Below are positions 1-64,000 of a DNA stretch of 64,000 nt, piece by piece. The notes below the pieces were generated by a model, which saw nothing but the letters and a program-made list of their open reading frames with translations, ran no database searches and had not been told where the DNA came from. The translations under genes and the position numbers were made by a program. Origin of the DNA: Kordiimonas marina (lineage in GTDB: Bacteria; Pseudomonadota; Alphaproteobacteria; Sphingomonadales; Kordiimonadaceae). The first letter of the stretch is position 1. The number at the start of each line of letters is the position of its first letter. The DNA lies in contig NZ_JAINDF010000003.1 of the NCBI RefSeq assembly GCF_023006325.1, positions 496,001 to 560,000 of the forward strand, given 5' to 3'.

Positions 1-4
1 CCGT

Positions 5-403
5 TTACCTTTTCTGAAACTGCGCCAGCATTGCCGCCATCATTTCATGGAGCTTATTGACCGCCTTCAGGGGCCGCACCATGACCTTGAAATCGGTAAT
101 CTTTCCGTCCGTATTCCAGGTGATCATGTCAATGCCGTCAATCTCGATACCGTCGATGACAGTGTTGAATTCAATCACGGCGCCATCGCCGGACAGATAT
201 TCCCCAACATAGCGGAAATTGTCCCCGCCCAGCACATTCGCAGCCGCGCCCAGATACAGGCTGGTGATCATCTTGCCGCGCTGGGGCGTATGCACCACGG
301 GCGAATAGAAGGTCACATCGTCAGCCAGAAGGGCGTCCAAGGCGCTTGGGTCTTTGGCTTTTACGAAGTCATACCAGCGCTCGAGGTTGGCTTTGCTTGT
401 CAT
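5..403 (-). CDS. NTF2/SnoaL-like small protein
   Basis: A 132-residue cytosolic protein with no signal peptide. The pattern of an N-terminal helix (LERWYDFVKAKD), a DALLADDVTFYSPVV strand region, a GDGAVIEFNTVIDG strand and a final DFKVMVRPLKAV strand followed by a helix matches SnoaL/NTF2-like cone folds. These act variously as small-molecule isomerases, hydrolases or ligand pockets, so the substrate cannot be read from sequence. It follows the parC terminator, so it is probably transcribed separately. The start has a G-rich stretch (GGGGG) just upstream. The fold assignment is fairly safe; the function is unknown. Confidence 0.75.
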   Translation of the reverse strand: MTSKANLERWYDFVKAKDPSALDALLADDVTFYSPVVHTPQRGKMITSLYLGAAANVLGGDNFRYVGEYLSGDGAVIEFNTVIDGIEIDGIDMITWNTDGKITDFKVMVRPLKAVNKLHEMMAAMLAQFQKR

Positions 404-420
404 GCTTTATCCCCCACAGA

Positions 421-446
421 AAAAGGCGCCCAAAGTGGCGCCTTTT
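421..446 (-). terminator. Rho-independent terminator of the parC operon
   Basis: A perfect 10-bp inverted repeat (421-430 with 437-446, core GGCGCC) around a 6-base loop. On the minus strand it ends in a T run. It lies 34 bases beyond the parC stop and just before the start of the NTF2-like gene, so it most likely ends the pyrE-to-parC operon. The repeat is symmetric and A/T-flanked on both sides, so it could work in both directions. Confidence 0.85.
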
Positions 447-480
447 GTCATCTATGCCGTGCGGCATCAGATTCAATATT

Positions 481-2730
481 TTAGCGGAACTTATTATTCC
501 GCGGGAAGCCCATCGGCGGCAGACGGCCTGCATTGCCGCGCTTGCCGGTCCAGGGGGCAAGCTCGGTCTCTGTCCGCCAGCGGTCGCTGTTGCCGCCCAT
601 CGGCCAGGTCAGGCCTTCTTCCTTGTGGAAGATCATGACATCCGACATGCCGCCATCCTTATAGCGCTGGAGGGTAACCCCCTGCCCGCGCGTCATAGTC
701 GGCAACTCATCCAGGCCGAAGACCAGCATTTTCCGGTTATCACCGATCACGGCAACGCTATCGCCGTCCACTGTCATACAGTGGGTTGCCACAGCGTCAT
801 TCGGCAGGTTCAGAAGCTGCTTGCCGGACTTGGTCATGGCGACAGCATTGTCGGCGTCCACCAGGAAGCCCTTGCCGATGCTGGAAGCCACAAACAGCTT
901 ACCGCCCGGCATATAGGTCATGAGCGCGACAACTTCGTCATTGGCGTCCATATCGACCATCAGGCGGATCGGCTCCCCCATTCCACGGCCGCCCGGCAGC
1001 TTGTCGCCGCCAACGGTATAGATCTTGCCGCTGGTTGCGAACAGGAAGATCTTGTCGGTCGTGTAGGCAGGGAAACGGAACCGTTCCTCGTCGCCTTCCT
1101 TGTACTTGAGCGTCTCTTCCGGCTTGATGTGGCCTTTCATCGCCCGGACCCAGCCACGCTTCGAGCAGACCACCGTGATCGGCTCCTTCTCGATCATGGC
1201 TTCAAGCGGCACGATTTCCGCCGTCGGCGCATCGCCAAAACGGGTGCGGCGTTTACCAAGCTCAGTTTCCTGGCCAAACTTTTCCTTGATGCCGGATAGC
1301 CTGTCGCCAACGGCGATCCACTGCTTGGCTTCGGACCCCAGAAGCGCCAGCAGGTCAGCCTTTTCAGCTTCCAGCTTGGCGTGCTCGGTCCGGATTTCCA
1401 TTTCCTCAAGCTTCCTGAGGGCGCGCAGGCGCATATTCAGGATCGCTTCAGCCTGGTTGTCCGTCAGCTTGAAGGTTTCCATCAGGCTGGCTTTGGCATC
1501 ATCCTCTTCCCGGATGATACGGATCACCTCATCGAGGTTGAGATAAGCGATCAGGTAGCCGGACAGGATTTCCAAACGCCGCTCGATCTTTTCAAGCCTG
1601 TGACGGCTGCGGCGCTGGAGAACCTCGATCTGGTGATCAAGGAACTCATCCAGGATTTCCTTGAGCGACAGCACCTTAGGCTTGCCATCGAGCGCGATGA
1701 CATTCACGTTGAGCGAAAAGCGGGTTTCAAGCTCCGTCAGCCTGAACAGACTTTCCATCAGTACCTTCTCATCGACGGAGCGGTTCTTCGGCTCAAGCAC
1801 GATGCGAATGTCTTCGGTCGACTCATCCCGGACATCGGTCAGGATCGGGATTTTCTTGTCGTTGATCAGCTCAGCGATCTTTTCGATGAGCTTAGATTTC
1901 TGCACCTGGTACGGAATTTCCGTCACCACGATCTGATACATGCCGTGGCTCAGGTCTTCCCGCTCCCAACGGGCACGCACCCGCAAGCCACCACGACCGG
2001 TTTCATAGGCCGACAGAATGGTCTCGCGGTCCTCAACGATCACGCCGCCTGTGGGGAAATCCGGCCCCGGGATACGGTCCAGAAGATCTGAGACAGTTAC
2101 TTCCTGGTTCGAATTGCGCCGCGCTTCAATGAGAAGCTGCAAGCCGTCGATCAGCTCCCCCACATTGTGGGGCGGAATATTGGTGGCCATGCCAACCGCG
2201 ATCCCGCTGGACCCGTTCGCGAGCAAATTCGGGAAAGCCCCCGGAAAGACGATCGGTTCCGCCTCTTCGCCATCATAGGTCGGCCGGAAATCAACCGCAT
2301 CTTCGTCAAGGCCGTCCATCAGTGCGGCAGCCACTTCGGTCAGGCGGGCTTCGGTGTACCGCATCGCCGCCGCGTTATCGCCGTCGATGTTACCGAAGTT
2401 ACCCTGGCCGTCGACCAGCGGGAAGCGGACCGAGAAGTCCTGCGCCAGGCGGACCATCGCGTCATAAACCGACTGGTCACCGTGCGGGTGGTATTTACCG
2501 ATAACGTCGCCTACCACGCGGGCGCATTTCTTGTAGCCCGTTTTCGGGTCGAGCTTCAGAAGCCTCATGGCGTAAAGAAGGCGGCGGTGAACTGGTTTGA
2601 GCCCGTCACGCACGTCCGGCAAGGAGCGGGACATAATGGTCGACAGGGCGTATGCAAGGTAGCGTTCGCTCAGCGCGTTCGCGAACGGCGCCTCGATGAT
2701 ATTTTCACTAAACTCAGGATGTGTGCTCAT
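481..2730 (-). CDS. parC: DNA topoisomerase IV subunit A
   Basis: ParC forms the ParC2ParE2 type II topoisomerase that unlinks daughter chromosomes. The 749-residue length is normal. The catalytic tyrosine is Tyr125 in RYTEARL. The quinolone-resistance region reads [15 protein letters not shown] at about residues 78-92, with Gln86 where E. coli ParC has Ser80 and Asp90 where it has Glu84. The C-terminal part has beta-pinwheel blades (for example [12 protein letters not shown]) of the ParC rather than GyrA type: there is no clear GyrA box. It is last in the minus-strand operon, 68 bases after recO. No strong Shine-Dalgarno is visible before ATG 2730. ParC rather than GyrA is also supported by the recO-era-rnc neighbourhood. 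Confidence 0.95.
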
Positions 2731-2772
2731 GGTGCTGACTATAACAATGAAGACAGCAAACGCTACAAGATG

Positions 2773-2788
2773 TTGTGGTTATCCACAA
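2773..2788. promoter_or_regulatory. Perfect DnaA-box consensus within a small hairpin
   Basis: TTATCCACA at 2779-2787 matches the strong DnaA-box consensus exactly. The same bases form a 16-bp inverted repeat, TTGTGG (2773-2778), TTAT, CCACAA (2783-2788). It lies in the 68-base gap between recO and parC, that is, in the parC leader. The match is seen directly; binding by DnaA is inference, and a chance hairpin is the main alternative. Confidence 0.45.
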
Positions 2789-2798
2789 TTTCTTTGTC

Positions 2799-3542
2799 TC
2801 ATTGGGTAGCCCGCATGAGCGATGCGATGAACCTGTCCCGGGCCGGTGGCTGACCTTTGCCGTGAACCACCCACACCTGCCTGTCTAGGAAAAAGCCCGT
2901 CAGGCGCAGCCCCCCAAGCACGTCATCCGGTGTGACACCCGCAAGCGGCGCTTCCAGCAGGAAGCCAGGCAGTGGTAACAAGCGTTCCTTATAGGGACCG
3001 GCTGCTTCACGGCTGACGGCGCGTGCCGACTTGGGCGATACATAAGCGAGGTTTTCAGTCGTGCCCGTCGCCGCACAGGATGTGAGGTCGAGTCCATAGC
3101 CGAGCGCCGAGAGGATAGCGAGCTCAAGCCGTGCCAAAGCCCCGGCCCAAAGGACGGAGGTGCCCTCCTCTTCCTCAAGGAGGTCGAGAACAGCCAGAAG
3201 CCGTTCATATATCTCGGCATGGTCTTCCCGCTCCGGCAGGGTGGAGGCAATGACCGAAGCCACTGCCGACAGGGCGCTCAGGCGCGCGCCCTCGCCCATC
3301 ATCAGGCCGAGCGGGCTGTAGACGAGTTCGGCGCTAAAGCGGCCAAGGTTGGCCTCTATGCGGGAGTACCAATTGAGACGAAGCCGGTTACCCACCTGCA
3401 GGTTGGCGCGCTGGCGGCGACCACTGCCGCCTTTGACGAACCCGCGTACACGGCCATGCGATGCGGTCATCACTTCAAGAAGCGCGTCACTTTCACCGTA
3501 ACGCGCGGCAGAAAGCACTATGCCGTCATCCTGCCATTCCAT
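2799..3542 (-). CDS. recO: DNA repair protein RecO
   Basis: RecO helps RecR load RecA onto SSB-coated single strands in the RecFOR recombination pathway. The 247-residue protein starts MEWQDDGIVLSAARYGESD, the typical N-terminal OB-fold opening, followed by HGRVRGFVKGGSG and a mostly helical C-terminal half. Only one cysteine lies in the region where some RecO proteins carry a four-Cys zinc site, so this one probably lacks zinc. It starts 24 bases after era in the rnc-era-recO order usual for proteobacteria. Confidence 0.92.
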   Translation of the reverse strand: MEWQDDGIVLSAARYGESDALLEVMTASHGRVRGFVKGGSGRRQRANLQVGNRLRLNWYSRIEANLGRFSAELVYSPLGLMMGEGARLSALSAVASVIASTLPEREDHAEIYERLLAVLDLLEEEEGTSVLWAGALARLELAILSALGYGLDLTSCAATGTTENLAYVSPKSARAVSREAAGPYKERLLPLPGFLLEAPLAGVTPDDVLGGLRLTGFFLDRQVWVVHGKGQPPARDRFIASLMRATQ

Positions 3543-3566
3543 CCGTATTCCCTTTGAGAATGAGCC

Positions 3567-4478
3567 TCAGTCCACGTAATCGAGGCCCATATCCTTATAC
3601 ATGGTGCGGTCTTCGGCCCAGCGTTCTGTTACGCGGACGTGCAGGAACAAATGAACCTTGCGTTCAAAGTTTTCTTCCATGTCCTCGCGCGCCATCTGGC
3701 CGATCAGCTTGAGCATACTGCCGCCCTTGCCGATGACGATGCCTTTCTGGCTGTCACGCTCGACATGGATGACCTGGCTGATCTTGACGGAGCCGTCCTT
3801 GCGTTCTTCCCACTCTTCGGTCTCAACCGTCGTCGAATACGGCAGTTCGTCATGAAGGCGGAGATAAATTTTCTCACGGGTGATTTCGGCAGCCAGAAGT
3901 CTGAGCGTCACATCCGCAACCTGGTCTTCCGGATACATCCAGGGGCCAACCGGCGACTGGGCCGCCAGATGCGCCTTCAGATCGGCCACGCCGTCCCCGG
4001 TGAGGGCCGAGACCATGAAGATGTCGGTGAAAACACCGGTTTCATCCATTTTCTGGGCAAGGGCCAGCAGACTGTCCCGCTTGATAAGGTCAATCTTGTT
4101 GAGAACCAGAATGGCCTTGCGCTTGGTATCCTTCAGGCCCGCGATGATATGCTCGACCTCATGATCGAGCCCTTTACGCGCATCCACCAGAAGGACCGTG
4201 ATTTCAGCGTCCTCGGACCCTTTCCAGGCGGCATTGACCATGGCCCGGTCAAGCCGGCGCTTTGGTTCAAAAATCCCAGGTGTATCCAGAAACACCAGCT
4301 GGGTGTTTTCATGCATGCCGATACCGGTGATTTTCGTCCGCGTCGTCTGCACCTTGTGGGTCACGATCGCCACTTTTGCACCAACCAGCGCATTGAGAAG
4401 CGTCGACTTCCCAGCGTTCGGGGCGCCAATAAGCGCGACAAAACCACAGCGTGTTTCCTGTTCTGGCGTTTGCGCCAT
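3567..4478 (-). CDS. era: GTPase Era
   Basis: Era is an essential GTPase that binds 16S rRNA near its 3' end and acts in 30S maturation and cell-cycle progression. Residues 15-24 hold the P-loop (GAPNAGKSTL), DTPG is the G3 motif and NKID the G4 motif. The C-terminal KH RNA-binding domain shows GKGGSMLKLIGQMAR. Length (303) is normal. It starts 4 bases after the rnc stop, so the two are translationally close, which fits their joint role in rRNA processing. Confidence 0.97.
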   Translation of the reverse strand: MAQTPEQETRCGFVALIGAPNAGKSTLLNALVGAKVAIVTHKVQTTRTKITGIGMHENTQLVFLDTPGIFEPKRRLDRAMVNAAWKGSEDAEITVLLVDARKGLDHEVEHIIAGLKDTKRKAILVLNKIDLIKRDSLLALAQKMDETGVFTDIFMVSALTGDGVADLKAHLAAQSPVGPWMYPEDQVADVTLRLLAAEITREKIYLRLHDELPYSTTVETEEWEERKDGSVKISQVIHVERDSQKGIVIGKGGSMLKLIGQMAREDMEENFERKVHLFLHVRVTERWAEDRTMYKDMGLDYVD

Positions 4479-4482
4479 TCTA

Positions 4483-5157
4483 TTATTCTCCTGTCAGCAG
4501 CATAAGAAGCTCTTCCGCCGCCGCCTGTTCCGCCTGCCGTTTGGCACTGCCCGACGCACTGGCCGAGCCCTTACCGTCGACTTGCGCTTCAATGGTGAAA
4601 ACCGGGTTATGGTCCGGCCCTTCGCGCCCAGCCATCTTGTAGACAGGCAGCGGCAAGCCGCGGGCCTGACACCATTCCTGAAGCTGGGTCTTGCTGTCTT
4701 TATAAATGCCTGGGCCGTCCTTCATCAGCGGCGCCCAAAATTTACGGATGAATTTCTCTGCTGAGCGGTAGCCGCTATCCAGATACATGGCGCCGATGAC
4801 GGCCTCGCATGCGTCCGCTTGCACGGCTTCCTTGTCCCGCGTGCCTTCGGCTTCCGCCCCCGGCGTCAGCATGATCGCTGCGGCAATGCCTAACTGCTGA
4901 GCCATTTCCGCCAGCGTTTCCTTACGTACAAGCGCAGTGAAGCGGCGGTTCAGCTTGCCTTCCGCCTCACTTGGATACGCTTCCAGAAGCCAGGTCGAGA
5001 TGACAAGGCCGAGCACCCTGTCCCCCAGGAATTCAAGCCGCTGGTAATTGTGCGTGCCCGAAAGCGACGGATGGGTCAGCGCTTCTTCAAGCAGGCTGAC
5101 CTTATCGAAACGATAGCCTGCGATTTCCCGCTCCACCGTCATGTCATGCTTGCCCAT
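4483..5157 (-). CDS. rnc: Ribonuclease III
   Basis: RNase III cleaves double-stranded RNA, including rRNA precursors and structured mRNAs. The signature LEFLGDRVLGL provides the acidic metal ligands; the dsRNA-binding domain occupies the last 70 residues (KTQLQEWCQARGLPLPVY to the end). I place the start at ATG 5157 (MGKHDMTVER) and not at the upstream in-frame ATG 5217, because 5157 has a GAGG motif about 8 bases before it and begins one base after the pdxJ stop. This gives 224 residues, the usual size. acpS and lepB, often found between pdxJ and rnc in alphaproteobacteria, are absent. Confidence 0.95.
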   Translation of the reverse strand: MGKHDMTVEREIAGYRFDKVSLLEEALTHPSLSGTHNYQRLEFLGDRVLGLVISTWLLEAYPSEAEGKLNRRFTALVRKETLAEMAQQLGIAAAIMLTPGAEAEGTRDKEAVQADACEAVIGAMYLDSGYRSAEKFIRKFWAPLMKDGPGIYKDSKTQLQEWCQARGLPLPVYKMAGREGPDHNPVFTIEAQVDGKGSASASGSAKRQAEQAAAEELLMLLTGE

Positions 5158-5158
5158 G

Positions 5159-5893
5159 TTACGCTCGTGCCTCGTCCATAAGGCGGCGCATTTCGACGAT
5201 CGAGGCTTCAAGGCCATGGAAGATGGCTTCGCCGATCAGAAAATGGCCGATGTTGAGTTCACGAATTTCCGGGATAGCCGCAATCGGCGCGACTGTCTCA
5301 TAGGAGAGACCGTGGCCAGCGTGCATTTCGATGCCGAGGCTCACGCCCAACTCAGCAGCCTTCCGGATGCGGTCGAGCTCAGCGGCCCGAGCATCGCCGA
5401 CAAGGTCGCAATAAGCCCCGGTATGAAGCTCGGTCACCGGGGCGCCAAGGTCCTTGGCCGCCCGGATTTGGTCTTCATCCGGATCGATGAACAGGCTGAC
5501 CCGGATACCGGCATCCACAAGCGCCCGAACATAAGGCGACAGCCGGTTATGCTGACCGGCGACATCAAGGCCGCCCTCTGTCGTCAGTTCCTGCCGTTTT
5601 TCAGGGACAAGGCAACAGGCATGGGGCTGATGCCTGAGGGCGATTTCCAGCATCTCGTCGGTCGCTGCCATCTCCAGGTTAAGGGGGACGGTCAGCACAT
5701 CCGAAAGCATCGCGATATCTTCATCGGAGATATGGCGCCGGTCTTCACGCAAATGCGCGGTAATGCCGTCAGCTCCTGCCTTGACGGCGAGGCCTGCCGC
5801 ACGAACCGGGTCCGGATGCCGGATACCACGCGCGTTCCTGATGGTTGCCACATGGTCAATATTGACCCCGAGGCGCAAATAATCCCTTGTCAT
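5159..5893 (-). CDS. pdxJ: Pyridoxine 5'-phosphate synthase
   Basis: PdxJ condenses 1-deoxyxylulose 5-phosphate with 3-amino-2-oxopropyl phosphate to form pyridoxine 5'-phosphate, the last ring-forming step of the DXP-dependent vitamin B6 route. It is a 244-residue TIM barrel opening with [16 protein letters not shown] and containing [11 protein letters not shown] and ELHTGAYCD, all typical of the family. It sits between DUF2062 (11-base gap) and rnc (1-base gap) in the operon. Confidence 0.96.
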
Positions 5894-5904
5894 ACCCTGC
5901 CTTT

Positions 5905-6468
5905 TCAGCCGCTAACCTGCGGCCTTTTTGCCTTTAACTTCTGTTGACGATTGGCGTGATAGCCGATCAATAGCCCCTTCAGGGAGATATAGAACAGCAG
6001 CCACACGACAATAGCAACGGGAACACCGCCTACAATAAGCGGAAATACCACAGGCAGGAAAGAGGATAGATAGTGGAAAGGCGCCGCCATGAGCTCAGCC
6101 CAGCTCCAGGCGGGCACACCGGCGGTGACATCATGGCCGAGAATGAGCGCGCCAACCTGGCCGGTCAGCGCAAAAATGAACGGAAATGTCCATGGGTTCC
6201 CAACGGCGGTACCAATGGCGGATGCCAGCATGTTGCCGCGCGTGAGCCAGGCAACGGCAAACCCCATCAGGAAATGAAGCCCCAGGAATGGCGTGAAGGA
6301 AACAGCAGCCCCCGCGGCAAAACCGGCAGCAATGCTATGCGGCGTCCCCGGCAAGCGGGCGACCCGGTGCCAGATATATTTGATCGCACGAACCCACCCG
6401 GACCGCGGCCACAGGAAGCCCAGAAATTTTTGTCCAAAACTTAAATCTGCACGACGCCGGAACAGCAT
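5905..6468 (-). CDS. DUF2062 family inner-membrane protein
   Basis: A 187-residue membrane protein of the DUF2062 family. After a basic N-terminus it has [21 protein letters not shown], a hallmark stretch of the family, then [15 protein letters not shown] and two or three hydrophobic segments, the last near [15 protein letters not shown]. The C-terminus is basic ([13 protein letters not shown]). The biochemical role of DUF2062 is not established. It lies between pyrE (7-base gap) and pdxJ, so it is co-transcribed with housekeeping genes. Confidence 0.85.
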
Positions 6469-6475
6469 TCTCTCT

Positions 6476-7060
6476 TTACGCCTTCAGCCCACGGCTCCCT
6501 GGCTTGATAGCCGGAATGGCCTTCAAGTCTTCAGGAAGCTCTTCAGGTTTGTATGTCGGTGCCTCGATGGTGACGAGCGCGGTAATCGGTGCGCCCACGT
6601 CCACCTTACCACCTGAACGGTTGATCAGGCAGCCAGCAGCCACAACATTACCACCCCATTCGTTAATGGTCTTGATACATTCGCGTGAGGACAGACCCGT
6701 GGTGATCACGTCTTCCATCATCAGGATGCGGGCACCTTGGGGGATTTCGAAACCACGGCGCAGCGCGAACTCGCCATCGACACGTTCGGTGAAAATGCCA
6801 ATGACCCCAAGCTGGCGCGCCACTTCATAGCCAACGATCACACCGCCCATGGCCGGGCTGACGACCATGTCGATCTCGACGCCCGTCGCCTTGAGCTTGT
6901 CAGCAAAGGCTTTGCACAGACGTTCCGCCCGCTTCGGGTCCATCAGGACTCGGGCACATTGCAGATAAACCGAGCTATGCAGGCCGGAGGACAGCTTGAA
7001 ATGGCCTTCGAGCAAGGCTTCGGCATCGCGAAATTCCTGAAGTACGGCTTCCTGGTCCAT
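6476..7060 (-). CDS. pyrE: Orotate phosphoribosyltransferase
   Basis: PyrE joins orotate to PRPP to give orotidine 5'-phosphate in pyrimidine synthesis. The PRPP-binding motif is ILMMEDVITTGLSS, and SPAMGGVIVGYEVAR is the pyrophosphate loop region. I place the start at ATG 7060 (MDQEAVLQEF), which has AGGAAGGACAG upstream, giving 194 residues, the normal length. The longer in-frame extension to 7279 is cysteine- and arginine-rich with no family resemblance. This is the first gene of the seven-gene minus-strand operon, so its promoter should lie in 7061-7335, shared with the divergent ars cassette. Confidence 0.95.
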   Translation of the reverse strand: MDQEAVLQEFRDAEALLEGHFKLSSGLHSSVYLQCARVLMDPKRAERLCKAFADKLKATGVEIDMVVSPAMGGVIVGYEVARQLGVIGIFTERVDGEFALRRGFEIPQGARILMMEDVITTGLSSRECIKTINEWGGNVVAAGCLINRSGGKVDVGAPITALVTIEAPTYKPEELPEDLKAIPAIKPGSRGLKA

Positions 7061-7266
7061 GATTTCTGTCCTTCCTGCTGGCTGAGCCCGATGGCTGGGT
7101 GAGAAATGTCTGAATGCGCGGATAGTGCGCCCGCCCGTCCGCGTCAAGGGAAATTGCGTCAAACCGCAGGTGTGGCGAGACGGAAAATTGTCGCAGGTGT
7201 CTGTCATGCATATCCGGTCCCGGCCTTTCCAGCCCCGATGCTGACATAATATCGCAACACGACTTC

Positions 7267-7290
7267 TATATATCGACATATATCGATATA
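7267..7290. promoter_or_regulatory. Probable ArsR operator upstream of the GAPDH-arsJ-arsR cassette
   Basis: Seen directly: the 9-mer ATATATCGA occurs at 7268-7276 and again at 7278-7286, ten bases apart, and 7279-7290 is a perfect 12-bp palindrome (TATATCGATATA). The block is AT-rich in a GC-rich region and begins 46 bases before the GAPDH ATG. ArsR/SmtB repressors bind short AT-rich inverted repeats over their own promoters, and arsR is the third gene of this unit. Binding is inferred. Confidence 0.55.
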
Positions 7291-7335
7291 AATATACACG
7301 CTGGCAGATGGCTGCCTCAGCAAGGGAGCAAAATC

Positions 7336-8346
7336 ATGGCACTTCGCATCGCAATCAACGGATTTGGCCGCATGGGCCGCCTCTTTACCCGCGCCGTGTG
7401 GGAACGGGATGATGTTGAACTGGTCGCCATAAACGACCCTGCCGCCGATACAGCCACGCTCGCTCATCTGCTTGAGTTCGATAGCGTCCACGGCCGGTGG
7501 GACAAGGAAATCGCTTCTTCGGAAAACGGCATTACAATTGATGGGAAATTGGTGGCCGTCACCCGTGCAAAAAGCCCGGCGGAGACCGGATGGACTGGGG
7601 AACAAGTCGATCTGGTTGTCGATTGTTCCGGCCGGTTCAAAGCCCGCAGCCTGTTGCAGCCTTTTTATGACCAAGGTATCCGCAAGGTGCTGGTGTCCGC
7701 CCCGGTGAAGGAGGAAGGCGCGCTTAATTTGGTCATGGGCGTGAACCATGACCTTTATGACCCGGCTGAGCATGACCTCATCACCGCGGCATCCTGCACC
7801 ACCAACTGCCTGGCCCCCGTCGTCAAGGTCATCCATGAAAAGATCGGCATCCGCCACGGCTCCATCACCACGGTGCATGATGTCACCAACACCCAGGTGA
7901 TTGTCGATGCCCCGCACAAGGACCTGAGGCGTGCCCGGTCCTGCCTGCAATCGCTGATTCCAACGACCACAGGGTCCGCCACCGCGATCACCGTGATCTA
8001 CCCTGAACTCAAAGGACGCCTGAACGGCCACGCCATCCGGGTACCGCTTCTCAATGCCTCCCTGACCGATTGTGTCTTCGAACTGGAGCAGGAGACCACC
8101 GCCAAGGCCGTCAACGCCCTGTTCGAGGAAGCCGCCGGCAGTTACCTCGAAGGTATCTTGGGCTATGAAACCCGGCCCCTGGTCTCAGCCGACTATCTGA
8201 ACGATCCGCGCTCATCGATCATTGATGCGCCCTCGACCATGGTTGTGAACGGCACCCAGCTCAAACTCTATGCCTGGTATGACAATGAATGGGGCTATGT
8301 GCACCGCATGGCAGACATCGCCAGCATGATCGCCGCCAGTTTCTGA
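7336..8346 (+). CDS. Type I GAPDH of the ArsJ arsenate-resistance pair
   Basis: A 336-residue glyceraldehyde-3-phosphate dehydrogenase. The Rossmann motif INGFGRMGR is at residues 7-15, the catalytic cysteine is Cys154 in SCTTNCLAP, and the C-terminus has WYDNEWGY. It is probably not the glycolytic enzyme: it is followed 11 bases later by an ArsJ-type permease and then an arsenic-responsive ArsR. In characterised gapdh-arsJ pairs the enzyme uses arsenate in place of phosphate to make 1-arseno-3-phosphoglycerate, which ArsJ exports. A GGGAG Shine-Dalgarno precedes the start. The enzyme family is certain; the arsenate role is inferred from neighbours. Confidence 0.92.
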
Positions 8347-8357
8347 GGCGCACCCAC

Positions 8358-9611
8358 ATGAGAGATATTAAGAATTATGCCGTGGTGACCGCCGCTTACT
8401 GGGGCTTCACCATTACCGATGGCGCGCTGAGGATGCTGGTGCTGTTGCACTTTCATGCCCTTGGCTACACCCCGGTCGAACTCGCCTTCCTGTTCCTTCT
8501 CTATGAAGTCATGGGGGTCTTGACCAATTTCGTCGGTGGCTGGATCGGCGCCCGCTATGGGCTCAGGCTCACGCTCTTTGCCGGGCTTACCACCCAGATC
8601 GTCGCCCTCTTGATGTTGGCCGCCCTCCCCGCGGGTCTTACGCTCGCGCTTTCTGTCGCTTATGTCATGGCGGCCCAGGCGCTTTCCGGCGTCGCCAAGG
8701 ACCTCACGAAAATGAGTTCCAAATCGGCGGTCAAACTAGTGGTCGCGGAAGAAAGTCACGGCCTTTTATTCAAATGGGTCGCGCTTTTGACCGGCTCCAA
8801 AAACGCCCTCAAGGGCGTCGGTTTCTTCGTCGGCGGCTTCCTTCTGGCCTCCCTGGGCTTCGTGGGGGCGCTGATCGCCATGGCGGCAGGCCTGGCCGTC
8901 ATTCTTATCCTGTCCGTCCTGCGGTTGACCTCCGAGCTTGGCAAAGCGAAAGAGAAGATCCGCGGGCGCGACCTGTTCTCCAAAAGCCGGGAAATCAACT
9001 GGCTGTCTGCGGCCCGCATCTTCCTGTTCGCAAGCCGCGATGTCTGGTTCGTGGTTGGCCTACCCGTTTATCTGGCGGGTGTTACCGGCTGGTCTTTCGA
9101 TGCCGTCGGCGCCTTTATGGCGGCGTGGGTGATCGGCTACGGTATTGTGCAAGCCCTAGTGCCCAAGGCCCTCAAGTCAGCGCACGACAGCACTGGCGCG
9201 GCCCACGCCGCCCGCACTTGGGGAAGCCTTCTGGCCCTCCTCACCTTTATCCTGGCGCTTGGCATGACCGACAAGGGCCAAAGCCTCTTGGCAAATATCA
9301 CCCCTGTGCTGACAACGACAGGCTGGCTAATTCCCGGCTTGATGCTGTTCGGTATCTTGTTCGCCGTTAATTCGGCGCTGCATTCCTACCTGATCGTCGC
9401 CTATTCGGATAATGACAAGGTTTCCCTCAATGTCGGCTTCTATTATACCGCCAATGCCTTGGGGCGGCTGGCAGGGACCCTGCTTTCAGGCCTGATCTAT
9501 CAATATGCCGGGCTGGTGGCCTGTCTTTTTGCCTCGGGCGCAATGATAAGTATTGCCGCCCTTCTGACGTTGCCGCTGACACGCTCACCCGCCCAAGGAG
9601 ATGTCGCATGA
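8358..9611 (+). CDS. arsJ: Organoarsenical efflux permease ArsJ (MFS)
   Basis: A 417-residue major facilitator protein with about 12 hydrophobic segments. The opening MRDIKNYAVVTAAYWGF and LFLLYEVMGVLTNFVGG closely follow the ArsJ family. ArsJ exports 1-arseno-3-phosphoglycerate, whose breakdown outside the cell releases arsenate, so glycolytic GAPDH activity becomes a detoxification step. The start ATG 8358 lies 11 bases after the GAPDH stop; the in-frame ATG at 8289 would overlap that gene. The stop overlaps arsR by four bases (ATGA), so the three genes form an operon. Confidence 0.9.
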   Translation: MRDIKNYAVVTAAYWGFTITDGALRMLVLLHFHALGYTPVELAFLFLLYEVMGVLTNFVGGWIGARYGLRLTLFAGLTTQIVALLMLAALPAGLTLALSVAYVMAAQALSGVAKDLTKMSSKSAVKLVVAEESHGLLFKWVALLTGSKNALKGVGFFVGGFLLASLGFVGALIAMAAGLAVILILSVLRLTSELGKAKEKIRGRDLFSKSREINWLSAARIFLFASRDVWFVVGLPVYLAGVTGWSFDAVGAFMAAWVIGYGIVQALVPKALKSAHDSTGAAHAARTWGSLLALLTFILALGMTDKGQSLLANITPVLTTTGWLIPGLMLFGILFAVNSALHSYLIVAYSDNDKVSLNVGFYYTANALGRLAGTLLSGLIYQYAGLVACLFASGAMISIAALLTLPLTRSPAQGDVA

Positions 9612-9943
9612 CAAACGATGCCCAGGTCGTCAGGGTGCTCTCAGCGCTCGCGCAAACAACTCGCTTAGGGGTCTTCCGGCTTTTGATGCAGGAAGGGGAA
9701 GATGGGCTCGCGGCAGGCATCATTGCCGACCGCCTTGGCGTACCGCAAAACACGCTATCATCGCACCTCTCTATCCTGTCGAACGCAGGGTTGATTGCCG
9801 CAAGGCGCGAAGGCCGCAGCCTCATCTATTCAGTGAATATCGCGACCACGCGGGAATTTCTGGATTATCTGGTCAGTGATTGCTGCCATGGCCATCCTGA
9901 AATCTGCGGCATGGTCGGCAATGAAAAGGCCGTTTGCGGATAG
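9608..9943 (+). CDS. arsR: Arsenic-responsive ArsR/SmtB repressor
   Basis: A 111-residue winged-helix repressor. The recognition helix region is VPQNTLSSHLSILSNAGL. The likely As(III) site is C-terminal: Cys92 and Cys93 with Cys100 (DCCHGHPEIC), with another cysteine at 110. This resembles the ArsR subgroup that binds arsenite by adjacent C-terminal cysteines rather than the CVC site in the DNA-binding helix. Binding of arsenite releases the repressor from the operator. The gene overlaps arsJ by four bases and probably controls its own operon through the palindrome at 7267-7290. It ends 11 bases from the convergent rel gene with no obvious terminator. Confidence 0.9.
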   Translation: MTNDAQVVRVLSALAQTTRLGVFRLLMQEGEDGLAAGIIADRLGVPQNTLSSHLSILSNAGLIAARREGRSLIYSVNIATTREFLDYLVSDCCHGHPEICGMVGNEKAVCG

Positions 9944-9954
9944 TTAGCCCCCAA

Positions 9955-12093
9955 TTAGCCCAGCACCCGGTCGACCCGGCTGATGACCCGGCTCACCCGC
10001 AAACTGCGGCTAATATCATTGAGGTGCTTCACGTCCCTGACTTCGACATCGACGATCATGATATAGAATTCAGGGTCCCGTTCCGGGATCACCAGGTTGG
10101 AGATGTTTCCGCCACCCTTCGCCACGATGGCCGCGATGGTGGCAAGCGCCCCGCGTTCATTGGTGACCTCCAGCCTCAAGCGGCCCGCATAGAAAGCATC
10201 ATCGTCCTCATCGTCCTGCCATTTGAGGTCGATCCACAATTCCGGTCGGTCATCGAAAGCATCAAGCTTGCCGCAGTCGATGGTATGGATTTCAACACCC
10301 TTGCCCGGAATGCGCATCCCGACAATCCTGTCGCCGCGCACCGGATGGCAGCAATCGGCGAAATGAACTGCCGATTCCTTGTTGATGCCCTTGATCGGCA
10401 GGGCGGCATCTTTCATGGCCTCCCATTCATGGTGCACGGTCGGCAGGCCTTCGGCGCGGGCATCTTCCCGGAAGCCGGGGAAAGAGGCCCGGAGGATTTC
10501 ATCTTCCGTCAGCGTGCCCTGCCCCACGAGAGCATAAAGCATGTCGGCATCTTCCAGGTTCAGGACCCGGGCGGCTTCTTCGATCACGCGGGGGGAGAAG
10601 TCGAGCCCGTTCCGGCGGCAGGCTTTCTCGATAAGCGTATGGCCAAGATGGCTATATTCCGAAATCTGCTGCTGGCGGACATGACGGCGGATCGCTGACC
10701 GGGCCTTGCCTGTCACAACAAAGCTTTCCCAACGCGGCGACGGCGCCTGGCCCTTGCTCGTCAGGATCTGGACCTGGTCACCATTCTCAAGCTGGTGGCG
10801 GAGCGGTACCATACGGCCGTTGACCTTGGCGCCAACACAGTGGTCGCCCACCTCCGTGTGTACGGCATAGGCAAAGTCAACCGTGGAAGACCCACGCGGC
10901 AGGGAAACCAGCTCCCCTTTCGGGGTGAAACAGAAGACCTTATCCTGGAACATGGCGAGCTTTGTGTGCTCCAGGAACTCTTCCGGGTCGGTGGTATGAT
11001 CCAGAATTTCCAGAAGTTCCCGCACCCACAGATACTGCGACCCGTCCACCTTTTCAGCCGCCTGCTTATATTGCCAGTGCGCGGCCACACCCATTTCGGC
11101 TTCTTCATGCATCCGGTGGGTCCGGACCTGAATTTCCAGCCGGTGGTTCAAGGGGCCGATCACAGTCGTATGGATGGAGCGGTAGAAGTTCCGCTTGGGC
11201 GTGGAGATATAGTCTTTGAAGCGGCCCGGCACCATTGGGTACTTCTGGTGCACGATCCCGAGCACGCGGTAGCAGGTAGCGACATCGTCCACCATGATGC
11301 GGAACGCCATGACGTCGGAAAGCTGCTCGAAAGTGATATTCTGGCGTTCCATTTTCCGCCAGATCGAATACGGACGCTTGATCCGGCCGCTCACCTTGCA
11401 GGTGATGCCGGTTTCCGCCATCAGCGCCTGCAGCGCCGTCACCATATCCTGTTCCAGGTTCGGACTTTGCTCGATCAGATAATGCAGCCGGGCGGAAATT
11501 GACTCCATCGCTTCCGGGTCCAGATGCTGGAACGCCAGATGCTCCAGCTCATCCTTCAGTTCGTGCATCCCGATGCGTTCGGCAAGCGGCGCATAAATTT
11601 CGAGGGTTTCAAGGGCGATACGCCGGCGCTTCGCTTCCTTCTGGATGTAATTGAGCGTGCGCATATTATGCAGGCGGTCGGCAAGCTTCACCAGAAGCAC
11701 GCGGATGTCGTTCGACATGGCCAGCACGAATTTCCGGAAGTTCTCCGCCTGGCGTTCGCTTTCGGTCTGCAGCTCAATCTTGGAAAGCTTGGTTACGCCA
11801 TCGACCAGCTCCGCCACCTTGGGGCCAAACAATTCCTCGATTTCCGGAATGGTGGCGACCGTGTCCTCAACCACATCATGCAGGAGCGCCGTGGCAATCG
11901 TGTTGCCGTCCAGCTTCAACGCCGTCAGGATGCCGGCCACTTCCAAGGGGTGGGAGAAATATGGGTCACCGGAGGCACGCGTCTGGGTGCCATGGGCTTT
12001 CATGGCAAAAACATAGGCCCGGTTCAAAAGCGCCTCATCGACATTCTTGTCGTAGGCCTTGACCATTTCCACAAGTTCAAACTGACGGATCAC
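9955..12093 (-). CDS. rel: Bifunctional (p)ppGpp synthetase/hydrolase, Rel/SpoT family
   Basis: A 712-residue RSH protein, the single long stringent-response enzyme typical of alphaproteobacteria. The N-terminal HD hydrolase domain is intact (FSHPLEVAGILT, LLHDVVEDT, KLADRLHNMRTL). The synthetase domain follows with FYRSIHTTVIGP and the RTHRMHEEAEMGVAAHWQYK region. TGS (about residue 390: CFTPKGELVSLPRGST), a zinc-finger/helical region ending with HFADCCHPVRGDRIVG, and an ACT domain complete the C-terminus. It makes and degrades (p)ppGpp. It lies downstream of rpoZ but behind a terminator, so it may have its own promoter. Confidence 0.95.
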   Translation of the reverse strand: MIRQFELVEMVKAYDKNVDEALLNRAYVFAMKAHGTQTRASGDPYFSHPLEVAGILTALKLDGNTIATALLHDVVEDTVATIPEIEELFGPKVAELVDGVTKLSKIELQTESERQAENFRKFVLAMSNDIRVLLVKLADRLHNMRTLNYIQKEAKRRRIALETLEIYAPLAERIGMHELKDELEHLAFQHLDPEAMESISARLHYLIEQSPNLEQDMVTALQALMAETGITCKVSGRIKRPYSIWRKMERQNITFEQLSDVMAFRIMVDDVATCYRVLGIVHQKYPMVPGRFKDYISTPKRNFYRSIHTTVIGPLNHRLEIQVRTHRMHEEAEMGVAAHWQYKQAAEKVDGSQYLWVRELLEILDHTTDPEEFLEHTKLAMFQDKVFCFTPKGELVSLPRGSSTVDFAYAVHTEVGDHCVGAKVNGRMVPLRHQLENGDQVQILTSKGQAPSPRWESFVVTGKARSAIRRHVRQQQISEYSHLGHTLIEKACRRNGLDFSPRVIEEAARVLNLEDADMLYALVGQGTLTEDEILRASFPGFREDARAEGLPTVHHEWEAMKDAALPIKGINKESAVHFADCCHPVRGDRIVGMRIPGKGVEIHTIDCGKLDAFDDRPELWIDLKWQDDEDDDAFYAGRLRLEVTNERGALATIAAIVAKGGGNISNLVIPERDPEFYIMIVDVEVRDVKHLNDISRSLRVSRVISRVDRVLG

Positions 12094-12205
12094 CGGGCAT
12101 CCTCACCAAACCGAAACAAATATATCCATTCGTTCAGAAATAAAGATTCTGAAGGAATTATCCAGACCCATCTTCCGGCATTGCTGGAGAAAATAGAAGA
12201 AGAAC

Positions 12206-12233
12206 AAAAAAACCCGGCCAAAGACCGGGTTTT
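12206..12233 (-). terminator. Rho-independent terminator after rpoZ
   Basis: A perfect 9-bp stem (12209-12217 with 12225-12233, core ACCCGG) and 7-base loop. On the minus strand a run of eight T follows. It lies 29 bases past the rpoZ stop and before rel, so some transcripts should stop here. Confidence 0.88.
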
Positions 12234-12261
12234 CAACGAGCGCGCAGATGGCGCCGTATAA

Positions 12262-12585
12262 TTAAGCTTCTTCAGGCTTTGCCGCAGCTTCACCCTTGGT
12301 TTCGCTATCCATACCAGCCATCAGGATCGACAGATCCACTTCTTCCGGCTCGTCGGATTCGACAACCAACCGCATACTCTGGATGACAGCTTCGGTCATA
12401 GCAGCGGCATCGATGGTTTCGTCAGCAATTTCACGCAGGGCAACGACGGCGTTCTTGTCATTGTCGCGATCGACGGTCAGCGGCGCACCACTGGAAATCT
12501 GACGCGCACGTTGCGCTGCAGACAGCACCAGATCAAACCGGTTCGGAACCTTGTCTACGCAATCCTCTACGGTGACGCGAGCCAT
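12262..12585 (-). CDS. rpoZ: RNA polymerase omega subunit
   Basis: Omega helps fold and assemble the beta' subunit and, in proteobacteria, forms part of a ppGpp-binding site on RNA polymerase. The 107-residue protein opens with [21 protein letters not shown] and contains RARQISSG and [11 protein letters not shown], the conserved omega segments. The C-terminal 30 residues are acidic and alanine-rich, as in many alphaproteobacterial omegas. The rpoZ-rel neighbourhood is conserved and pairs a ppGpp target with its synthetase. Confidence 0.95.
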
Positions 12586-12650
12586 GCAATATCTCCAAAA
12601 CTTGATAGGGTTTGCCCTCTTTCAGCAAACCACGTAGGTCGAGCGCCCGC

Positions 12651-13247
12651 TTATACAGCCCCTCTTCCCGGCTGTAAAGTCGAGAATCGGCCAAAATCAA
12701 CAGCCATACGCTCAATACCGGCGCGGTCGGAAGCAGGCAACTTCGTCAGCATTTCCCTAACCGTCGTCCCTAACACCGGGTGTCGCCACTCCGGCGCAAT
12801 ATCATTAAGCGGCATCAGGACAAACCCCCGCAGGTGCAGACGGGGATGCGGCACGACAGCCTGGTCCAGGATATAGGCAGGGTCAGGGTTGCAGGTGACG
12901 TCACGCCAGGCCTGTTCGTCCGGCAGGACCCTGTCGCCATAGGCCAATACGTCGATATCCAAGGTTCTGGCGCTCCACCGCTCCCCCTTTTGCCGCCCCA
13001 GGGCGACCTCGGTCTCCTGGCACACGTCCAGCAAGGCTTGTGGGGCTAGATGTGTCCGCACCCGCAGCGCGCAATTGATAAAGTCAGGCTGGTCCGATAC
13101 CGGGACCGGGGATGTCCGATAAAGGCACGAAACCGCCTCGACCTCCACCCCCGCCTTCAGCAAACATTCAAGGGCTGCAACCTGGGTATCGAGCGGTGTT
13201 CCGACCGCTGATGGAAGGTTCCCACCCATCGCAAGTAAAACTGGCAT
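12651..13247 (-). CDS. folK: 2-amino-4-hydroxy-6-hydroxymethyldihydropteridine pyrophosphokinase
   Basis: FolK transfers pyrophosphate from ATP to 6-hydroxymethyl-7,8-dihydropterin in folate synthesis. Recognisable segments are LLAMGGNLP, YRTSPVPVSDQPDFINCAL, RWSARTLDIDVLAYGD and PHPRLHLRGFVLMPLNDIAP, containing the pterin and magnesium ligands. I favour ATG 13247, since families begin at about MPVLLAMGGNLP; an in-frame ATG at 13295 would add 16 polar residues and neither start has a strong ribosome site. No folP or folB is next to it. Confidence 0.93.
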   Translation of the reverse strand: MPVLLAMGGNLPSAVGTPLDTQVAALECLLKAGVEVEAVSCLYRTSPVPVSDQPDFINCALRVRTHLAPQALLDVCQETEVALGRQKGERWSARTLDIDVLAYGDRVLPDEQAWRDVTCNPDPAYILDQAVVPHPRLHLRGFVLMPLNDIAPEWRHPVLGTTVREMLTKLPASDRAGIERMAVDFGRFSTLQPGRGAV

Positions 13248-13306
13248 GTTTTCGCGGACCTGTATATTGTCACAATCTGTTGAAGAACTGGACATTGACT
13301 TAATTA

Positions 13307-13322
13307 TTAACCAAACTTTAAC
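13307..13322 (+). promoter_or_regulatory. CtrA-type box (TTAA-N7-TTAAC)
   Basis: TTAA at 13307-13310, seven bases, then TTAAC at 13318-13322: an exact match to the full CtrA binding consensus of alphaproteobacteria. It lies in the divergent space between folK and the NYN gene, 85 bases before the NYN ATG. DivK and PleD, which act in the CtrA network in Caulobacter, are encoded in this window at 53.3-55.1 kb. Regulation by CtrA is inferred. Confidence 0.55.
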
Positions 13323-13406
13323 GACATGGGGTCAACACTCTAGCACCCAACAGCTCCCAGCTGTCAGCCGGTATTTTTTAATTAGTTTAGCGATTGGATT
13401 TATAAA

Positions 13407-14009
13407 ATGATTTTCTATCCAGAGGAACGCCTTGCGCTCTTCATAGATGGCGCAAACCTGTACGCCACCGCCCGCGCACTCGACATGGAAATTGACTACA
13501 AGAGCCTGCGCTCGCATTTCTCGCAGCAAGGCCGCCTTATCCGGGCTTTCTATTACACTGCCATCTTGGAAGATCAGGAGTATTCACCGCTCCGCCCGCT
13601 CATTGATTGGCTTGATTATAACGGCTTCACGCTCGTCACCAAACCGGTGAAGGAATTCACCGACGAACATGGCCGCCGCAAAATCAAAGGCAACATGGAT
13701 ATTGAGATCGCCGTTGATATGCTGAATATCTCGGACAATCTCGACCACGTGGTCCTCTTTTCCGGTGATGGCGACTTCCGCCGCCTCCTGGAAGCGATCC
13801 AGCGCCGCGGCGTCCGCGTGACGGTCGTCAGCTCCAACTCGACCCAACCGTCGATGATTGCCGATGAACTGCGCCGCCAGGCTGATCAGTTCATCGACCT
13901 TGAAGACCTGCGTGAGATCGTTGGACGCAAAGGCAGCAGCCGCAAGCCCGCAGCGCACCCCCCGTTTGACGAGGCCTATGCCGACCACCTTGAGCCGGAA
14001 ACAGCCTAA
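13407..14009 (+). CDS. NYN domain (LabA/DUF88-like) putative ribonuclease
   Basis: A 200-residue PIN-like NYN-domain protein. Acidic metal-site residues are visible in LFIDGANLYATAR (residues 11-23), NMDIEIAVDML and VLFSGDGDFRRLLE. These correspond to the conserved Asp cluster of NYN nucleases and LabA-like proteins. The last 30 residues look disordered. LabA proteins have roles in circadian output in cyanobacteria, but in proteobacteria the RNA target is unknown. It stands alone, with its own terminator and a CtrA-type box upstream, so it may be cell-cycle controlled. Confidence 0.85.
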   Translation: MIFYPEERLALFIDGANLYATARALDMEIDYKSLRSHFSQQGRLIRAFYYTAILEDQEYSPLRPLIDWLDYNGFTLVTKPVKEFTDEHGRRKIKGNMDIEIAVDMLNISDNLDHVVLFSGDGDFRRLLEAIQRRGVRVTVVSSNSTQPSMIADELRRQADQFIDLEDLREIVGRKGSSRKPAAHPPFDEAYADHLEPETA

Positions 14010-14035
14010 GCAAATGAGGCTCTTGACCAAATGCC

Positions 14036-14065
14036 AAAAAGGCGGCCACCCTTGCCGCCTTTTTT
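14036..14065 (+). terminator. Rho-independent terminator after the NYN gene
   Basis: An 11-bp stem (14036-14046 with 14054-14064, core GGCGGC) with a 7-base loop and a run of six T. It starts 27 bases past the NYN stop. Confidence 0.88.
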
Positions 14066-14093
14066 GATGCCTGAAAGATTATAGAGGATTCCC

Positions 14094-14744
14094 ATGCCCC
14101 AGACCGCCACACCAGCCGAGCCCGCCGCGGATTGCAGCCTCTGCCCACGTCTTGTCGAGTTCCGGGAAGCGAACCAAAAAGCCTATCCGGCTTTTTTCAA
14201 TGGCGCGGTTCCAAGCTTCGGCAAGGAAGATGCCGAGCTTTTGGTGGTTGGGCTTGCCCCGGGCCTGAAAGGGGCCAACCAGACGGGTCGCCCCTTCACC
14301 GGCGACTATGCGGGTGACCTTCTCTATAAATGCCTCAAGCAGATGGGGTGGGCAAAGGGCACCTACGACCGCAGGCCCGATGATGGGTTTGAACTTGTCA
14401 ACACCATGGTGACCAACGCGGTGCGCTGCGTGCCGCCGCAGAACAAGCCTGTTGGTAGTGAAATTAACAACTGCCGCCCGTTCCTTCAGGCACGCCTCGC
14501 CGCCCTACCGAATCTGAAAGTCCTGCTCGCGCTTGGCAAGATCGCGCATGACACCACGATCCGCACCTTTGGGCTCAGGCTTGCCAGCTACCCGTTTGGC
14601 CATGAAGCGGTTCATCCCCTGCCTAACGGCTATATCCTCGTCGATAGCTACCATTGCTCCCGCTATAACGTGAACACGAACCGGCTGACGGAAGAGATGT
14701 TCATGAGTGCCTTGAAGGCCTGCCAGAAAGCCATGCAGGCATAA
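14094..14744 (+). CDS. Family 5 uracil-DNA glycosylase (UdgB type)
   Basis: A 216-residue base-excision repair enzyme that removes uracil and related deaminated bases from DNA. Motif A is GLAPGLKGANQTGRPFTGD (residues 53-71), which marks family 5 rather than family 4. Four cysteines, Cys14, Cys17, Cys112 and Cys127, are placed as the [4Fe-4S] ligands of this group. Motif B, usually HPS, reads YHCSRYNVNTNRLT, with Cys replacing Pro. It is monocistronic, between two terminators. Confidence 0.88.
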   Translation: MPQTATPAEPAADCSLCPRLVEFREANQKAYPAFFNGAVPSFGKEDAELLVVGLAPGLKGANQTGRPFTGDYAGDLLYKCLKQMGWAKGTYDRRPDDGFELVNTMVTNAVRCVPPQNKPVGSEINNCRPFLQARLAALPNLKVLLALGKIAHDTTIRTFGLRLASYPFGHEAVHPLPNGYILVDSYHCSRYNVNTNRLTEEMFMSALKACQKAMQA

Positions 14745-14764
14745 AAATCCCCTAGATATGCGAA

Positions 14765-14787
14765 CGGCAGCCCACAAGGGGCTGCCG
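14765..14787. terminator. Strong hairpin after udgB, possible terminator
   Basis: A perfect 9-bp GC-rich stem (14765-14773 with 14779-14787) with a 5-base loop, between the convergent udgB and the small gene at 14822. The following bases are CTTGTT on the plus strand, so the T tract is weak. It could serve both directions. Confidence 0.5.
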
Positions 14788-14821
14788 CTTGTTACTCAAA
14801 ACAACAGGGCTTGGGCTACCC

Positions 14822-15061
14822 TTAGGCAGCCATCAGATCATTCGCGACTTCATTTTGCCGGCTCAGCCAGGCACCGATGACATCAAGCGCATCCCGGGGG
14901 CGGAGATGGGCCGCAGCATCGGGACCAGCACAGAGGGCATAAAGCCCCGCAGCGCGTGTCGCATCGCCAGATTCCACTGCCATGCATAAAGCCCGCATCA
15001 AGCTTGGGCGCATAGCAGTAATGGTGGTCGCGTATGTCGGGGGGAGGACATGATCAGCCAT
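14822..15061 (-). CDS. Hypothetical small protein (79 aa)
   Basis: A 79-residue protein of unknown function. It is alanine-rich and predicted mostly helical, with no signal peptide and two or three cysteines (ALCMAVESGD, LYALCAGPD). The frame uses codons like its neighbours and fills what would otherwise be a 500-base gap. It ends with LSRQNEVANDLMAA. It points away from the cNMP-FHA gene, so the two would share the 15062-15253 space, which holds a CtrA-like site and two palindromes. I do not recognise a family. Confidence 0.55.
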   Translation of the reverse strand: MADHVLPPTYATTITAMRPSLMRALCMAVESGDATRAAGLYALCAGPDAAAHLRPRDALDVIGAWLSRQNEVANDLMAA

Positions 15062-15109
15062 CGTCTTTGCTTTCGCTGTTATTCACGACTCCATTACACT
15101 ATATTTTCC

Positions 15110-15125
15110 TTAATTTTTGCATAAC
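15110..15125 (+). promoter_or_regulatory. CtrA-like box with one mismatch
   Basis: TTAA at 15110-15113, seven bases, then ATAAC at 15121-15125, one base off the CtrA consensus TTAA-N7-TTAAC. It lies in the shared space between the small 14822 gene and the cNMP-FHA gene. The match is weaker than the one at 13307 and may be chance in AT-rich DNA. Confidence 0.3.
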
Positions 15126-15141
15126 GGCACAATATATAGTT

Positions 15142-15159
15142 CAATCAAGCCCTTGATTG
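15142..15159. promoter_or_regulatory. 18-bp palindrome upstream of the cNMP-FHA gene
   Basis: CAATCAAG (15142-15149), two bases, CTTGATTG (15152-15159): a perfect 8-bp inverted repeat, probably an operator. The half-site ATCAAG resembles inverted CRP/FNR half-sites, but the spacing does not match TTGAT-N4-ATCAA. Confidence 0.4.
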
Positions 15160-15188
15160 CGATTTTCACCTTTCCTTCACTCTTGAAC

Positions 15189-15202
15189 GTGTATGGATAC
15201 AC
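15189..15202. promoter_or_regulatory. 14-bp palindrome close to the cNMP-FHA start
   Basis: GTGTAT (15189-15194), GG, ATACAC (15197-15202): a perfect 6-bp inverted repeat 52 bases before the ATG. It is a second, unrelated palindrome in this promoter space; a regulator of the gene could bind it. Confidence 0.35.
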
Positions 15203-15253
15203 TTGTAGCTCTTGAGAAAGAGGCACGACAAAAACACTGTGCGCGAGAGGGAC

Positions 15254-16027
15254 ATGACCGAGACCGAACATACGACAGGTCGCGAGATCATCTATGAACT
15301 GGGTGACACCGTTTATGAACAGGGATCACCGAGCGACGGTATCTATATGATTCTCGATGGCCGGATCGACATCTGGCATGAGAATGAAGACGATGCGCAT
15401 CACATCGCCTCCCTGGGCAGTGGCGAACTGCTTGGCGAAGTCAGCGTGATCGAACGCGCCAACCACAGCGTCAGCGCCAGGGCGTCCTGCCGGACCAAGG
15501 TCCTGTTCATTGACGCCGAAGCTTTCCGCCGCAGTTTTTCCGACCCGCTTGTGCGCCATGTCGTCCACACCTTGGCCGCGCGGCTGAGAAGCAGCTACAG
15601 CGCCAAGCAAACCAGTGACCGCACGGACGGCAAGATACCGCATTTCAAAAGCGACAAGCCAACCATTGAAGGCAGCTCCCGCCTTGTGGCGGACCGGTTG
15701 CTGACCTTTGTGGAGTTGAAGGAATATCCCTTTACGGTCGGCAACATCCACAACACCGAGAAACATGCCGTTATCAGCGCAACTGGCCTCAAGATTCCCC
15801 TGCCCTCCGCTCCCGAACTGGCCGACAACCATTTCGAAATCATCAAGCGTGAAGGGGAATTGTGGGTCCGCGACCTGGGCAGTCAGCACGGCACCATGGT
15901 CAATGGCGAGAAGCTGAGCAAATATACCATGAAAGCCACAAGCAAATTGAAGCCGGGCCAGAATGTCACGATCGCAGGAAGCGCGGAGAGCCCGGTGCGC
16001 TTCATCATTACGGTCCCGTTCGAATAG
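15254..16027 (+). CDS. Cyclic-nucleotide-binding plus FHA domain regulator
   Basis: A 257-residue cytosolic protein. Residues 8-105 form a cNMP-binding beta roll (YEQGSPSDGIYMILDGRIDI, GELLGEVSVIERANHS). The phosphate-cassette arginine, normally in PRSA/PRTA, is replaced (RANHSVSA), so cAMP binding is doubtful. A linker leads to a C-terminal FHA domain at about 165-255 with DLGSQHGTMVNG, a good phosphothreonine-binding loop, although the upstream SxxH is LADNHFEI. There is no DNA-binding HTH, so it is not a CRP-type activator. ATG 15254 is preferred over the in-frame TTG at 15212 because GAGAGG precedes it. It probably links a small-molecule or conformational signal to Thr-phosphorylated partners. 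Confidence 0.82.
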   Translation: MTETEHTTGREIIYELGDTVYEQGSPSDGIYMILDGRIDIWHENEDDAHHIASLGSGELLGEVSVIERANHSVSARASCRTKVLFIDAEAFRRSFSDPLVRHVVHTLAARLRSSYSAKQTSDRTDGKIPHFKSDKPTIEGSSRLVADRLLTFVELKEYPFTVGNIHNTEKHAVISATGLKIPLPSAPELADNHFEIIKREGELWVRDLGSQHGTMVNGEKLSKYTMKATSKLKPGQNVTIAGSAESPVRFIITVPFE

Positions 16028-16038
16028 CAGGAAGGCTG

Positions 16039-16521
16039 TTAGCCGTGGTCCTTCAGGAGGCGGGCTTTCTGGCGGTCCCAATCGCGCTGCTTTTCATCTT
16101 CGCGCTTGTCATGCAGCTTCTTACCCTTGGCAAGGCCGATCAGCACCTTGGCGCGCCCGCGATCATTGAAATATATCTGCAAGGGCACCAGGGTCATGCC
16201 GCCCCGCTGGACAGCGCCGCCCAAACGGTCGATTTCCCGTTTATGCATCAGAAGCTTACGGGGGCGCCGCGGTTCGTGGTTGAACCGGTTACCGTGCGAA
16301 AACTCCGGGATATGGGCGTTAACAAGCCATAACTGGCCGCCCTTCTCCTCGGCATAGCTTTCGCGGATATTGGCTTCACCTGTCCTCAGCGACTTGACCT
16401 CAGTGCCCTGAAGCGCGATGCCTGCCTCGAACGTATCCTCGATATGGAAAAGGTGGCGCGCCTTCCTGTTGTCTGCCGCGATCCGGGATGCCGGCTTTTT
16501 ATCTTTTTTCTTTGCCGCCAT
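16039..16521 (-). CDS. smpB: SsrA-binding protein SmpB
   Basis: SmpB binds tmRNA and places it in the empty A site of stalled ribosomes for trans-translation. The 160-residue protein has [42 protein letters not shown] and the basic tail [19 protein letters not shown] that reads the mRNA channel. It starts 5 bases after dapA, with which it is co-transcribed. The ssrA gene itself is not in the window. Confidence 0.96.
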
Positions 16522-16526
16522 AAAGC

Positions 16527-17417
16527 TTATCCAAGCTGAGCAGGCTCAAGCCCCGTCTCATAGATGGCCGAGGCGATGATAGCCCGTGCGCTCTTTGACA
16601 CAGGCAAGATCGGCAGGCGGACATGCTCACTGCACACACCGAGCAGCGAACCGGCATATTTCGCCGGGGCCGGGCTCGGCTCCATGAACATGGCGCGGTG
16701 AAGCGGCAACAGTTTATCATGCAGGGCAAGCGCCGTCTGATAGTCGCCCGCGAGGCAAGCTTCCTGGAATTGGCTGCACAGTTTCGGCGCGACGTTCGAG
16801 GTCACGGAAATCGCACCAACCCCACCCATCGACATAAAGCCGAGTGTGGTCGAATCTTCACCGGATAACTGAACGAAATCAGGCCCCATGGCGGCCCGCT
16901 GGTCGGTTACACGGTTCATATCCCCGGTTGCGTCCTTGACGCCGATGATACGCGGCAACTTGAAAAGCTCCGCCATCGTCTCCACCGCCATATCGACAAC
17001 CGACCGGCCCGGGATATTGTAAATGATGATCGGCAGGTCGCAGGCATCGTGGATCGCCTTGAAATGGGCAATCAGGCCTGCCTGGCTCGGCTTGTTGTAA
17101 TAAGGCGTCACAACAAGGGCGGCTGCGGCACCAACCTTTTCGGCGTGCTGGGCAAGCTCAACAGCTTCCAGGGTATTGTTGGAGCCGGCCCCGGCGATGA
17201 CGGGCACACGCCCGCCTGCCGCCTCTACACACAGCTCCACCACCTGGCGGTGCTCTTCATGGCTAAGGGTTGGCGATTCACCGGTGGTGCCAACAGGCAC
17301 CAGGCCATGCGTGCCTTCCTTGATTTGCCAGTCGACAAACTTCTGGAAGCCGTCAGCATCGACCTGACCGTCTTCAGTGAAAGGCGTGATGAGCGCGGTA
17401 ATGGAGCCTTTGAACAT
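16527..17417 (-). CDS. dapA: 4-hydroxy-tetrahydrodipicolinate synthase
   Basis: DapA condenses pyruvate with aspartate semialdehyde in the lysine and meso-diaminopimelate pathway. The 296-residue TIM barrel has [37 protein letters not shown] with the catalytic tyrosine, and [13 protein letters not shown] with the Schiff-base lysine. ATG 17417 (MFKGSI) is preferred to the TTG three codons upstream, because GAGG lies about 10 bases before it. It leads the dapA-smpB operon. Confidence 0.96.
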
Positions 17418-17560
17418 GGCAAGCAAGCCTCAGATAGCGATAAAGTGTTGGCGCACCCTAGCGTCAGCCCCTTAAAAGGGCAAGCACTGGGTGCGCCTGA
17501 GGCTCCGATATCAGAAAATGTGTCTCTCTTGGGAGGAGTGACTAACGGGAAACCTGGCGG

Positions 17561-18121
17561 TTATCGCCGCATCGGGCGGTGATCCCTCATCTTTCTGAAA
17601 CGCTCTTTATGAGCCTCTTGGGCCTCATCTTTCGTCACTTTGCCATCGCCATTGAGGTCCATGCGCTTGAAGTGACGCACGGCGGGCTCCGCAAATTCCT
17701 CAAGCGAGACTTTCTCGTCCCCGTTACGGTCGAACCGGGCCATGAACTGCATCCGGGTCGGCGCCTTCATCGGCGGGCGGCCTTCCGCCCCCATCGGGCA
17801 GTCGCCATCCTGGCATGGTGACGGCCTGTCGCCTTTGTGGAACCGCTTCTTGCCGCGCTTCATACCCTGGGGCATAGGCATTTCCTTGGGCAGTTCATCA
17901 AGAACAAGAAACCCGTCCTTATTCTTATCGAAGGAAGCGAACTTGGCCTGAACATGCGCCATCAGCTCATCGTGGGTGATAACGCCGTCATTGTTGGTGT
18001 CCATCAGCTTGAAGATATTTTCGGGTCTGGGCGGTGTCTTATCGTCTGCGCTGGCTGCACCGCCTGCCATATATAGCGCCCCCGAAAGAGCAAGGAGTTT
18101 TAACGAGGTACGGATGATCAT
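17561..18121 (-). CDS. Secreted four-EF-hand calcium-binding protein
   Basis: A 186-residue exported protein. The start at ATG 18121 gives a signal peptide (MIIRTSLKLLALSGALYMAGGAASA). Four EF-hand loops follow: DTNNDGVITHDEL, DKNKDGFLVLDEL, DRNGDEKVSLEEF and DLNGDGKVTKDEA. Between the second and third lies a basic, proline-rich linker with two cysteines (PSPCQDGDCPMG), possibly a disulfide. The first two and last two loops form two calcium-binding pairs. It is probably periplasmic. The role is unknown. It stands alone between dapA and the divergent M1 peptidase. Confidence 0.88.
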   Translation of the reverse strand: MIIRTSLKLLALSGALYMAGGAASADDKTPPRPENIFKLMDTNNDGVITHDELMAHVQAKFASFDKNKDGFLVLDELPKEMPMPQGMKRGKKRFHKGDRPSPCQDGDCPMGAEGRPPMKAPTRMQFMARFDRNGDEKVSLEEFAEPAVRHFKRMDLNGDGKVTKDEAQEAHKERFRKMRDHRPMRR

Positions 18122-18336
18122 TTTTTTGATCCTTTTCCTGGTTGCCTGTCGTGAACTTATGGAGATGGTACGCTGACAACCGACCTCACCCTTCGCATCA
18201 CACCTCACATTCTCGTGTACTAAATTTTAGATATAAGCTTTCCCTATAATCTTGCCCGAACCCCTGATTTCTCCTACTTTCACGGCTTAAGTTGAAATTT
18301 GAGTTTAAGGCCAACAGTTAATTAAGGATAAAAAAC

Positions 18337-20724
18337 ATGCGTATAGTGGGGATTGTGCTTGCTGCACTCATCGCCCTGCCTGCCCATGCGGATGCGATTC
18401 AGCAGACTAAAGGAACTTTCCAAGACAAGTTCCGTCAGCTTGAGGCGGATCTTCCGACACCGAACGTGTACCGGACAGCATCGGGGGCCCCGGGGCACCA
18501 ATATTGGCAGCAGGAAGCAGACTATAAGATCAAAGCCAAGCTCAACGAAACCGAGCGGACGCTATCCGGGACAGAGACGGTAACCTATACCAACAACTCA
18601 CCCGACACGCTGACCTATATCTGGCTCCAGCTGGACCAGAACCGTTTTGCCAAGCATGGCGACGCCTATACCACGATGGAAGTCGGCCGCGAATCCTCCA
18701 AGAAAATGAGCTATGCGACGATGCATTATATCGCCCGTATGGAACAGTTCGATGGCGGCTTCAAACTGCACAGCGTCAAATCCGGCGGCAAGGACCTGGA
18801 CTACACCATCAACGACACGATGATGCGGATCGACCTGCCGAAGCCGCTCAAGTCCGGTGGCAAGTTCGTCTTTGATATCGACTGGCTTTACCATATTCCC
18901 GAGGGCAAGACCCTGTGGGCCCGCGGCGGTTATGAAACCTACAAGCGCCATGGCAACGATGTCTTCTTCATCGCCCAGTGGTTCCCGCGCCTTGCGGCCT
19001 ATACCGACCTTGAGGGCTGGGAAACCAAGCAATTCCTAGGCACCGGCGAATTCACGCTCGAATTCGGCGACTATGATGTCGAGATCACCGTGCCTGCCGA
19101 CCATATCGTCGCCTCGACCGGCGAGCTTGAGAATACCAGCGATGTCCTGACCAAGGACCAGCGCGCCCGCTTCAAAAAAGCGCGCACGGCGGACCGCCCG
19201 GTCTTTGTCGTCGAGCCAAAGGAAGCGCTGGAGACTGAAAAGACCCGCGCCAAGGGCACTAAAACCTGGCACTTCAAGGCCGACAATGTCCGTGATTTCG
19301 CCTTTGCCTCCTCACGCAAGTTCGTGTGGGATGCCTGGGGCGTGAAACTGCCTGGCAGCGGCCGCACGGTCATGGCCATGTCCTTCTATCCTGAAGAAGG
19401 CATGCCGCTTTGGAACAAATATTCGACGCAGGCGATCGCGCATACGCTCGACACCTACAGCCGCTATTCGTTCGAATATCCCTACCCGGTCGCGATTTCG
19501 GTCAATGGCCCTCTCGGCGGCGGCATGGAATATCCCATGATCACGTCGAACGGCCCGCAGCCGGAGATCGACAAGAAGGAAGACGGCACCGAAGTCCGCA
19601 CCTACAGCAAGCGGACTAAATACGGCCTGATCTCCGTGGTTATCCACGAAATCGGCCACAGCTATTTCCCAATGACGGTCAACACCGACGAGCGCAACTG
19701 GGCCTGGATGGACGAAGGCGTCAACAGCTTCCTCCAAAGCCGCGCCGAACGTGAGTGGGAAGCCAACTACCCGGCCCGCCGCGCGGTCCCCACGGGCATC
19801 ATTTCCTATATGACCAGCCCGGACCAGGTGCCGATCATGACCCAGTCGGACAGCATCCTCGGTTATGGCCCGAACGCCTACACCAAGCCGACGGTCGCGC
19901 TCAATATCCTGCGGGAAACCGTCATGGGGCCGAAGCTTTTCGACTTCGCCTTCAAGGAATATGCACGGCGTTGGGAGTTCAAGCGCCCCTACCCGGCTGA
20001 CTTCTTCCGCACCATGGAAGATGCGTCGGGCAAGGACCTGGACTGGTTCTTCCGCGGCTGGTTCTACACCACCGACCATGTGGATATCGCCCTGACCGGC
20101 ATCACCCATGCCCGCATCAATACCGAGGACCCTGCGGTCGAAAACCCGATCAAGGAAGCCAAGGACAAGGATGAGCACCGCTACGCCGGTGAGATGCGTG
20201 TTCAGCGGGAACTCAAGCAGCACCGGGTCGACAAATATCCGGAGCTTCTCGATTTCTATAACGAGAACAGCGACTATATCGTCACCGAGAAGCAGAAGCA
20301 GGCCTATGCCGACAAGCTCAAGGGCTTGAAGGACTGGGAAAAAGAGCTGCTCAAATACGGGCACGAGCTCTATTTCCTCGACTTCGAGAATATCGGTGGT
20401 CTCGTTATGCCGCTCATCCTGGATGTCGAATATAAAGACGGCAGCCATGAGGAGGTCCGCGTACCGGCCGAAATCTGGCGCCGCAATGCCAAGCATGTGA
20501 CCAAGCTCCTGATCCGGGACAAGGAGATCAAGTCTGTTGTTCTCGATCCGAACCACGAAACCGCGGATGCGGACGAAAGCAACAACGCATGGCCGGCCAA
20601 GCCCAAGATGACCCGCGTGGAGCTGTTCAAATACTCCCATCCGCGCAACCTGATGAAGGAAGTGCTGGACGGTCAGGAAATGGTGAAAAAGGAAAAAGCC
20701 AAGGAAACGGCAACGCCTAAATAA
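18337..20724 (+). CDS. Secreted M1 family metallopeptidase
   Basis: A 795-residue zinc aminopeptidase-like enzyme with a signal peptide (MRIVGIVLAALIALPAHADA). The zinc site is HEIGH at 437-441 plus Glu460 in WMDEG, the HExxH-x18-E pattern of gluzincin M1. The exopeptidase loop is GGGMEYPMITSNG. The N-terminal beta domain (residues 50-290) is complete, and a C-terminal region of about 200 residues follows. It is probably periplasmic and trims peptides. The second gene downstream encodes a DUF6702 protein; DUF6702 genes commonly accompany M1 peptidases. Its own terminator lies at 20744-20774. Confidence 0.9.
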   Translation: MRIVGIVLAALIALPAHADAIQQTKGTFQDKFRQLEADLPTPNVYRTASGAPGHQYWQQEADYKIKAKLNETERTLSGTETVTYTNNSPDTLTYIWLQLDQNRFAKHGDAYTTMEVGRESSKKMSYATMHYIARMEQFDGGFKLHSVKSGGKDLDYTINDTMMRIDLPKPLKSGGKFVFDIDWLYHIPEGKTLWARGGYETYKRHGNDVFFIAQWFPRLAAYTDLEGWETKQFLGTGEFTLEFGDYDVEITVPADHIVASTGELENTSDVLTKDQRARFKKARTADRPVFVVEPKEALETEKTRAKGTKTWHFKADNVRDFAFASSRKFVWDAWGVKLPGSGRTVMAMSFYPEEGMPLWNKYSTQAIAHTLDTYSRYSFEYPYPVAISVNGPLGGGMEYPMITSNGPQPEIDKKEDGTEVRTYSKRTKYGLISVVIHEIGHSYFPMTVNTDERNWAWMDEGVNSFLQSRAEREWEANYPARRAVPTGIISYMTSPDQVPIMTQSDSILGYGPNAYTKPTVALNILRETVMGPKLFDFAFKEYARRWEFKRPYPADFFRTMEDASGKDLDWFFRGWFYTTDHVDIALTGITHARINTEDPAVENPIKEAKDKDEHRYAGEMRVQRELKQHRVDKYPELLDFYNENSDYIVTEKQKQAYADKLKGLKDWEKELLKYGHELYFLDFENIGGLVMPLILDVEYKDGSHEEVRVPAEIWRRNAKHVTKLLIRDKEIKSVVLDPNHETADADESNNAWPAKPKMTRVELFKYSHPRNLMKEVLDGQEMVKKEKAKETATPK

Positions 20725-20743
20725 CCATTCCAGGAAGCGAACC

Positions 20744-20774
20744 ATTGGGGGGCATCTGCCCCCCAATTTCTTTT
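20744..20774 (+). terminator. Rho-independent terminator after the M1 peptidase
   Basis: A perfect 10-bp stem (20744-20753 with 20758-20767) of ATTGGGGGGC type with a 4-base loop, then TTCTTTT. It lies 20 bases beyond the M1 stop. Confidence 0.85.
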
Positions 20775-20873
20775 GGGGTGATGACCCCTTATATAAAGAC
20801 AGCCGGAAGACACTTGACAAACGCTGGGCTGTAAAGTCCCTTCGTGCACGGGGGAGTGGGTGCAAAGCGTACA

Positions 20874-22019
20874 ATGATCCATAAGGAAGCGTTCAAAATT
20901 GGTCTGGGCCTTGGGGCCTTTTTGCTCGTCCTCGGTGTGTGGTTTGCCGGGCAGGCAAGCCCTGCCCTTTTCGGCCTTAGCCTGATCTTTATCGGCGGCT
21001 ATACGGCCCTCGCCATCCTGGACTGGCGGGCGCGCCCCAAAACAACCACGGAAGACGACAAGCTCGTCAATGCCGACATGTTACCGGGCGCGCTTATCGT
21101 CACGTCGGTTAATGGCAAGGTCAAATTCCTGAACAGGTCGGCCCAGTCTCTGTTCTCGGAAGCCCCATCCTCCGCCGACATCAAGCCCCTCTTCGACTGG
21201 CTTCACGGTAACCTTGAGGACCGCAACCATGCGGACCAGGTGTTGGAGGCGGTCCTGTCCGCCCCCGAAATCCAATTTACCGAGATGCTGCAGATGAGGG
21301 ATGGCCGGGTCTACGAACGCCTGACACGGCCGGTAGAAGCCTCACCGGACCGCATATGGATTTTACGGGACCTGACCCATGTCCAGATGGCCAATGACGA
21401 CAACGCCATGCACCGCTCCATGCTGGAGGCCGATGCCGCCCGCACAGCGGAACTGGCAGAACAGCTTTTCCATGCCAAGGCCGAGCTTGAAGCCAAACAG
21501 GCGGAACTGACCCATCTTGCCAACACGGACTCCCTCACAGGCCTCCTGAACCGGCGCCGTTTCACCGCCCTCGGCGAGGAAGCCGTGCTCAAAGCAGGGG
21601 ACGGCGAGGAAATCTGGGTGCTGATGATGGACATTGATTATTTCAAGCGCATCAATGACACCTATGGCCATGCCGCCGGCGATGTCGCGATCCGGGATTT
21701 TGCCCGCATCATGGAACAAACCATCGCCGACCATGGCTTTATCGGCCGCATGGGCGGTGAAGAATTCGCCATTATCCTCCCCCGTGCTACCATGGATGTC
21801 GCGATCCGCATGGCGGAAACGATCCGCCGCGAAACCGCCCGCAATCAAACGGTTTGCGACGTGGAAAAATTCCGTTTCACCGCCAGTATCGGCGTTGCCC
21901 AATGGCTACCGGAAGAAATAACCATCGAGCCCGCGCTTGACCGCGCCGACCAAGCCCTATACAGCGCCAAGACATATGGGCGAAACCGGGTTGTCGGCTT
22001 CGAATATGCCCGCGTTTAA
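20874..22019 (+). CDS. Membrane diguanylate cyclase (GGDEF)
   Basis: A 381-residue inner-membrane enzyme expected to make cyclic di-GMP from two GTP. Two N-terminal hydrophobic segments (about residues 7-24 and 28-46) form a hairpin. A PAS-like region (NADMLPGALIVTSVNGKVKFLNRSA) and a short coiled coil (LAEQLFHAKAELEAKQAELTHLAN) lead to the GGDEF domain. The active site is GGEEF (RMGGEEFAIILPR) and is intact; no RxxD inhibitory site is seen five residues before it. ATG 20874 is preferred to a GTG at 20844 with no ribosome site. DUF6702 follows after 14 bases. Confidence 0.9.
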   Translation: MIHKEAFKIGLGLGAFLLVLGVWFAGQASPALFGLSLIFIGGYTALAILDWRARPKTTTEDDKLVNADMLPGALIVTSVNGKVKFLNRSAQSLFSEAPSSADIKPLFDWLHGNLEDRNHADQVLEAVLSAPEIQFTEMLQMRDGRVYERLTRPVEASPDRIWILRDLTHVQMANDDNAMHRSMLEADAARTAELAEQLFHAKAELEAKQAELTHLANTDSLTGLLNRRRFTALGEEAVLKAGDGEEIWVLMMDIDYFKRINDTYGHAAGDVAIRDFARIMEQTIADHGFIGRMGGEEFAIILPRATMDVAIRMAETIRRETARNQTVCDVEKFRFTASIGVAQWLPEEITIEPALDRADQALYSAKTYGRNRVVGFEYARV

Positions 22020-22033
22020 CAAGGAATATCGTC

Positions 22034-22546
22034 ATGTCCAGGTGGCTTGCCCGTATAGCCGTCTTCTTCTGCCTGAGCCTGGGGGCCACCTTGCCCCCGG
22101 CGTCGGCGCACAATATTTTCACCACCTTCACCCGCATCGATTGGAACAAACGGGCCGGCACGCTGGAATTTGTCGTCCAGGTTCATGCCAACGACCTGGA
22201 AGCACGCCTGTCACTTGACCTGGGCAAACGGCTTACGTTCCTCGAAAAGAAAGACTATGCCGCCCTTGAGCAAGCCACTGGTCCCTGGGCGCTGCGCCAC
22301 CTTCAGCTTTATGTGGATGACAAAGCGTTACCGCTCACCTACCTGGGTATGGAAATGAAGGACCAGCTTGTCTATCTGTATCTGGAGACAGACTGCAAAG
22401 AGAAGCCCAAGAAGATTCGGGTCATGAATTCCATGTTCCTGGAGGACCTGCCGGGTGAGCTGAATTCGGTTATGGCTGTCGTTGAAGGCGTCCGTAAGGC
22501 AGGCGAGATCACGGGCGACAGCGGCCCTGTGGAGATGGAATTCTAA
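22034..22546 (+). CDS. DUF6702 family exported protein
   Basis: A 170-residue secreted protein with a signal peptide ending PPASA-HNIF. The body reads like DUF6702: HNIFTTFTRIDWN, LEFVVQVHANDLEARLS, ALRHLQLYVDDKALPLTYLGMEMKDQLVYLYLE and VMNSMFLEDLPGELNSVMAV. The function is not established. AAGGA precedes the ATG. It shares a neighbourhood with an M1 peptidase as in other bacteria, but here a diguanylate cyclase gene intervenes. Confidence 0.78.
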   Translation: MSRWLARIAVFFCLSLGATLPPASAHNIFTTFTRIDWNKRAGTLEFVVQVHANDLEARLSLDLGKRLTFLEKKDYAALEQATGPWALRHLQLYVDDKALPLTYLGMEMKDQLVYLYLETDCKEKPKKIRVMNSMFLEDLPGELNSVMAVVEGVRKAGEITGDSGPVEMEF

Positions 22547-22615
22547 GGCTATCACCACTTGCTTGCCACAATTGCTATAGCTAATGTGTCGAAGCACCAT
22601 CATGCGAGAGATAGA

Positions 22616-22975
22616 ATGACGTTGACTAAGTTTCTTATCCCGACCGGCCTTCTGGCTGCAGGCTTTGTGTCCTACGGCATTTCGGCCCATGCCGCAGACG
22701 CTCCGGCGGAAAACGACCCGCTGATGACGCTGGCGCATCAGGCCGCAACCTATGTCGGTGGCGCCCGTTACTGCAACGCCGACGAAGAGCTGATCGAAGA
22801 ATATATCTCCAAGACAGACGCCAAGATCAAATTCCTCGCCAAGGATGAATATGAACGCGTCATCGCACAGATTGAGTTCAAGAATATCCTGGCCGTCGCC
22901 AGCACGCGGGAACCCAAAGGTGGTTGCAAGGCCTTCGTCCCCGTCTTTGAAGCCGCGGTCAAAAAGGCCCGCTGA
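22616..22975 (+). CDS. Hypothetical exported protein (119 aa)
   Basis: A small secreted protein with a signal peptide (MTLTKFLIPTGLLAAGFVSYGISAHA). The mature part of about 93 residues is helical (TLAHQAATYVGGARYCNADEELIEEYI) with two cysteines that could form a disulfide (ARYCNADEE and KGGCKAFVPVF). ATG 22616 is preferred over 22559, which would put a polar stretch in front of the signal peptide. It follows DUF6702 by 69 bases and may belong to the same transcript. No family recognised. Confidence 0.72.
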   Translation: MTLTKFLIPTGLLAAGFVSYGISAHAADAPAENDPLMTLAHQAATYVGGARYCNADEELIEEYISKTDAKIKFLAKDEYERVIAQIEFKNILAVASTREPKGGCKAFVPVFEAAVKKAR

Positions 22976-23000
22976 CCCTTCAGCCGGTTAGATAACACGA

Positions 23001-23030
23001 AAAACGGCGCGCCCGGAACCGAGCGCGCCG
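23001..23030 (-). terminator. Rho-independent terminator after the SDR gene
   Basis: An 8-bp GC stem (23005-23012 with 23023-23030) and 10-base loop; on the minus strand it ends in a T run. It lies 29 bases past the SDR stop and also close to the end of the convergent 22616 gene. Confidence 0.75.
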
Positions 23031-23059
23031 CACTTGTATCAGCCGATTTTCTTCCGCGA

Positions 23060-23815
23060 TTAGCGAACGTAACTGGCGCCATTGATGTCGAATGTCGCCC
23101 CTGTCGCATTATCGACCTTGCCGGACAGCAGGAAGGTAATCATGTTGCCAACTTCCTCGGCCGGCGCGGCATCCCCCATCGGGATTTCCTGCAATTTATA
23201 TTCATTGCCCGGCTCGTAAATACCGGTCGCCATATCGGTCTTCACCCAGCCTGGCGCAATGATGAAGCCGTAGATGCCGTCCTTGGCATAGGCACGGGCG
23301 ATCGACCGCATCATGGCAACAAGTGCGCCTTTGCTGGCGGCATAATGCAGGCATTCGGGGATATCGCCACGGAAAGCAGCCCGGCTGGCCACCGTCACGA
23401 TGCGGCCACCACCCTGCTTTTTGAAAGCCAGGACCGCTGCGCGGCACAGGTCAGCCACTGCCTGCAGGTTGACAGCGATAACGTCGGCCCAGTCCTTGTC
23501 CCAGACCTCGTCATCTGCATCGATTGGTGTCTCCGGCGCGATACCGGCATTGTTGACGAGGCCGTCGATCCGGCCTTTGAAAGCCATGGCTTCCTGCCAC
23601 AGACGCTTGCCGGCGCCTTTTTCACCGAGATTGACCTGCACGGAAAGCACACGGTCCGCCCCATATTCGGCCTGAAGCGTATCAAGCTTGCCCGGCGCAT
23701 TCTGATAGCTGCCAACAAGCGTGCCGCCCAGTTCCAGCACCAATTGTGCCGTTGCCGCCCCGATCCCGCGGGACGCCCCGGTGACCAAAATCGTTTGTCC
23801 TTCAAGTGTAAACAT
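23060..23815 (-). CDS. Short-chain dehydrogenase/reductase
   Basis: A 251-residue classical SDR. The NAD(P)-binding motif is TGASRGIGAA (residues 13-22), NNAG is the structural motif and the catalytic Tyr-Lys is in YAASKGAL, with Ser in VTVASRAAF. C-terminal GATFDINGASYVR is typical of the family. Similar proteins are annotated as 3-oxoacyl-ACP reductases, but the substrate cannot be decided without neighbours in a pathway. It is monocistronic with a good terminator. Confidence 0.9.
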   Translation of the reverse strand: MFTLEGQTILVTGASRGIGAATAQLVLELGGTLVGSYQNAPGKLDTLQAEYGADRVLSVQVNLGEKGAGKRLWQEAMAFKGRIDGLVNNAGIAPETPIDADDEVWDKDWADVIAVNLQAVADLCRAAVLAFKKQGGGRIVTVASRAAFRGDIPECLHYAASKGALVAMMRSIARAYAKDGIYGFIIAPGWVKTDMATGIYEPGNEYKLQEIPMGDAAPAEEVGNMITFLLSGKVDNATGATFDINGASYVR

Positions 23816-23911
23816 ACTGCTGCTCCTGAGTTTGAGCAGGCAGTATAGAAAGGCTGCCGCTCAATGCGACAGTTATTGTCGGCTATTTCCTAACAATCTG
23901 GTGAAGAGGCT

Positions 23912-24190
23912 TCAGTGAGCGCTCAGCCATTCCCGCGCCTGGCGCTGGGCTTCGGCGATATCGCGGCGGTTCATGTCGCGGGCGAGCTCGGAACGGTCGA
24001 CGGTCGCGCGGGAGACACCGCGGATAGCCGCCAGGTTGAACCATTTATGGGCCTGGACAAAATCCTGGTCCACCCCCTGCCCGGTCGAATAAAGGAGACC
24101 CAGGTCGTAAAGCGCATCCGGGCGTCCAGCCTCTGCCTGCGCAAGCCTGTCCGAAATGTAACCGTAAAGGTCCCGGTCTTTTTGTCCCAT
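23912..24190 (-). CDS. Sel1-repeat protein
   Basis: A 92-residue protein with at least one clear Sel1-like repeat (ALYDLGLLYSTGQGVDQDFVQAHKWFNLAA) and a second, weaker one. Sel1 repeats form helical solenoids for protein contacts. I use ATG 24190 (MGQKDRDLYGY), which has GGAG eight bases upstream; the in-frame ATG 24262 would add a Trp/Pro-rich stretch. The function and partner are unknown. Confidence 0.8.
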   Translation of the reverse strand: MGQKDRDLYGYISDRLAQAEAGRPDALYDLGLLYSTGQGVDQDFVQAHKWFNLAAIRGVSRATVDRSELARDMNRRDIAEAQRQAREWLSAH

Positions 24191-24396
24191 CCCACGTCTC
24201 CATCCAAACGGCGGGCAAAAAGGAAACAACCATAAGGACTGCACCCAAGGTGAATCCTTCATGGATGACGCAGGAAAACTGTATCTTGTGAGCGGGTAAT
24301 TATCGGCCGACGATCACGTCCGGGCATGGCCTAACAAACGAATGATAGCAAAAGAAAGCAAGAATCAGAAGCGCTTTGGAAGCCCGCCGATACGCG

Positions 24397-25572
24397 TCAC
24401 AAAAGCGCGTACGTGGCTTCCTGCCGGGCGACGCTGCGATCAGGTGGGAAAGCCACGCGAGCTTCCGTCCCGACCCCAAGTTCGCTGACCAGCGTGAAAC
24501 TGCCACCATGCGCCTCCGTAAAGGCCCGCACAAGCGGAAGCCCAAGGCCTGTCCCGTCATGGCGGCGGGCAAGGCCCGTATCGGCCTGGACAAACGGCTC
24601 AAGCACCTTTGTCAACACATCCGGCGCCATGCCCGGCCCTTCATCCCGCACAACAAAGACAATGCCGCCATCGTCGTCATGATGGATTTCCAGAACGACG
24701 GCGGACTTTTCCGGGGAGAATTTGATGGCGTTGGACAGCAGGTTGATCAATATCTGGCGTACCACCTGCAGGTCGGCATGAAGGTCATAGTCCAAACCGG
24801 AATGGCTCAACTGCAGATCTATCGCACGGTTCTTGGCCATGCCTTCCATCATGCGCAGGACCTCACCCGCCAGGATGGACGGCGATTCAAAATCTTCCCG
24901 CAGAAGGAAGGCATTCGCTTCCAACTTCGACAGATCTAGGATTGAATTGATCACCCCCAGAAGGTGGCGCCCACTTTCCCGAATGTCCTGGATATAATTT
25001 TCAGAATTTTCGATGGGTTTACCGCGCTTCTTTTCGGTCAGAATGAAATCCGCGAAACCGATGATGGCGTTCAGCGGCGTTCTCAGCTCATGGCTCATGT
25101 TCGCCAGAAACTGGGTGCGCGCCCGTGTGGCAGCTTCGGCCTCGATACGGGCAGCTTCCAGCTCCCGCATCCGATCCTCGGCGCGGGCCATGTTCGCCTG
25201 CAACAAGGTATATCCCGTTCCGATACCCTGATAAAAGCCCCCGCGCATGATGATAAAGCCGTCCTGCACCGCATCCCGGCTGCCCACCAGCAGCCGATTG
25301 AGGTCGTCGAGCGAAAGATTGTCCTCAACCATGAGGGCGCCACTATCCATCAGCTCGATCACCGGCCGACGCTCATAAAGCGGGCGGCCGTAACGATCAG
25401 CAAGACGGGTCAGAAAATCCACGCGCCGCAAGAGGCCCAGCGGCCGCTGATGTTCGACAACAGGAATAGCCACAAGCGAGGTATCCGCCTGGAACCTGTC
25501 ATACACAGCGCCGCACAGGGCCGTTGGTGCCACGGGGAGAACCGGGCTCGATATAATATTAAGAAGCTTCAT
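24397..25572 (-). CDS. Sensor histidine kinase with N-terminal CBS-like domain
   Basis: A 391-residue cytosolic histidine kinase with no membrane segment. Residues 15-125 resemble a CBS-pair or related ligand domain (AIPVVEHQRPLGLLRRVDFL). A coiled coil (MARAEDRMRELEAARIEAEAATRAR) leads to HisKA with the phosphorylated His in MSHELRTPLNAIIGFAD. HATPase_c follows with LLSNAIKFSPE (N box), DEGPGMAPDVL (G1) and GTGLGLPLVRAF (G2). Autophosphorylation should be intact. There is no receiver and no response regulator next to it, so it is an orphan. Ligand unknown. Confidence 0.88.
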   Translation of the reverse strand: MKLLNIISSPVLPVAPTALCGAVYDRFQADTSLVAIPVVEHQRPLGLLRRVDFLTRLADRYGRPLYERRPVIELMDSGALMVEDNLSLDDLNRLLVGSRDAVQDGFIIMRGGFYQGIGTGYTLLQANMARAEDRMRELEAARIEAEAATRARTQFLANMSHELRTPLNAIIGFADFILTEKKRGKPIENSENYIQDIRESGRHLLGVINSILDLSKLEANAFLLREDFESPSILAGEVLRMMEGMAKNRAIDLQLSHSGLDYDLHADLQVVRQILINLLSNAIKFSPEKSAVVLEIHHDDDGGIVFVVRDEGPGMAPDVLTKVLEPFVQADTGLARRHDGTGLGLPLVRAFTEAHGGSFTLVSELGVGTEARVAFPPDRSVARQEATYALL

Positions 25573-25782
25573 ACATTCACCCTTGAGGCAGCATCAGTAG
25601 TGGCGAAAATTTGTTACCGCACCATGACAAGGGGAACTGCCTTCAAACGCTTGGGAAAAGATTGTTCATCGATCATTCAGCGGGATCTATGATAATGAGG
25701 CGTAACATTGGATAGGTGCCACGAATTTGCCCGCTTTGATGGCTATGAAGGCGCCAGATACAGCCTTGGATAGGATTGCTGA

Positions 25783-26376
25783 ATGATTGCAACAAAAAAG
25801 AAAATGGTGACCAAAGCGATCGCATTGCCCCTGGCCCTTGCGCTGGGCGCCTGCGCTTCCACCCCGTCGCCTCGTACATATGATTCCTATGCCGTCGGTC
25901 AGGTCCGCAGGGTTGAGCGCGGCACCATTGAAAGTTTCCGCTGGGTACAGGTGAAGAACGATTCCGGTGTTGGTACCGTCGCAGGCGCCGGGGTCGGTGC
26001 CGCAGCCGGGTCGACCATCGGCAACGGCGGCGCAGACAGCGTTATCGGCGCCATCGGCGGCGCCATCATTGGCGGCCTGATCGGCTCAAGCGTTGAAAAA
26101 TCGGCCAGCACCAAAGGCGCCTATGAATATATCATCCGGACTGAAAGCGGCTCGCTTGTCACGATTGTGCAGGCGGACCAGCAACCCCTGCCGGACGGCG
26201 CACCCGTGATCATCGTCTTCGGCGCCGACCGCGCACGTGTCCGGCTTGACGATGCCGCCTTCCGGCAAAATTCGCAGCAGCAACAGCCGCAAAATTATCA
26301 GGATGATGAAGGTCAGTCTGGCCAGAATTACCGGGAAGAGCCATCCGGCCATGAAGAGGAAAACCCTCACCATTAA
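25783..26376 (+). CDS. Glycine-zipper outer-membrane lipoprotein (SlyB/Pcp-like)
   Basis: A 197-residue lipoprotein. The lipobox is LGACAS with the lipidated cysteine at about residue 24. Residues 65-105 are a two-turn glycine zipper (GTVAGAGVGAAAGSTIGNGG, AIGGAIIGGLIGSS), the 2TM domain of SlyB-like envelope proteins. A beta-rich part (YEYIIRTESGSLVTIVQ) follows, and the last 45 residues are Gln/Glu/His-rich, beyond the usual family length. AGGA precedes ATG 25783. SlyB-like proteins support outer-membrane integrity; that role here is inferred. Confidence 0.85.
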   Translation: MIATKKKMVTKAIALPLALALGACASTPSPRTYDSYAVGQVRRVERGTIESFRWVQVKNDSGVGTVAGAGVGAAAGSTIGNGGADSVIGAIGGAIIGGLIGSSVEKSASTKGAYEYIIRTESGSLVTIVQADQQPLPDGAPVIIVFGADRARVRLDDAAFRQNSQQQQPQNYQDDEGQSGQNYREEPSGHEEENPHH

Positions 26377-26401
26377 GGTTTGGGACTTTCCTGACAAACA
26401 C

Positions 26402-26436
26402 AAAGGGCAGCTACAGGAGCTGCCCTTTTTCTTTTC
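26402..26436 (+). terminator. Rho-independent terminator after the glycine-zipper lipoprotein
   Basis: An 11-bp perfect stem (26402-26412 with 26418-26428, core GGGCAGCT), 5-base loop, then TTCTTTT-type T-rich DNA. It lies 26 bases past the stop. Confidence 0.88.
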
Positions 26437-26479
26437 CTTTGTCCCCTAAGGGGGGCTGGAGGCTGAAAGCTGCCCAGCC

Positions 26480-28015
26480 TTATTGCTGCGGGGTGTCCTC
26501 GGGAAGATCCTCCCCGTCATAGACATAGTCGGTGCCCCATTTGGTGCAGGTATAAGCACCGTTCTGCATCTTATACTCCAGGCAGCTCCGCTTCTGCTCG
26601 GGCGGGACATAATTTTCCTGGCCATAGGTATAGGCCCCCGGGTCATTGGAATTATAATCATCCCGCCGGTAGGTCGTGCTGCTGTCGTAGCCACGACTGG
26701 TCTGCGGTTGGGTGATCGCATTGCCAATTGCTGCCCCCACGAGCGCGCCGATCACTGTCCCGGCGCGGTGGTGACGGCTGCCGTCGATCTCACCGCCGAT
26801 GATCCCGCCGACGACACCGCCAAGGATGGTGCCAACAATATTGTTGGCATCAGGCGGCGAGTAGGCATAGGGGTCCGACGTATAGCGCACGGTATATTCA
26901 TAGCTCAGCCCCGGGCACCAGCTGCCATAGTGATAATGGTGGTGCGGCGCATACCAGACCCAGCGGGAATAGCTCGGCCAATAGCCTGAATAATAAGGCC
27001 AATCCCCGAAATAGTAGGGCCGGTAATAGATGTAACTGCGGTAATAGCTGTCCCACCAGATATTGTTGTAATAGTGCGGCCAGTAATAGCTCCGGTATAT
27101 CCGCCGGTGACGGTCATGATACCAAAGCCGGTGGTGATCGTCCCGGTCACGATATGTCCGGCGGTCACGGGGATCGCGGCGATCCCGGCGGTCACGGTCC
27201 TGGACATGGCGGCGGTCATCGCGGTCACGGCTCGTGGTCCGCGTATCACGGCGAGGCCGGTCCTGATCATCGTTATAGCCACCGCGCGGACGATCTTCTC
27301 CCATGCGGGCAAGGTCTTCCTGGGCGCGCAGGCGTTCGATATCGCTCTGCCCCCTGTTTACCACGCTGCTATGACTGGTCGTCAGCCGGCTTGTTCCCTG
27401 TGGCTGCGTTTGGGTAACCCGTTCGCCGGCATGGGGGGCCCGGACCGCGGGCGCGGGCGGCGTAACGCTGCGGGCGTGCGGCGTGCGGACATCGCCTTCC
27501 GTCGCACGGTGAATGGTCGTGCTGTTACCGCCAACATCCCGGCGCACCGGCATTCCTGTGGTGTGCTCCGGGGCGGAGCGCGGTTTGGTGACCCGGCGGT
27601 CTGAAGCCGGGGGGGCCTTCTTACGCGGTTGGCTCGCAGGCTGGGGATGGGCAGGCTGGGGATGTGCAGGCGGCTGCGTCTTCTTGCGCTGTTCGCTTTG
27701 GACATGGCGGGTCGGTTCAGGCGTCATGCGGCGCGCCGTCGGAGCCTGATATCTCCGCTCCCCATCATTCCCACGGTTTACCATACGGGTGTGGCGTTCG
27801 CTGGACTGCGCCCGGACAGGCTCATGGCGCACACTGCGCTGCGCTTGTACATGGTGCTGGCGCTGGGGTTGGGACCTGCGCTGAACATGTGGCTGGGCCT
27901 GCCGGACATGGCTTTGTTCGGCGCGGTGATGCGAATTTCCGCCTGCAGCCACGGCGGCTTCGGCCGGCCACAAGATTGCTGTCGTGGTCAAAAGGAGCAG
28001 GGATTTCTTCAACAT
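26480..28015 (-). CDS. Large low-complexity exported protein with C-terminal glycine zipper
   Basis: A 511-residue exported protein with a signal peptide (MLKKSLLLLTTTAILWPAEA). Residues 30-240 are His/Arg/Gln/Pro-rich and disordered, with a short tandem repeat (PAHPQPAHPQPAS). Residues 240-300 are Arg/Asp-rich (RDRDDRR type). Residues 300-370 are strikingly rich in Tyr, Trp and His (SYYWPHYYNNIWW). A glycine zipper (about residues 395-440: GTILGGVVGGIIGGEIDG, GTVIGALVGAAIG) and a short C-terminal domain with three cysteines (one in SWCPG, then CLEYKMQNGAYTC) close the protein. AGGAGG lies six bases before the start. Function unknown; an envelope or metal/polyanion-interacting structural protein is a guess from composition. 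Confidence 0.78.
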   Translation of the reverse strand: MLKKSLLLLTTTAILWPAEAAVAAGGNSHHRAEQSHVRQAQPHVQRRSQPQRQHHVQAQRSVRHEPVRAQSSERHTRMVNRGNDGERRYQAPTARRMTPEPTRHVQSEQRKKTQPPAHPQPAHPQPASQPRKKAPPASDRRVTKPRSAPEHTTGMPVRRDVGGNSTTIHRATEGDVRTPHARSVTPPAPAVRAPHAGERVTQTQPQGTSRLTTSHSSVVNRGQSDIERLRAQEDLARMGEDRPRGGYNDDQDRPRRDTRTTSRDRDDRRHVQDRDRRDRRDPRDRRTYRDRDDHHRLWYHDRHRRIYRSYYWPHYYNNIWWDSYYRSYIYYRPYYFGDWPYYSGYWPSYSRWVWYAPHHHYHYGSWCPGLSYEYTVRYTSDPYAYSPPDANNIVGTILGGVVGGIIGGEIDGSRHHRAGTVIGALVGAAIGNAITQPQTSRGYDSSTTYRRDDYNSNDPGAYTYGQENYVPPEQKRSCLEYKMQNGAYTCTKWGTDYVYDGEDLPEDTPQQ

Positions 28016-28090
28016 CGATGCCTCCTGTCATTATGCCCGATCAGCGTAGCGTTCGTAAACTGAACCGGGCATGAACCTGGCTGTCAGCCC

Positions 28091-28134
28091 AATGTCAGCG
28101 CAGTGTCAGCGCAGTGTCAGCGCAGTGTCAGCGC
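28091..28134. repeat. Four tandem copies of an 11-bp unit
   Basis: AATGTCAGCGC at 28091-28101 followed by three exact copies of AGTGTCAGCGC (28102-28112, 28113-28123, 28124-28134). A partial relative (CTGTCAGCCC) precedes it. The array lies in the space between two minus-strand genes, 4 bases after the stop at 28139 and 75 bases before the start at 28015. The period of 11 is close to one helical turn. Confidence 0.9.
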
Positions 28135-28138
28135 CTTA

Positions 28139-28597
28139 TCACTTGCGCTTGCCGCCCCAATAGTGCGGGTTCACCGGGATGGCATAGACCGGATTATAAT
28201 ATATATCGTCGCCTCTGATCCAGGCGGCATCATAGGCGCGGGCGCGGGCTTCCATTTCCGCCCGCGACTGGTGGTAACCCATTGCAGCGCCTAGAGAAGC
28301 CAGCCCAATCGCAGCCGGAAGACCGCCGATCTCATTTCCGACAATCGCCCCGGATGCCGCGCCGATCACCGCATTGCGGCGACGCGCGCCTTCTTCGTCG
28401 CGGTAGCGCGGGGTGAAAAGCGCGGCGGGCAGATAGGCATCACAGCCATTACCCTCACACAGGCTCGCGTGCGGCACCTCAGGCCCTGCCGCCGCAACAG
28501 ACGGACTCATTTCCTTTTTACCATCAATAGGTTGATCATCCGCCGCCGCAGCAGGGACGGTCAGAAAAACGGCAGCGAGCAGAGCATATTTAAGCAT
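28139..28597 (-). CDS. Exported glycine-zipper protein (152 aa)
   Basis: A 152-residue exported protein. The start at ATG 28597, with GAGAGG upstream, gives a clean signal peptide (MLKYALLAAVFLTVPAAAA). A pair of close cysteines follows (SLCEGNGCDAYLP). A glycine-zipper hairpin covers about residues 78-107 (NAVIGAASGAIVGNEIGG, GLASLGAAMG). The C-terminus is Tyr/Pro-rich (YYNPVYAIPVNPHYWGG), similar in style to the 26480 protein, so the two may be functionally related. Twin palindromes at 28676 and 28718 lie in its promoter region. Confidence 0.78.
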   Translation of the reverse strand: MLKYALLAAVFLTVPAAAADDQPIDGKKEMSPSVAAAGPEVPHASLCEGNGCDAYLPAALFTPRYRDEEGARRRNAVIGAASGAIVGNEIGGLPAAIGLASLGAAMGYHQSRAEMEARARAYDAAWIRGDDIYYNPVYAIPVNPHYWGGKRK

Positions 28598-28675
28598 GAA
28601 GGGCCTCTCTTTCACCCTGAAAGGATGCCCTGCCTCCGTGGCGAAAGTGAGACCGGATTGGGGCAGCGTCCTTCG

Positions 28676-28693
28676 CTGTTGCCCGTGCAACAG
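28676..28693. promoter_or_regulatory. Palindromic operator-like site, copy 1
   Basis: CTGTTGC (28676-28682), four bases, GCAACAG (28687-28693): a perfect 7-bp inverted repeat. It is centred about 88 bases upstream of the ATG of the 28139 gene. The second copy is 42 bases away. Confidence 0.6.
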
Positions 28694-28717
28694 GTCACTA
28701 TTTTTCACGGCTTTCCC

Positions 28718-28735
28718 CTGTTGCATGTGCAACAG
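28718..28735. promoter_or_regulatory. Palindromic operator-like site, copy 2
   Basis: CTGTTGC (28718-28724), four bases, GCAACAG (28729-28735), with the palindrome extending one more base inward on each side. The arms are identical to copy 1. The 42-bp centre spacing equals four helical turns, so both sites lie on the same DNA face, as expected for cooperative binding. Confidence 0.6.
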
Positions 28736-28818
28736 TTCGAGCACCATAACAGCAAAAAAGAAGGCCACCCCATAGGGTGACCTCCTAAATCGGCGACATC
28801 AGCCGACCTTCAGCCCGC

Positions 28819-29394
28819 TTAGGTCTTCACGCGAGCGCTTTTCGCCATCTGCTCGAACTTGGGCAGAAGCTCGTCATAATAATAGGTCGCGGCGGCATCC
28901 AGGAGCATCAGATAGAGCTTACCGTTGATCTCACCACCGATCGCGCGGCCATGGCGCTTGACCTCATCCTTCGAGGTGAAGGCATAGTCAAATTGGAAGC
29001 CTTGGGTGCCAGCAAATTCGGTGGGCTGTAAATTGGATACATTAACAATCGGCGTATCATACTGAATGACATAGGACGCGCGGACCAGTTCCATCACTTC
29101 GTTCGGCAGCATGTCCTTACGGTAGGTCGGCAGTTTCTTAGCCGATTTCAGAAGCGTCTCACCGTCTTTGACTCCGGCAAAGATCAGCACTTCATCGACC
29201 CCGAGGCCGTTGGCTGTCAGCATCACTGTATTTTTCTGGTACGGCAGGCCCTTGCCCTGGTTCCAGTCACTGACCGGCACGACCGTAAGGTCCTTGTCAT
29301 GGAGTGTCGTCCCCGAGGACAACATGCTGAAGCTCGGGCCACAGGCGGAAACAAAAGAAAGGCTCAAAAGGGCAAAAACTGTGCGTCGGTTCAT
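28819..29394 (-). CDS. Putative lipoprotein, third gene of the M48 operon
   Basis: A 191-residue lipoprotein with lipobox SFVSACGPS (Cys at 18). The mature region is beta/alpha (DLTVVPVSDWNQGKG, GVDEVLIFAGVKDGETLL, GTQGFQFDYAFTSKDEVKRHGRAIGGEINGKLYLMLLDAAA), resembling small periplasmic lipid- or stress-related lipoproteins, but I cannot name a family. It starts 4 bases after the M48 peptidase stop, so the two are translated together. Confidence 0.78.
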   Translation of the reverse strand: MNRRTVFALLSLSFVSACGPSFSMLSSGTTLHDKDLTVVPVSDWNQGKGLPYQKNTVMLTANGLGVDEVLIFAGVKDGETLLKSAKKLPTYRKDMLPNEVMELVRASYVIQYDTPIVNVSNLQPTEFAGTQGFQFDYAFTSKDEVKRHGRAIGGEINGKLYLMLLDAAATYYYDELLPKFEQMAKSARVKT

Positions 29395-29398
29395 GATA

Positions 29399-30694
29399 TC
29401 ACCTCACATAAAATTCGATCATCGCCTTGTCGGCGGCATCGGGATCAAGTTGCAAATAGGTTGAAAAAGCTTTTTTGGCGGCCCCGGCATGGCCTGCCTT
29501 GAGCTGCATGAAGCCCAGGCCGCGCCAGGCCGCAGCCGGTACATCAGGCGATTTGACCGCCTCTTCATAAAGGGCAAGCGCCTTCTGGCTATCGCCTTCG
29601 CGCGCCCGCTGGCGCAGAAGTTCGGCCATGAAATAACGCCCATACCCCTTCCACACCGGTTCCTCTTCAAGGTGTCTCAGCATGAATTCGGCCCGGCCAT
29701 AATCGCGCAGGCGCAGCTGGTCCTGCATGAACATGGGTAGATAGGGCCGGAGTTCCTGGAAATATTGCTTCTCGCCTGTGGTAAAACCGCTTTCCTTGCT
29801 GACAATCCAGTCGGCAGTATCCCTGAGCGTCTTTTCCCTGTCCTCACTGGGCGGGTGCGTGGCGAACAAAACATCCCCCAGAGAGCGCGAGTGTTTGGAA
29901 CAATGCTTGGCCGCTGCCTTATCGATCTTGGCCAGATATCCCTTCGTCAATGCGCGCCTGCCCTTCTTGGCCAGCTTCCTGTCCTTGTAAGCCGACAGAC
30001 AGGCCGCCTCGGATTCGCTCAGCATATATTGCCAGACATTCGCCGCTTCACGCGGGTCGTAACCCGCATGAACCATCATCTGCAGGCCGAACATATCGGC
30101 CTCGGCTTCCTGGTCGCGTCCGAATTTGAACATAGAGGCAACGGCCAGAAGGTTGATGCTCTCCGCCGTGTCGTAGCCGCCGCCCGCCGCGACAATTCCG
30201 AGTGTCAGGAAGGCCATAAAGTCGGACGTGTTCCGCATGTTGCGCCAGTTTTTGATAGAATGGCGACGCAGATAGTGACCAATTTCGTGGCCAAGCACGG
30301 CCGCGAGCTGTGCCTCATTCTGCATCCTGAGCAACAAGCCGGTCCAGACTTCCATCACGCCGTTCGGCCGCATGGTGGCGTTAAAATGCGGTGTCCGCAC
30401 GATATAGACCCGGATATCACTGCAATAGTCCGGGGCCAGCCGACAGACGATAGACTTCACATAGGCATTGAGGTCAGGCTGGCGCAGCACGAACTGGGAA
30501 TATTCGAGCTGCTCCTCCTGACGGTCCACCGCCATCCAAAGACCCGCCTCATCATTGTTCCGAAGCGGCTTGAACCCTGGCGGCACTTCGGGCCGGAGGT
30601 CACCATAATGGAGGCGTCCCCCTGCAACGACATCGCTGCACGGCCATAGGGCTGCCAGGCTGAGCCCGGCCGCCATCAGCATCTTGCGCATCAT
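29399..30694 (-). CDS. M48 family periplasmic metalloprotease
   Basis: A 431-residue zinc protease with a signal peptide (LMAAGLSLAALWPCSDVVAGG). The catalytic HEIGH is at 136-140 in LGHEIGHYLRRH, and QEAEADMFGLQMM supplies the third zinc ligand. The C-terminal 120 residues look like TPR helices (LRQRAREGDSQKALALYEEA, PAAAWRGLGFMQLKAGHAGAAKKAF), the architecture of BepA-type enzymes that work on outer-membrane protein assembly. ATG 30694 is chosen because it begins 16 bases after the upstream lipoprotein stop; the longer frame would overlap it. Confidence 0.9.
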   Translation of the reverse strand: MMRKMLMAAGLSLAALWPCSDVVAGGRLHYGDLRPEVPPGFKPLRNNDEAGLWMAVDRQEEQLEYSQFVLRQPDLNAYVKSIVCRLAPDYCSDIRVYIVRTPHFNATMRPNGVMEVWTGLLLRMQNEAQLAAVLGHEIGHYLRRHSIKNWRNMRNTSDFMAFLTLGIVAAGGGYDTAESINLLAVASMFKFGRDQEAEADMFGLQMMVHAGYDPREAANVWQYMLSESEAACLSAYKDRKLAKKGRRALTKGYLAKIDKAAAKHCSKHSRSLGDVLFATHPPSEDREKTLRDTADWIVSKESGFTTGEKQYFQELRPYLPMFMQDQLRLRDYGRAEFMLRHLEEEPVWKGYGRYFMAELLRQRAREGDSQKALALYEEAVKSPDVPAAAWRGLGFMQLKAGHAGAAKKAFSTYLQLDPDAADKAMIEFYVR

Positions 30695-30710
30695 GATACG
30701 ATCCGAGCCG

Positions 30711-31439
30711 TCAGCGGCCTGTGGTGGGCGCCGTGCCGACCGGCAGCGTATCGAACAGGTTATGGACGAACTTGCGGTCGCCATCCATGTCCCGCAAATC
30801 CGCAAACCCGCTCGACAGCACATTGAACCAGGTTACGTCACCCGTCTTCGCGTCCACGAGCGAGGCAAAGGCAACGGTCTGTCCACCCTGGACACCGACC
30901 CCGACCATGCTGGCAAAGAACTGAAGCGCCATACGCCCTGCACTGGTATAGGAATCACGAACAAAGATGAACAGCACTTGGTCGGCACCATATTTGGCCG
31001 CCAAAGCCTTGGTCGCATCGCCAAGGGTCCAGTCGAACTTGCCCTTTTTGGTCGGCAGCTTGAGGCCTGCATATTTGTGGATCAGAATCGCGTTACCGAC
31101 CGCGCGGTGCAGCTTCTCCAGCTCAAACGAGTTGGTGGCCAGGTCGGCCGGCAGCTGGCTGCGGTCAAGCATGGCAACCTGAAAGCCCTTGCTATCCTTA
31201 TATTCGAGAACCGCTTCCTGAATGTGACGCTTGGCGTCTTCAGTCCAGGTTGCGTTAGGCTCGGTCACGCCAGACGCGGTCAGAAGCGACAGGCGGACAT
31301 CAAGCGGCATCAGAAGAACTTTCCCGCTTTGCTGGATACGGCTGGTATTGACCGTACTGGCGAAATCGCGTGTATGCGAACAGGCAGCAAGCATGATACA
31401 GGCGGCAAAAAGCGCGCCCAAACGGCTAAAATGAGTCAT
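30711..31439 (-). CDS. Putative lipoprotein, first gene of the M48 operon
   Basis: A 242-residue lipoprotein with lipobox MLAACSH (Cys at 20). The body has a KVLLMPLDVRLSLLTASG strand, a long helical middle (KRHIQEAVLEYKDSKGF) and a conserved-looking GADQVLFIFVRDSYTSAGR. This resembles periplasmic lipoproteins of the GNA1162/LptE-like assembly type only loosely, so I give no family. It is followed by the M48 protease and a second lipoprotein, suggesting an envelope quality-control unit. Confidence 0.78.
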   Translation of the reverse strand: MTHFSRLGALFAACIMLAACSHTRDFASTVNTSRIQQSGKVLLMPLDVRLSLLTASGVTEPNATWTEDAKRHIQEAVLEYKDSKGFQVAMLDRSQLPADLATNSFELEKLHRAVGNAILIHKYAGLKLPTKKGKFDWTLGDATKALAAKYGADQVLFIFVRDSYTSAGRMALQFFASMVGVGVQGGQTVAFASLVDAKTGDVTWFNVLSSGFADLRDMDGDRKFVHNLFDTLPVGTAPTTGR

Positions 31440-31703
31440 ATTTCCCCCACCGAATAACTAAACCCTGCCGTCCCATGGCAGGTACTAATAATAGAATATG
31501 CCTACAAGAAAATGCCGCCGTATACAATCAGTAAGTGCACTTCACTGAGATCAGCAGGCGAAATCATTCCACGCCAGCGTCACCCTATCCCGGAGAAGGC
31601 TCGTTTGGCCGCAAAGTCCGTGATTGCAGTCCCCTGCCTTCTTAGGCTGCGCGCGCGATACAAGTGCAATAATAAACCCGTCAATTTCACTGGGAGGAAA
31701 CCC

Positions 31704-33263
31704 ATGCGTTTTACTGCTGTATCCGCCATCGCTTTGACCGTGTGTCTCGGCATGGCCGGTCCCGTAAATGCTGATCAAGCTGGTGCAAGTGCCGCCAAAG
31801 TCCATGCCGAAAAGGCGGCGAAGGACGTTGCCGACAACTGGGCCAAAGCCCCGATCGTTGAGCAGGACACCCACTATGCCGGCAAAGCCACGGTCGATGG
31901 CCATAAGGTCGAATACACCGCGACCGCGGGCACGCTGACCATTCGTGACGATGAAGGCAAGCCGGAAGCGAGCGTCTTCTACACCGCCTATACCGCGAAA
32001 GGCGAGCACCGCCCGGTCACCTTCTTCTATAACGGCGGCCCGGGCTCAGCCAGCCTGTGGCTGCGCATGGGCTCCTTCGCGCCCGAAGCGGTGATGACCA
32101 AGGACCCGACCACCGGCGGCCCCGCGCCGTTTGGTTCGATCAAGGCCAACCCGGACACGCTGATCGGCTCCACCGACATGGTGTTCATCGATGCCGTCGG
32201 CACCGGCTATTCGCGGCCCTTAAGCGGTACGAAGCCCGAGCATTTCTACGGTGTCGACCAGGACATCGACGCCTTCAAGCGGGCGATCAAACGTTACATC
32301 ACCAAGAACAAGCGCTGGAATGACCCGAAATATATCTTCGGCGAAAGCTACGGCACCACGCGCTCGGCGGGCCTCGTGAACGCGCTTGAGGACGATGGCG
32401 TCCAGATGAACGGCGTGATCCTGCTTTCGAGCATCCTCAACTACGGCATCTACCAGCCGGGCTTCGACAATGCCTATATCGGCTATCTGCCGACCTACGC
32501 CGCCACCGCCTGGTATCATGACAAGATCAAGAACAAACCGGCTGACCTGAAGGCCTTTGTCGACAAGGTCCGCGCCTTCGCGAATGGCCCCTACCGGCTC
32601 GCGCTCGCCAAGGGCGACGATATCTCCGACGCCGAAGCCGACAAGATCGCAGGTGAGCTTAGCGCCTACACCGGTCTGTCCACCGCCTACCTGAAGCGTA
32701 CCAAACTGCGCATCGACCCGTCGCGCTTCCGCAAGGAACTGATGCGGGACGAAGGCGAAACCCTCGGCCGCTTCGATGGCCGTTATATGGGTGTCGATGT
32801 CGACAACGCTGGCGAAAGCCCGGAATATGACCCGTCCGATACCGGCATTTCCGGCACCTACGTCAGCGGCTTCATGGACCGGCTGACCAGCAAGTTCGGC
32901 TACAAGACCGACCTGAAGTACCGCCTGAGCGCCCGCCCTTACAAGGGCTGGACCTGGGACTTCGGCCACATGGCCCCGAACAGCGGCTGGAAACAGAAGA
33001 TGGTCGATGTCGCACTTGACCTGTCGAAAGCCATGCGCACCAACCCGCACCTGAAGGTGATGTCCCTCAATGGCTATTTCGATATGGCGACGCCCTTCTT
33101 CGTGACCGAACTGGACCTGAAGCACATGGGCCTGCCGAAGAAGCTGCAGGATAACCTGAGCTTCCACTATTACCACGCCGGGCACATGGTGTACCTGAAC
33201 CCCGAGGCGCGCCACCAGATGCGCCTGGACCTGCAGGCTTTCTATAAAGCCAACGCCAAATAA
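31704..33263 (+). CDS. Secreted S10 serine carboxypeptidase
   Basis: A 519-residue exported serine carboxypeptidase-like enzyme. GGGAGGAAA precedes ATG 31704, which gives a signal peptide (MRFTAVSAIALTVCLGMAGPVNA). The catalytic serine is Ser215 in GESYGTTR; YNGGPGSAS forms the oxyanion region; Asp in NGYFDMATPF and His in YYHAGHMVY complete the triad. The family releases C-terminal residues at acid pH in eukaryotes; bacterial members are less studied. The gene stands alone and is followed by a palindromic element and a terminator. Confidence 0.92.
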   Translation: MRFTAVSAIALTVCLGMAGPVNADQAGASAAKVHAEKAAKDVADNWAKAPIVEQDTHYAGKATVDGHKVEYTATAGTLTIRDDEGKPEASVFYTAYTAKGEHRPVTFFYNGGPGSASLWLRMGSFAPEAVMTKDPTTGGPAPFGSIKANPDTLIGSTDMVFIDAVGTGYSRPLSGTKPEHFYGVDQDIDAFKRAIKRYITKNKRWNDPKYIFGESYGTTRSAGLVNALEDDGVQMNGVILLSSILNYGIYQPGFDNAYIGYLPTYAATAWYHDKIKNKPADLKAFVDKVRAFANGPYRLALAKGDDISDAEADKIAGELSAYTGLSTAYLKRTKLRIDPSRFRKELMRDEGETLGRFDGRYMGVDVDNAGESPEYDPSDTGISGTYVSGFMDRLTSKFGYKTDLKYRLSARPYKGWTWDFGHMAPNSGWKQKMVDVALDLSKAMRTNPHLKVMSLNGYFDMATPFFVTELDLKHMGLPKKLQDNLSFHYYHAGHMVYLNPEARHQMRLDLQAFYKANAK

Positions 33264-33296
33264 GACTGAGGTCAACCGCCATACACTCTGTCGTCA

Positions 33297-33381
33297 CCCG
33301 CCGGCTTGACCGGCGGGTCCAGGAACAGAGATGTAAACGGATAGGACAGTGTCCCTAGATTCGCCGGTCAAGCCGGCGAAT
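33297..33381. repeat. Inverted pair of REP-like palindromic units
   Basis: Unit 1 is a hairpin with 8-bp arms at 33297-33304 and 33310-33317 (core CCCGCCGG). Unit 2 has 9-bp arms at 33359-33367 and 33373-33381 (core ATTCGCCGG). The outer flanks match when one unit is reverse-complemented (CTGGA/GTGAC against CTAGA/ATGAC), so the two are copies of one element in opposite directions. This is the layout of a REP pair, and such extragenic palindromes are common in alphaproteobacteria. Confidence 0.75.
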
Positions 33382-33395
33382 GACGAACGAAAGAA

Positions 33396-33431
33396 AAAGG
33401 CAGCGGCCCCACCGGCCGCTGCCTTTCTTTT
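33396..33431. terminator. Bidirectional terminator between the S10 gene and gatB
   Basis: A perfect 13-bp stem (33396-33408 with 33414-33426) and 5-base loop. On the plus strand TTTCTTTTG follows; on the minus strand TTTTTCTTTC. It can therefore end both the S10 gene and the convergent gatCAB operon. Confidence 0.88.
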
Positions 33432-33453
33432 GTTAAGCGCTAAGGCTGCCGCC

Positions 33454-34941
33454 CTAGCCGTCCAGCTTTGGCTTCAGAAGCTGGTTGACGAGGCCCGGGT
33501 TGGCCTTGCCACCGGTTTCCTTCATCACCTGGCCGACGAAGAAGCCGATCAGCTTATCCTTGCCTGAACGGTACTGGGCGAGCTGGTTCGGGTTCGCGGC
33601 GATCACGGCGTCGATGATCTTTTCGATCTCACCGGTGTCGGAAACCTGCTTGAGGCCCTGTTCCTCGACGATGGTTTCGGCCGACTTACCGGTCGAGAAC
33701 ATCACCTCGAACACATCCTTGGCGATCCGGCCCGAAATGGTGCCGTCTTCAATGAGCGCCAGAAGCTCGGCACCGGCAACAGCACCGACCGGGCTTTCGC
33801 TGATGGTAAGCCCCGCCTTGTTGAGGGCGCCGAACAGGTCCGAAAGCACCCAGTTGGCGGCCTTGGCGGCAACCTCGGCCGGTTTCTTGCCGGTCTTGTT
33901 CACCACGGCGGCGAGGAAGGCTTCATAGAAGTCCGCGGTCTCGCCCTCGGCCACCAGCACGCTGGCGTTATAGTCATTGAGGCCAAGCTCGGTCATGAAG
34001 CGGGCCTTCTTGGCGTCCGGCAGTTCCGGCAGGCTCTCGCGCGCGGCGTCGATGAAGGCATCATCGAATTCAAGCGGCAGCAGGTCGGGGTCCGGGAAGT
34101 AGCGGTAATCGTGCGCTTCTTCCTTCGACCGCATCGAGCGGGTTTCGCCCTTCACCGGGTCGAACAGCCGGGTTTCCTGGTCGATCGAGCCACCATCTTC
34201 GATGATGTCCACCTGACGGCGGGCTTCAACTTCGATGGCTTGGCGCACGAAGCGGATGGAGTTGACGTTCTTGATCTCGCAGCGTGTGCCGAGACCTTCG
34301 CCCGGACGGCGGACCGAGACGTTGACGTCCGCGCGCATGCTGCCCTGCTCCATGTTGCCGTCACAGGCGCCGATATAGCGCACGATGGTGCGAAGCTTGG
34401 TGAGGTAAGCGCCGGCTTCCTCCGGGCTGCGCATGTCCGGCTTGGAGACGATTTCCATCAGCGCCACGCCCGAACGGTTCAGGTCCACATAGGTATATTG
34501 CGGATGCTGGTCGTGCATCGACTTGCCAGCGTCCTGCTCCAGGTGGATACGCTCCACGCCGACGTGCTTGGTCTTGCCGTCTTCGAGGTCGAGCACGATG
34601 GTGCCTTCCCCCACGATCGGGTGCTTGAACTGGCTGATCTGGTAGCCTTGCGGCAGGTCGGCGTAGAAATAGTTCTTGCGGTCGAACACCGAATATTTGT
34701 TGATCTCGGCCCCGATGGCGAGGCCGGTGCGCACAGCCTGGCGCACGCATTCCTCGTTGATGGTCGGCAACATGCCGGGCATGGCCGCATCGACGAGGCT
34801 GACCTGGGCATTCGGCTCAGCGCCGAATTCGGTCGAGGCGCCGGAGAAGAGTTTCGCGTTCGAGGTGACCTGGGCGTGAACCTCAAGCCCGATCACCACT
34901 TCAAAATCGCCGGTGGCGCCTTGGATGACATAGTTACTCAT
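33454..34941 (-). CDS. gatB: Asp-tRNA(Asn)/Glu-tRNA(Gln) amidotransferase subunit B
   Basis: GatB is the kinase and tRNA-binding subunit of GatCAB, which converts misacylated Glu-tRNA(Gln) or Asp-tRNA(Asn). The 495-residue protein has [28 protein letters not shown] and RADVNVSVR, then a C-terminal YqeY-like helical tail. ATG 34941 (MSNYVIQG) has GGAGG upstream; an in-frame start at 34956 would be five residues longer and overlap gatA. It is last in gatC-gatA-gatB. Confidence 0.96.
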
Positions 34942-34946
34942 GACGC

Positions 34947-36428
34947 TTACCTCCACCAGATTTCAGGTTTCGCCGTGAAGCCCGCGGCTTCCTCGATCAC
35001 ACCCGAGACTTTCAGCACGGTTTCTTCATCCCACGGACGGCCGAGGACCTGCAGGCCCAAGGGCAGACCGTTCGCATCCGTGCCCGCCGCAACCGACGAG
35101 CCCGGAATACCGGCAAGCGACGCCGGAACGGTGAAGACGTCGTTCAGATACATGGCAATCGGATCATCCGACTTTTCGCCGAACGCGAAGGCGGCCGACG
35201 GTGCGGTCGGCGTCAGGATCGCGTCAACCTGCTCGAACGCCTGGTTAAAGTCATGCGAGATAAGCTGGCGGACCTTCTGCGCCTTCAGGTAATAGGCGTC
35301 ATAGTAGCCGGCGGACAGCACATAGGTGCCGATCATGATCCGGCGCTTGACCTCATCGCCGAAGCCCGCGGCGCGCGTGGCTTCATACATGTCGACGAGG
35401 TTGCCGCCTTCGACCATTTCACGCAGGCCGTAGCGAACGCCGTCATAGCGCGCGAGGTTCGAGGACGCCTCAGCGGGCGCGACGATATAATAGGTCGGCA
35501 GCGCATATTTGGTGTGCGGCAGGTTGATGTCCACCACCTCAGCGCCCGCGGCCTTCATCCATTCGATGCCCTGATGCCACAGCGCTTCGATCTCCGCCGG
35601 CATTCCGGCGAGGTGATATTCCTGCGGGATACCGATTTTCATGCCCCGGATATCCCCGGTGAGCGCGGCTTCGAAGTTCGGCACCGGCATATCGACCGAG
35701 GTGCTGTCTTTCTTGTCGAAGCCCGAAATGCTTTCGAGCATGATCGCGCCGTCCCGCACCGTGCGGGTGATGGTCCCGGCCTGGTCGAGCGAGCTTGCGA
35801 ACGCCACCATGCCGTAGCGCGAGCAGCGGCCGTAGGTCGGCTTGATACCGAAGGTGCCGGTGAAAGCGGCAGGCTGGCGGATCGAGCCGCCGGTATCCGA
35901 GGCGGTCGCGCCCATGGCGCAGTAGCCCGCGACGGAGGCAACCGAGCCACCCGAGGAGCCACCCGGCACATAATCCTTGTCCGAGCCCTTGGCGCGCCAC
36001 GGGTTCTTCACCGGGCCATAGAAGCTGGTCTCGTTCGAGGAGCCCATGGCGAATTCGTCCATGTTCAGCTTGCCGAGCATGACCGCGCCGTCATCCCACA
36101 GGTTCTGGGTGACCGTGCTTTCATATTCCGGCTTGAAACCGTCGAGGATGTGGCTGCAGGCCTGGGTGTGCACGCCCTTGGTGGCGAACAGGTCCTTGAT
36201 GCCGACCGGGATGCCGGTCATGCCTTTTTGCTCGCCCGCCGCAATCTTGGCGTCAGCCTTGTCTGCCATTTCCATGGCCAGCTCCGGCGTCTTGGCGACA
36301 TAGGCGTTGAGCGCGTCGGCGGCATCGACCGCAGCGACATGCGCTTCGGTGAGCTCGCGCGACGTGATGTCGCCCTTCTTCAGAAGGTCGCGGGCGTCCG
36401 CGATAGTCAGGTTCGTGAGGTCCGTCAT
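34947..36428 (-). CDS. gatA: Asp-tRNA(Asn)/Glu-tRNA(Gln) amidotransferase subunit A
   Basis: GatA is the amidase subunit that releases ammonia from glutamine. The Ser-cisSer-Lys triad is visible: Lys in [11 protein letters not shown] (about residue 78), and the serines in [14 protein letters not shown] and [11 protein letters not shown]. The length of 493 is usual. It starts 10 bases after gatC and ends 5 bases before gatB. Confidence 0.97.
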
Positions 36429-36438
36429 GGCGCTCCCC

Positions 36439-36729
36439 CTACTCGATCACTTTGGGAACGGCAAAGAAGCCGTATTCGGCGCGCGGCGCGTTCTTGAGAA
36501 CGCTGTCCTGCTTGTCGCCGTCATTCACCACGTCTTCGCGCCAGCGGAGCTTGGCGTTCACCACGCTCGCCATCGGCGCGATATCGTCGGTATTGACTTC
36601 ATTGAGCTGCTCGATCCAGCCCATGATACCGTTGAGCTCACCCGCGAGCGGCTCAAGCTTGTCGTCTTCGATCCTGATGCGCGCAAGCCGCGCGATCTTG
36701 GCCACCGTTGCCTTATCTATATCGGACAT
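36439..36729 (-). CDS. gatC: Asp-tRNA(Asn)/Glu-tRNA(Gln) amidotransferase subunit C
   Basis: GatC is the small clamp that holds GatA and GatB together. The 96-residue protein reads [38 protein letters not shown] and ends [15 protein letters not shown], all typical. ATG 36729 has AGGGA upstream and is preferred to the TTG one codon earlier. It heads the operon, whose presence suggests that Gln-tRNA and/or Asn-tRNA are made by the indirect route here. Confidence 0.95.
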
Positions 36730-36872
36730 CAAAAATCCCTATGACTTGTGGGAAATACTTAGGAAATCAAGCGCGGAACTTAACGCCTGAGGTCACGGGG
36801 GGCAAGCGGGAATAAGGGGGAACGGGGGGATTTTTAGCGGTACAATCCGTATAACGGCCCCAGCCTACCGGC

Positions 36873-37337
36873 CTACTCCCAATATTCCTTGATGCGCCAC
36901 AGCTTGCCGCCCTTGAATTGATAGGTGGCGACCATGCCGGTTTTCTCATGGTGCACGCGCTGGCCGCCTTCCATGTCGGACCAGCGGGCGGTGCGCTCGG
37001 TGATCAGGATATTCTTGCCCGCGATATGGTTGGTGATGACGGTTTCGCCCTCGCGCTCCGTGTGGGCGCGGGCGATCCGGCGCTTGTAGCCGTCGATCCA
37101 GGCCGCCTTGTCATACTCGGACGCATATTCAGTGTGGATATAGCGGGCGTCATCATGCACCAGGGCCATGATGTCCTCCACCGCCGCCATGCCGCGCCGG
37201 TCGACTTCGCGGCTCAGCCGGTAGAAATCCTGCACCATTTTGAGCATGGCCTCCGGCTTCATTGCCGGAGCCCCATCCGCCAACGCCGCGGGCGTGCCAA
37301 ATACCAGCAGCATCAGAACAGCGATAAATTTCCTCAT
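36873..37337 (-). CDS. Exported NTF2/SnoaL-like protein
   Basis: A 154-residue secreted protein with a signal peptide (MRKFIAVLMLLVFGTPAALA). The mature part looks like an NTF2/SnoaL cone (AVEDIMALVHDDARYIHTEY, KRRIARAH, AGKNILITERTARWSD, GMVATYQFKGGKLWRIKEYW). It differs from the cytosolic relative at 5-403 in being exported. The ligand or enzyme activity is unknown. It is divergent from a GNAT gene. Confidence 0.8.
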   Translation of the reverse strand: MRKFIAVLMLLVFGTPAALADGAPAMKPEAMLKMVQDFYRLSREVDRRGMAAVEDIMALVHDDARYIHTEYASEYDKAAWIDGYKRRIARAHTEREGETVITNHIAGKNILITERTARWSDMEGGQRVHHEKTGMVATYQFKGGKLWRIKEYWE

Positions 37338-37435
37338 GAAACCCCCCTTTGTTTCCCTGGGTGAAAGACTGGTTCCCTTTCCCCTTCCCCACCTCTAAAA
37401 AGAACAGTGGGAATGAGGCATTATGGGGGCAAGTT

Positions 37436-37972
37436 ATGGCGGAGGGCCAGGCTTTTACGGTGAGAGTGGCGCGGCTTAGGGATGCCCGTGCGCTCAACGG
37501 CTATATCCGCGCCATTTATAAGGAGCCCGGCGGCTATATGATCACCCGGGGCGACGAGTTCACCCTCGGCTGGCTTGGCCAGCGCGTGCGGCTGGCGCGC
37601 AAGCTCGCGAACGCTTACGAGACCTGCCTTGTCGCCGAGGATGACACCGGAACGCTTGTCGGCATGATCGACTGCTGGACCGACAGCCGCGCACGGGTGC
37701 GCCATTCCACCGTCTTCGCCATGTCCGTGGCGGCCGACTGGCGCGGATGCGGGGTCGGCCGCGCCCTGCTGGAGGCCTTTATCGCCTGGGTAAAAGCCCA
37801 CAAAAGCCTGCGCCGCATCGAGCTTCACGTTCATGATGACAACGCCCGCGCGATTGCGCTTTATCGCCGCTTCGGTTTTGCGCTAGAAGGGGTGAGACGC
37901 CGCGCCGTGGCCTATGAGGACGGCCGCGTCGTCGATGACCAGATCATGGCGCTGTGGCCTCCTAAGGGCTAG
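37436..37972 (+). CDS. GNAT N-acetyltransferase
   Basis: A 178-residue acetyltransferase that should move acetyl from acetyl-CoA to an amine. The acetyl-CoA loop is AADWRGCGVGRALLEAF, motif B follows with IELHVHDDNARAIALYRRFGFALEG, and FALEGVRRRAV ends the fold. GGGGG lies 8 bases before ATG 37436; the longer frame to 37349 has no family similarity. The substrate is not predictable. The next gene begins 32 bases later. Confidence 0.85.
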   Translation: MAEGQAFTVRVARLRDARALNGYIRAIYKEPGGYMITRGDEFTLGWLGQRVRLARKLANAYETCLVAEDDTGTLVGMIDCWTDSRARVRHSTVFAMSVAADWRGCGVGRALLEAFIAWVKAHKSLRRIELHVHDDNARAIALYRRFGFALEGVRRRAVAYEDGRVVDDQIMALWPPKG

Positions 37973-38004
37973 AATGGCCGCCTCAAAGGTCCAGAGAGGG
38001 AAGC

Positions 38005-39246
38005 ATGGGACAGTCAGACAACAAGCCGACCGACAGCGACACCCCGAAGACAAAGCACAAGACGGCGCCTGCCGCCAAATTCCTGCTGATCATCGCGGCG
38101 GTGATCGTGCTGATCCTGGTGGGTGGCATCATCTTCACCACCAACGAAGGCAAGATGATGACGTTCGCCTTCGTGCCCTCCGGCAAGATCGCGGATGAGA
38201 AAATGGCCCCGGCGCCGGATTATGCCGACGCTTCAGCCTGGGCCGCGAGGCCGGGCGCGGAAGATACCGCCGGGTGGAAGCCCGAAGGCGTGATGGACGC
38301 GGCGGTCGTGCCCGGTGTCGATGTCTTCTATATCCACCCGACGACCTATCTTAACAAAGCCAGTTGGAACGCGCCCTATAACGGTGATGCCAAGGCGGTG
38401 CGCTGGGTCCGCGGTTTTGCGCTCAAGTATCAGGCCTCGGCCTTCAACCTCGCAGGCCAGGTTTATGCGCCCAAGTACCGGCAGGCCACGTTCGGCGCGT
38501 TTCTGGACACCTCCGGCCAGGGTGTGCAGGCCATCATGCGCGCGCACGCCGATGTCTTGAAGGCGTTCGACTATTATATCGCGCACGATAACGGCGGGCG
38601 GCCCTTCATCCTCGTCGGCCACAGCCAGGGCGCCTTGCACGCGCTGATGCTGCTGAAGGAACGCCTCGCGAATTCCAAGCTCAAGAACCGCATGGTCGCC
38701 GCCTATATCATCGGCTGGCCCGTGAGCGTGGAGGGCGATATCGACGCGCTGGACGGCATCAATGGCTGCGAGGGCCGCACGGATACCGGCTGCGTCATCT
38801 CCTACCAGAGCTTCGGCAAGGACGGCGACGCCAGCCCCATCGTCAAGCTGTTTGACGCCATGCCGGGCCTGAATGGCAAGCCGCACACAGGCACCCACAT
38901 GCTGTGCACCAACCCGCTGGACTGGAAGATCGGCAGCCGCGAGGGCGCCAAGGCCAACAAGGGCGCTGTCCCCCTGTTCATCAATGACAAACCGATCGAT
39001 GCGCCGATCCCCGGCCTCACCGGCGCGCGCTGCGGCAAGGACGGCATCCTCTATCTCGACAACCCGCCCGGCGGCGAAGGCATCAAGATGAGCAAGACGT
39101 TCGACCATTCCGACGCCGGCGACTGGCGCGAATATGTCATGACCGGGGACAATTACCACGTCTATGACCTGAACCTCTTTTATATGAACATCCGCGAAAA
39201 CGCCGCCGCGCGCGCCCGCGCCTGGCTGGAGGCCCACCAAGAATGA
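38005..39246 (+). CDS. DUF3089 alpha/beta-hydrolase-like membrane-anchored protein
   Basis: A 413-residue protein anchored by one N-terminal segment (FLLIIAAVIVLILVGGIIF, about residues 26-44), with the rest probably periplasmic. The DUF3089 hydrolase domain contains VDVFYIHPTTYL and the nucleophile elbow GHSQGALHA (Ser in GxSxG), so it is a likely esterase or lipase-like enzyme of unknown substrate. It overlaps ruvX by four bases (ATGA), giving translational coupling. Confidence 0.85.
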   Translation: MGQSDNKPTDSDTPKTKHKTAPAAKFLLIIAAVIVLILVGGIIFTTNEGKMMTFAFVPSGKIADEKMAPAPDYADASAWAARPGAEDTAGWKPEGVMDAAVVPGVDVFYIHPTTYLNKASWNAPYNGDAKAVRWVRGFALKYQASAFNLAGQVYAPKYRQATFGAFLDTSGQGVQAIMRAHADVLKAFDYYIAHDNGGRPFILVGHSQGALHALMLLKERLANSKLKNRMVAAYIIGWPVSVEGDIDALDGINGCEGRTDTGCVISYQSFGKDGDASPIVKLFDAMPGLNGKPHTGTHMLCTNPLDWKIGSREGAKANKGAVPLFINDKPIDAPIPGLTGARCGKDGILYLDNPPGGEGIKMSKTFDHSDAGDWREYVMTGDNYHVYDLNLFYMNIRENAAARARAWLEAHQE

Positions 39247-39716
39247 TGACACCCGTTACCGATGTGATCATGCCGATACGGGAGCTAAAGGCTGCCCTGC
39301 CGCGCGGCAAGCGCCTGCTGGGCCTCGATATCGGCTCCAAGACCATCGGGCTCGCGCTTTCGGACACCACGCTCACCATCGCCACGCCGATGGAGACGAT
39401 CAAGCGCACCAAGTTCAAGAATGACGTGGCGCGGCTGAAGGAAATTGTCGAGGCGCAGGGCGTCGGCGGCTTCGTGCTCGGCTGGCCGGTCAATATGGAC
39501 GGTACGGAAGGCCCGAGGTGCCAGTCCACCCTGAGTTTCTCCGAGAACCTCGCCGGGGTGATCGACCTGCCGCAGGCTTTGTGGGATGAGCGCTTGTCGA
39601 CCGCGGCGGTGGAGCGTACCCTGATTGAGGCTGACCGCTCCCGCGCGCGCCGCAAGGAGCTGGTCGACAAGATGGCAGCAGCTTACATCCTGCAGGGCGC
39701 ACTCCATGCTCTTTAA
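39243..39716 (+). CDS. ruvX: Putative pre-16S rRNA nuclease / Holliday junction resolvase
   Basis: YqgF/RuvX family RNase H-like nuclease. The 157 residues contain GLDIGSKTIGLALSD (first Asp), VLGWPVNMDG, DERLST and a final Asp in VDKMAAAYIL. The E. coli protein matures the 16S 5' end and has been proposed to resolve junctions. The start at 39243 overlaps the DUF3089 stop by four bases; the ATG at 39270 is an alternative. Confidence 0.92.
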   Translation: MMTPVTDVIMPIRELKAALPRGKRLLGLDIGSKTIGLALSDTTLTIATPMETIKRTKFKNDVARLKEIVEAQGVGGFVLGWPVNMDGTEGPRCQSTLSFSENLAGVIDLPQALWDERLSTAAVERTLIEADRSRARRKELVDKMAAAYILQGALHAL

Positions 39717-40209
39717 AAACACTTTAGAACCCGATGACTGGCCCAATGTGGACGCGCTTCTGCGCGGCACCTACCCCACGGAGTTCGAAGCCCACCTGAT
39801 CGACCGCCTGCGCGGACGCGGGCAACTCGCCGCCGAACACAGCCTGTGGCACCAGGGCGCGCTGGTGGCCTATATCGCCTACTCGCCGGTCACGGTGGAA
39901 CACGGCCATGAAGACCGCACCTTCTGGGGCCTCGGCCCCTTGGCGGTCGACCCGGAATATCAGAATGAAGGCCTCGCCGTGAAGCTAATGACCGAGAGCT
40001 TCGAGGAAACCCACGCCGACGCGCTGTTCGTGCTCGGCCATGTCGGCTTCTATGCCAAGATCGGCTTCCACCCGGCGGCCGAGTTCGGCCTGTCCTACGA
40101 TGACAACAGCGCCGTACAGACCGCCTTCATGGCGATGGAATGCTGGAAAGACGCCCTCAAGGACATTCACGGCCGCGTCTTCTTCGACCCCGCCTTCGCC
40201 GAGGGGTAA
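39706..40209 (+). CDS. GNAT-like N-acetyltransferase (YhbS type)
   Basis: A 167-residue GNAT fold close to the YhbS group. LGPLAVDPEYQNEGLAVKLM is the acetyl-CoA-binding motif A, and FVLGHVGFYAKIGFHPAAEFGL matches the YhbS-type GDPxYYxRFGF region in a modified form. It begins inside ruvX (11-base overlap) at ATG 39706, so it is translated from the same mRNA. Substrate unknown. Confidence 0.85.
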   Translation: MLFKNTLEPDDWPNVDALLRGTYPTEFEAHLIDRLRGRGQLAAEHSLWHQGALVAYIAYSPVTVEHGHEDRTFWGLGPLAVDPEYQNEGLAVKLMTESFEETHADALFVLGHVGFYAKIGFHPAAEFGLSYDDNSAVQTAFMAMECWKDALKDIHGRVFFDPAFAEG

Positions 40210-40214
40210 GGCAG

Positions 40215-40469
40215 ATGGCCGACGAACAACCTACTGAAGGATGGCAACGCCGCGAAGCCCGGCGCAAACGGCAAACCGCCAAGCGTGCGGCCGAAGCCGA
40301 AAAAGCCGACCAGACCCCTCATGGACTTGGCGAATGGACGCCTGTTTCCAAATTGAATGTGCGGGACAGGATGTTCGCGGAAAGCACGGGATCATCCGGC
40401 TGCTTCGGTCTCCTCGCCTTCTTGTCAATAAGTGCTGCCGCTCTCCTCACTGCGACCTTATGGATTTGA
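40215..40469 (+). CDS. Small basic membrane protein (84 aa)
   Basis: An 84-residue protein, too short for a family call. The N-terminal half is highly charged and basic (WQRREARRKRQTAKRAAEAEKAD), and the C-terminus ends with one hydrophobic segment (CFGLLAFLSISAAALLTATL) as a likely tail anchor. It starts 5 bases after the acetyltransferase stop with AAGG upstream, so it is probably the last gene of the 38005-40469 run. Confidence 0.68.
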   Translation: MADEQPTEGWQRREARRKRQTAKRAAEAEKADQTPHGLGEWTPVSKLNVRDRMFAESTGSSGCFGLLAFLSISAAALLTATLWI

Positions 40470-40532
40470 TCATCCACTTCACATCATTAACCCCTTGCCC
40501 GCGCAGCCGTTTGGGCCTATAAGCCCCCTTTA

Positions 40533-41534
40533 ATGAGCACGCACCCAACCGAGACGGATTCCTACCCGCGCGCGGACGTTACTCCGCCCTCGGGCAGCCT
40601 TTTTCCCCATAAACATTTGCTTGGCACCTGGAACCTTGACCCGGTTTCGATCAAGCACATCCTCGATACCGCGGAAGAGTATGTCGAGCAGAACAGGCGC
40701 GCGCAGAAAAGCACCCCCAAATGTGCCGGCCTGACGCAGATCAACCTGTTCTTCGAAAACTCGACCCGGACGCTGATGAGCTTCGAGATCGCGGGCAAGC
40801 GCCTTGGCATGGACACCATCTCCATGTCGACCGGCACCAGCAGCATCAAGAAGGGCGAGACGCTCCTTGATACCGCCGCGACCCTGAATGCCATGCACCC
40901 GGATGTGCTGGTGATGCGCCACGCCGACAGTGGCGCGGTCAAGCTTCTGTCCGAGAAAATGGACTGCGCGGTGATCAACGCCGGGGACGGCCGCGCCGAA
41001 CACCCGACGCAGGCGCTGCTGGACGCGCTGACGATCCGCCGCCGCAAAGGTGCGCTCCACGGCCAAACCGTGGTGATTTCGGGCGATGTGGCGCACAGCC
41101 GGGTTGCCCGCTCGAACATCTATCTCCTGAGCGCGATGGGCGCGCGCGTGCGGCTTGTCGCCCCGCCGACCCTCTTGCCGAAGGATGTCGACCGCCTCGG
41201 CGTCGAGGTTGCCACCCGCATGGATGAAGGCCTCAAGGGCGCCGACGTGGTGATGATGCTGCGGCTGCAGCAGGAACGCATGCAGGGTGCCTTCCTGCCA
41301 AGTTTGCGCGAATATTTCCGCTTCTGGGGCCTGACGGCCGAGAAGCTGGCCTACGCCAAGGACGATGTGCTGGTCATGCACCCGGGCCCGATGAACCGCG
41401 GGGTGGAGATCGCCTCCGACGTCGCCGATGACATCGACCGCTCGGCGATCGAGGAACAGGTGGAAATGGGCGTGGCCGTCCGTATGGCCTGCCTCGATAT
41501 CCTGACCCGAAACCTGCGCGGAGAAGCGGCATGA
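40533..41534 (+). CDS. pyrB: Aspartate carbamoyltransferase catalytic subunit
   Basis: ATCase forms N-carbamoyl-aspartate, the second pyrimidine step. The carbamoyl-phosphate loop is [12 protein letters not shown] (residues 71-82 region), HADSGA and [12 protein letters not shown] follow, and [15 protein letters not shown]-type sequence ([14 protein letters not shown]) ends the aspartate domain. The length of 333 is normal. No pyrI is present; the partner is the dihydroorotase-like protein encoded next, with which pyrB overlaps by four bases, as in Pseudomonas-type ATCases that need an inactive DHOase. Confidence 0.95.
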
Positions 41535-42772
41535 GCGTCCTTTATAAAAACGCCCGCCTGATCGACCCGGCAACCGGGCTGGATGAAAAAGGCGCGCTGC
41601 TGATCGACGGCGATGTGATTGTGGCCCTCGGCCAGAAGGTTGACGCCCCGGCGGACGCCGAGGTTGTCGACTGTAAAGGCCGCGTGCTCGCGCCCGGCCT
41701 CATCGACATGCGCGCGCACAGGGTCGATTCGGACTCGGCGCTCGCGGGCGGCATCACCACTGTGATCCTGCAGCCGGACCAGACAACCATCATCGATACC
41801 GACCCGGTGGTCGAACGCATCCGCCGCCGGTCTGACGATACCCACGCCGTACGCGTCTACCCGATGGGCGCGGCCACCAAGGGCCTTGAAGGCACCCAGG
41901 TCGCCGAAATCGGCCAGATGCAGGAATCGGGCGCGGTCGCCTTCACCGACTGCCGCCACGCCATCAGCGACACCCAGCTGATGCGCCGCCTGATGGAATA
42001 TGCCGGTTATTTCGGCGCGCTGATCGTCCAGTTCCCGGAAGACAAATCCTTGGCGAACGGCGCTGTCGCCCACGAAGGCGAGATCGCCACCCGGCTTGGC
42101 CTCGCGGGTGTGCCCGCCGCCGCCGAAGCCATCCAGATCGACCGCGACGTGCGGCTGGCGGAGCTGACCGGTGCGCGCATCCACTTCGCCATGATCAGCT
42201 CCCGCGAGGGCGTGGAAGCCATCCGCGCCGCCAAGAAGCGCGGCGTGAAGGTGACCTGCTCCACCGCCCCGCATTATCTGCACCTTAATGACAATGCGCT
42301 CGAGGGCTACCGCACTTTCGCGAAAGTCAGCCCGCCCTTCCGCGCGGAAGAAGACCGGCTCGCGCTCATTGCGGCCCTCGCCGACGGCACCATCGATACG
42401 GTGGTGAGCGACCATGATCCGCGCAGTGAGGACGTCAAACGCCTGCCGTTCGGCCAGGCCGCGCCCGGCATTGTCGGCTTCGAGACCCTGCTTGCGCTCA
42501 CGCTCGCGCCGGTGCACGCCGGCAAGATCGAGCTGATGACGGCCCTGAAGGCGCTCACGAGCACCCCGGCGCAGCTTCTGGGGCTCGATAGCGGCCGCCT
42601 TTCGGCCGGAGCGCCCGCAGACATCGTCATCTTCGACCCGGACAAACCCTGGCGGATCGAGCGGGAGAAATTCCGCTCTAGCGCAAGGAACACGCCTTTT
42701 GATACCCTGCCCGTGCAGGGCAAGGTCTGGCGTACCATCGTGGGCGGCAAAACCCTGTTCGAGGGGGAGTAA
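41531..42772 (+). CDS. Non-catalytic dihydroorotase homologue (PyrX/PyrC')
   Basis: A 413-residue class I dihydroorotase fold that lacks several metal ligands. The usual HxH motif reads DMRAH (Arg61 replaces the first His, His63 is kept), the histidine of the AHCED region is Gln167, and the next zinc histidine is Met221. Asp294 in SDHDPR is kept but the following substrate His is Arg298. It should therefore be inactive and act structurally with PyrB, as the inactive PyrC' does in Pseudomonas ATCase. A true pyrC must be elsewhere in the genome. It overlaps pyrB by four bases. Confidence 0.9.
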
Positions 42773-42775
42773 ACA

Positions 42776-43408
42776 ATGGGAAATCCGATTGAGCTGACCG
42801 CCGTTCTGGCGCTCAGCTACCTTTTGGGATCTGTGCCTTTCGGCCTCGTCATCACCAAACTCGCAGGTCTTGGTGACATCCGCGCCATCGGCTCAGGCAA
42901 CATCGGCGCGACCAATGTGCTGAGGACCGGCCGCAAGGATTTGGCGCTTATCACCCTGCTTCTGGACGCGGGCAAAGGCGCGATCGCGGTCCTCGTCACC
43001 CGCTATTTCGTGAGCCCGGACCTGGCAGCCCTCGCCGGTATGGCCGCCTTCATCGGCCACTGCTGCCCGATTTACCTGAAATTCAAAGGCGGCAAGGGCG
43101 TTGCCACCTTCTTCGGCACCATCTTCGCCATTTCGCCCCTGCTGGGCCTCGCCGCCGGTGCGACCTGGCTGATTAGCGCCTTCCTGTTCCGCATGTCGTC
43201 CTTCTCGGGCCTCCTGACCGCGCTTCTCACGCCCTTCTACGCCTATTATCTGATCGGCGATCAGGGCTGGATGCCGCTCGCCTTCATGAGCCTGGTCATC
43301 TATATCCGCCACAAGGATAATATCCGCCGCATCCTCAAGGGTGAGGAACCCAAGATCGGCGCGAAGAAAAAAGCAGACGCCGCCGCCAAGGCCGAAAAAG
43401 GCGAATAA
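42776..43408 (+). CDS. plsY: Acyl-phosphate:glycerol-3-phosphate acyltransferase
   Basis: PlsY transfers an acyl group from acyl phosphate to glycerol-3-phosphate in the first step of phospholipid synthesis. The 210-residue inner-membrane protein has the cytosolic loops IGSGNIGATNVLRTGRK and KFKGGKGVATFFG, plus about six hydrophobic segments. The C-terminal 25 residues are Lys/Ala-rich. It starts 3 bases after the pseudo-dihydroorotase gene and may share its transcript. Confidence 0.93.
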   Translation: MGNPIELTAVLALSYLLGSVPFGLVITKLAGLGDIRAIGSGNIGATNVLRTGRKDLALITLLLDAGKGAIAVLVTRYFVSPDLAALAGMAAFIGHCCPIYLKFKGGKGVATFFGTIFAISPLLGLAAGATWLISAFLFRMSSFSGLLTALLTPFYAYYLIGDQGWMPLAFMSLVIYIRHKDNIRRILKGEEPKIGAKKKADAAAKAEKGE

Positions 43409-43470
43409 ACACACCGTCTGATTGACTTGGCTGATTGACTTGGGCGCCCATGGGCGGCAGGCTTGCCGCC

Positions 43471-44592
43471 ATGACCACCACGTCCAATAAGCTGACTGAC
43501 GCCGAAAAGCTGGCCCGGCTGCGCCTCGCACGCACCGCCGGGATCGGCCCTGTCACCTTCCGTGAGCTTCTGGCCCGGTTCGGCAGTGGTGAGGCCGCGC
43601 TTGCGGGCGTAGCCGAGATGGCAGCACGAGGCGGCCGCAAGAAGCCGATGCGGCTCGCGGGTGCCGACACCTGTACATCCGATCTTGAAAAGCTCCATGC
43701 CCTCGGCGGCACCGCGCTTTTCTGGGGCACCGCGCCCTACCCCGCGCTTCTCGCTGAAACCGAAGACGCACCGCCCGTCCTTTATATAGTGGGGGATGCC
43801 GCGCACCTGAACCGCACCGCCATCGGCATCGTCGGCGCGAGGAACGCCAGTGCGGCGGGCCTGAAGCTCACCAAGCAGATCGCCGCGGATCTCGCGGAAA
43901 AAGGCGTCACCGTTGTCTCCGGTCTCGCGCGCGGGGTCGATACTGCCGCCCATATGGCCGCCGTCCGCATGAGCACGGTCGCCTGCGTCGCCGGTGGCCT
44001 GGATGTGGTTTACCCGCCCGAAAACAGGGGGCTCTATGAGGACATCGTCGCGCATGGTGCAGTCGTCAGCGAACGGCCGATGGGAGCGGAGCCGCAGGCG
44101 CGCCACTTCCCGCGCCGGAACAGGCTGATCTCCGGCCTTTCAAAAGGCGTCCTCGTCGTCGAGGCAGCGCAAAAATCCGGTTCGCTGATCACCGCGCGCT
44201 TTGCTGCCGACCAGGGACGGGATGTGTTTGCCGTCCCCGGCTCCCCGCTCGACCCGCGCGCCGAAGGCACCAACCGGCTGATCCGGGACGGCGCCACCCT
44301 CACCCGCAATGCCGATGACATACTGGCCGAGCTTGAAACCCTGCCGCTGATGCGCGCCCCCGTGACCCGCGCCACTGTGCCGCAGAACCACGGGCCCGTC
44401 CGGCCGATCAAAGACGGGCCCAAGGCCGCCGACGCACTTCTCGACCTCCTGACCGCCAGCCCCATCCATATCGATGATGTTGTGCGGCTTTCCGGCCTCA
44501 CGTCCGAGGCTGTCGCCACCGCGTTTCTGGAGTATGAACTGGCGGGAAAAATCACCCGCCACGCTGGGGGCCGCGTGAGCCGTCTGTTATAA
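43471..44592 (+). CDS. dprA: DNA-protecting protein DprA
   Basis: DprA binds incoming single-stranded DNA and loads RecA in natural transformation; it is also widespread in bacteria not known to be competent. The Rossmann domain has GIVGARNASAAGL, VVSGLARGVDTAAH and RRNRLISGLSKGVLVVEA. A C-terminal winged-helix (about residues 310-370) ends RVSRLL. ATG 43471 (MTTTSNK) is chosen; the longer frame to 43435 starts with TTG. Confidence 0.93.
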   Translation: MTTTSNKLTDAEKLARLRLARTAGIGPVTFRELLARFGSGEAALAGVAEMAARGGRKKPMRLAGADTCTSDLEKLHALGGTALFWGTAPYPALLAETEDAPPVLYIVGDAAHLNRTAIGIVGARNASAAGLKLTKQIAADLAEKGVTVVSGLARGVDTAAHMAAVRMSTVACVAGGLDVVYPPENRGLYEDIVAHGAVVSERPMGAEPQARHFPRRNRLISGLSKGVLVVEAAQKSGSLITARFAADQGRDVFAVPGSPLDPRAEGTNRLIRDGATLTRNADDILAELETLPLMRAPVTRATVPQNHGPVRPIKDGPKAADALLDLLTASPIHIDDVVRLSGLTSEAVATAFLEYELAGKITRHAGGRVSRLL

Positions 44593-44686
44593 AGGCATTG
44601 CAATCGGGCCCGCTTCACACTAGGTGATGGCTGTGAGGCGGCGCGCATATTGCGCCCACACTTCTACCATGGGGATACCGGGACGG

Positions 44687-47287
44687 ATGAACGTCGTTAT
44701 TGTTGAATCGCCCGCAAAGGCAAAAACCATCAACAAATATCTTGGCAAGGATTACAAGGTTTTGGCCAGTTTCGGCCACGTCCGTGACCTGCCCGCGAAA
44801 GACGGCTCCGTTAAGCCGGATGAAGATTTCGCCATGGATTGGGTGGTCGACCGCGATTCGAACAAACGCCTCACGGAGATCGCCAAGGCGGTCAAGGAAG
44901 CCGACCGGCTCTATCTCGCAACTGACCCCGACCGCGAAGGGGAAGCGATCAGCTGGCACGTGCTTGAAGTCCTGGCCGCCAAGAAGGCGCTCAAGGATGT
45001 CGACGTCAAGCGTGTCGTCTTCAACGAAATCACCAAATCCGCGATCCTGAAAGCGATGGCGGAACCGCGGGAGCTGGATGAGGAGCTGGTGAAAGCTTAC
45101 CTCGCCCGCCGCGCACTCGACTATCTTGTCGGCTTTACCCTGTCGCCGGTTCTGTGGCGCAAGCTGCCGGGCGCCCGCTCGGCCGGCCGTGTGCAGTCCG
45201 TAGCACTTCGCCTGGTCTGTGACCGCGAAAGCGAGATCGAACAATTTGTCGCCCAGGAATACTGGACGGTGGAAGCCGCGCTGAATGGTGACGCCAAGAA
45301 AGGCTTCATTGGCCGCCTGTTCGCGACCCACGGCAAGAAGCTCGACAAATATGACCTGAATAATGAAGAGAAGGCGACAACCGCCGCCAAGCTCGTCGAA
45401 AACACGCCGCTGACCGTGCGCGGTGTCGAACGCAAGCCGGCGCGCCGCCATCCGCAGCCGCCGTTCACGACCTCGACCCTGCAGCAGGAAGCCGCGCGGA
45501 AGCTTGGGTTCGCCGCCAACCACACCATGCGTGTGGCGCAAAGCCTTTATGAAGGTAAGACCATCGACGGCGAAGTGACCGGTCTTATTACCTATATGCG
45601 TACCGACGGTGTGACCATCGCGCAGGAAGCCCTGCACGCGACCCGCGGTGTGATTGAAAACCGCTACGGCGCGAAATATCTGCCGGATGCCCCGCGCGTC
45701 TATAAAACCAAGGCGAAGAACGCCCAGGAAGCGCACGAAGCCATCCGCCCGACCGCACCGTCCCGGACCCCGGCCGAAGTCGCCCACGCGCTCGACGCCG
45801 ATGAGAAGAAGCTTTATGAGCTGATCTGGCGCCGCACGATCGCGAGCCAGATGGAAAGCGCCCAGATGGAGCGTACCACCGTCACCATCCTGAACGCCGA
45901 CAACTCCGCCGAAGTGCGGGCCACCGGTACCGTCGTCCAGTTTGACGGCTTCCTCTCGGTCTATCAGGAAGGCCGCGATGACGAAGCGGATGAGGAAGAT
46001 GCCCGCCTGCCGATGATGAAGGAAGGCGAAGTGCTGACGCTTGAAGCCGTCACGCCCAAACAGCATTTCACCGATGCACCGCCCAGGTTCACGGAAGCAA
46101 GCCTCGTCAAGCGCATGGAAGAGCTGGGCATCGGCCGTCCGTCGACCTATGCGTCGGTGCTCAGCGTGCTCCGCGACCGCGCTTATGTCCATATGGACCG
46201 CAACCGTTTCGTGCCCGAAGACAAGGGCCGCCTCGTGACCGCGTTCCTGGAGAAATTCTTCCCGCGCTATGTGGAATATGATTTCACCGCTGACCTTGAA
46301 AGCCAGCTCGATGAAATCTCCGCAGGCCAAGAGGACTGGAAGAAGGTCCTTCGTGAATTCTGGGACGCTTTCAAGCCGAAGACAGAAGAAATTATCGCTG
46401 TCCGCAACGCCGTGGTTATCGACGCGCTCGACGAATTCCTGGAGCCGATGCTGTTCCCGAAACCGGCGGACGGCAGCGACCCGCGCAAGTGCCCGTCCTG
46501 CGCAGACGGCCGCCTGGGGCTGAAGACCAGCCGCTACGGCGCCTTTGTCGGCTGTTCCAACTATCCGGAATGCAGCTACACCCGGCCGTTCGGCAGCAAT
46601 GACAATGCCGAAGGCGCGGGCGATGAGCCCGCCACGCTAGGGGAAGACCCTGAAACCGGCGAGGAAATCACCATCCGCGTCGGCCGTTTCGGCCCTTATA
46701 TCCAGGCGGGTGAGCCCAAGGAAAAGGGCGAAAAGCCGCGCCGGGCCAGCATTCCGAAGGACATAAACGCCAAGGAAGTGACGCTAGAGCAGGCGCTTCA
46801 GCTTCTGTCGCTGCCACGGACCGTGGGCACGCACCCCGAAACCGGCAAACCGATTACCGCGTCGATCGGCCGTTATGGCCCCTATGTCGCGCATGACGGC
46901 ATCTATGGCCGGCTTTCCTCCACCGAGGAAGTCTTCTCCGTCGGTATCAACCGCGCTGTCACCATCCTCGCCGAAACCGCCGCCAAGAAGGCGGGCGGCC
47001 GCGGCACCAAGACCGTGCTCAAGGAACTGGGGGCCCACCCGGACGATGAGGCCCCTGTCCGCGTGCTCGATGGCCGCTACGGGCCTTATGTGAACCACGG
47101 CAAGATCAACGCCACGCTGCCCAAAGGCACCGAGCCCGAAAGCGTGACGCTTGAACAGGCGCTTGAATGGATCGCGGCAAAGTCGGATAAGAAGAAACCG
47201 GCCCGAAAGAAAGCCGCGCCCAAGAAGGCCACCGCGAAAAAAGCCACGGCGAAGAAGCCGGCAGCCAAAGCGAAGAAGGCCTCCTGA
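44687..47287 (+). CDS. topA: DNA topoisomerase I
   Basis: TopA relaxes negative supercoils. The 866-residue protein has the Toprim domain at the N-terminus (MNVVIVESPAKAKTINKYLG, ATDPDREGEAISWH), the active-site tyrosine in ITYMRTDG, one clear zinc finger (CPSCADGRLGLKTSRYGAFVGCSNYPEC, given as positions about 605-632) and repeated C-terminal TopRim-zinc-ribbon-like units (RVGRFGPYIQ, GRYGPYV). The tail of 30 residues is Lys/Ala-rich like histone H1. ATG 44687 gives the family start. A terminator overlaps the stop codon. Confidence 0.96.
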   Translation: MNVVIVESPAKAKTINKYLGKDYKVLASFGHVRDLPAKDGSVKPDEDFAMDWVVDRDSNKRLTEIAKAVKEADRLYLATDPDREGEAISWHVLEVLAAKKALKDVDVKRVVFNEITKSAILKAMAEPRELDEELVKAYLARRALDYLVGFTLSPVLWRKLPGARSAGRVQSVALRLVCDRESEIEQFVAQEYWTVEAALNGDAKKGFIGRLFATHGKKLDKYDLNNEEKATTAAKLVENTPLTVRGVERKPARRHPQPPFTTSTLQQEAARKLGFAANHTMRVAQSLYEGKTIDGEVTGLITYMRTDGVTIAQEALHATRGVIENRYGAKYLPDAPRVYKTKAKNAQEAHEAIRPTAPSRTPAEVAHALDADEKKLYELIWRRTIASQMESAQMERTTVTILNADNSAEVRATGTVVQFDGFLSVYQEGRDDEADEEDARLPMMKEGEVLTLEAVTPKQHFTDAPPRFTEASLVKRMEELGIGRPSTYASVLSVLRDRAYVHMDRNRFVPEDKGRLVTAFLEKFFPRYVEYDFTADLESQLDEISAGQEDWKKVLREFWDAFKPKTEEIIAVRNAVVIDALDEFLEPMLFPKPADGSDPRKCPSCADGRLGLKTSRYGAFVGCSNYPECSYTRPFGSNDNAEGAGDEPATLGEDPETGEEITIRVGRFGPYIQAGEPKEKGEKPRRASIPKDINAKEVTLEQALQLLSLPRTVGTHPETGKPITASIGRYGPYVAHDGIYGRLSSTEEVFSVGINRAVTILAETAAKKAGGRGTKTVLKELGAHPDDEAPVRVLDGRYGPYVNHGKINATLPKGTEPESVTLEQALEWIAAKSDKKKPARKKAAPKKATAKKATAKKPAAKAKKAS

Positions 47288-47302
47288 TCGGGGGCCTTTT
47301 TT
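47276..47302 (+). terminator. Rho-independent terminator overlapping the topA stop codon
   Basis: A 9-bp stem with one G-U pair (47276-47284 with 47290-47298), 5-base loop, then six T. The TGA stop of topA (47285-47287) is inside the loop, so the last topA codons are part of the terminator stem. Confidence 0.8.
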
Positions 47303-47340
47303 ATACCCCCAAACGGCTGACCGCTCATTTGAAAGGATAA

Positions 47341-49650
47341 GTGCCCTTGGCACATAAGAACGCCCCTGCCCACCTGCCGAGCCGCGAAGACGTCCTCGCC
47401 TTCATCAAGGACTCCAAGACCAAGGTGACCAAGCGGGAAATTTCCCGCGCCTTTGGCGTTACCGGCCCCGACAAGGTGCACCTGAAGAAGCTCCTCCGGG
47501 AAATGCAGGAAGACGGCACGCTGGCGAAGGACCAGGGACAAGCCCTCCGCCCCGCCGACCAGCTGCCCAGCGTGCAGGTGGTGGAGTTCGCAGGCCTCGA
47601 TTCCCACGGCGACCCGCTTGTGAAGCCGGTCAACTGGGAAGGCGAAGGCACGCCGCCAACCATTTATATCAGCGAAGAACGCAAGCATAAGCACGGCCGC
47701 GGGCGCGCCCCGGCGCTCGGCCCCGGTGACCGCGCGCTTGTCCGGGTCATCCAGGTCAAGAACGACCTTTACCGCGGCCATGTCCTCAAGGTGCTGAAAC
47801 CTGCCCCCAAGGCGCTGATGGGCGTGTTCAAGGGCAATGAGAACGGCGGCCGCATCGAACCCGTGGACAAAAAGAACCGGGACGAATACTGGGTCGACCG
47901 GGACGATATAAACGGGGCCGTGGACGGCGAACTGGTACTCGCTGAACCCGCGAAGCCCGGCAAACGCCACATGGGTCCGAAGCGCGCCCGCATCAAGGAA
48001 CGCTTGGGCGACCTTTCGGACGCGCGCTCGATCAGCATGATCGCGATCCATGCCCATGAAATTCCTTATGAATTCCCGGATGCAGTGATCAAGGAAGCCG
48101 AGGCTGCCAAGCCGGTTACCCTCGGCAATCGCACCGATCTCCGCGATATTCCGCTTATCACCATCGACCCCATCGACGCGCGCGACCATGACGATGCCAT
48201 CTGGGCCGAAGCCGACGATGATCCCAAAAACAAGGACGGCTGGCATGTGATGGTCGCCATCGCCGATGTCAGCCATTATGTCACCCCCGGCTCCGCGCTC
48301 GACCGCGAGGCGCTGAAACGCGGTAACAGCTGTTATTTCCCGGACCGGGTGGTGCCGATGCTGCCGGAAGCCCTGTCCGCCGACCTGTGCAGCCTGATGC
48401 CGGGCGTGGACCGTGCCTGTATGGCCGTCCACATGTGGTTCGACGCGAGCGGCCACAAGATCCGCCATAAATTCGTCCGCGGCCTGATGAAAAGCGCCGG
48501 CAATATCGATTATGGCCGCGTCCAGGCCGCGCTTGACGGCCATCCGGACGATGAGACCGGACCGCTCCTAGAAAGCGTCCTGAAGCCGCTCCACGGCGCC
48601 TGGAAGGCTCTGATGAAAGCCCGGGCCAAGCGTGAACCGCTGGAACTGGACCTGCCCGAACGCAAGATCGAGCTGGATAATGCGGGCCACGTGAAAGCCA
48701 TCACGCTGCGTGACCGGCTGGATGCGCACCGTATCGTCGAAGAATTCATGATCTCCGCCAACGTCTGCGCGGCGGAAGAGCTGGAGCATCACCATACCCC
48801 GGCCATGTACCGTGTGCATGAAGAGCCGCCGATGGAAAAGATGGAGTCGTTGCGCGACTTCCTCGCCACGCTGGACCTTAACCTCGCCAAGGGCCATGTG
48901 CTGATGGCCCGCCTGTTCAACGGCATCTTGGGCCAGGTGAAAGGCACCCCACACGAACATATGGTCAATGAGGTGGTGCTGAGGAGCCAGACACAGGCTT
49001 ACTATAGCCCCGAAAACCTCGGCCACTTCGGCCTCGCGCTCCGGCGCTATGCCCACTTTACTTCCCCGATCCGGCGCTATGCCGACCTTCTGGTCCACCG
49101 GGGCCTTGTCCGCGCGCTCGGCTTCGGTTCCGACGGCCTGACGGACGCGGAAATCCACAAAATGGGCGAGGTCGGCGAACAGATTTCCGCCACCGAACGC
49201 CGGGCGATGATTGCCGAGCGCGAATCGACCGACCGCTACATGGCCTCCTACCTCGCCGACCATGTGGGGGAAGAGTTCGAAGGCCGCATCACCGGCGTCA
49301 CCCGTTTCGGCCTGTTTGTGGCGCTTGAGCCTTCAGGCGGCGACGGGCTTATTCCGATCTCGGAGATCGGGCAGGATTTCTACGCGCTCGATGAACTCCA
49401 TCACCGGCTGGTGGGCGAACGCTACGGCGAAAGCTTCTCGCTTGGGGACAAGCTCACCGTCAAGCTCACGGAAGCCAACCGCTATACCGGCGGCCTGAAG
49501 CTTGACCTGGCGGGCGAACGTGATGTTCCGGCCTTTGCCAAGCACAAGCGCCGCGGCCGTGGCGGCCCGCCCCCGCGCGCCAAGGGCCGCAAGGCCCGTC
49601 CGGTCGGCGGTGAAAAGCCAGGCCGCAAAAAAGGCGGCCGCCGCCACTGA
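47341..49650 (+). CDS. rnr: Ribonuclease R
   Basis: RNase R is a 3'-5' exoribonuclease that degrades structured RNA and works with SmpB/tmRNA. The 769-residue protein starts at GTG 47341 (AGGA upstream) with an HTH_12 region (REDVLAFIKDSKTKVTKREISRAFGV), then cold-shock domains, the RNB catalytic core with DARDHDDAIWAE (acidic metal ligands) and an S1 domain (FEGRITGVTRFGLFVALEPSG). The basic tail (KRRGRGGPPPRAKGRK) is typical. It follows topA behind a terminator. Confidence 0.95.
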   Translation: MPLAHKNAPAHLPSREDVLAFIKDSKTKVTKREISRAFGVTGPDKVHLKKLLREMQEDGTLAKDQGQALRPADQLPSVQVVEFAGLDSHGDPLVKPVNWEGEGTPPTIYISEERKHKHGRGRAPALGPGDRALVRVIQVKNDLYRGHVLKVLKPAPKALMGVFKGNENGGRIEPVDKKNRDEYWVDRDDINGAVDGELVLAEPAKPGKRHMGPKRARIKERLGDLSDARSISMIAIHAHEIPYEFPDAVIKEAEAAKPVTLGNRTDLRDIPLITIDPIDARDHDDAIWAEADDDPKNKDGWHVMVAIADVSHYVTPGSALDREALKRGNSCYFPDRVVPMLPEALSADLCSLMPGVDRACMAVHMWFDASGHKIRHKFVRGLMKSAGNIDYGRVQAALDGHPDDETGPLLESVLKPLHGAWKALMKARAKREPLELDLPERKIELDNAGHVKAITLRDRLDAHRIVEEFMISANVCAAEELEHHHTPAMYRVHEEPPMEKMESLRDFLATLDLNLAKGHVLMARLFNGILGQVKGTPHEHMVNEVVLRSQTQAYYSPENLGHFGLALRRYAHFTSPIRRYADLLVHRGLVRALGFGSDGLTDAEIHKMGEVGEQISATERRAMIAERESTDRYMASYLADHVGEEFEGRITGVTRFGLFVALEPSGGDGLIPISEIGQDFYALDELHHRLVGERYGESFSLGDKLTVKLTEANRYTGGLKLDLAGERDVPAFAKHKRRGRGGPPPRAKGRKARPVGGEKPGRKKGGRRH

Positions 49651-49677
49651 GGCTCACCCTTCCCTGCACAGATAACA

Positions 49678-49709
49678 AAGCGGCACCGACGATATTGTCG
49701 GTGCCGCTT
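49678..49709. terminator. Bidirectional hairpin between rnr and the cytochrome-porin gene
   Basis: A perfect 13-bp stem (49678-49690 with 49697-49709) with a 6-base loop. On the minus strand it is followed by TTTGTTAT, on the plus strand by C-rich DNA. It lies between two convergent genes and most likely ends the 49746 gene, perhaps also rnr. Confidence 0.7.
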
Positions 49710-49745
49710 CCCCCAGGTCATGCTGAGATGGCTCTGACTGTCCTC

Positions 49746-51158
49746 CTAGAACGTCAGGGTCGTCAGCACGAATAAGGTGTTGTTATCGGACGCATGGCGC
49801 CCCATGCCATCCACATTGTTGGTTTGCCCGTCCATGCTGGCATAGGCCACATACTGAAGCGTCAGTTTGGGGTTGAACCAGGGGTAGGCGCCGAGCGGTT
49901 TCTTGTGGAACGGCAACCAGTCACCTTCGACGATGAATTCGGTCGAATTGGGTGAGCCTTTGAGCGTGCCATATAAGGCCGGGTCAGGATCGCCTGAGAT
50001 GCGGACCATGCCCAACGTTGCGCCGTACGTATGGTCATACGTGTAGGAGACGCTGGTGTTGAAGCTGTGCAGCGTGTTCGACACATTATCCGCATCACCA
50101 AGCGCATGGCTGGCATCAAGCCGCTGATTCTCGAAGATCAGGCTGGCACGGGCCGTGACATCATAATTGTCGGCAATCCGCTGGTACGTGGCATCGAAGC
50201 CGACATCGGTATAATGGTCGGACCCCACGAACCTGTGCCCGTCAGGATACAAGGATGCAGCCATCCCGAACGTTCCGACCGAGAAAAAGTTCGCCCCTTC
50301 ATCCTTCTGGATGGCCAAACGCCAGTATGGCGCTATGCCACGGGAGCCAGGAGTGCCGCTGGCATCACCGGTCAGGCTTCCGATCAGGCTGCGGGACAGC
50401 ATGTGATAGAAGCCAGCCTCGGCATAAAGCGTATCGTTATAGAGACCGTACGCGGTAACGCCGTAGGAGATTTGCCCAAGCCCGCCTTCGATGAGGGTCG
50501 CGGCTGCCGGTCCAGGCGCCAGCGCCGAGCCGTCAAATGGGAAGCCCCATGCAGGTGTGGAGTTGAACAGGTCCTGCACGGTCGGGTTATTGTTGATGCT
50601 GACCCCATACTGCAGGTCCTTGCCGTTCATCGTGGTGCTGTCGGCATAGCGGATGTCTACGTTATCCCAGGACCAGCCTTTTTCGACACCGTCATAGGTG
50701 ATCTGAACAAAGGCACCGACCTTGCCGACAACCTTGCCGCCATAGAAGAGGCTGAGTTGGTCGACCGTCCAGTTATCATTCGTGCCATAGCCATCAGCGG
50801 CGTTGTCGGTCTGGTCCTTGGCCGTATGGGTGAAGGAGCCCTGCGCCCAGGCGCTGAACTTCTCGAAGAAAGGCACATCGCCTTCCGAATAGCCGCTTGC
50901 CTTGAACTCACGCCCCACCGAATTGAGCTGCGGGTAGACCGTGTGGCAGGCGTTGCATTCCATGCCGGTCTGGCGGGCAAAGGATGGGATCGCGGCCGCC
51001 GGATGGCTGACCCCCAAGCTCATCAGGCCCAAAACCAGCGGCAACGCCAGGGTTGGTAAATATCGCCCACGCCGCGGCCTGACACCGCTTTTTACTGACG
51101 CGGACCCGAAGGACGCGGACAGGATGCCGCGCCGGACTTTTCTCAAGATAGTTTTCAT
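49746..51158 (-). CDS. Fused monoheme cytochrome-porin (Cyc2-like), outer membrane
   Basis: A 470-residue exported protein. The N-terminus is long (56 residues, basic until about 33, then LPTLALPLVLGLMSLGV) with cleavage likely after HPAAA at 56. The mature start IPSFARQTGMECNACHTVYPQLNSVG, given as residues 57-82, carries one CxxCH heme c site (Cys68, Cys71, His72) of the form seen in Cyc2 fused cytochrome-porins. The rest is rich in alternating aromatic strands (LSLFYGGKVVGKVGAFVQITYDG and so on) and ends in Phe, as outer-membrane beta barrels do. Cyc2 passes electrons through the outer membrane during Fe(II) oxidation. No other electron-transfer gene is near. GGAG lies before ATG 51158. 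Confidence 0.82.
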   Translation of the reverse strand: MKTILRKVRRGILSASFGSASVKSGVRPRRGRYLPTLALPLVLGLMSLGVSHPAAAIPSFARQTGMECNACHTVYPQLNSVGREFKASGYSEGDVPFFEKFSAWAQGSFTHTAKDQTDNAADGYGTNDNWTVDQLSLFYGGKVVGKVGAFVQITYDGVEKGWSWDNVDIRYADSTTMNGKDLQYGVSINNNPTVQDLFNSTPAWGFPFDGSALAPGPAAATLIEGGLGQISYGVTAYGLYNDTLYAEAGFYHMLSRSLIGSLTGDASGTPGSRGIAPYWRLAIQKDEGANFFSVGTFGMAASLYPDGHRFVGSDHYTDVGFDATYQRIADNYDVTARASLIFENQRLDASHALGDADNVSNTLHSFNTSVSYTYDHTYGATLGMVRISGDPDPALYGTLKGSPNSTEFIVEGDWLPFHKKPLGAYPWFNPKLTLQYVAYASMDGQTNNVDGMGRHASDNNTLFVLTTLTF

Positions 51159-51525
51159 CTTGCTTCTCCAGGCTTTTGGTTGGCCTGAGAGTCTTCGCGC
51201 CCTGCCGATACCGGCAAAACGAGACTGTCAGACAACACTGCTGTTGGAAGCGTCGATGGTGCCAGGGGCCACCCTCAGACAAGTCCGCTATGAGTTACTC
51301 TCTCAATAACGGGACCCTCTCGAGGCTTTGTCGTGCCTAAGCCTGGTCCGCAGAACCATTCGGCGTCCCGTCTTCCACCTAACATTCGGGCATGAGACGG
51401 GTCTTTCAACGCAGGCATAAAAACAACCCTGGCGTTGGCTAACCTTGATAATAGTCAAGTGGGAACACGAGCTTGCACACGCCCGCTAAAATTGCAGGCA
51501 TAAAAGCAACACTATCGGATCGGGG
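51159..51525. other. Non-coding leader region with structured elements and direct repeats
   Basis: A gap of 367 bases upstream of the cytochrome-porin gene. On the minus strand two adjacent hairpins (GGUUC-UGC-GGACC from 51357-51345, and a 6-bp AGGCUU/AAGCCU stem at 51344-51323) are enclosed by an 8-bp stem (51372-51365 with 51315-51308). The segment AGACGGG at 51373-51367 can instead pair with CCCGUCU at 51401-51395. A further hairpin sits at 51202-51216. Two 20-base direct repeats (51411 and 51494) lie farther upstream. There is no tRNA or known riboswitch core here that I can identify. Confidence 0.5.
51411..51513 (+). repeat. Direct repeat pair with GCAGGCATAA core
   Basis: Two 20-base copies at 51411-51430 and 51494-51513, matching at 18 of 20 positions and 83 bases apart. 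The 10-base core GCAGGCATAA also occurs once more at 14735-14744 (end of udgB) and, with one change, at 52405-52414 and inverted at 52448-52457 before rpmG. Confidence 0.6.
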
Positions 51526-52281
51526 CTAGAGAATGCCGAGCTTGACGAACACAGTGGCCACATCGTCGGCGAAATTCGCGCCTTTCCGGAGCACCGGCAC
51601 GTCAGCCGGCAGGTCGGTAATTTCGTGGCTCTCCGTGGCGATGAGGGCCACGGGAATATTCCGCGTGGTCGGCATGGCGCGGAGCGCGCAGGCGAGGTCC
51701 ACGCCCGTCAGTTCCGGCATCACGCGGGAAACGATCACCGCATCGGGCCGCATGGACGGAATAAGCTGGACCGCATCCATGGTGGAGGCGACGTTGATCA
51801 TGCGGTAGCCGCATTCAAGCAGTTCCCGCGTGACGATTTTGGTGGCGAGGCCCGGCTCCATCACCAGCATCACCTCAATATCCGTGACCGTCACATCGCT
51901 GACCTCGAAGCCGCCTTTGTTCGGCAGCTTGCGCATCATCTGGGAAACATCGATCTCCCGATTGTGGACAAAGGCCTCCAGGCATTCGGCCATACGGTCG
52001 GCATAATAGAGAATGTCACGACTGACCTCAGGCGTCAGGTCCTTGACGTTGAAGAAATAGTCCTCGAAACGGTGGCACAGCACCTTGAGGGCCTTCATAT
52101 CGAAACTGGCGGCAACGGTCTTCAAAGAGTGTGCCTCAAGCCGGACGACGGCGAGCGCATCCGTGCCTTTGATCACGCCCTCTTGAAAATGCTGTACCGC
52201 TTCCTGCAGATTGGCGAGACGGTCCTCGACCGTATCAATGGCTTCGGTGCGTAACTCTTCAACAAGATCGTTTTCGATCAT
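51526..52281 (-). CDS. Hpt domain protein with degenerate receiver domain
   Basis: A 251-residue cytosolic signalling protein. Residues 15-110 form a four-helix Hpt domain with the phosphorylated His51 in EAHSLKTVAASF. Residues 133-251 are a CheY-like fold without catalytic residues: the acidic pair is replaced by VMEP, and the phospho-Asp is Ser185 in DAVIVSRVMPELTG. It should accept and pass phosphate on His51 while its receiver serves as a silent interaction domain. No kinase lies next to it, and the partner is unknown. Confidence 0.85.
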   Translation of the reverse strand: MIENDLVEELRTEAIDTVEDRLANLQEAVQHFQEGVIKGTDALAVVRLEAHSLKTVAASFDMKALKVLCHRFEDYFFNVKDLTPEVSRDILYYADRMAECLEAFVHNREIDVSQMMRKLPNKGGFEVSDVTVTDIEVMLVMEPGLATKIVTRELLECGYRMINVASTMDAVQLIPSMRPDAVIVSRVMPELTGVDLACALRAMPTTRNIPVALIATESHEITDLPADVPVLRKGANFADDVATVFVKLGIL

Positions 52282-52442
52282 AAGTCCTTATCCCAACTGC
52301 CAACCGGCGGTGCCTGTCCCGGTCACGTGCTTCAATGATGCCTGCCTTTTCATTTGCCATGAAAAAGGTTACCCGAGCGTTAGCATTTACAATGCATTTT
52401 GCAAACAGGCATAAATTTTATGACAAACGTGCCACTCAACAC

Positions 52443-52470
52443 TTGACTTATGCCTGCGCGCGAGTATTTT
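52443..52470 (+). promoter_or_regulatory. Likely sigma-70 promoter of rpmG
   Basis: TTGACT at 52443-52448, 16 bases, TATTTT at 52465-52470, 62 bases before the rpmG ATG. A strong promoter is expected here for a ribosomal protein gene. An inverted GCAGGCATAA-type site (52448-52457) overlaps its -35 and spacer. Confidence 0.6.
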
Positions 52471-52531
52471 GCGCCGACGAACCGCCCACAAGTGGGGCGG
52501 CCCTTTAAACCGTTTTCTTGGAGTTAATCAG

Positions 52532-52699
52532 ATGGCTAAGCCGTCCACCATCAAGATCAAGCTGGTGAGCACTGCGGATACCGGCTACTACTACGTGACC
52601 AAGAAGAATCCGCGGACGTTGACCGAGAAAATGGTCCTGCGCAAGTACGACCCGGTCGTTCGCAAGCACGTAGAGTTCAAGGAAGCCAAGATCAAATAA
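52532..52699 (+). CDS. rpmG: 50S ribosomal protein L33
   Basis: A 55-residue ribosomal protein of the large subunit E-site region. The sequence [20 protein letters not shown] and [25 protein letters not shown] is typical. It has no CxxC zinc motif, so it is the zinc-independent form. GGAG lies 11 bases before ATG 52532; the longer frame to 52469 is not conserved. A terminator follows. Confidence 0.97.
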
Positions 52700-52721
52700 T
52701 CTTGGAATTCCGATCCGAATG

Positions 52722-52760
52722 GAAAACGCCGCGCCAGAAATGGCCGCGGCGTTTTCTTAT
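52722..52760 (+). terminator. Rho-independent terminator after rpmG
   Basis: A 12-bp stem (52722-52733 with 52745-52756) topped by a CCA-GAAA-TGG hairpin, followed by TTATTT. It starts 23 bases after the rpmG stop. Confidence 0.88.
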
Positions 52761-52800
52761 TTGGGTTAGCCCCTGCCCGTGCGCCATCTGCTTCGGGGCG

Positions 52801-53190
52801 CTACCACAACAGTGTATCCGGGTTCTTGATCGGTTCGTCATCCAGCGTGCGCAACAGGCCCTTGACGCAGCGGACGCCGGTCCAGAAAGCCCACCAGAAG
52901 ATAATAACAATCCCGACGAAGACCATGGTCATCACCACACCGATCGCCAACTGCACCAGCCCGAGCCAGAATGTACGGATCAGATAGCGATAGTGGCTGT
53001 CCCACGGCGGGGTTGCGCCCTCCTGCTTGGTATGGGCGATAACGACGCCTGCGAAGGCGCTGATGCCGGTGGCGAACCCGATGAGATAGAGAATATAGAC
53101 GAGCAGGACCGCCTGACGCTCACTGTCGGTGCGCATTTCCTCCGGCGAGCCCTCCGGCATCTCCCGCCTTTCGTCTGAGGCTTCGGTCAT
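52801..53190 (-). CDS. Small inner-membrane protein (DUF4870/Tic20-like)
   Basis: A 129-residue membrane protein with a charged N-terminus (residues 1-25), then hydrophobic segments at about 27-52 and 75-105, with HYRYLIRTFW between them. The layout resembles DUF4870/Tic20-like proteins of unknown function. The C-terminus (LRTLDDEPIKNPDTLLW) is cytosolic. It converges with rpmG and precedes no operon partner. Confidence 0.65.
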   Translation of the reverse strand: MTEASDERREMPEGSPEEMRTDSERQAVLLVYILYLIGFATGISAFAGVVIAHTKQEGATPPWDSHYRYLIRTFWLGLVQLAIGVVMTMVFVGIVIIFWWAFWTGVRCVKGLLRTLDDEPIKNPDTLLW

Positions 53191-53320
53191 ACCTGTTCCC
53201 TCCTTCCCCTAAGTACGGATAAGAGGAGGCTACCGCGCCGCAGGGACGCTGGCAATGTTTAGCAAACAGGAGCTACGCCCTCAGAAGGGCCGCTGAGGCA
53301 AATTTGAGGGGGAGGAGAGC

Positions 53321-54697
53321 CTAGTCCTGGCCTGCGACAATCACGCGGTTCCGGCCGGCTTCCTTGGCGTCATAGAGCGCCTTGTCCGCCGTTTCCAGAA
53401 GCTGGGCCGGCAGGTCTCCCGGCTGACTGGTCGCCACGCCGATTGATACTGTGATTTTGAGCGGGCCTGATGACGCCCCGACATCGAACGGGTTTTCCGC
53501 CACTTCCTGCCTGAGCCGGTCGCCGATCATATAGGCCCAGTCGGTCGAGGTTTCCGGCATCATGACGACGAATTCCTCACCGCCATACCGCGCGGCGAGG
53601 TCGACACCGCGGATATTCTTGGCGATCCGGTTGGCAAATTCCTTGAGGACAAGGTCCCCGACTGCGTGGCCGTGGGTGTCATTGACCTTCTTGAAATGGT
53701 CGATATCCATCATCAAGACCGACAGCGGCTTGCCGGCCTGATGGGCAGCAGCAAGGCGCGTTTCCAGGTGGCTGGTCAGATAGTGGCGGTTATAAAGCCC
53801 CGTCACCGCGTCCGTGGTGGCCAGCTGCATCGACAGGTGGAAATTCTCCCACAGTTTGTCGGCATAGCGCTTGCGCTTGAGCTGGGTCTTGACCCGGGCC
53901 AGGAATTCCATCCGATCAACGGGGCGGACGACATAATCGTTCACGCCCATTTCGAGCGCCCGGACCAGCAGCTTGGTGTTGCCGTCATCCACCATCACCA
54001 GAATCGGCACATGGCGCGTTTCCTCGAACGAGCGCAACTTCGAACAGACCCTGAGGCCATCGGTATTGCGCATGGTGAGCGACACGATGATCAGGTCGAA
54101 ATTCTTTTCGCGGGCCCGGTCGGCCACGTCTTCGCCGCCCGCCATGAAGGTCAGGTCGCCGACGCCTTCAAGCGCACGGGCGATGCGTTCCATCACCCGT
54201 TCCTGCTCATCGACGATCAGGATAGAACCATCGGCCGGAAAGTCGGCTTCCTGGGAACCGCCCTCTTCCCGCTCCCAGCCGAGCTGGGCACCGGTGGCTT
54301 CGCGGTTCCGAAGCTCGTCCATCATGACCTTGAGCCGCACCAGGGAACGCACGCGCGCAAACAGCGCCAGGTCCTGCACGGGTTTGGTCAGAAAATCGTC
54401 TGCGCCGGCTTCAAGCCCGGCCACGCGGTCGGACGGCTGGTCAAGCGCCGTGACCATCACCACCGGAATGTGGGCTGTCACCGGGTCCGCCTTGATACGG
54501 CGGCAGACTTCGAACCCGTCCATCCCCGGCATCATGACGTCCAGGAGGATGATGTCAGGATGTTCGCGGCTGATAATCTCCAACGCTTCCGGCCCGCTGT
54601 AGGCGGTCAGAACATCGAAATACTCGCTTGTAAGCTTAGCCTCCAGCAGTTTGACGTTCGGCGGAACGTCGTCAACCACCAGCACCCGCGCTGTCAT
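53321..54697 (-). CDS. pleD: Response regulator diguanylate cyclase PleD
   Basis: PleD makes cyclic di-GMP on phosphorylation and controls polar development in Caulobacter. The 458-residue protein has REC1 with the phospho-Asp in DIILLDVMMPGMDG (about residue 53), an adaptor REC2 in which that residue is Ser (DLIIVSLTMRNTDG), and a GGDEF domain. The active site is GGEEF (ARYGGEEFVVMMPE), with an RGVD inhibitory site five residues before it. It starts 6 bases after divK. Confidence 0.95.
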   Translation of the reverse strand: MTARVLVVDDVPPNVKLLEAKLTSEYFDVLTAYSGPEALEIISREHPDIILLDVMMPGMDGFEVCRRIKADPVTAHIPVVMVTALDQPSDRVAGLEAGADDFLTKPVQDLALFARVRSLVRLKVMMDELRNREATGAQLGWEREEGGSQEADFPADGSILIVDEQERVMERIARALEGVGDLTFMAGGEDVADRAREKNFDLIIVSLTMRNTDGLRVCSKLRSFEETRHVPILVMVDDGNTKLLVRALEMGVNDYVVRPVDRMEFLARVKTQLKRKRYADKLWENFHLSMQLATTDAVTGLYNRHYLTSHLETRLAAAHQAGKPLSVLMMDIDHFKKVNDTHGHAVGDLVLKEFANRIAKNIRGVDLAARYGGEEFVVMMPETSTDWAYMIGDRLRQEVAENPFDVGASSGPLKITVSIGVATSQPGDLPAQLLETADKALYDAKEAGRNRVIVAGQD

Positions 54698-54703
54698 CGG
54701 CCG

Positions 54704-55069
54704 TTACCCTACGAATTGTTTGACGGTCTCAAGGAAATGGCCGACGGAAATCGGCTTGGCGATATAGGCTTCACAGCCGCCTTCCCGGATTTTTTCCTCG
54801 TCGCCCTTCATAGCGAAAGCGGTGACCGCCACCACAGGGATTTTCCGGAGGTCTTCATCTTCCTTGAGCCACTTGGTGACTTCAAGGCCGGATACTTCCG
54901 GCAACTGGATATCCATGAGAATGAGATCGGGCTTGTGTTCCCGGGCCAAATCGAGCGCTGACATACCATCGCGCGTCTGGATCGTCTCATAATCATGAGC
55001 CTCCAGAAGGTCGCAGAACAACTTCATATTTAGCTCGTTGTCTTCGACTATCAGGATTTTCTTACCCAT
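54704..55069 (-). CDS. divK: Single-domain response regulator DivK
   Basis: A 121-residue receiver of the DivJ-PleC-DivK cell-cycle relay, which in Caulobacter controls CckA and hence CtrA. Phospho-Asp is Asp53 in [14 protein letters not shown], with the acidic pair in LIVEDNELN and the conserved Lys in AYIAKPISV. The start ATG 55069 ([10 protein letters not shown]) is the family start; the longer frame to 55153 is not conserved. It forms an operon with pleD. No divJ or pleC is in the window. Confidence 0.94.
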
Positions 55070-55278
55070 ACGATCCCCTGGCCCCTTGTTCACACTTTGC
55101 CGGACTGCCGCGCAGTCACGGGAATAATAGGCGCGCTTGTCAGGAAAAGACAAGCCCGTCTAGGGATTTAAAATAGCAATTTCCGCCGCGAAGGACCGAG
55201 CCGGACAAAAAGCCGATTTGCATCCGCGCCTCATTCTGGAACACTAGCACAAAAGATTCGTATCGTGGGATAGCAAAT

Positions 55279-55566
55279 ATGATCAGCGAGCAAGCCCAAT
55301 CCCTGGCCCTGTCGGCCGTTGTCTTCATTCTGGCTGAAGACGCGCTAAAGGACCGATTCCTGGCGCTGACCGGGCTTGATGGCGACAGCCTGCGTGCCCG
55401 CATCGGCGACCGCGACTTCCTCCTGAGCACGCTCGATTTCCTGATGGGGCATGAGCCCGACCTCCTGGCCTTCGCCGCGCACGTGGATGAAAAGCCTGAG
55501 ACGGTGATCGCCGCCTGGCGCGCGCTTGGCGGCGGGATCTCCGGTGACGAATGGCAGACCTGGTGA
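55279..55566 (+). CDS. DUF3572 family protein
   Basis: A 95-residue helical protein of the DUF3572 family, which is restricted largely to alphaproteobacteria and often next to divK. The sequence ISEQAQSLALSAVVFILAEDALKDRFLALTG and LLSTLDFLMGHEPDLLAFAAH are typical. Its function is unknown. The next gene starts within its last codons, so it is co-transcribed with the HAD hydrolase and dinB. Confidence 0.88.
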   Translation: MISEQAQSLALSAVVFILAEDALKDRFLALTGLDGDSLRARIGDRDFLLSTLDFLMGHEPDLLAFAAHVDEKPETVIAAWRALGGGISGDEWQTW

Positions 55567-56213
55567 CCGCAATGACGACAATGGAAGACATAATCGCCAA
55601 CCTCACGCCCGAGAGACCGCTCCTGATGGTCGATGCCGACGAAGTCCTGCTTCAGTTCGTCGCCCGGCTCGAACGCTTCCTTCTGGATGTGGGCTACGAA
55701 CTCAGGCTGGAAAGCTTCCGCCTCAGCGGCAATATCTTCGACCAAGCCAGCGGCGACCGCGCGGATGCCGCCACCTGCAAGGGGCTGATCGCCCGCTTCT
55801 TCGATGACTGTGTCGATGATATTGGCGCAGTCGAAGGCGCGGCGGAGGCGCTGGCGGCGCTTTCAGAACACTATCAGCCGGTGATCCTGACCAACGTGCC
55901 GAAACGCTGCCGCGCGCGCCGGCAGGCGAGTCTCGCCACCCTTGGGCTTGATTACCCCGTGCTTGCCAACGCCGGCGAAAAGGGCCCGGCCGCCAAAAGG
56001 CTCGCGTCCGCCGCCGCACACCCTGCCGTTTTCATCGATGACCTGCCGCCGCAGCATGCGTCCGTCGCCGCGCACGCCCCTCACGTTCACCGGGTGCATT
56101 TCGTTGCAGACCCGCGGCTGGGACCGTTGCTCCCGAAGGCCGAACACGCCCATATCCGGCTGGACGACTGGCCCGCGCTTCAGCTGCATCTGACCGACCT
56201 CCTCTCGTCATGA
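55551..56213 (+). CDS. HAD-like hydrolase
   Basis: A 220-residue haloacid-dehalogenase-fold protein, likely a phosphatase. Motif I is MVDADEVLLQF (Asp nucleophile and second Asp), motif II LTNVP, and motif IV FIDDLPPQ. There is a helical cap between residues 35 and 100. The start may be ATG 55551 (overlaps DUF3572) or ATG 55572, which has a slightly better GGTG spacing. It overlaps dinB by four bases. Confidence 0.82.
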   Translation: MADLVTAMTTMEDIIANLTPERPLLMVDADEVLLQFVARLERFLLDVGYELRLESFRLSGNIFDQASGDRADAATCKGLIARFFDDCVDDIGAVEGAAEALAALSEHYQPVILTNVPKRCRARRQASLATLGLDYPVLANAGEKGPAAKRLASAAAHPAVFIDDLPPQHASVAAHAPHVHRVHFVADPRLGPLLPKAEHAHIRLDDWPALQLHLTDLLSS

Positions 56214-57529
56214 CCCCGCCCCCTGAGCCAGACACGCCGGTCCTGTGCCGTAGCTGCCTGCATATCTTCGAAGGCGGGGCCCGGAAATGCCCTAACTGCG
56301 GCAAGCCCAGGCTTGTTTCGCACCCGGAACTGTTAACGCTGAAGATCGCGCACCTGGACTGTGATGCTTTCTATGCCTCCATCGAAAAGCGCGACAACCC
56401 GGAGCTGGCATCCAAGCCGCTGATCATCGGCGGCGGTGACCAGCGCGGGGTTGTCTCCACCTGCTGCTATATCGCGCGCATGTCCGGCGTGCGCTCGGCC
56501 ATGCCCATGTATCAGGCGCGCAAGCTGTGCCCGGATGCCGTGGTCCTGCACCCCAACATGAAGCTCTATGCCCAGGTCGGGCATCAGGTGCGGGCGATGA
56601 TGCAGGACCTGACGCCGCTGGTTGAGCCCCTGTCGATCGACGAAGCCTTCATGGATTTTACCGGCACCGAGCGCTTGCACGGCGCGCCTGCGGCCGCCCT
56701 TCTCGCCGACCTTGCCGGCCGGGTCGAGCGGGAGGTGGGAATCAGCGTCTCCATCGGTCTCGCGCCCAACAAATTCCTCGCCAAGCTTGCGTCCGACATG
56801 GACAAGCCGCGTGGCTTTACCGTGATCGGTGAGACGGATGCCAAAAGCATCCTCGCAGAATTGCCGATCAGCCGGATCTACGGTGTCGGAGCCAAATCGG
56901 CCGAAAGGCTGCGCCGGGACGGGCTGACCCAGATCAGCCAATTGCAGACAATGGAGGAAGCCACACTCGCCCGCCGTTACGGTGAAACCGGCCTCAGGCT
57001 GTGGCGGCTGTCCCGCGGGATCGACACGCGCAAGGTGGAGCCGCGCCAGCCGGTCAAGAGCGTCTCAAGCGAACGCACGCTCGACCGGGACCTCGCGGAC
57101 TATGACCAGCTCGAACAAAGGCTTTGGGCTTTAAGCGAAAACGTCTCCGAGGACCTCAAGCGCAAGGGACTGGCGGGCCTGACCGTGACCTTGAAGCTCA
57201 AGACCAGTATGCACCGCATCATAACCCGCTCCCGCACGCTCGATGGCCCGACCCAGCTTGCCGCCACCCTCTTCGAAGTTGGCCAGCAGCTTCTGAAGCC
57301 GTTAACCGACGGCACACCCTACCGGCTGATCGGCATCGGCATGAGCCATTTCCGGCCGCTCCAGGAGGCCGACCAGCCCGACCTGATCGAACCCGGCCGT
57401 ACGCGGCGCCAGCAGGCCGAAGCGGCGATGGATGCGCTCCGCGGCAAATACGGCAAGGCCGCCATCGTCAAGGGCCGCGGCTTCGACCCGGCAAAAGATG
57501 CCTCGCCCGCAAAAAAGTCCAAGGACTGA
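56210..57529 (+). CDS. dinB: DNA polymerase IV with N-terminal zinc ribbon
   Basis: A 439-residue Y-family translesion polymerase. The catalytic core has HLDCDAFYASIE, SIDEAFMDFTG and SIGLAPNKFLAK. Unlike E. coli DinB it carries an N-terminal zinc-ribbon extension of about 45 residues: CRSC and CPNC pairs (Cys13, Cys16 and Cys27, Cys30). Such extensions are known in alphaproteobacterial DinB proteins. The basic C-terminus (SPAKKSKD) lacks a clear beta-clamp motif. It overlaps the HAD gene by four bases. No LexA-type box was visible upstream. Confidence 0.94.
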   Translation: MTPPPEPDTPVLCRSCLHIFEGGARKCPNCGKPRLVSHPELLTLKIAHLDCDAFYASIEKRDNPELASKPLIIGGGDQRGVVSTCCYIARMSGVRSAMPMYQARKLCPDAVVLHPNMKLYAQVGHQVRAMMQDLTPLVEPLSIDEAFMDFTGTERLHGAPAAALLADLAGRVEREVGISVSIGLAPNKFLAKLASDMDKPRGFTVIGETDAKSILAELPISRIYGVGAKSAERLRRDGLTQISQLQTMEEATLARRYGETGLRLWRLSRGIDTRKVEPRQPVKSVSSERTLDRDLADYDQLEQRLWALSENVSEDLKRKGLAGLTVTLKLKTSMHRIITRSRTLDGPTQLAATLFEVGQQLLKPLTDGTPYRLIGIGMSHFRPLQEADQPDLIEPGRTRRQQAEAAMDALRGKYGKAAIVKGRGFDPAKDASPAKKSKD

Positions 57530-57625
57530 CGCCTCCAAAACCGCTGTTTTTCAAGGGTTTATCACAAACCACCAGTGGCACGCGTCTTGCTTCTGCTTAT
57601 GTGAAATTAAGTTTGGGAGACGGGC

Positions 57626-58330
57626 ATGATTGAACACCCCTCTAGCAAGTTGGACGATAAACACGAGATCAACCCCTATGTCAGCAAGCTGGCCAGCAAG
57701 CTGATGAAGACGGCTGCCAATGCCGAAGTGAAGTTTGACAGCACCGGCTGGCAACTCATCACTGAGGTCCTGAGCTTCGCCGCTGCCGCCGAGCAGCGCA
57801 TGGCTGAGCAGCAGGAACGAATTTCCTATCTCGAGCAATTGTCCGTCACCGATGAATTGACCGGCATCCCGAACCGCCGTGGGCTACGGAACGCGCTTGG
57901 GCAGACGCTTGCCTCCGCCGCGCGCCACCGCGAAACCGGTGTTCTCGGCTTCCTGGACCTGGACGGTTTCAAGGCGATCAACGACATCCACGGCCACATG
58001 GCCGGTGACGGTGTCCTGCGCCACGTTGCCAAGATCCTCAAGGCCCATGTCCGGCCGACCGATGTCGTCGCCCGTATCGCCGGCGATGAGTTCGCGGTCG
58101 TCCTGACCCGCTGTGATTCAGTCCAGGGTGTTGAACGCCTGCGCACGCTGCAGCGGGAAATCAACGACAGCGATTTCACCTATGGCGGGGCATCTATCCC
58201 GGTCAAATGCTCGATCGGCGTCAAACCCTTCACGGGCGCCACCGATCCGGGTGAGCTGATCGAGGCCGCCGACCAGGCCATGTATCACGACAAGCAGACC
58301 CGCAAGGGCAAGCATCTGAGAAGCGCCTGA
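57626..58330 (+). CDS. Soluble GGDEF protein (probable diguanylate cyclase)
   Basis: A 234-residue cytosolic protein with a helical N-terminal region (residues 15-70) and a GGDEF domain. The active site reads AGDEF (ARIAGDEFAVVL), a tolerated variant in active cyclases, and RPTD five residues before it is a proper inhibitory site, so product feedback is likely. It is a second, separate c-di-GMP enzyme next to dinB. It has its own terminator. Confidence 0.88.
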   Translation: MIEHPSSKLDDKHEINPYVSKLASKLMKTAANAEVKFDSTGWQLITEVLSFAAAAEQRMAEQQERISYLEQLSVTDELTGIPNRRGLRNALGQTLASAARHRETGVLGFLDLDGFKAINDIHGHMAGDGVLRHVAKILKAHVRPTDVVARIAGDEFAVVLTRCDSVQGVERLRTLQREINDSDFTYGGASIPVKCSIGVKPFTGATDPGELIEAADQAMYHDKQTRKGKHLRSA

Positions 58331-58362
58331 AGCGCCGCCAGGCCAAGATAGAATCACGCAAG

Positions 58363-58388
58363 AAAAGGGCTTTCGGAGCCCTTTTTTT
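58363..58388 (+). terminator. Rho-independent terminator after the GGDEF gene
   Basis: A 9-bp stem (58363-58371 with 58377-58385, core AGGGCT) with a 5-base loop and seven T. It begins 33 bases after the stop. Confidence 0.88.
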
Positions 58389-58458
58389 ATGCTAAAGCCT
58401 TTGGTACAAAATCTTAGTTTTACAGCAGTTTTTGACCGGTTAAGGGAGCCGCACACAC

Positions 58459-58920
58459 ATGAGCATCGACGCAAAACTGAAGGAACTCGGGCTTGAAATT
58501 CCGACACCGGTCGCGCCGGTTGCCAACTATGTGCCTTATGTGATCAGCGGCAATCTGGTCAGCATCTCCGGCCAGGTGCCGATCGCAGGCGGCAAAGTCG
58601 CCTTCACCGGCAAGGTCGGCGACACGGTCACGAAAGAGGACGCCCAGGAAGCTGCCCGCCTCTGCGCCATCAATATCCTTGCGCAAGTGAAAGCCGCATG
58701 CGGCGGCAACCTCGACCGCGTGGTCCGCATCGTCAAGCTTGGCGCTTTCATCAACTGCGTGGACGGTTTCACCGAACAGCCGCAGGTGGCCAATGCCGCC
58801 AGCGACCTGATGGTCTCGGTCTTCGGCGATAAAGGCCGTCACAGCCGCTCTGCCGTGGGCGTGAATGCCCTGCCGCTGGGCGTTCCGGTCGAGATCGACG
58901 CCCTCGTGGAGATCGACTGA
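58459..58920 (+). CDS. RidA family protein
   Basis: A 153-residue RidA/YjgF-type protein. This group hydrolyses reactive enamines/imines from PLP enzymes, although the alphaproteobacterial subgroup with the opening KLKELGLEIPTPVAPVANYVPYVISGN is less characterised. GQVPIAGGKVAFTGKVG and the conserved C-terminal ALPLGVPVEIDALVEID fit. It is followed 4 bases later by a phosphodiesterase gene. Confidence 0.88.
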   Translation: MSIDAKLKELGLEIPTPVAPVANYVPYVISGNLVSISGQVPIAGGKVAFTGKVGDTVTKEDAQEAARLCAINILAQVKAACGGNLDRVVRIVKLGAFINCVDGFTEQPQVANAASDLMVSVFGDKGRHSRSAVGVNALPLGVPVEIDALVEID

Positions 58921-58924
58921 GCGC

Positions 58925-59680
58925 ATGGCAAGCCAACCCACCCAGCGTGATTTTCCCTGGATCGCTTCAGGCGATGTCGCCCACCGCGGCTTGTTCCGCG
59001 CGGGCACGAAGGCGGAGGAAAACACCCTGCCCGCTTTCAAGGCAGCGCTTGAGGCCGGGTTCGCCATCGAGCTCGACGTACGCACCACGTCGGACGATAT
59101 TGTCGTGGTTTTCCATGACGATACGCTGGAGCGCATGACCAACGCCAAGGGCGAGGTTTCCAACTGGGGCTTTCAGCAGCTCCAGAAACATAATGTCGGC
59201 AACAGCGGGCTGCCGATCCCTTCGCTGCCGGACGTTCTGGAAGCCGTGGACGGCAAACAGCCGATCTATGTGGAGATCAAGACCCGGCTCGATAAAGACA
59301 TTCAGAAAGTCTGTGCCGGTGTCCGCCACTGTTTCGAAGGCTATGCCGGGCCTGTGGCCGTCATGTCGTTCGACCCGCGCGTCGTCAAATGGTTCGCCAC
59401 CTATATGCCGAAATATGCCCGCGGGCTGATTATCGGGCGCGACGCGCTTCTGAAAATCCGCAACCGGATGCTGCTCGGCTTTTGGGCGTCGCGGACCAAG
59501 CCGGATTTCTTTGCCTGCGATATCAACCTGCTGCCCAACAGCTTCGCACGTCGCTGGCGGGAACGCGGCGGCAAACTCCTGACCTGGACCGTGCGCACGC
59601 CGGAGATGGAACAGATCGCGCGCCAATATGCCGACGCCGTCATCTTCGAAGCCCCGGCTGTCGTCGGGGACCAGGACTGA
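58925..59680 (+). CDS. Glycerophosphodiester phosphodiesterase family protein
   Basis: A 251-residue GDPD TIM barrel that should hydrolyse glycerophosphodiesters. The core motifs are VAHRGLFRAG, EENTLPAFKAALEAGFAIELDVRTTSDD (first metal-ligand Glu and Asp) and VVFHDDTLERMT. There is no signal peptide, so it is cytosolic. It starts 4 bases after the ridA-like gene at ATG 58925. The following gene starts 16 bases after the stop, so the run 58459-60857 is probably one operon. Confidence 0.9.
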   Translation: MASQPTQRDFPWIASGDVAHRGLFRAGTKAEENTLPAFKAALEAGFAIELDVRTTSDDIVVVFHDDTLERMTNAKGEVSNWGFQQLQKHNVGNSGLPIPSLPDVLEAVDGKQPIYVEIKTRLDKDIQKVCAGVRHCFEGYAGPVAVMSFDPRVVKWFATYMPKYARGLIIGRDALLKIRNRMLLGFWASRTKPDFFACDINLLPNSFARRWRERGGKLLTWTVRTPEMEQIARQYADAVIFEAPAVVGDQD

Positions 59681-59696
59681 AGGCGGGGGCGGCGCC

Positions 59697-60857
59697 ATGG
59701 CTGACGGCGATGCCCCACACGCCCGGCTGATCAGCAGCATTCATGACATCGAGCGTGCGGACTGGGATGCCTGCGCGGGGGCCGGTAACCCCTTCGTCAG
59801 CCACGCCTTTTTCCGCTGCCTTGAAGAGGCGGGCACCACCACGGCAGACACCGGTTGGATGCCCTATCACCTTGTCCTGCACGCGGGTGGCGATGAAACC
59901 GCGCCGCCCATCGCCGTCATGCCCATGTTCCTCAAAAGCCATTCCTACGGCGAATATGTGTTCGACCATGGCTGGGCTGACGCGTTTGAGCGCGCGGGCG
60001 GGCAATATTACCCCAAGCTGCAGGTCAGCGTGCCGTTCACGCCGGTCACAGGGCCGCGGCTTCTCATCCGTCAAGGCGCACAGGCCGAAAGCGGGCCGAT
60101 GCTTCTGGCGGCTGCGGAATCCGCAACCAAACAGTTACAGGTTTCCTCCTGCCACATCACCTTCATGGAGGAAGCTGAGGCGCAAGTTGCCGCCGACGCA
60201 GGCTGGCTGATCCGCACCGACCAGCAGTTTCACTGGCACAATGCCGACTATGCCGATTTTGACGCTTTCCTCGCCGCCCTGTCGTCGCGCAAGCGCAAGC
60301 AGATCCGCAAGGAACGCCGTACGGCGGTCGAGCCCGGCATCAGCTTCGAGCATGTCACAGGCGACGCGATCACCGAGGCGCACTGGGATGCCTTTTTCGA
60401 TTTCTACATCGACACCGGCAGCCGCAAATGGGGCCAGCCCTACCTGAACCGAGAGTTTTTCTCGCGGGTGGGCGAAGCAATGGCTGACCGTATCCTGCTT
60501 ATCTTCGCCATGCGGGAGGGGCAGCCGATTGCCGGGGCGCTCAATTTTATCGGCGCTGACACGCTTTATGGCCGCTATTGGGGCTGCGTGGAGGATCACC
60601 CCTGCCTGCATTTCGAAACCTGCTACTATCAGGCCATCGATTATGCCATCGCCCACGGCCTCAAGAGGGTCGAGGCCGGTGCCCAGGGCCCGCACAAGCT
60701 GGCGCGCGGCTACGAACCGGTCAAAACCCTCAGCGCGCACTATATCGCCAATCCGGGTTTCCGCGACGCGATCGACCGCTACCTCAGGCAGGAACGCCAG
60801 GGCGTCGAGCATGACATCGAATGGATGGCCGAGCACACGCCGTTCAAGAAGGGCTAA
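59697..60857 (+). CDS. FemAB-like/DUF482 acyltransferase
   Basis: A 386-residue protein of the DUF482 FemAB-like group, GNAT-fold relatives often annotated as peptidoglycan-biosynthesis related. Segments: RADWDACAGAGNPFVSHAFF, MPMFLKSHSYGEYVFDHGWAD, RKRKQIRKERRTA and VEAGAQGPHKLARGYEPVKT. The last part includes the family C-terminal GAQGxHKxxRGY. The exact substrate is unknown. ATG 59697 is the family start. Confidence 0.87.
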   Translation: MADGDAPHARLISSIHDIERADWDACAGAGNPFVSHAFFRCLEEAGTTTADTGWMPYHLVLHAGGDETAPPIAVMPMFLKSHSYGEYVFDHGWADAFERAGGQYYPKLQVSVPFTPVTGPRLLIRQGAQAESGPMLLAAAESATKQLQVSSCHITFMEEAEAQVAADAGWLIRTDQQFHWHNADYADFDAFLAALSSRKRKQIRKERRTAVEPGISFEHVTGDAITEAHWDAFFDFYIDTGSRKWGQPYLNREFFSRVGEAMADRILLIFAMREGQPIAGALNFIGADTLYGRYWGCVEDHPCLHFETCYYQAIDYAIAHGLKRVEAGAQGPHKLARGYEPVKTLSAHYIANPGFRDAIDRYLRQERQGVEHDIEWMAEHTPFKKG

Positions 60858-60859
60858 AG

Positions 60860-61495
60860 ATGCTAAATATTGAGCTTAATTGGCAAGGCCCACTCAAGCC
60901 CGGCACCTACCCTAAGGACCTACGTACACTCGCCATCCCCGGCGTATACCTTTATGTCCAACGTTTCCCAAACGTGACGGCCCTTTATGCAGGAAAGTCC
61001 ATGCACCTAGGGAAGCGATTCCATCAACACCTCGCAGGCATCCTTGGTTTCCAATATTGGCGCAGAAAAGACGACCCTCGTCCCCGTGCCGAATATCAGC
61101 AGGCACTTGAGGTAGCATCTTCCCATGAGAAAGTCGCTCTCTATGCAGAGAACGAATATGCCTTCACACACCCCGAACGCAACGGACTGAACCAGTTCAA
61201 CGACCTTGAGAAGAATGTCAGAGAAGCCGTCCAGGAAGTCCTGCGCACCAATTTCTATTACTGCCGGGTGCCTAAACTGGGTCGTGATGCTGATTGCGAC
61301 CTCTCCCCGGTGCCAGACCTTCCTGCCTCAACAATCATTGCAGAACTAGAAGCCTGCCTGATCAAAAATGTTTGGGATTTCGCCGATAACCAACAGGACT
61401 ACGTGTGCGATAACAGCCGCCATGAGCCCCATTCTGGCAAGCTGACAATCAACTCTGTCCACTTCCGGGCTTGGCTTAAGGACGTGCTGACTTAA
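60860..61495 (+). CDS. GIY-YIG-like nuclease-domain protein of atypical composition
   Basis: A 211-residue protein. GVY (residues 28-30), YAGKS (43-47), Arg53 in LGKRFHQH and a late Glu in AELEACLIKN (about 162-164) match the GIY-YIG nuclease core, with an unusually long insert (about residues 65-155) between the helices. The DNA is more AT-rich and uses rare-looking codons (CTA, ATT, AAT) compared with its neighbours, which suggests transfer. It is two bases after the FemAB-like gene but may be an insertion. The target is unknown; a stand-alone restriction or repair-like role is possible. Confidence 0.6.
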   Translation: MLNIELNWQGPLKPGTYPKDLRTLAIPGVYLYVQRFPNVTALYAGKSMHLGKRFHQHLAGILGFQYWRRKDDPRPRAEYQQALEVASSHEKVALYAENEYAFTHPERNGLNQFNDLEKNVREAVQEVLRTNFYYCRVPKLGRDADCDLSPVPDLPASTIIAELEACLIKNVWDFADNQQDYVCDNSRHEPHSGKLTINSVHFRAWLKDVLT

Positions 61496-62031
61496 GCCAA
61501 GTCCTCAGCCTTTATCCGGTATAGCACATGCGGACGGACGGGGTGCCGGATCGGCACGGCCGGATGCTTGAAATCGCCCTCTGCGTCATAGGTCATGCCG
61601 ATCTTTTCCATCACCCGGCGGGACGGCAGGTTGATTTCGGCGGTGAAGGCGACGACCTCCTCGGCCTTTAGCGCTGAAAAAGCGTAGGCGAGCACCGCGC
61701 GGGCGCCTTCAGGCGCGAGCCCCTGCCCCCAATGGGCCTTATCCAGCCTCCAGCCGATTTCCCACGCGGGCGCACACGGCACCTCATACGGCGCGTCCTG
61801 AACACCGATGAAACCGATAAACGCCCCCGTCTCTTTGAGCTCGGCCGCCCACAGGCCGTAGCCACGCTCAGCGATCCGCTTCTCCTGCCGTGCGACCGAC
61901 GCGTCACTTTCCGCACGGGTTTGCGGCGCCGGGAAAAAGCGCATGACCTCCGCATCCGCGTTCATCGCCGCGAACGGGGCACGGTCTTCCGCGCGCCACT
62001 GCCTGAGGATCAAACGGTCAGTTTCCAGCAT
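61492..62031 (-). CDS. RimJ/RimL-type GNAT acetyltransferase
   Basis: A 179-residue acetyltransferase. LETDRLILRQWRAED is the RimJ/RimL opening, GWRLDKAHWGQGLAPEGARAVLAYAF is the acetyl-CoA site, and LPSRRVMEKIGMTYDAEGDFKHP follows. These enzymes acetylate N-termini of ribosomal or other proteins, or small amines. It converges with the GIY-YIG gene, their stop codons sharing one TTAA. Confidence 0.88.
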   Translation of the reverse strand: MLETDRLILRQWRAEDRAPFAAMNADAEVMRFFPAPQTRAESDASVARQEKRIAERGYGLWAAELKETGAFIGFIGVQDAPYEVPCAPAWEIGWRLDKAHWGQGLAPEGARAVLAYAFSALKAEEVVAFTAEINLPSRRVMEKIGMTYDAEGDFKHPAVPIRHPVRPHVLYRIKAEDLA

Positions 62032-62093
62032 AGGTCGTCTCCCACCAAAAGGGCGGCTCTTCTAACGCCGAACCAAACCGTCCAGCAAGACAA

Positions 62094-62123
62094 AAAAGCC
62101 AGCGGATGCAACCGCTGGCTTTT
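62094..62123 (-). terminator. Rho-independent terminator after clpA
   Basis: A perfect 12-bp stem (62094-62105 with 62112-62123, core GCCAGCGG) with a 6-base loop; on the minus strand it ends in a run of six T. It lies 24 bases past the clpA stop. Confidence 0.88.
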
Positions 62124-62146
62124 CCAATCATCTCATAACCGTGCGC

Positions 62147-64000
62147 TTACTTCACCGGCACTGGCGGCTTCGTCGGCTTGCGTTTGGCCGGAACCTTGGC
62201 CTTTTTCGCCTTGGCTTTCGCGGGCTCAGGCGTCTTTGCGGCTTGCGCGGGCTTGGGCGCGTACGGCGTGACCTCAAAGACAAGCTTGTCGTCTTTCAGT
62301 TTCACGACCACTTCACCACCCTTGGCGAGCTTGCCGAACAGAAGCTCATCGGCCAACGGTTTCTTGATATGTTCCTGGATAACGCGCGAGAGCGGGCGGG
62401 CGCCATAGTGACGGTCATAGCCCTTCTCGGCGAGCCAGGCCTTGGCGTCTTCCATGAGGCTGATTTCCACGCCGCGATCCGCGAGCTGAAGCTCAAGCTG
62501 CAGCACAAATTTCTCGACAATCCGGGCCACCACCTCGGGCGGCAGGAAGTCGAAGGCGATAACTGCATCCAGCCGGTTGCGGAATTCCGGGCTGAAGATT
62601 TGCTTGATTGCCTCTTCGCTGGCGCCTTCGTTCGTTTCGCGGCCGAAACCGATGGCTTTCTTCGAAAGCTCCATCGCCCCGGCGTTCGTGGTCATAATCA
62701 GGATCACGTTGCGGAAGTCGATCTTCTTGCCGTTATGGTCGGTGAGCGCGCCATTATCCATCACCTGCAGGAGCACGTTGAAAAGATCCGGGTGCGCTTT
62801 TTCCACCTCATCGAGCAACAGCACGCAGTGCGGATGCTGGTCGACCGCGTCGGTGAGCAGACCGCCCTGATCGAAGCCGACATAGCCCGGCGGCGCACCA
62901 ATCAGGCGCGAGACCGAATGGCGTTCCATATATTCGGACATGTCGAAGCGGTGCAGCTCAACCCCCAGAAGGCCGGCAAGCTGGCGGGCAACCTCGGTCT
63001 TGCCCACACCCGTCGGGCCTGAGAACAGGTAGGACCCGATCGGCTTGTTGGGCTCGCGCAGGCCCGCACGCGACAGTTTGATCGCGGCGGTCAGCGCTTC
63101 GATCGCGGCATTCTGGCCAAACACTACGCGCTTCAGATCTTCCTCAAGCGTCAGCATGGTGCGGCTTTCGTCGCGGGTAACGGTTTTCGGCGGGATGCGT
63201 GCGATCTTGGCGACCACGGCCTCCACATCCTTCACGCCGATGGTTTTCTTGCGCTTCGACGGCGGCAGCAGCATTTGCGCGGCGCCCGATTCGTCGATCA
63301 CATCGATGGCCTTGTCCGGCAGCTTGCGGTCCGAGATATAGCGGTCCGACAGCTCAACGGCGGTCTTGATCGCCTCCATCGTGTAGCGGACACCGTGGTG
63401 CGCTTCATAGTAGGACTTGAGGCCCTTGAGGATTTTGATCGTATCCTCGACCGACGGCTCGTTGACATCGATCTTCTGGAAACGCCTGAGCAGCGCGCGG
63501 TCCTTCTCGAAATGGCTGCGGAATTCCTTGTAGGTGGTGGACCCCATGCAGCGGATGGTGCCGCTGGCAAGCGCGGGCTTCAAGAGGTTCGAGGCGTCCA
63601 TTGCGCCACCTGATGTCGCACCGGCGCCGATCACCGTGTGGATTTCATCGATGAACAGGATCGCGCCTTCACGCGCTTCCAGTTCCTTCACCACCGCTTT
63701 CAGGCGTTCCTCGAAATCACCGCGGTAACGCGTACCCGCGAGGAGCGAGCCCATATCGAGCGAATAGATGACCGCGCCTTCAAGCACTTCAGGCACGTCA
63801 TGCTCGACAATGCGGCGCGCAAGCCCTTCGGCGATCGCGGTTTTGCCGACACCGGGGTCACCGACGAAAAGCGGGTTGTTCTTGGTACGGCGGCAGAGGA
63901 CCTGCACGGCGCGCTCAAGCTCCGTCTCGCGGCCGATAAGCGGGTCAACCTTGCCCGCCTTGGCTTTCTCATTGAGGTCGACACAGTAAGCATCCAGCGC
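62147..64000 (-). CDS. clpA: ATP-dependent Clp protease ATPase subunit ClpA (5' part missing)
   Basis: The gene runs off the window edge, so its N-terminus is not present; the frame is open to base 64000, beginning at [25 protein letters not shown]. ClpA is the AAA+ unfoldase of ClpAP. The first AAA domain has [14 protein letters not shown] (Walker A) and the second [14 protein letters not shown], with [14 protein letters not shown] as Walker B. Sensor and arginine-finger motifs are present ([10 protein letters not shown]). The C-terminus has an unusual 45-residue Lys/Ala/Pro-rich tail after the family end at VTPYAPKP. No clpS is visible downstream; clpS, if present, is upstream of the window. 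Confidence 0.95.

Follow-up and report, generated by a model that had tools for sequence, protein, structure and literature searches.

The window, a 64,000-nucleotide stretch of Kordiimonas marina DNA, contains on its minus strand an intact reading frame that starts at an ATG and encodes a 470-residue protein, almost certainly a cytochrome-porin of the Cyc2 family (Table 1). A GGAG that by eye resembles a ribosome-binding site lies immediately 5' of the start codon. The N-terminus of the protein runs from a basic stretch through a hydrophobic segment to SHPAAA and then IPSFARQTGMECNACHTVYPQLNSVGREFKASGY, and the SHPAAA/IPSF junction looks, by eye, like a signal-peptidase site. A CxxCH near a processed N-terminus and a terminal Phe had been pointed out in a preliminary description of this DNA, and both are seen: the single CxxCH occupies residues 68–72, behind the signal-peptide-like start, and the last residue is Phe470.

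Downstream, the gene converges with rnr, which ends at 49650, and upstream a 367-nt gap separates it from a same-strand gene (51526–52281) whose product has an Hpt domain plus a weak receiver domain. The gene had been described as isolated, which is borne out, since convergent rnr on one side and the gap on the other leave it as a lone unit. The structured leader proposed at the same time stands in part. The upstream region folds better than its shuffles (z −2.3, with 1 of 100 shuffles as good; −2.6 in a repeat), and six other intergenic stretches of 320–367 nt in the window all score above it (z −1.07 to +1.18). The effect is modest, however: the four shorter control stretches include two with z below −2 as well, among them the terminator gap. 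An Rfam search of the region returned nothing at gathering and one microRNA match at E 9.7. A riboswitch was considered at this position, and no Rfam family fits. The two copies of a 20-bp direct repeat in the region are 83 nt apart, and with up to two mismatches allowed the 3.68-Mb genome has no third copy; they are possible regulator sites.

Table 1. Features of the cytochrome-porin locus, in window coordinates
Feature	Position	Strand	Basis
Cyc2-type monoheme cytochrome-porin, 470 aa	49746..51158	-	ORF, motif, homology, trees
Signal-peptide-like N-terminus, residues 1–56, SHPAAA at its end before IPSF	50991..51158	-	By eye
Heme region, residues 57–80, IPSFARQTGMECNACHTVYPQLNS, CxxCH at 68–72	50919..50990	-	Sequence and published motif
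C-terminal porin-like part, residues 92–470, ending LTTLTF	49749..50885	-	Cluster-1-type Cyc2 profile match, 343 columns including the heme region
Terminator-like hairpin, 14 pairs, between the 3' end of the gene and convergent rnr	49677..49710	-	
Upstream region, 367 nt, folding modestly better than its shuffles	51159..51525	-	
20-bp direct repeat, copy 1	51411..51430	.	
20-bp direct repeat, copy 2	51494..51513	.	

Membership of the Cyc2 family

Papers are cited here by PMC accession. Cyc2 is defined in PMC8406198 by a CXXCH near the N-terminus, AXPXFAR[Q/K][T/Y] before it, PXL four residues after it, a minimum length of 365 residues and a porin of 16 strands. The heme context of the window protein fits this motif residue for residue: the signature reads AIPSFARQT-GME-CNACH-TVY-PQL, with AIPSFARQT at residues 56–64, in a chain of 470 residues. 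Similarity to Cluster-1-type sequences, whose taxon is inferred, is strong. General searches contributed little. The window protein gave one Pfam match (E 0.051, far under its cut-off) and none in NCBIfam, and Pfam searches with all 56 members of its clade (see below) gave one stray match, in one member. Sequence matches in the PDB (two nanobodies at E 0.24–0.33 and one other at E 0.95) were taken as chance.

Trees were built with FastTree and IQ-TREE from 120 aligned sequences, of which 372 columns were kept; six entries that lacked CxxCH or fell short of 330 residues (two of L067; L185, L186, L202, and L203) and one duplicate (L056) were left out. The identical 56-tip clade containing the window protein is recovered in both (FastTree support 0.834; UFBoot 84), and takes in proteins from Acidiphilium, Burkholderiales, Polymorphobacter, and Ideonella (family Sphaerotilaceae). 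Among the other 64 sequences is a clade of 40, comprising a Gallionella protein (L002) and sequences from the class around genome G441 (UFBoot 100, a label that may be off by one node in the re-rooted tree). This class, represented by 78 genomes, is presumably Zetaproteobacteria. The window protein occupies a long branch (0.665) inside an eight-tip group (FastTree 0.894; UFBoot 50), and support for its exact position within the 56-tip clade is low.

Three Cyc2 clusters have been defined (PMC7029218). The clade of the window protein is likely Cluster 2, that of Acidithiobacillus ferrooxidans Cyc2, because Acidiphilium, Burkholderiales, and Ideonella proteins fall within it; the label is one that the literature suggests, the A. 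ferrooxidans chromosomal Cyc2 being absent from the 120-sequence tree. A. ferrooxidans Cyc2 has been linked to homologues of Rhodanobacteraceae, Hyphomicrobiales, Burkholderiales, Acidiphilium, and others (PMC10654088). Cluster 2 genes have also been assigned to Leptothrix and Sphaerotilus genomes other than L. ochracea (PMC11412304), an indirect connection that runs through Ideonella as a member of Sphaerotilaceae. An Acidithiobacillus chromosome was sought via rusticyanin (TIGR03095), for which 29 of 166 genomes gave weak matches and 0 of 166 a match over the cut-off. Cluster 2 Cyc2 (A. ferrooxidans and homologues) shares with the window protein a monoheme N-terminus, the Cyc2 signature and a long porin-like C-terminus. 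Unlike in A. ferrooxidans, the window gene has neither a rus operon nor a downstream cytochrome; it is a single gene, and its genome gave no RuBisCO match. The Cluster 1 proteins (Mariprofundus ferrooxydans PV-1, Gallionellaceae) carry the same signature and are alignable over 343 columns, whereas the window protein lies in a separate clade and is 17–22% identical to 29 sequences, 28 of them from the presumed Zetaproteobacteria class.

This low identity, together with the lack of a credible Pfam or NCBIfam match, could indicate an unrelated family of heme-c porins whose likeness to Cyc2 is confined to the short heme motif. Such a reading is highly improbable, given that hhalign aligns the 56-sequence clade with a 10-sequence Cluster-1-type Cyc2 alignment over 343 columns (Prob 99.8, E 7e-28), far beyond the heme region. 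The profile homology also gives good indirect support for a predicted porin fused to the heme domain. Direct predictions, from which some 16 strands had been expected, yielded no barrel: AlphaFold2 models of the window protein had mean pLDDT values of 25.9 (two-row alignment) and 27.8 (four-row alignment), and an amphipathic-strand scan and a hydropathy autocorrelation gave no clear signal (z 0.1 in one of them), both also separating OmpF and LamB poorly from soluble proteins. The original filing of the gene as a Cyc2-like fused monoheme cytochrome-porin is thus backed by the published signature, by homology well past the heme region and by the trees.

The signature itself varies within the clade. 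It is kept in full, in its strict form, in 19 of the 56 members, the window protein included, while the Arg is lost in 11 (FAEQTG, FAAQTG, and similar), among them the closest relative. The published screen PXFAR[Q/K][T/Y] passes 26 members and fails 30, the 11 without the Arg among them; motif-filtered surveys therefore miss members and undercount the clade.

Distribution and the site in related genomes

Relatives alignable over the length of the protein are 31.6–49% identical to it, come from several proteobacterial groups, and are led by L059 at 49%. The K. marina genome itself has one match only, the gene in question. At the level of the order, 8 of the 147 genomes sampled have a match, counting the window's own. 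In G109, G145, and G078 (the last with two frames) it spans most of the protein, and in four others it is confined to the heme region. The corresponding counts, again with the window's own genome, are 10 of 289 for the class sample and 88 of 398 for the phylum sample, 67 of the 88 coming from the small class around G441, where 67 of 78 genomes match (38 of 39 among its good genomes). In the class around G708, matches at E ≤ 0.001 occur in 56 of the 321 genomes sampled, some of them restricted to the heme region. A Cyc2 sequence from a genome of the latter class with 7% contamination (L160, G1056:C104) nests among G441-class sequences and is perhaps a mis-binned contig. Five scans of viral contigs gave two relatives in all.

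Relatives covering 80% or more of the protein occur in nine plasmid records, from Polymorphobacter, Caballeronia, Methylocystis, Ideonella, Acidiphilium, Acidithiobacillus, and Paraburkholderia. Two of these loci, on a plasmid of A. ferrooxidans YQ-N3 (L050, CP084173.1) and on Acidiphilium cryptum pACRY03 (L056), have the same gene order and an identical Cyc2-type protein, as in a shared plasmid or a mixed culture. The Cyc2 family, whose studied members shuttle electrons between extracellular iron and the interior of the cell, is already described and is widespread outside known iron oxidisers. The initial statement that its role there is not known agrees with the literature (PMC10654088, PMC11412304), yet such genes are not rare, as the 56 of 321 genomes in the G708 class attest.

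All 19 genomes sampled from the genus carry the flanking Hpt gene. A cytochrome-porin match is absent from each of the 18 congeners, 14 of which are at least 90% complete, and tblastn of their 18 loci for the cytochrome-porin gave no match better than E 2. In 11 of the 18, rnr is the immediate neighbour of the Hpt gene, with nothing between them; in four, other DNA intervenes, and three loci stop short of rnr. The intervening DNA includes a frame of zinc-alcohol-dehydrogenase type (G076), response-regulator frames (G052, checked; G067, by likeness) and, in G070, an unread gap of ~0.6 kb. Congener sites with differing frames are those of loci L213, L214, L216, L217, and L218. Beside the Hpt gene, G093 has a frame with weak, sub-cut-off matches to the metallo-beta-lactamase superfamily, and G049 has two frames to which no identity is attached.

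Genes seem to come and go at the rnr–Hpt site, and the simplest history, and the most likely, is that the cytochrome-porin gene was gained laterally in the window lineage. A large role of horizontal transfer in the history of Cyc2 has been argued in PMC12442345. The GC3 of the window gene is 0.735, compared with 0.749–0.782 in four nearby genes, and composition gives no sign of recent acquisition. It is conceivable that the gained gene is of no use here and is being lost, as its isolation, the congeners that lack it, the varied content of the site within the genus and the missing partner gene would allow. This is distinctly improbable for a gene with an intact 470-codon frame, a preserved heme motif, a GC3 near that of its neighbours, a ribosome-binding-like site and a terminator-like hairpin of its own. 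A close orthologue with which to compare the frame was not found.

Partner cytochromes and proposed function

A c-type cytochrome frame lies directly downstream of the cytochrome-porin gene in 23 of 55 clade relatives, compared with 4 of 47 sequences outside the clade. Partners were defined as same-strand CxxCH frames of up to 300 aa at −250 to +300 nt downstream, the distance being taken to the first start codon of the longest frame. The control comprises 47 of the 64 outside sequences, as the 17 sequences of L097–L115 have short flanks and were left out. Two relatives were counted as without a partner, L188, with less than 450 nt of room downstream, and L068, whose monoheme cytochrome frame lies 679 nt downstream, past the limit. 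Thirteen of the 23 partners are monoheme, nine diheme, and one of another kind. It takes an extended start to bring the Acidiphilium plasmid pair inside the limit; measured to the annotated one, the gap grows to 504 nt and the count falls to 22 of 55. Mono- or diheme cytochrome genes adjoining cyc2 were reported earlier in Acetobacteraceae (PMC10715153). In one locus, L183, a frame of 1647 aa containing 55 CxxCH motifs lies ~1 kb beyond a clade member and its diheme cytochrome. The retrieved loci, scanned for CoxB, blue-copper and Rieske motifs, contained three Rieske-like patterns and none of the CoxB or blue-copper kind.

The window gene has no cytochrome gene directly downstream, and only one of the seven relatives in its eight-tip group has one; this group may therefore have another partner or another job. 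One such job would be redox sensing, metal detoxification or pore gating by the heme domain, outside energy metabolism, with the barrel acting mainly as a pore. Besides the scarcity of partners in the nearest group, the clade members on plasmids of Caballeronia, Paraburkholderia, Methylocystis, and Ideonella, which are not known as iron oxidisers, could be read in this way. The cytochrome frames adjoining so many clade relatives point instead to electron transfer, and each of the three clusters has one member with biochemical evidence of being an Fe(II) oxidase (PMC8406198); a role outside energy metabolism is improbable. The window protein is very likely an outer-membrane electron conduit.

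Porins of the MtrB/PioB/MtoB type with a multiheme cytochrome are outer-membrane electron conduits too; there the partner is a decaheme protein, in contrast to the one fused heme of the window protein. Searches of the window genome for MtrB/PioB (MtrB_PioB, PF11854) and for RuBisCO (PF00016) gave no match, and because of the latter result growth on iron via the Calvin cycle is unsupported. The rus operon order cyc2-cyc1-cup-coxBACD-rus does not occur at the locus, where the neighbours are convergent rnr and the Hpt/weak-receiver gene. The genome has eight PF00034 matches, including a monoheme cytochrome (G000:C22:187021-187308), a two-domain diheme cytochrome (C18:489634-490284) and CcoP. The monoheme partners of the relatives match resident cytochromes, the best being an Acidiphilium partner with 48% identity over 98 aa. 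Side by side at C11 lie the genes for CcoO and CcoP, subunits of a cbb3-type oxidase, each scoring above its NCBIfam cut-off.

The best overall explanation, which we consider probable, is a laterally gained outer-membrane conduit of the Cyc2 family that uses resident periplasmic cytochromes. After export, heme c would be attached to the N-terminal domain, and the remainder of the protein would form an outer-membrane barrel whose periplasmic mouth is plugged by the heme domain. Single electrons would then be exchanged between a periplasmic cytochrome c and dissolved iron, or some other small redox partner, at the surface. As no partner gene lies beside the window copy, resident cytochromes of the partner class, such as the two named above, are invoked to take over, followed by the cbb3-type oxidase. 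Any inward feed of electrons would probably be a supplement in an organism living on organic matter, given that neither RuBisCO nor MtrB/PioB was matched.

Whether Fe(II) oxidation is the main direction is an evenly balanced question, and the sequence gives no hint of which way electrons flow. The same protein could work in reverse, passing electrons out to Fe(III) or another surface acceptor at low oxygen, as proposed for A. ferrooxidans Cyc2B. Cyc2B has been tied to anaerobic Fe(III) reduction, and Acidiphilium, called an iron-reducing heterotroph in the same papers (PMC10715153, PMC8790237), has a plasmid-borne clade member followed by a c-type cytochrome gene; the missing RuBisCO match is likewise in keeping with outward flow. 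We nevertheless regard the reverse direction as rather unlikely, CcoO and CcoP being encoded and oxygen respiration from a periplasmic cytochrome so being possible.

It is tempting to speculate, though we would hold this tentatively, that one laterally gained gene, encoding a conduit that takes in electrons, turns an organotrophic alphaproteobacterium into a facultative consumer of extracellular electrons. The partnerless cytochrome-porin would dock on resident periplasmic cytochromes and feed the cbb3 oxidase, under control exerted via the 367-nt upstream region and its pair of 20-bp repeats. The interest of the locus lies in a lone, laterally gained copy and an empty site in relatives, which would allow a simple genetic test. 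Such a test would be a clean one, since the gene is carried by one species of a 19-genome genus, at least 11 relatives have the flanking genes side by side, and the genome matches neither RuBisCO nor MtrB/PioB, either of which could confound the outcome. K. marina offers a natural test of the role that Cyc2 homologues play beyond the known iron oxidisers.
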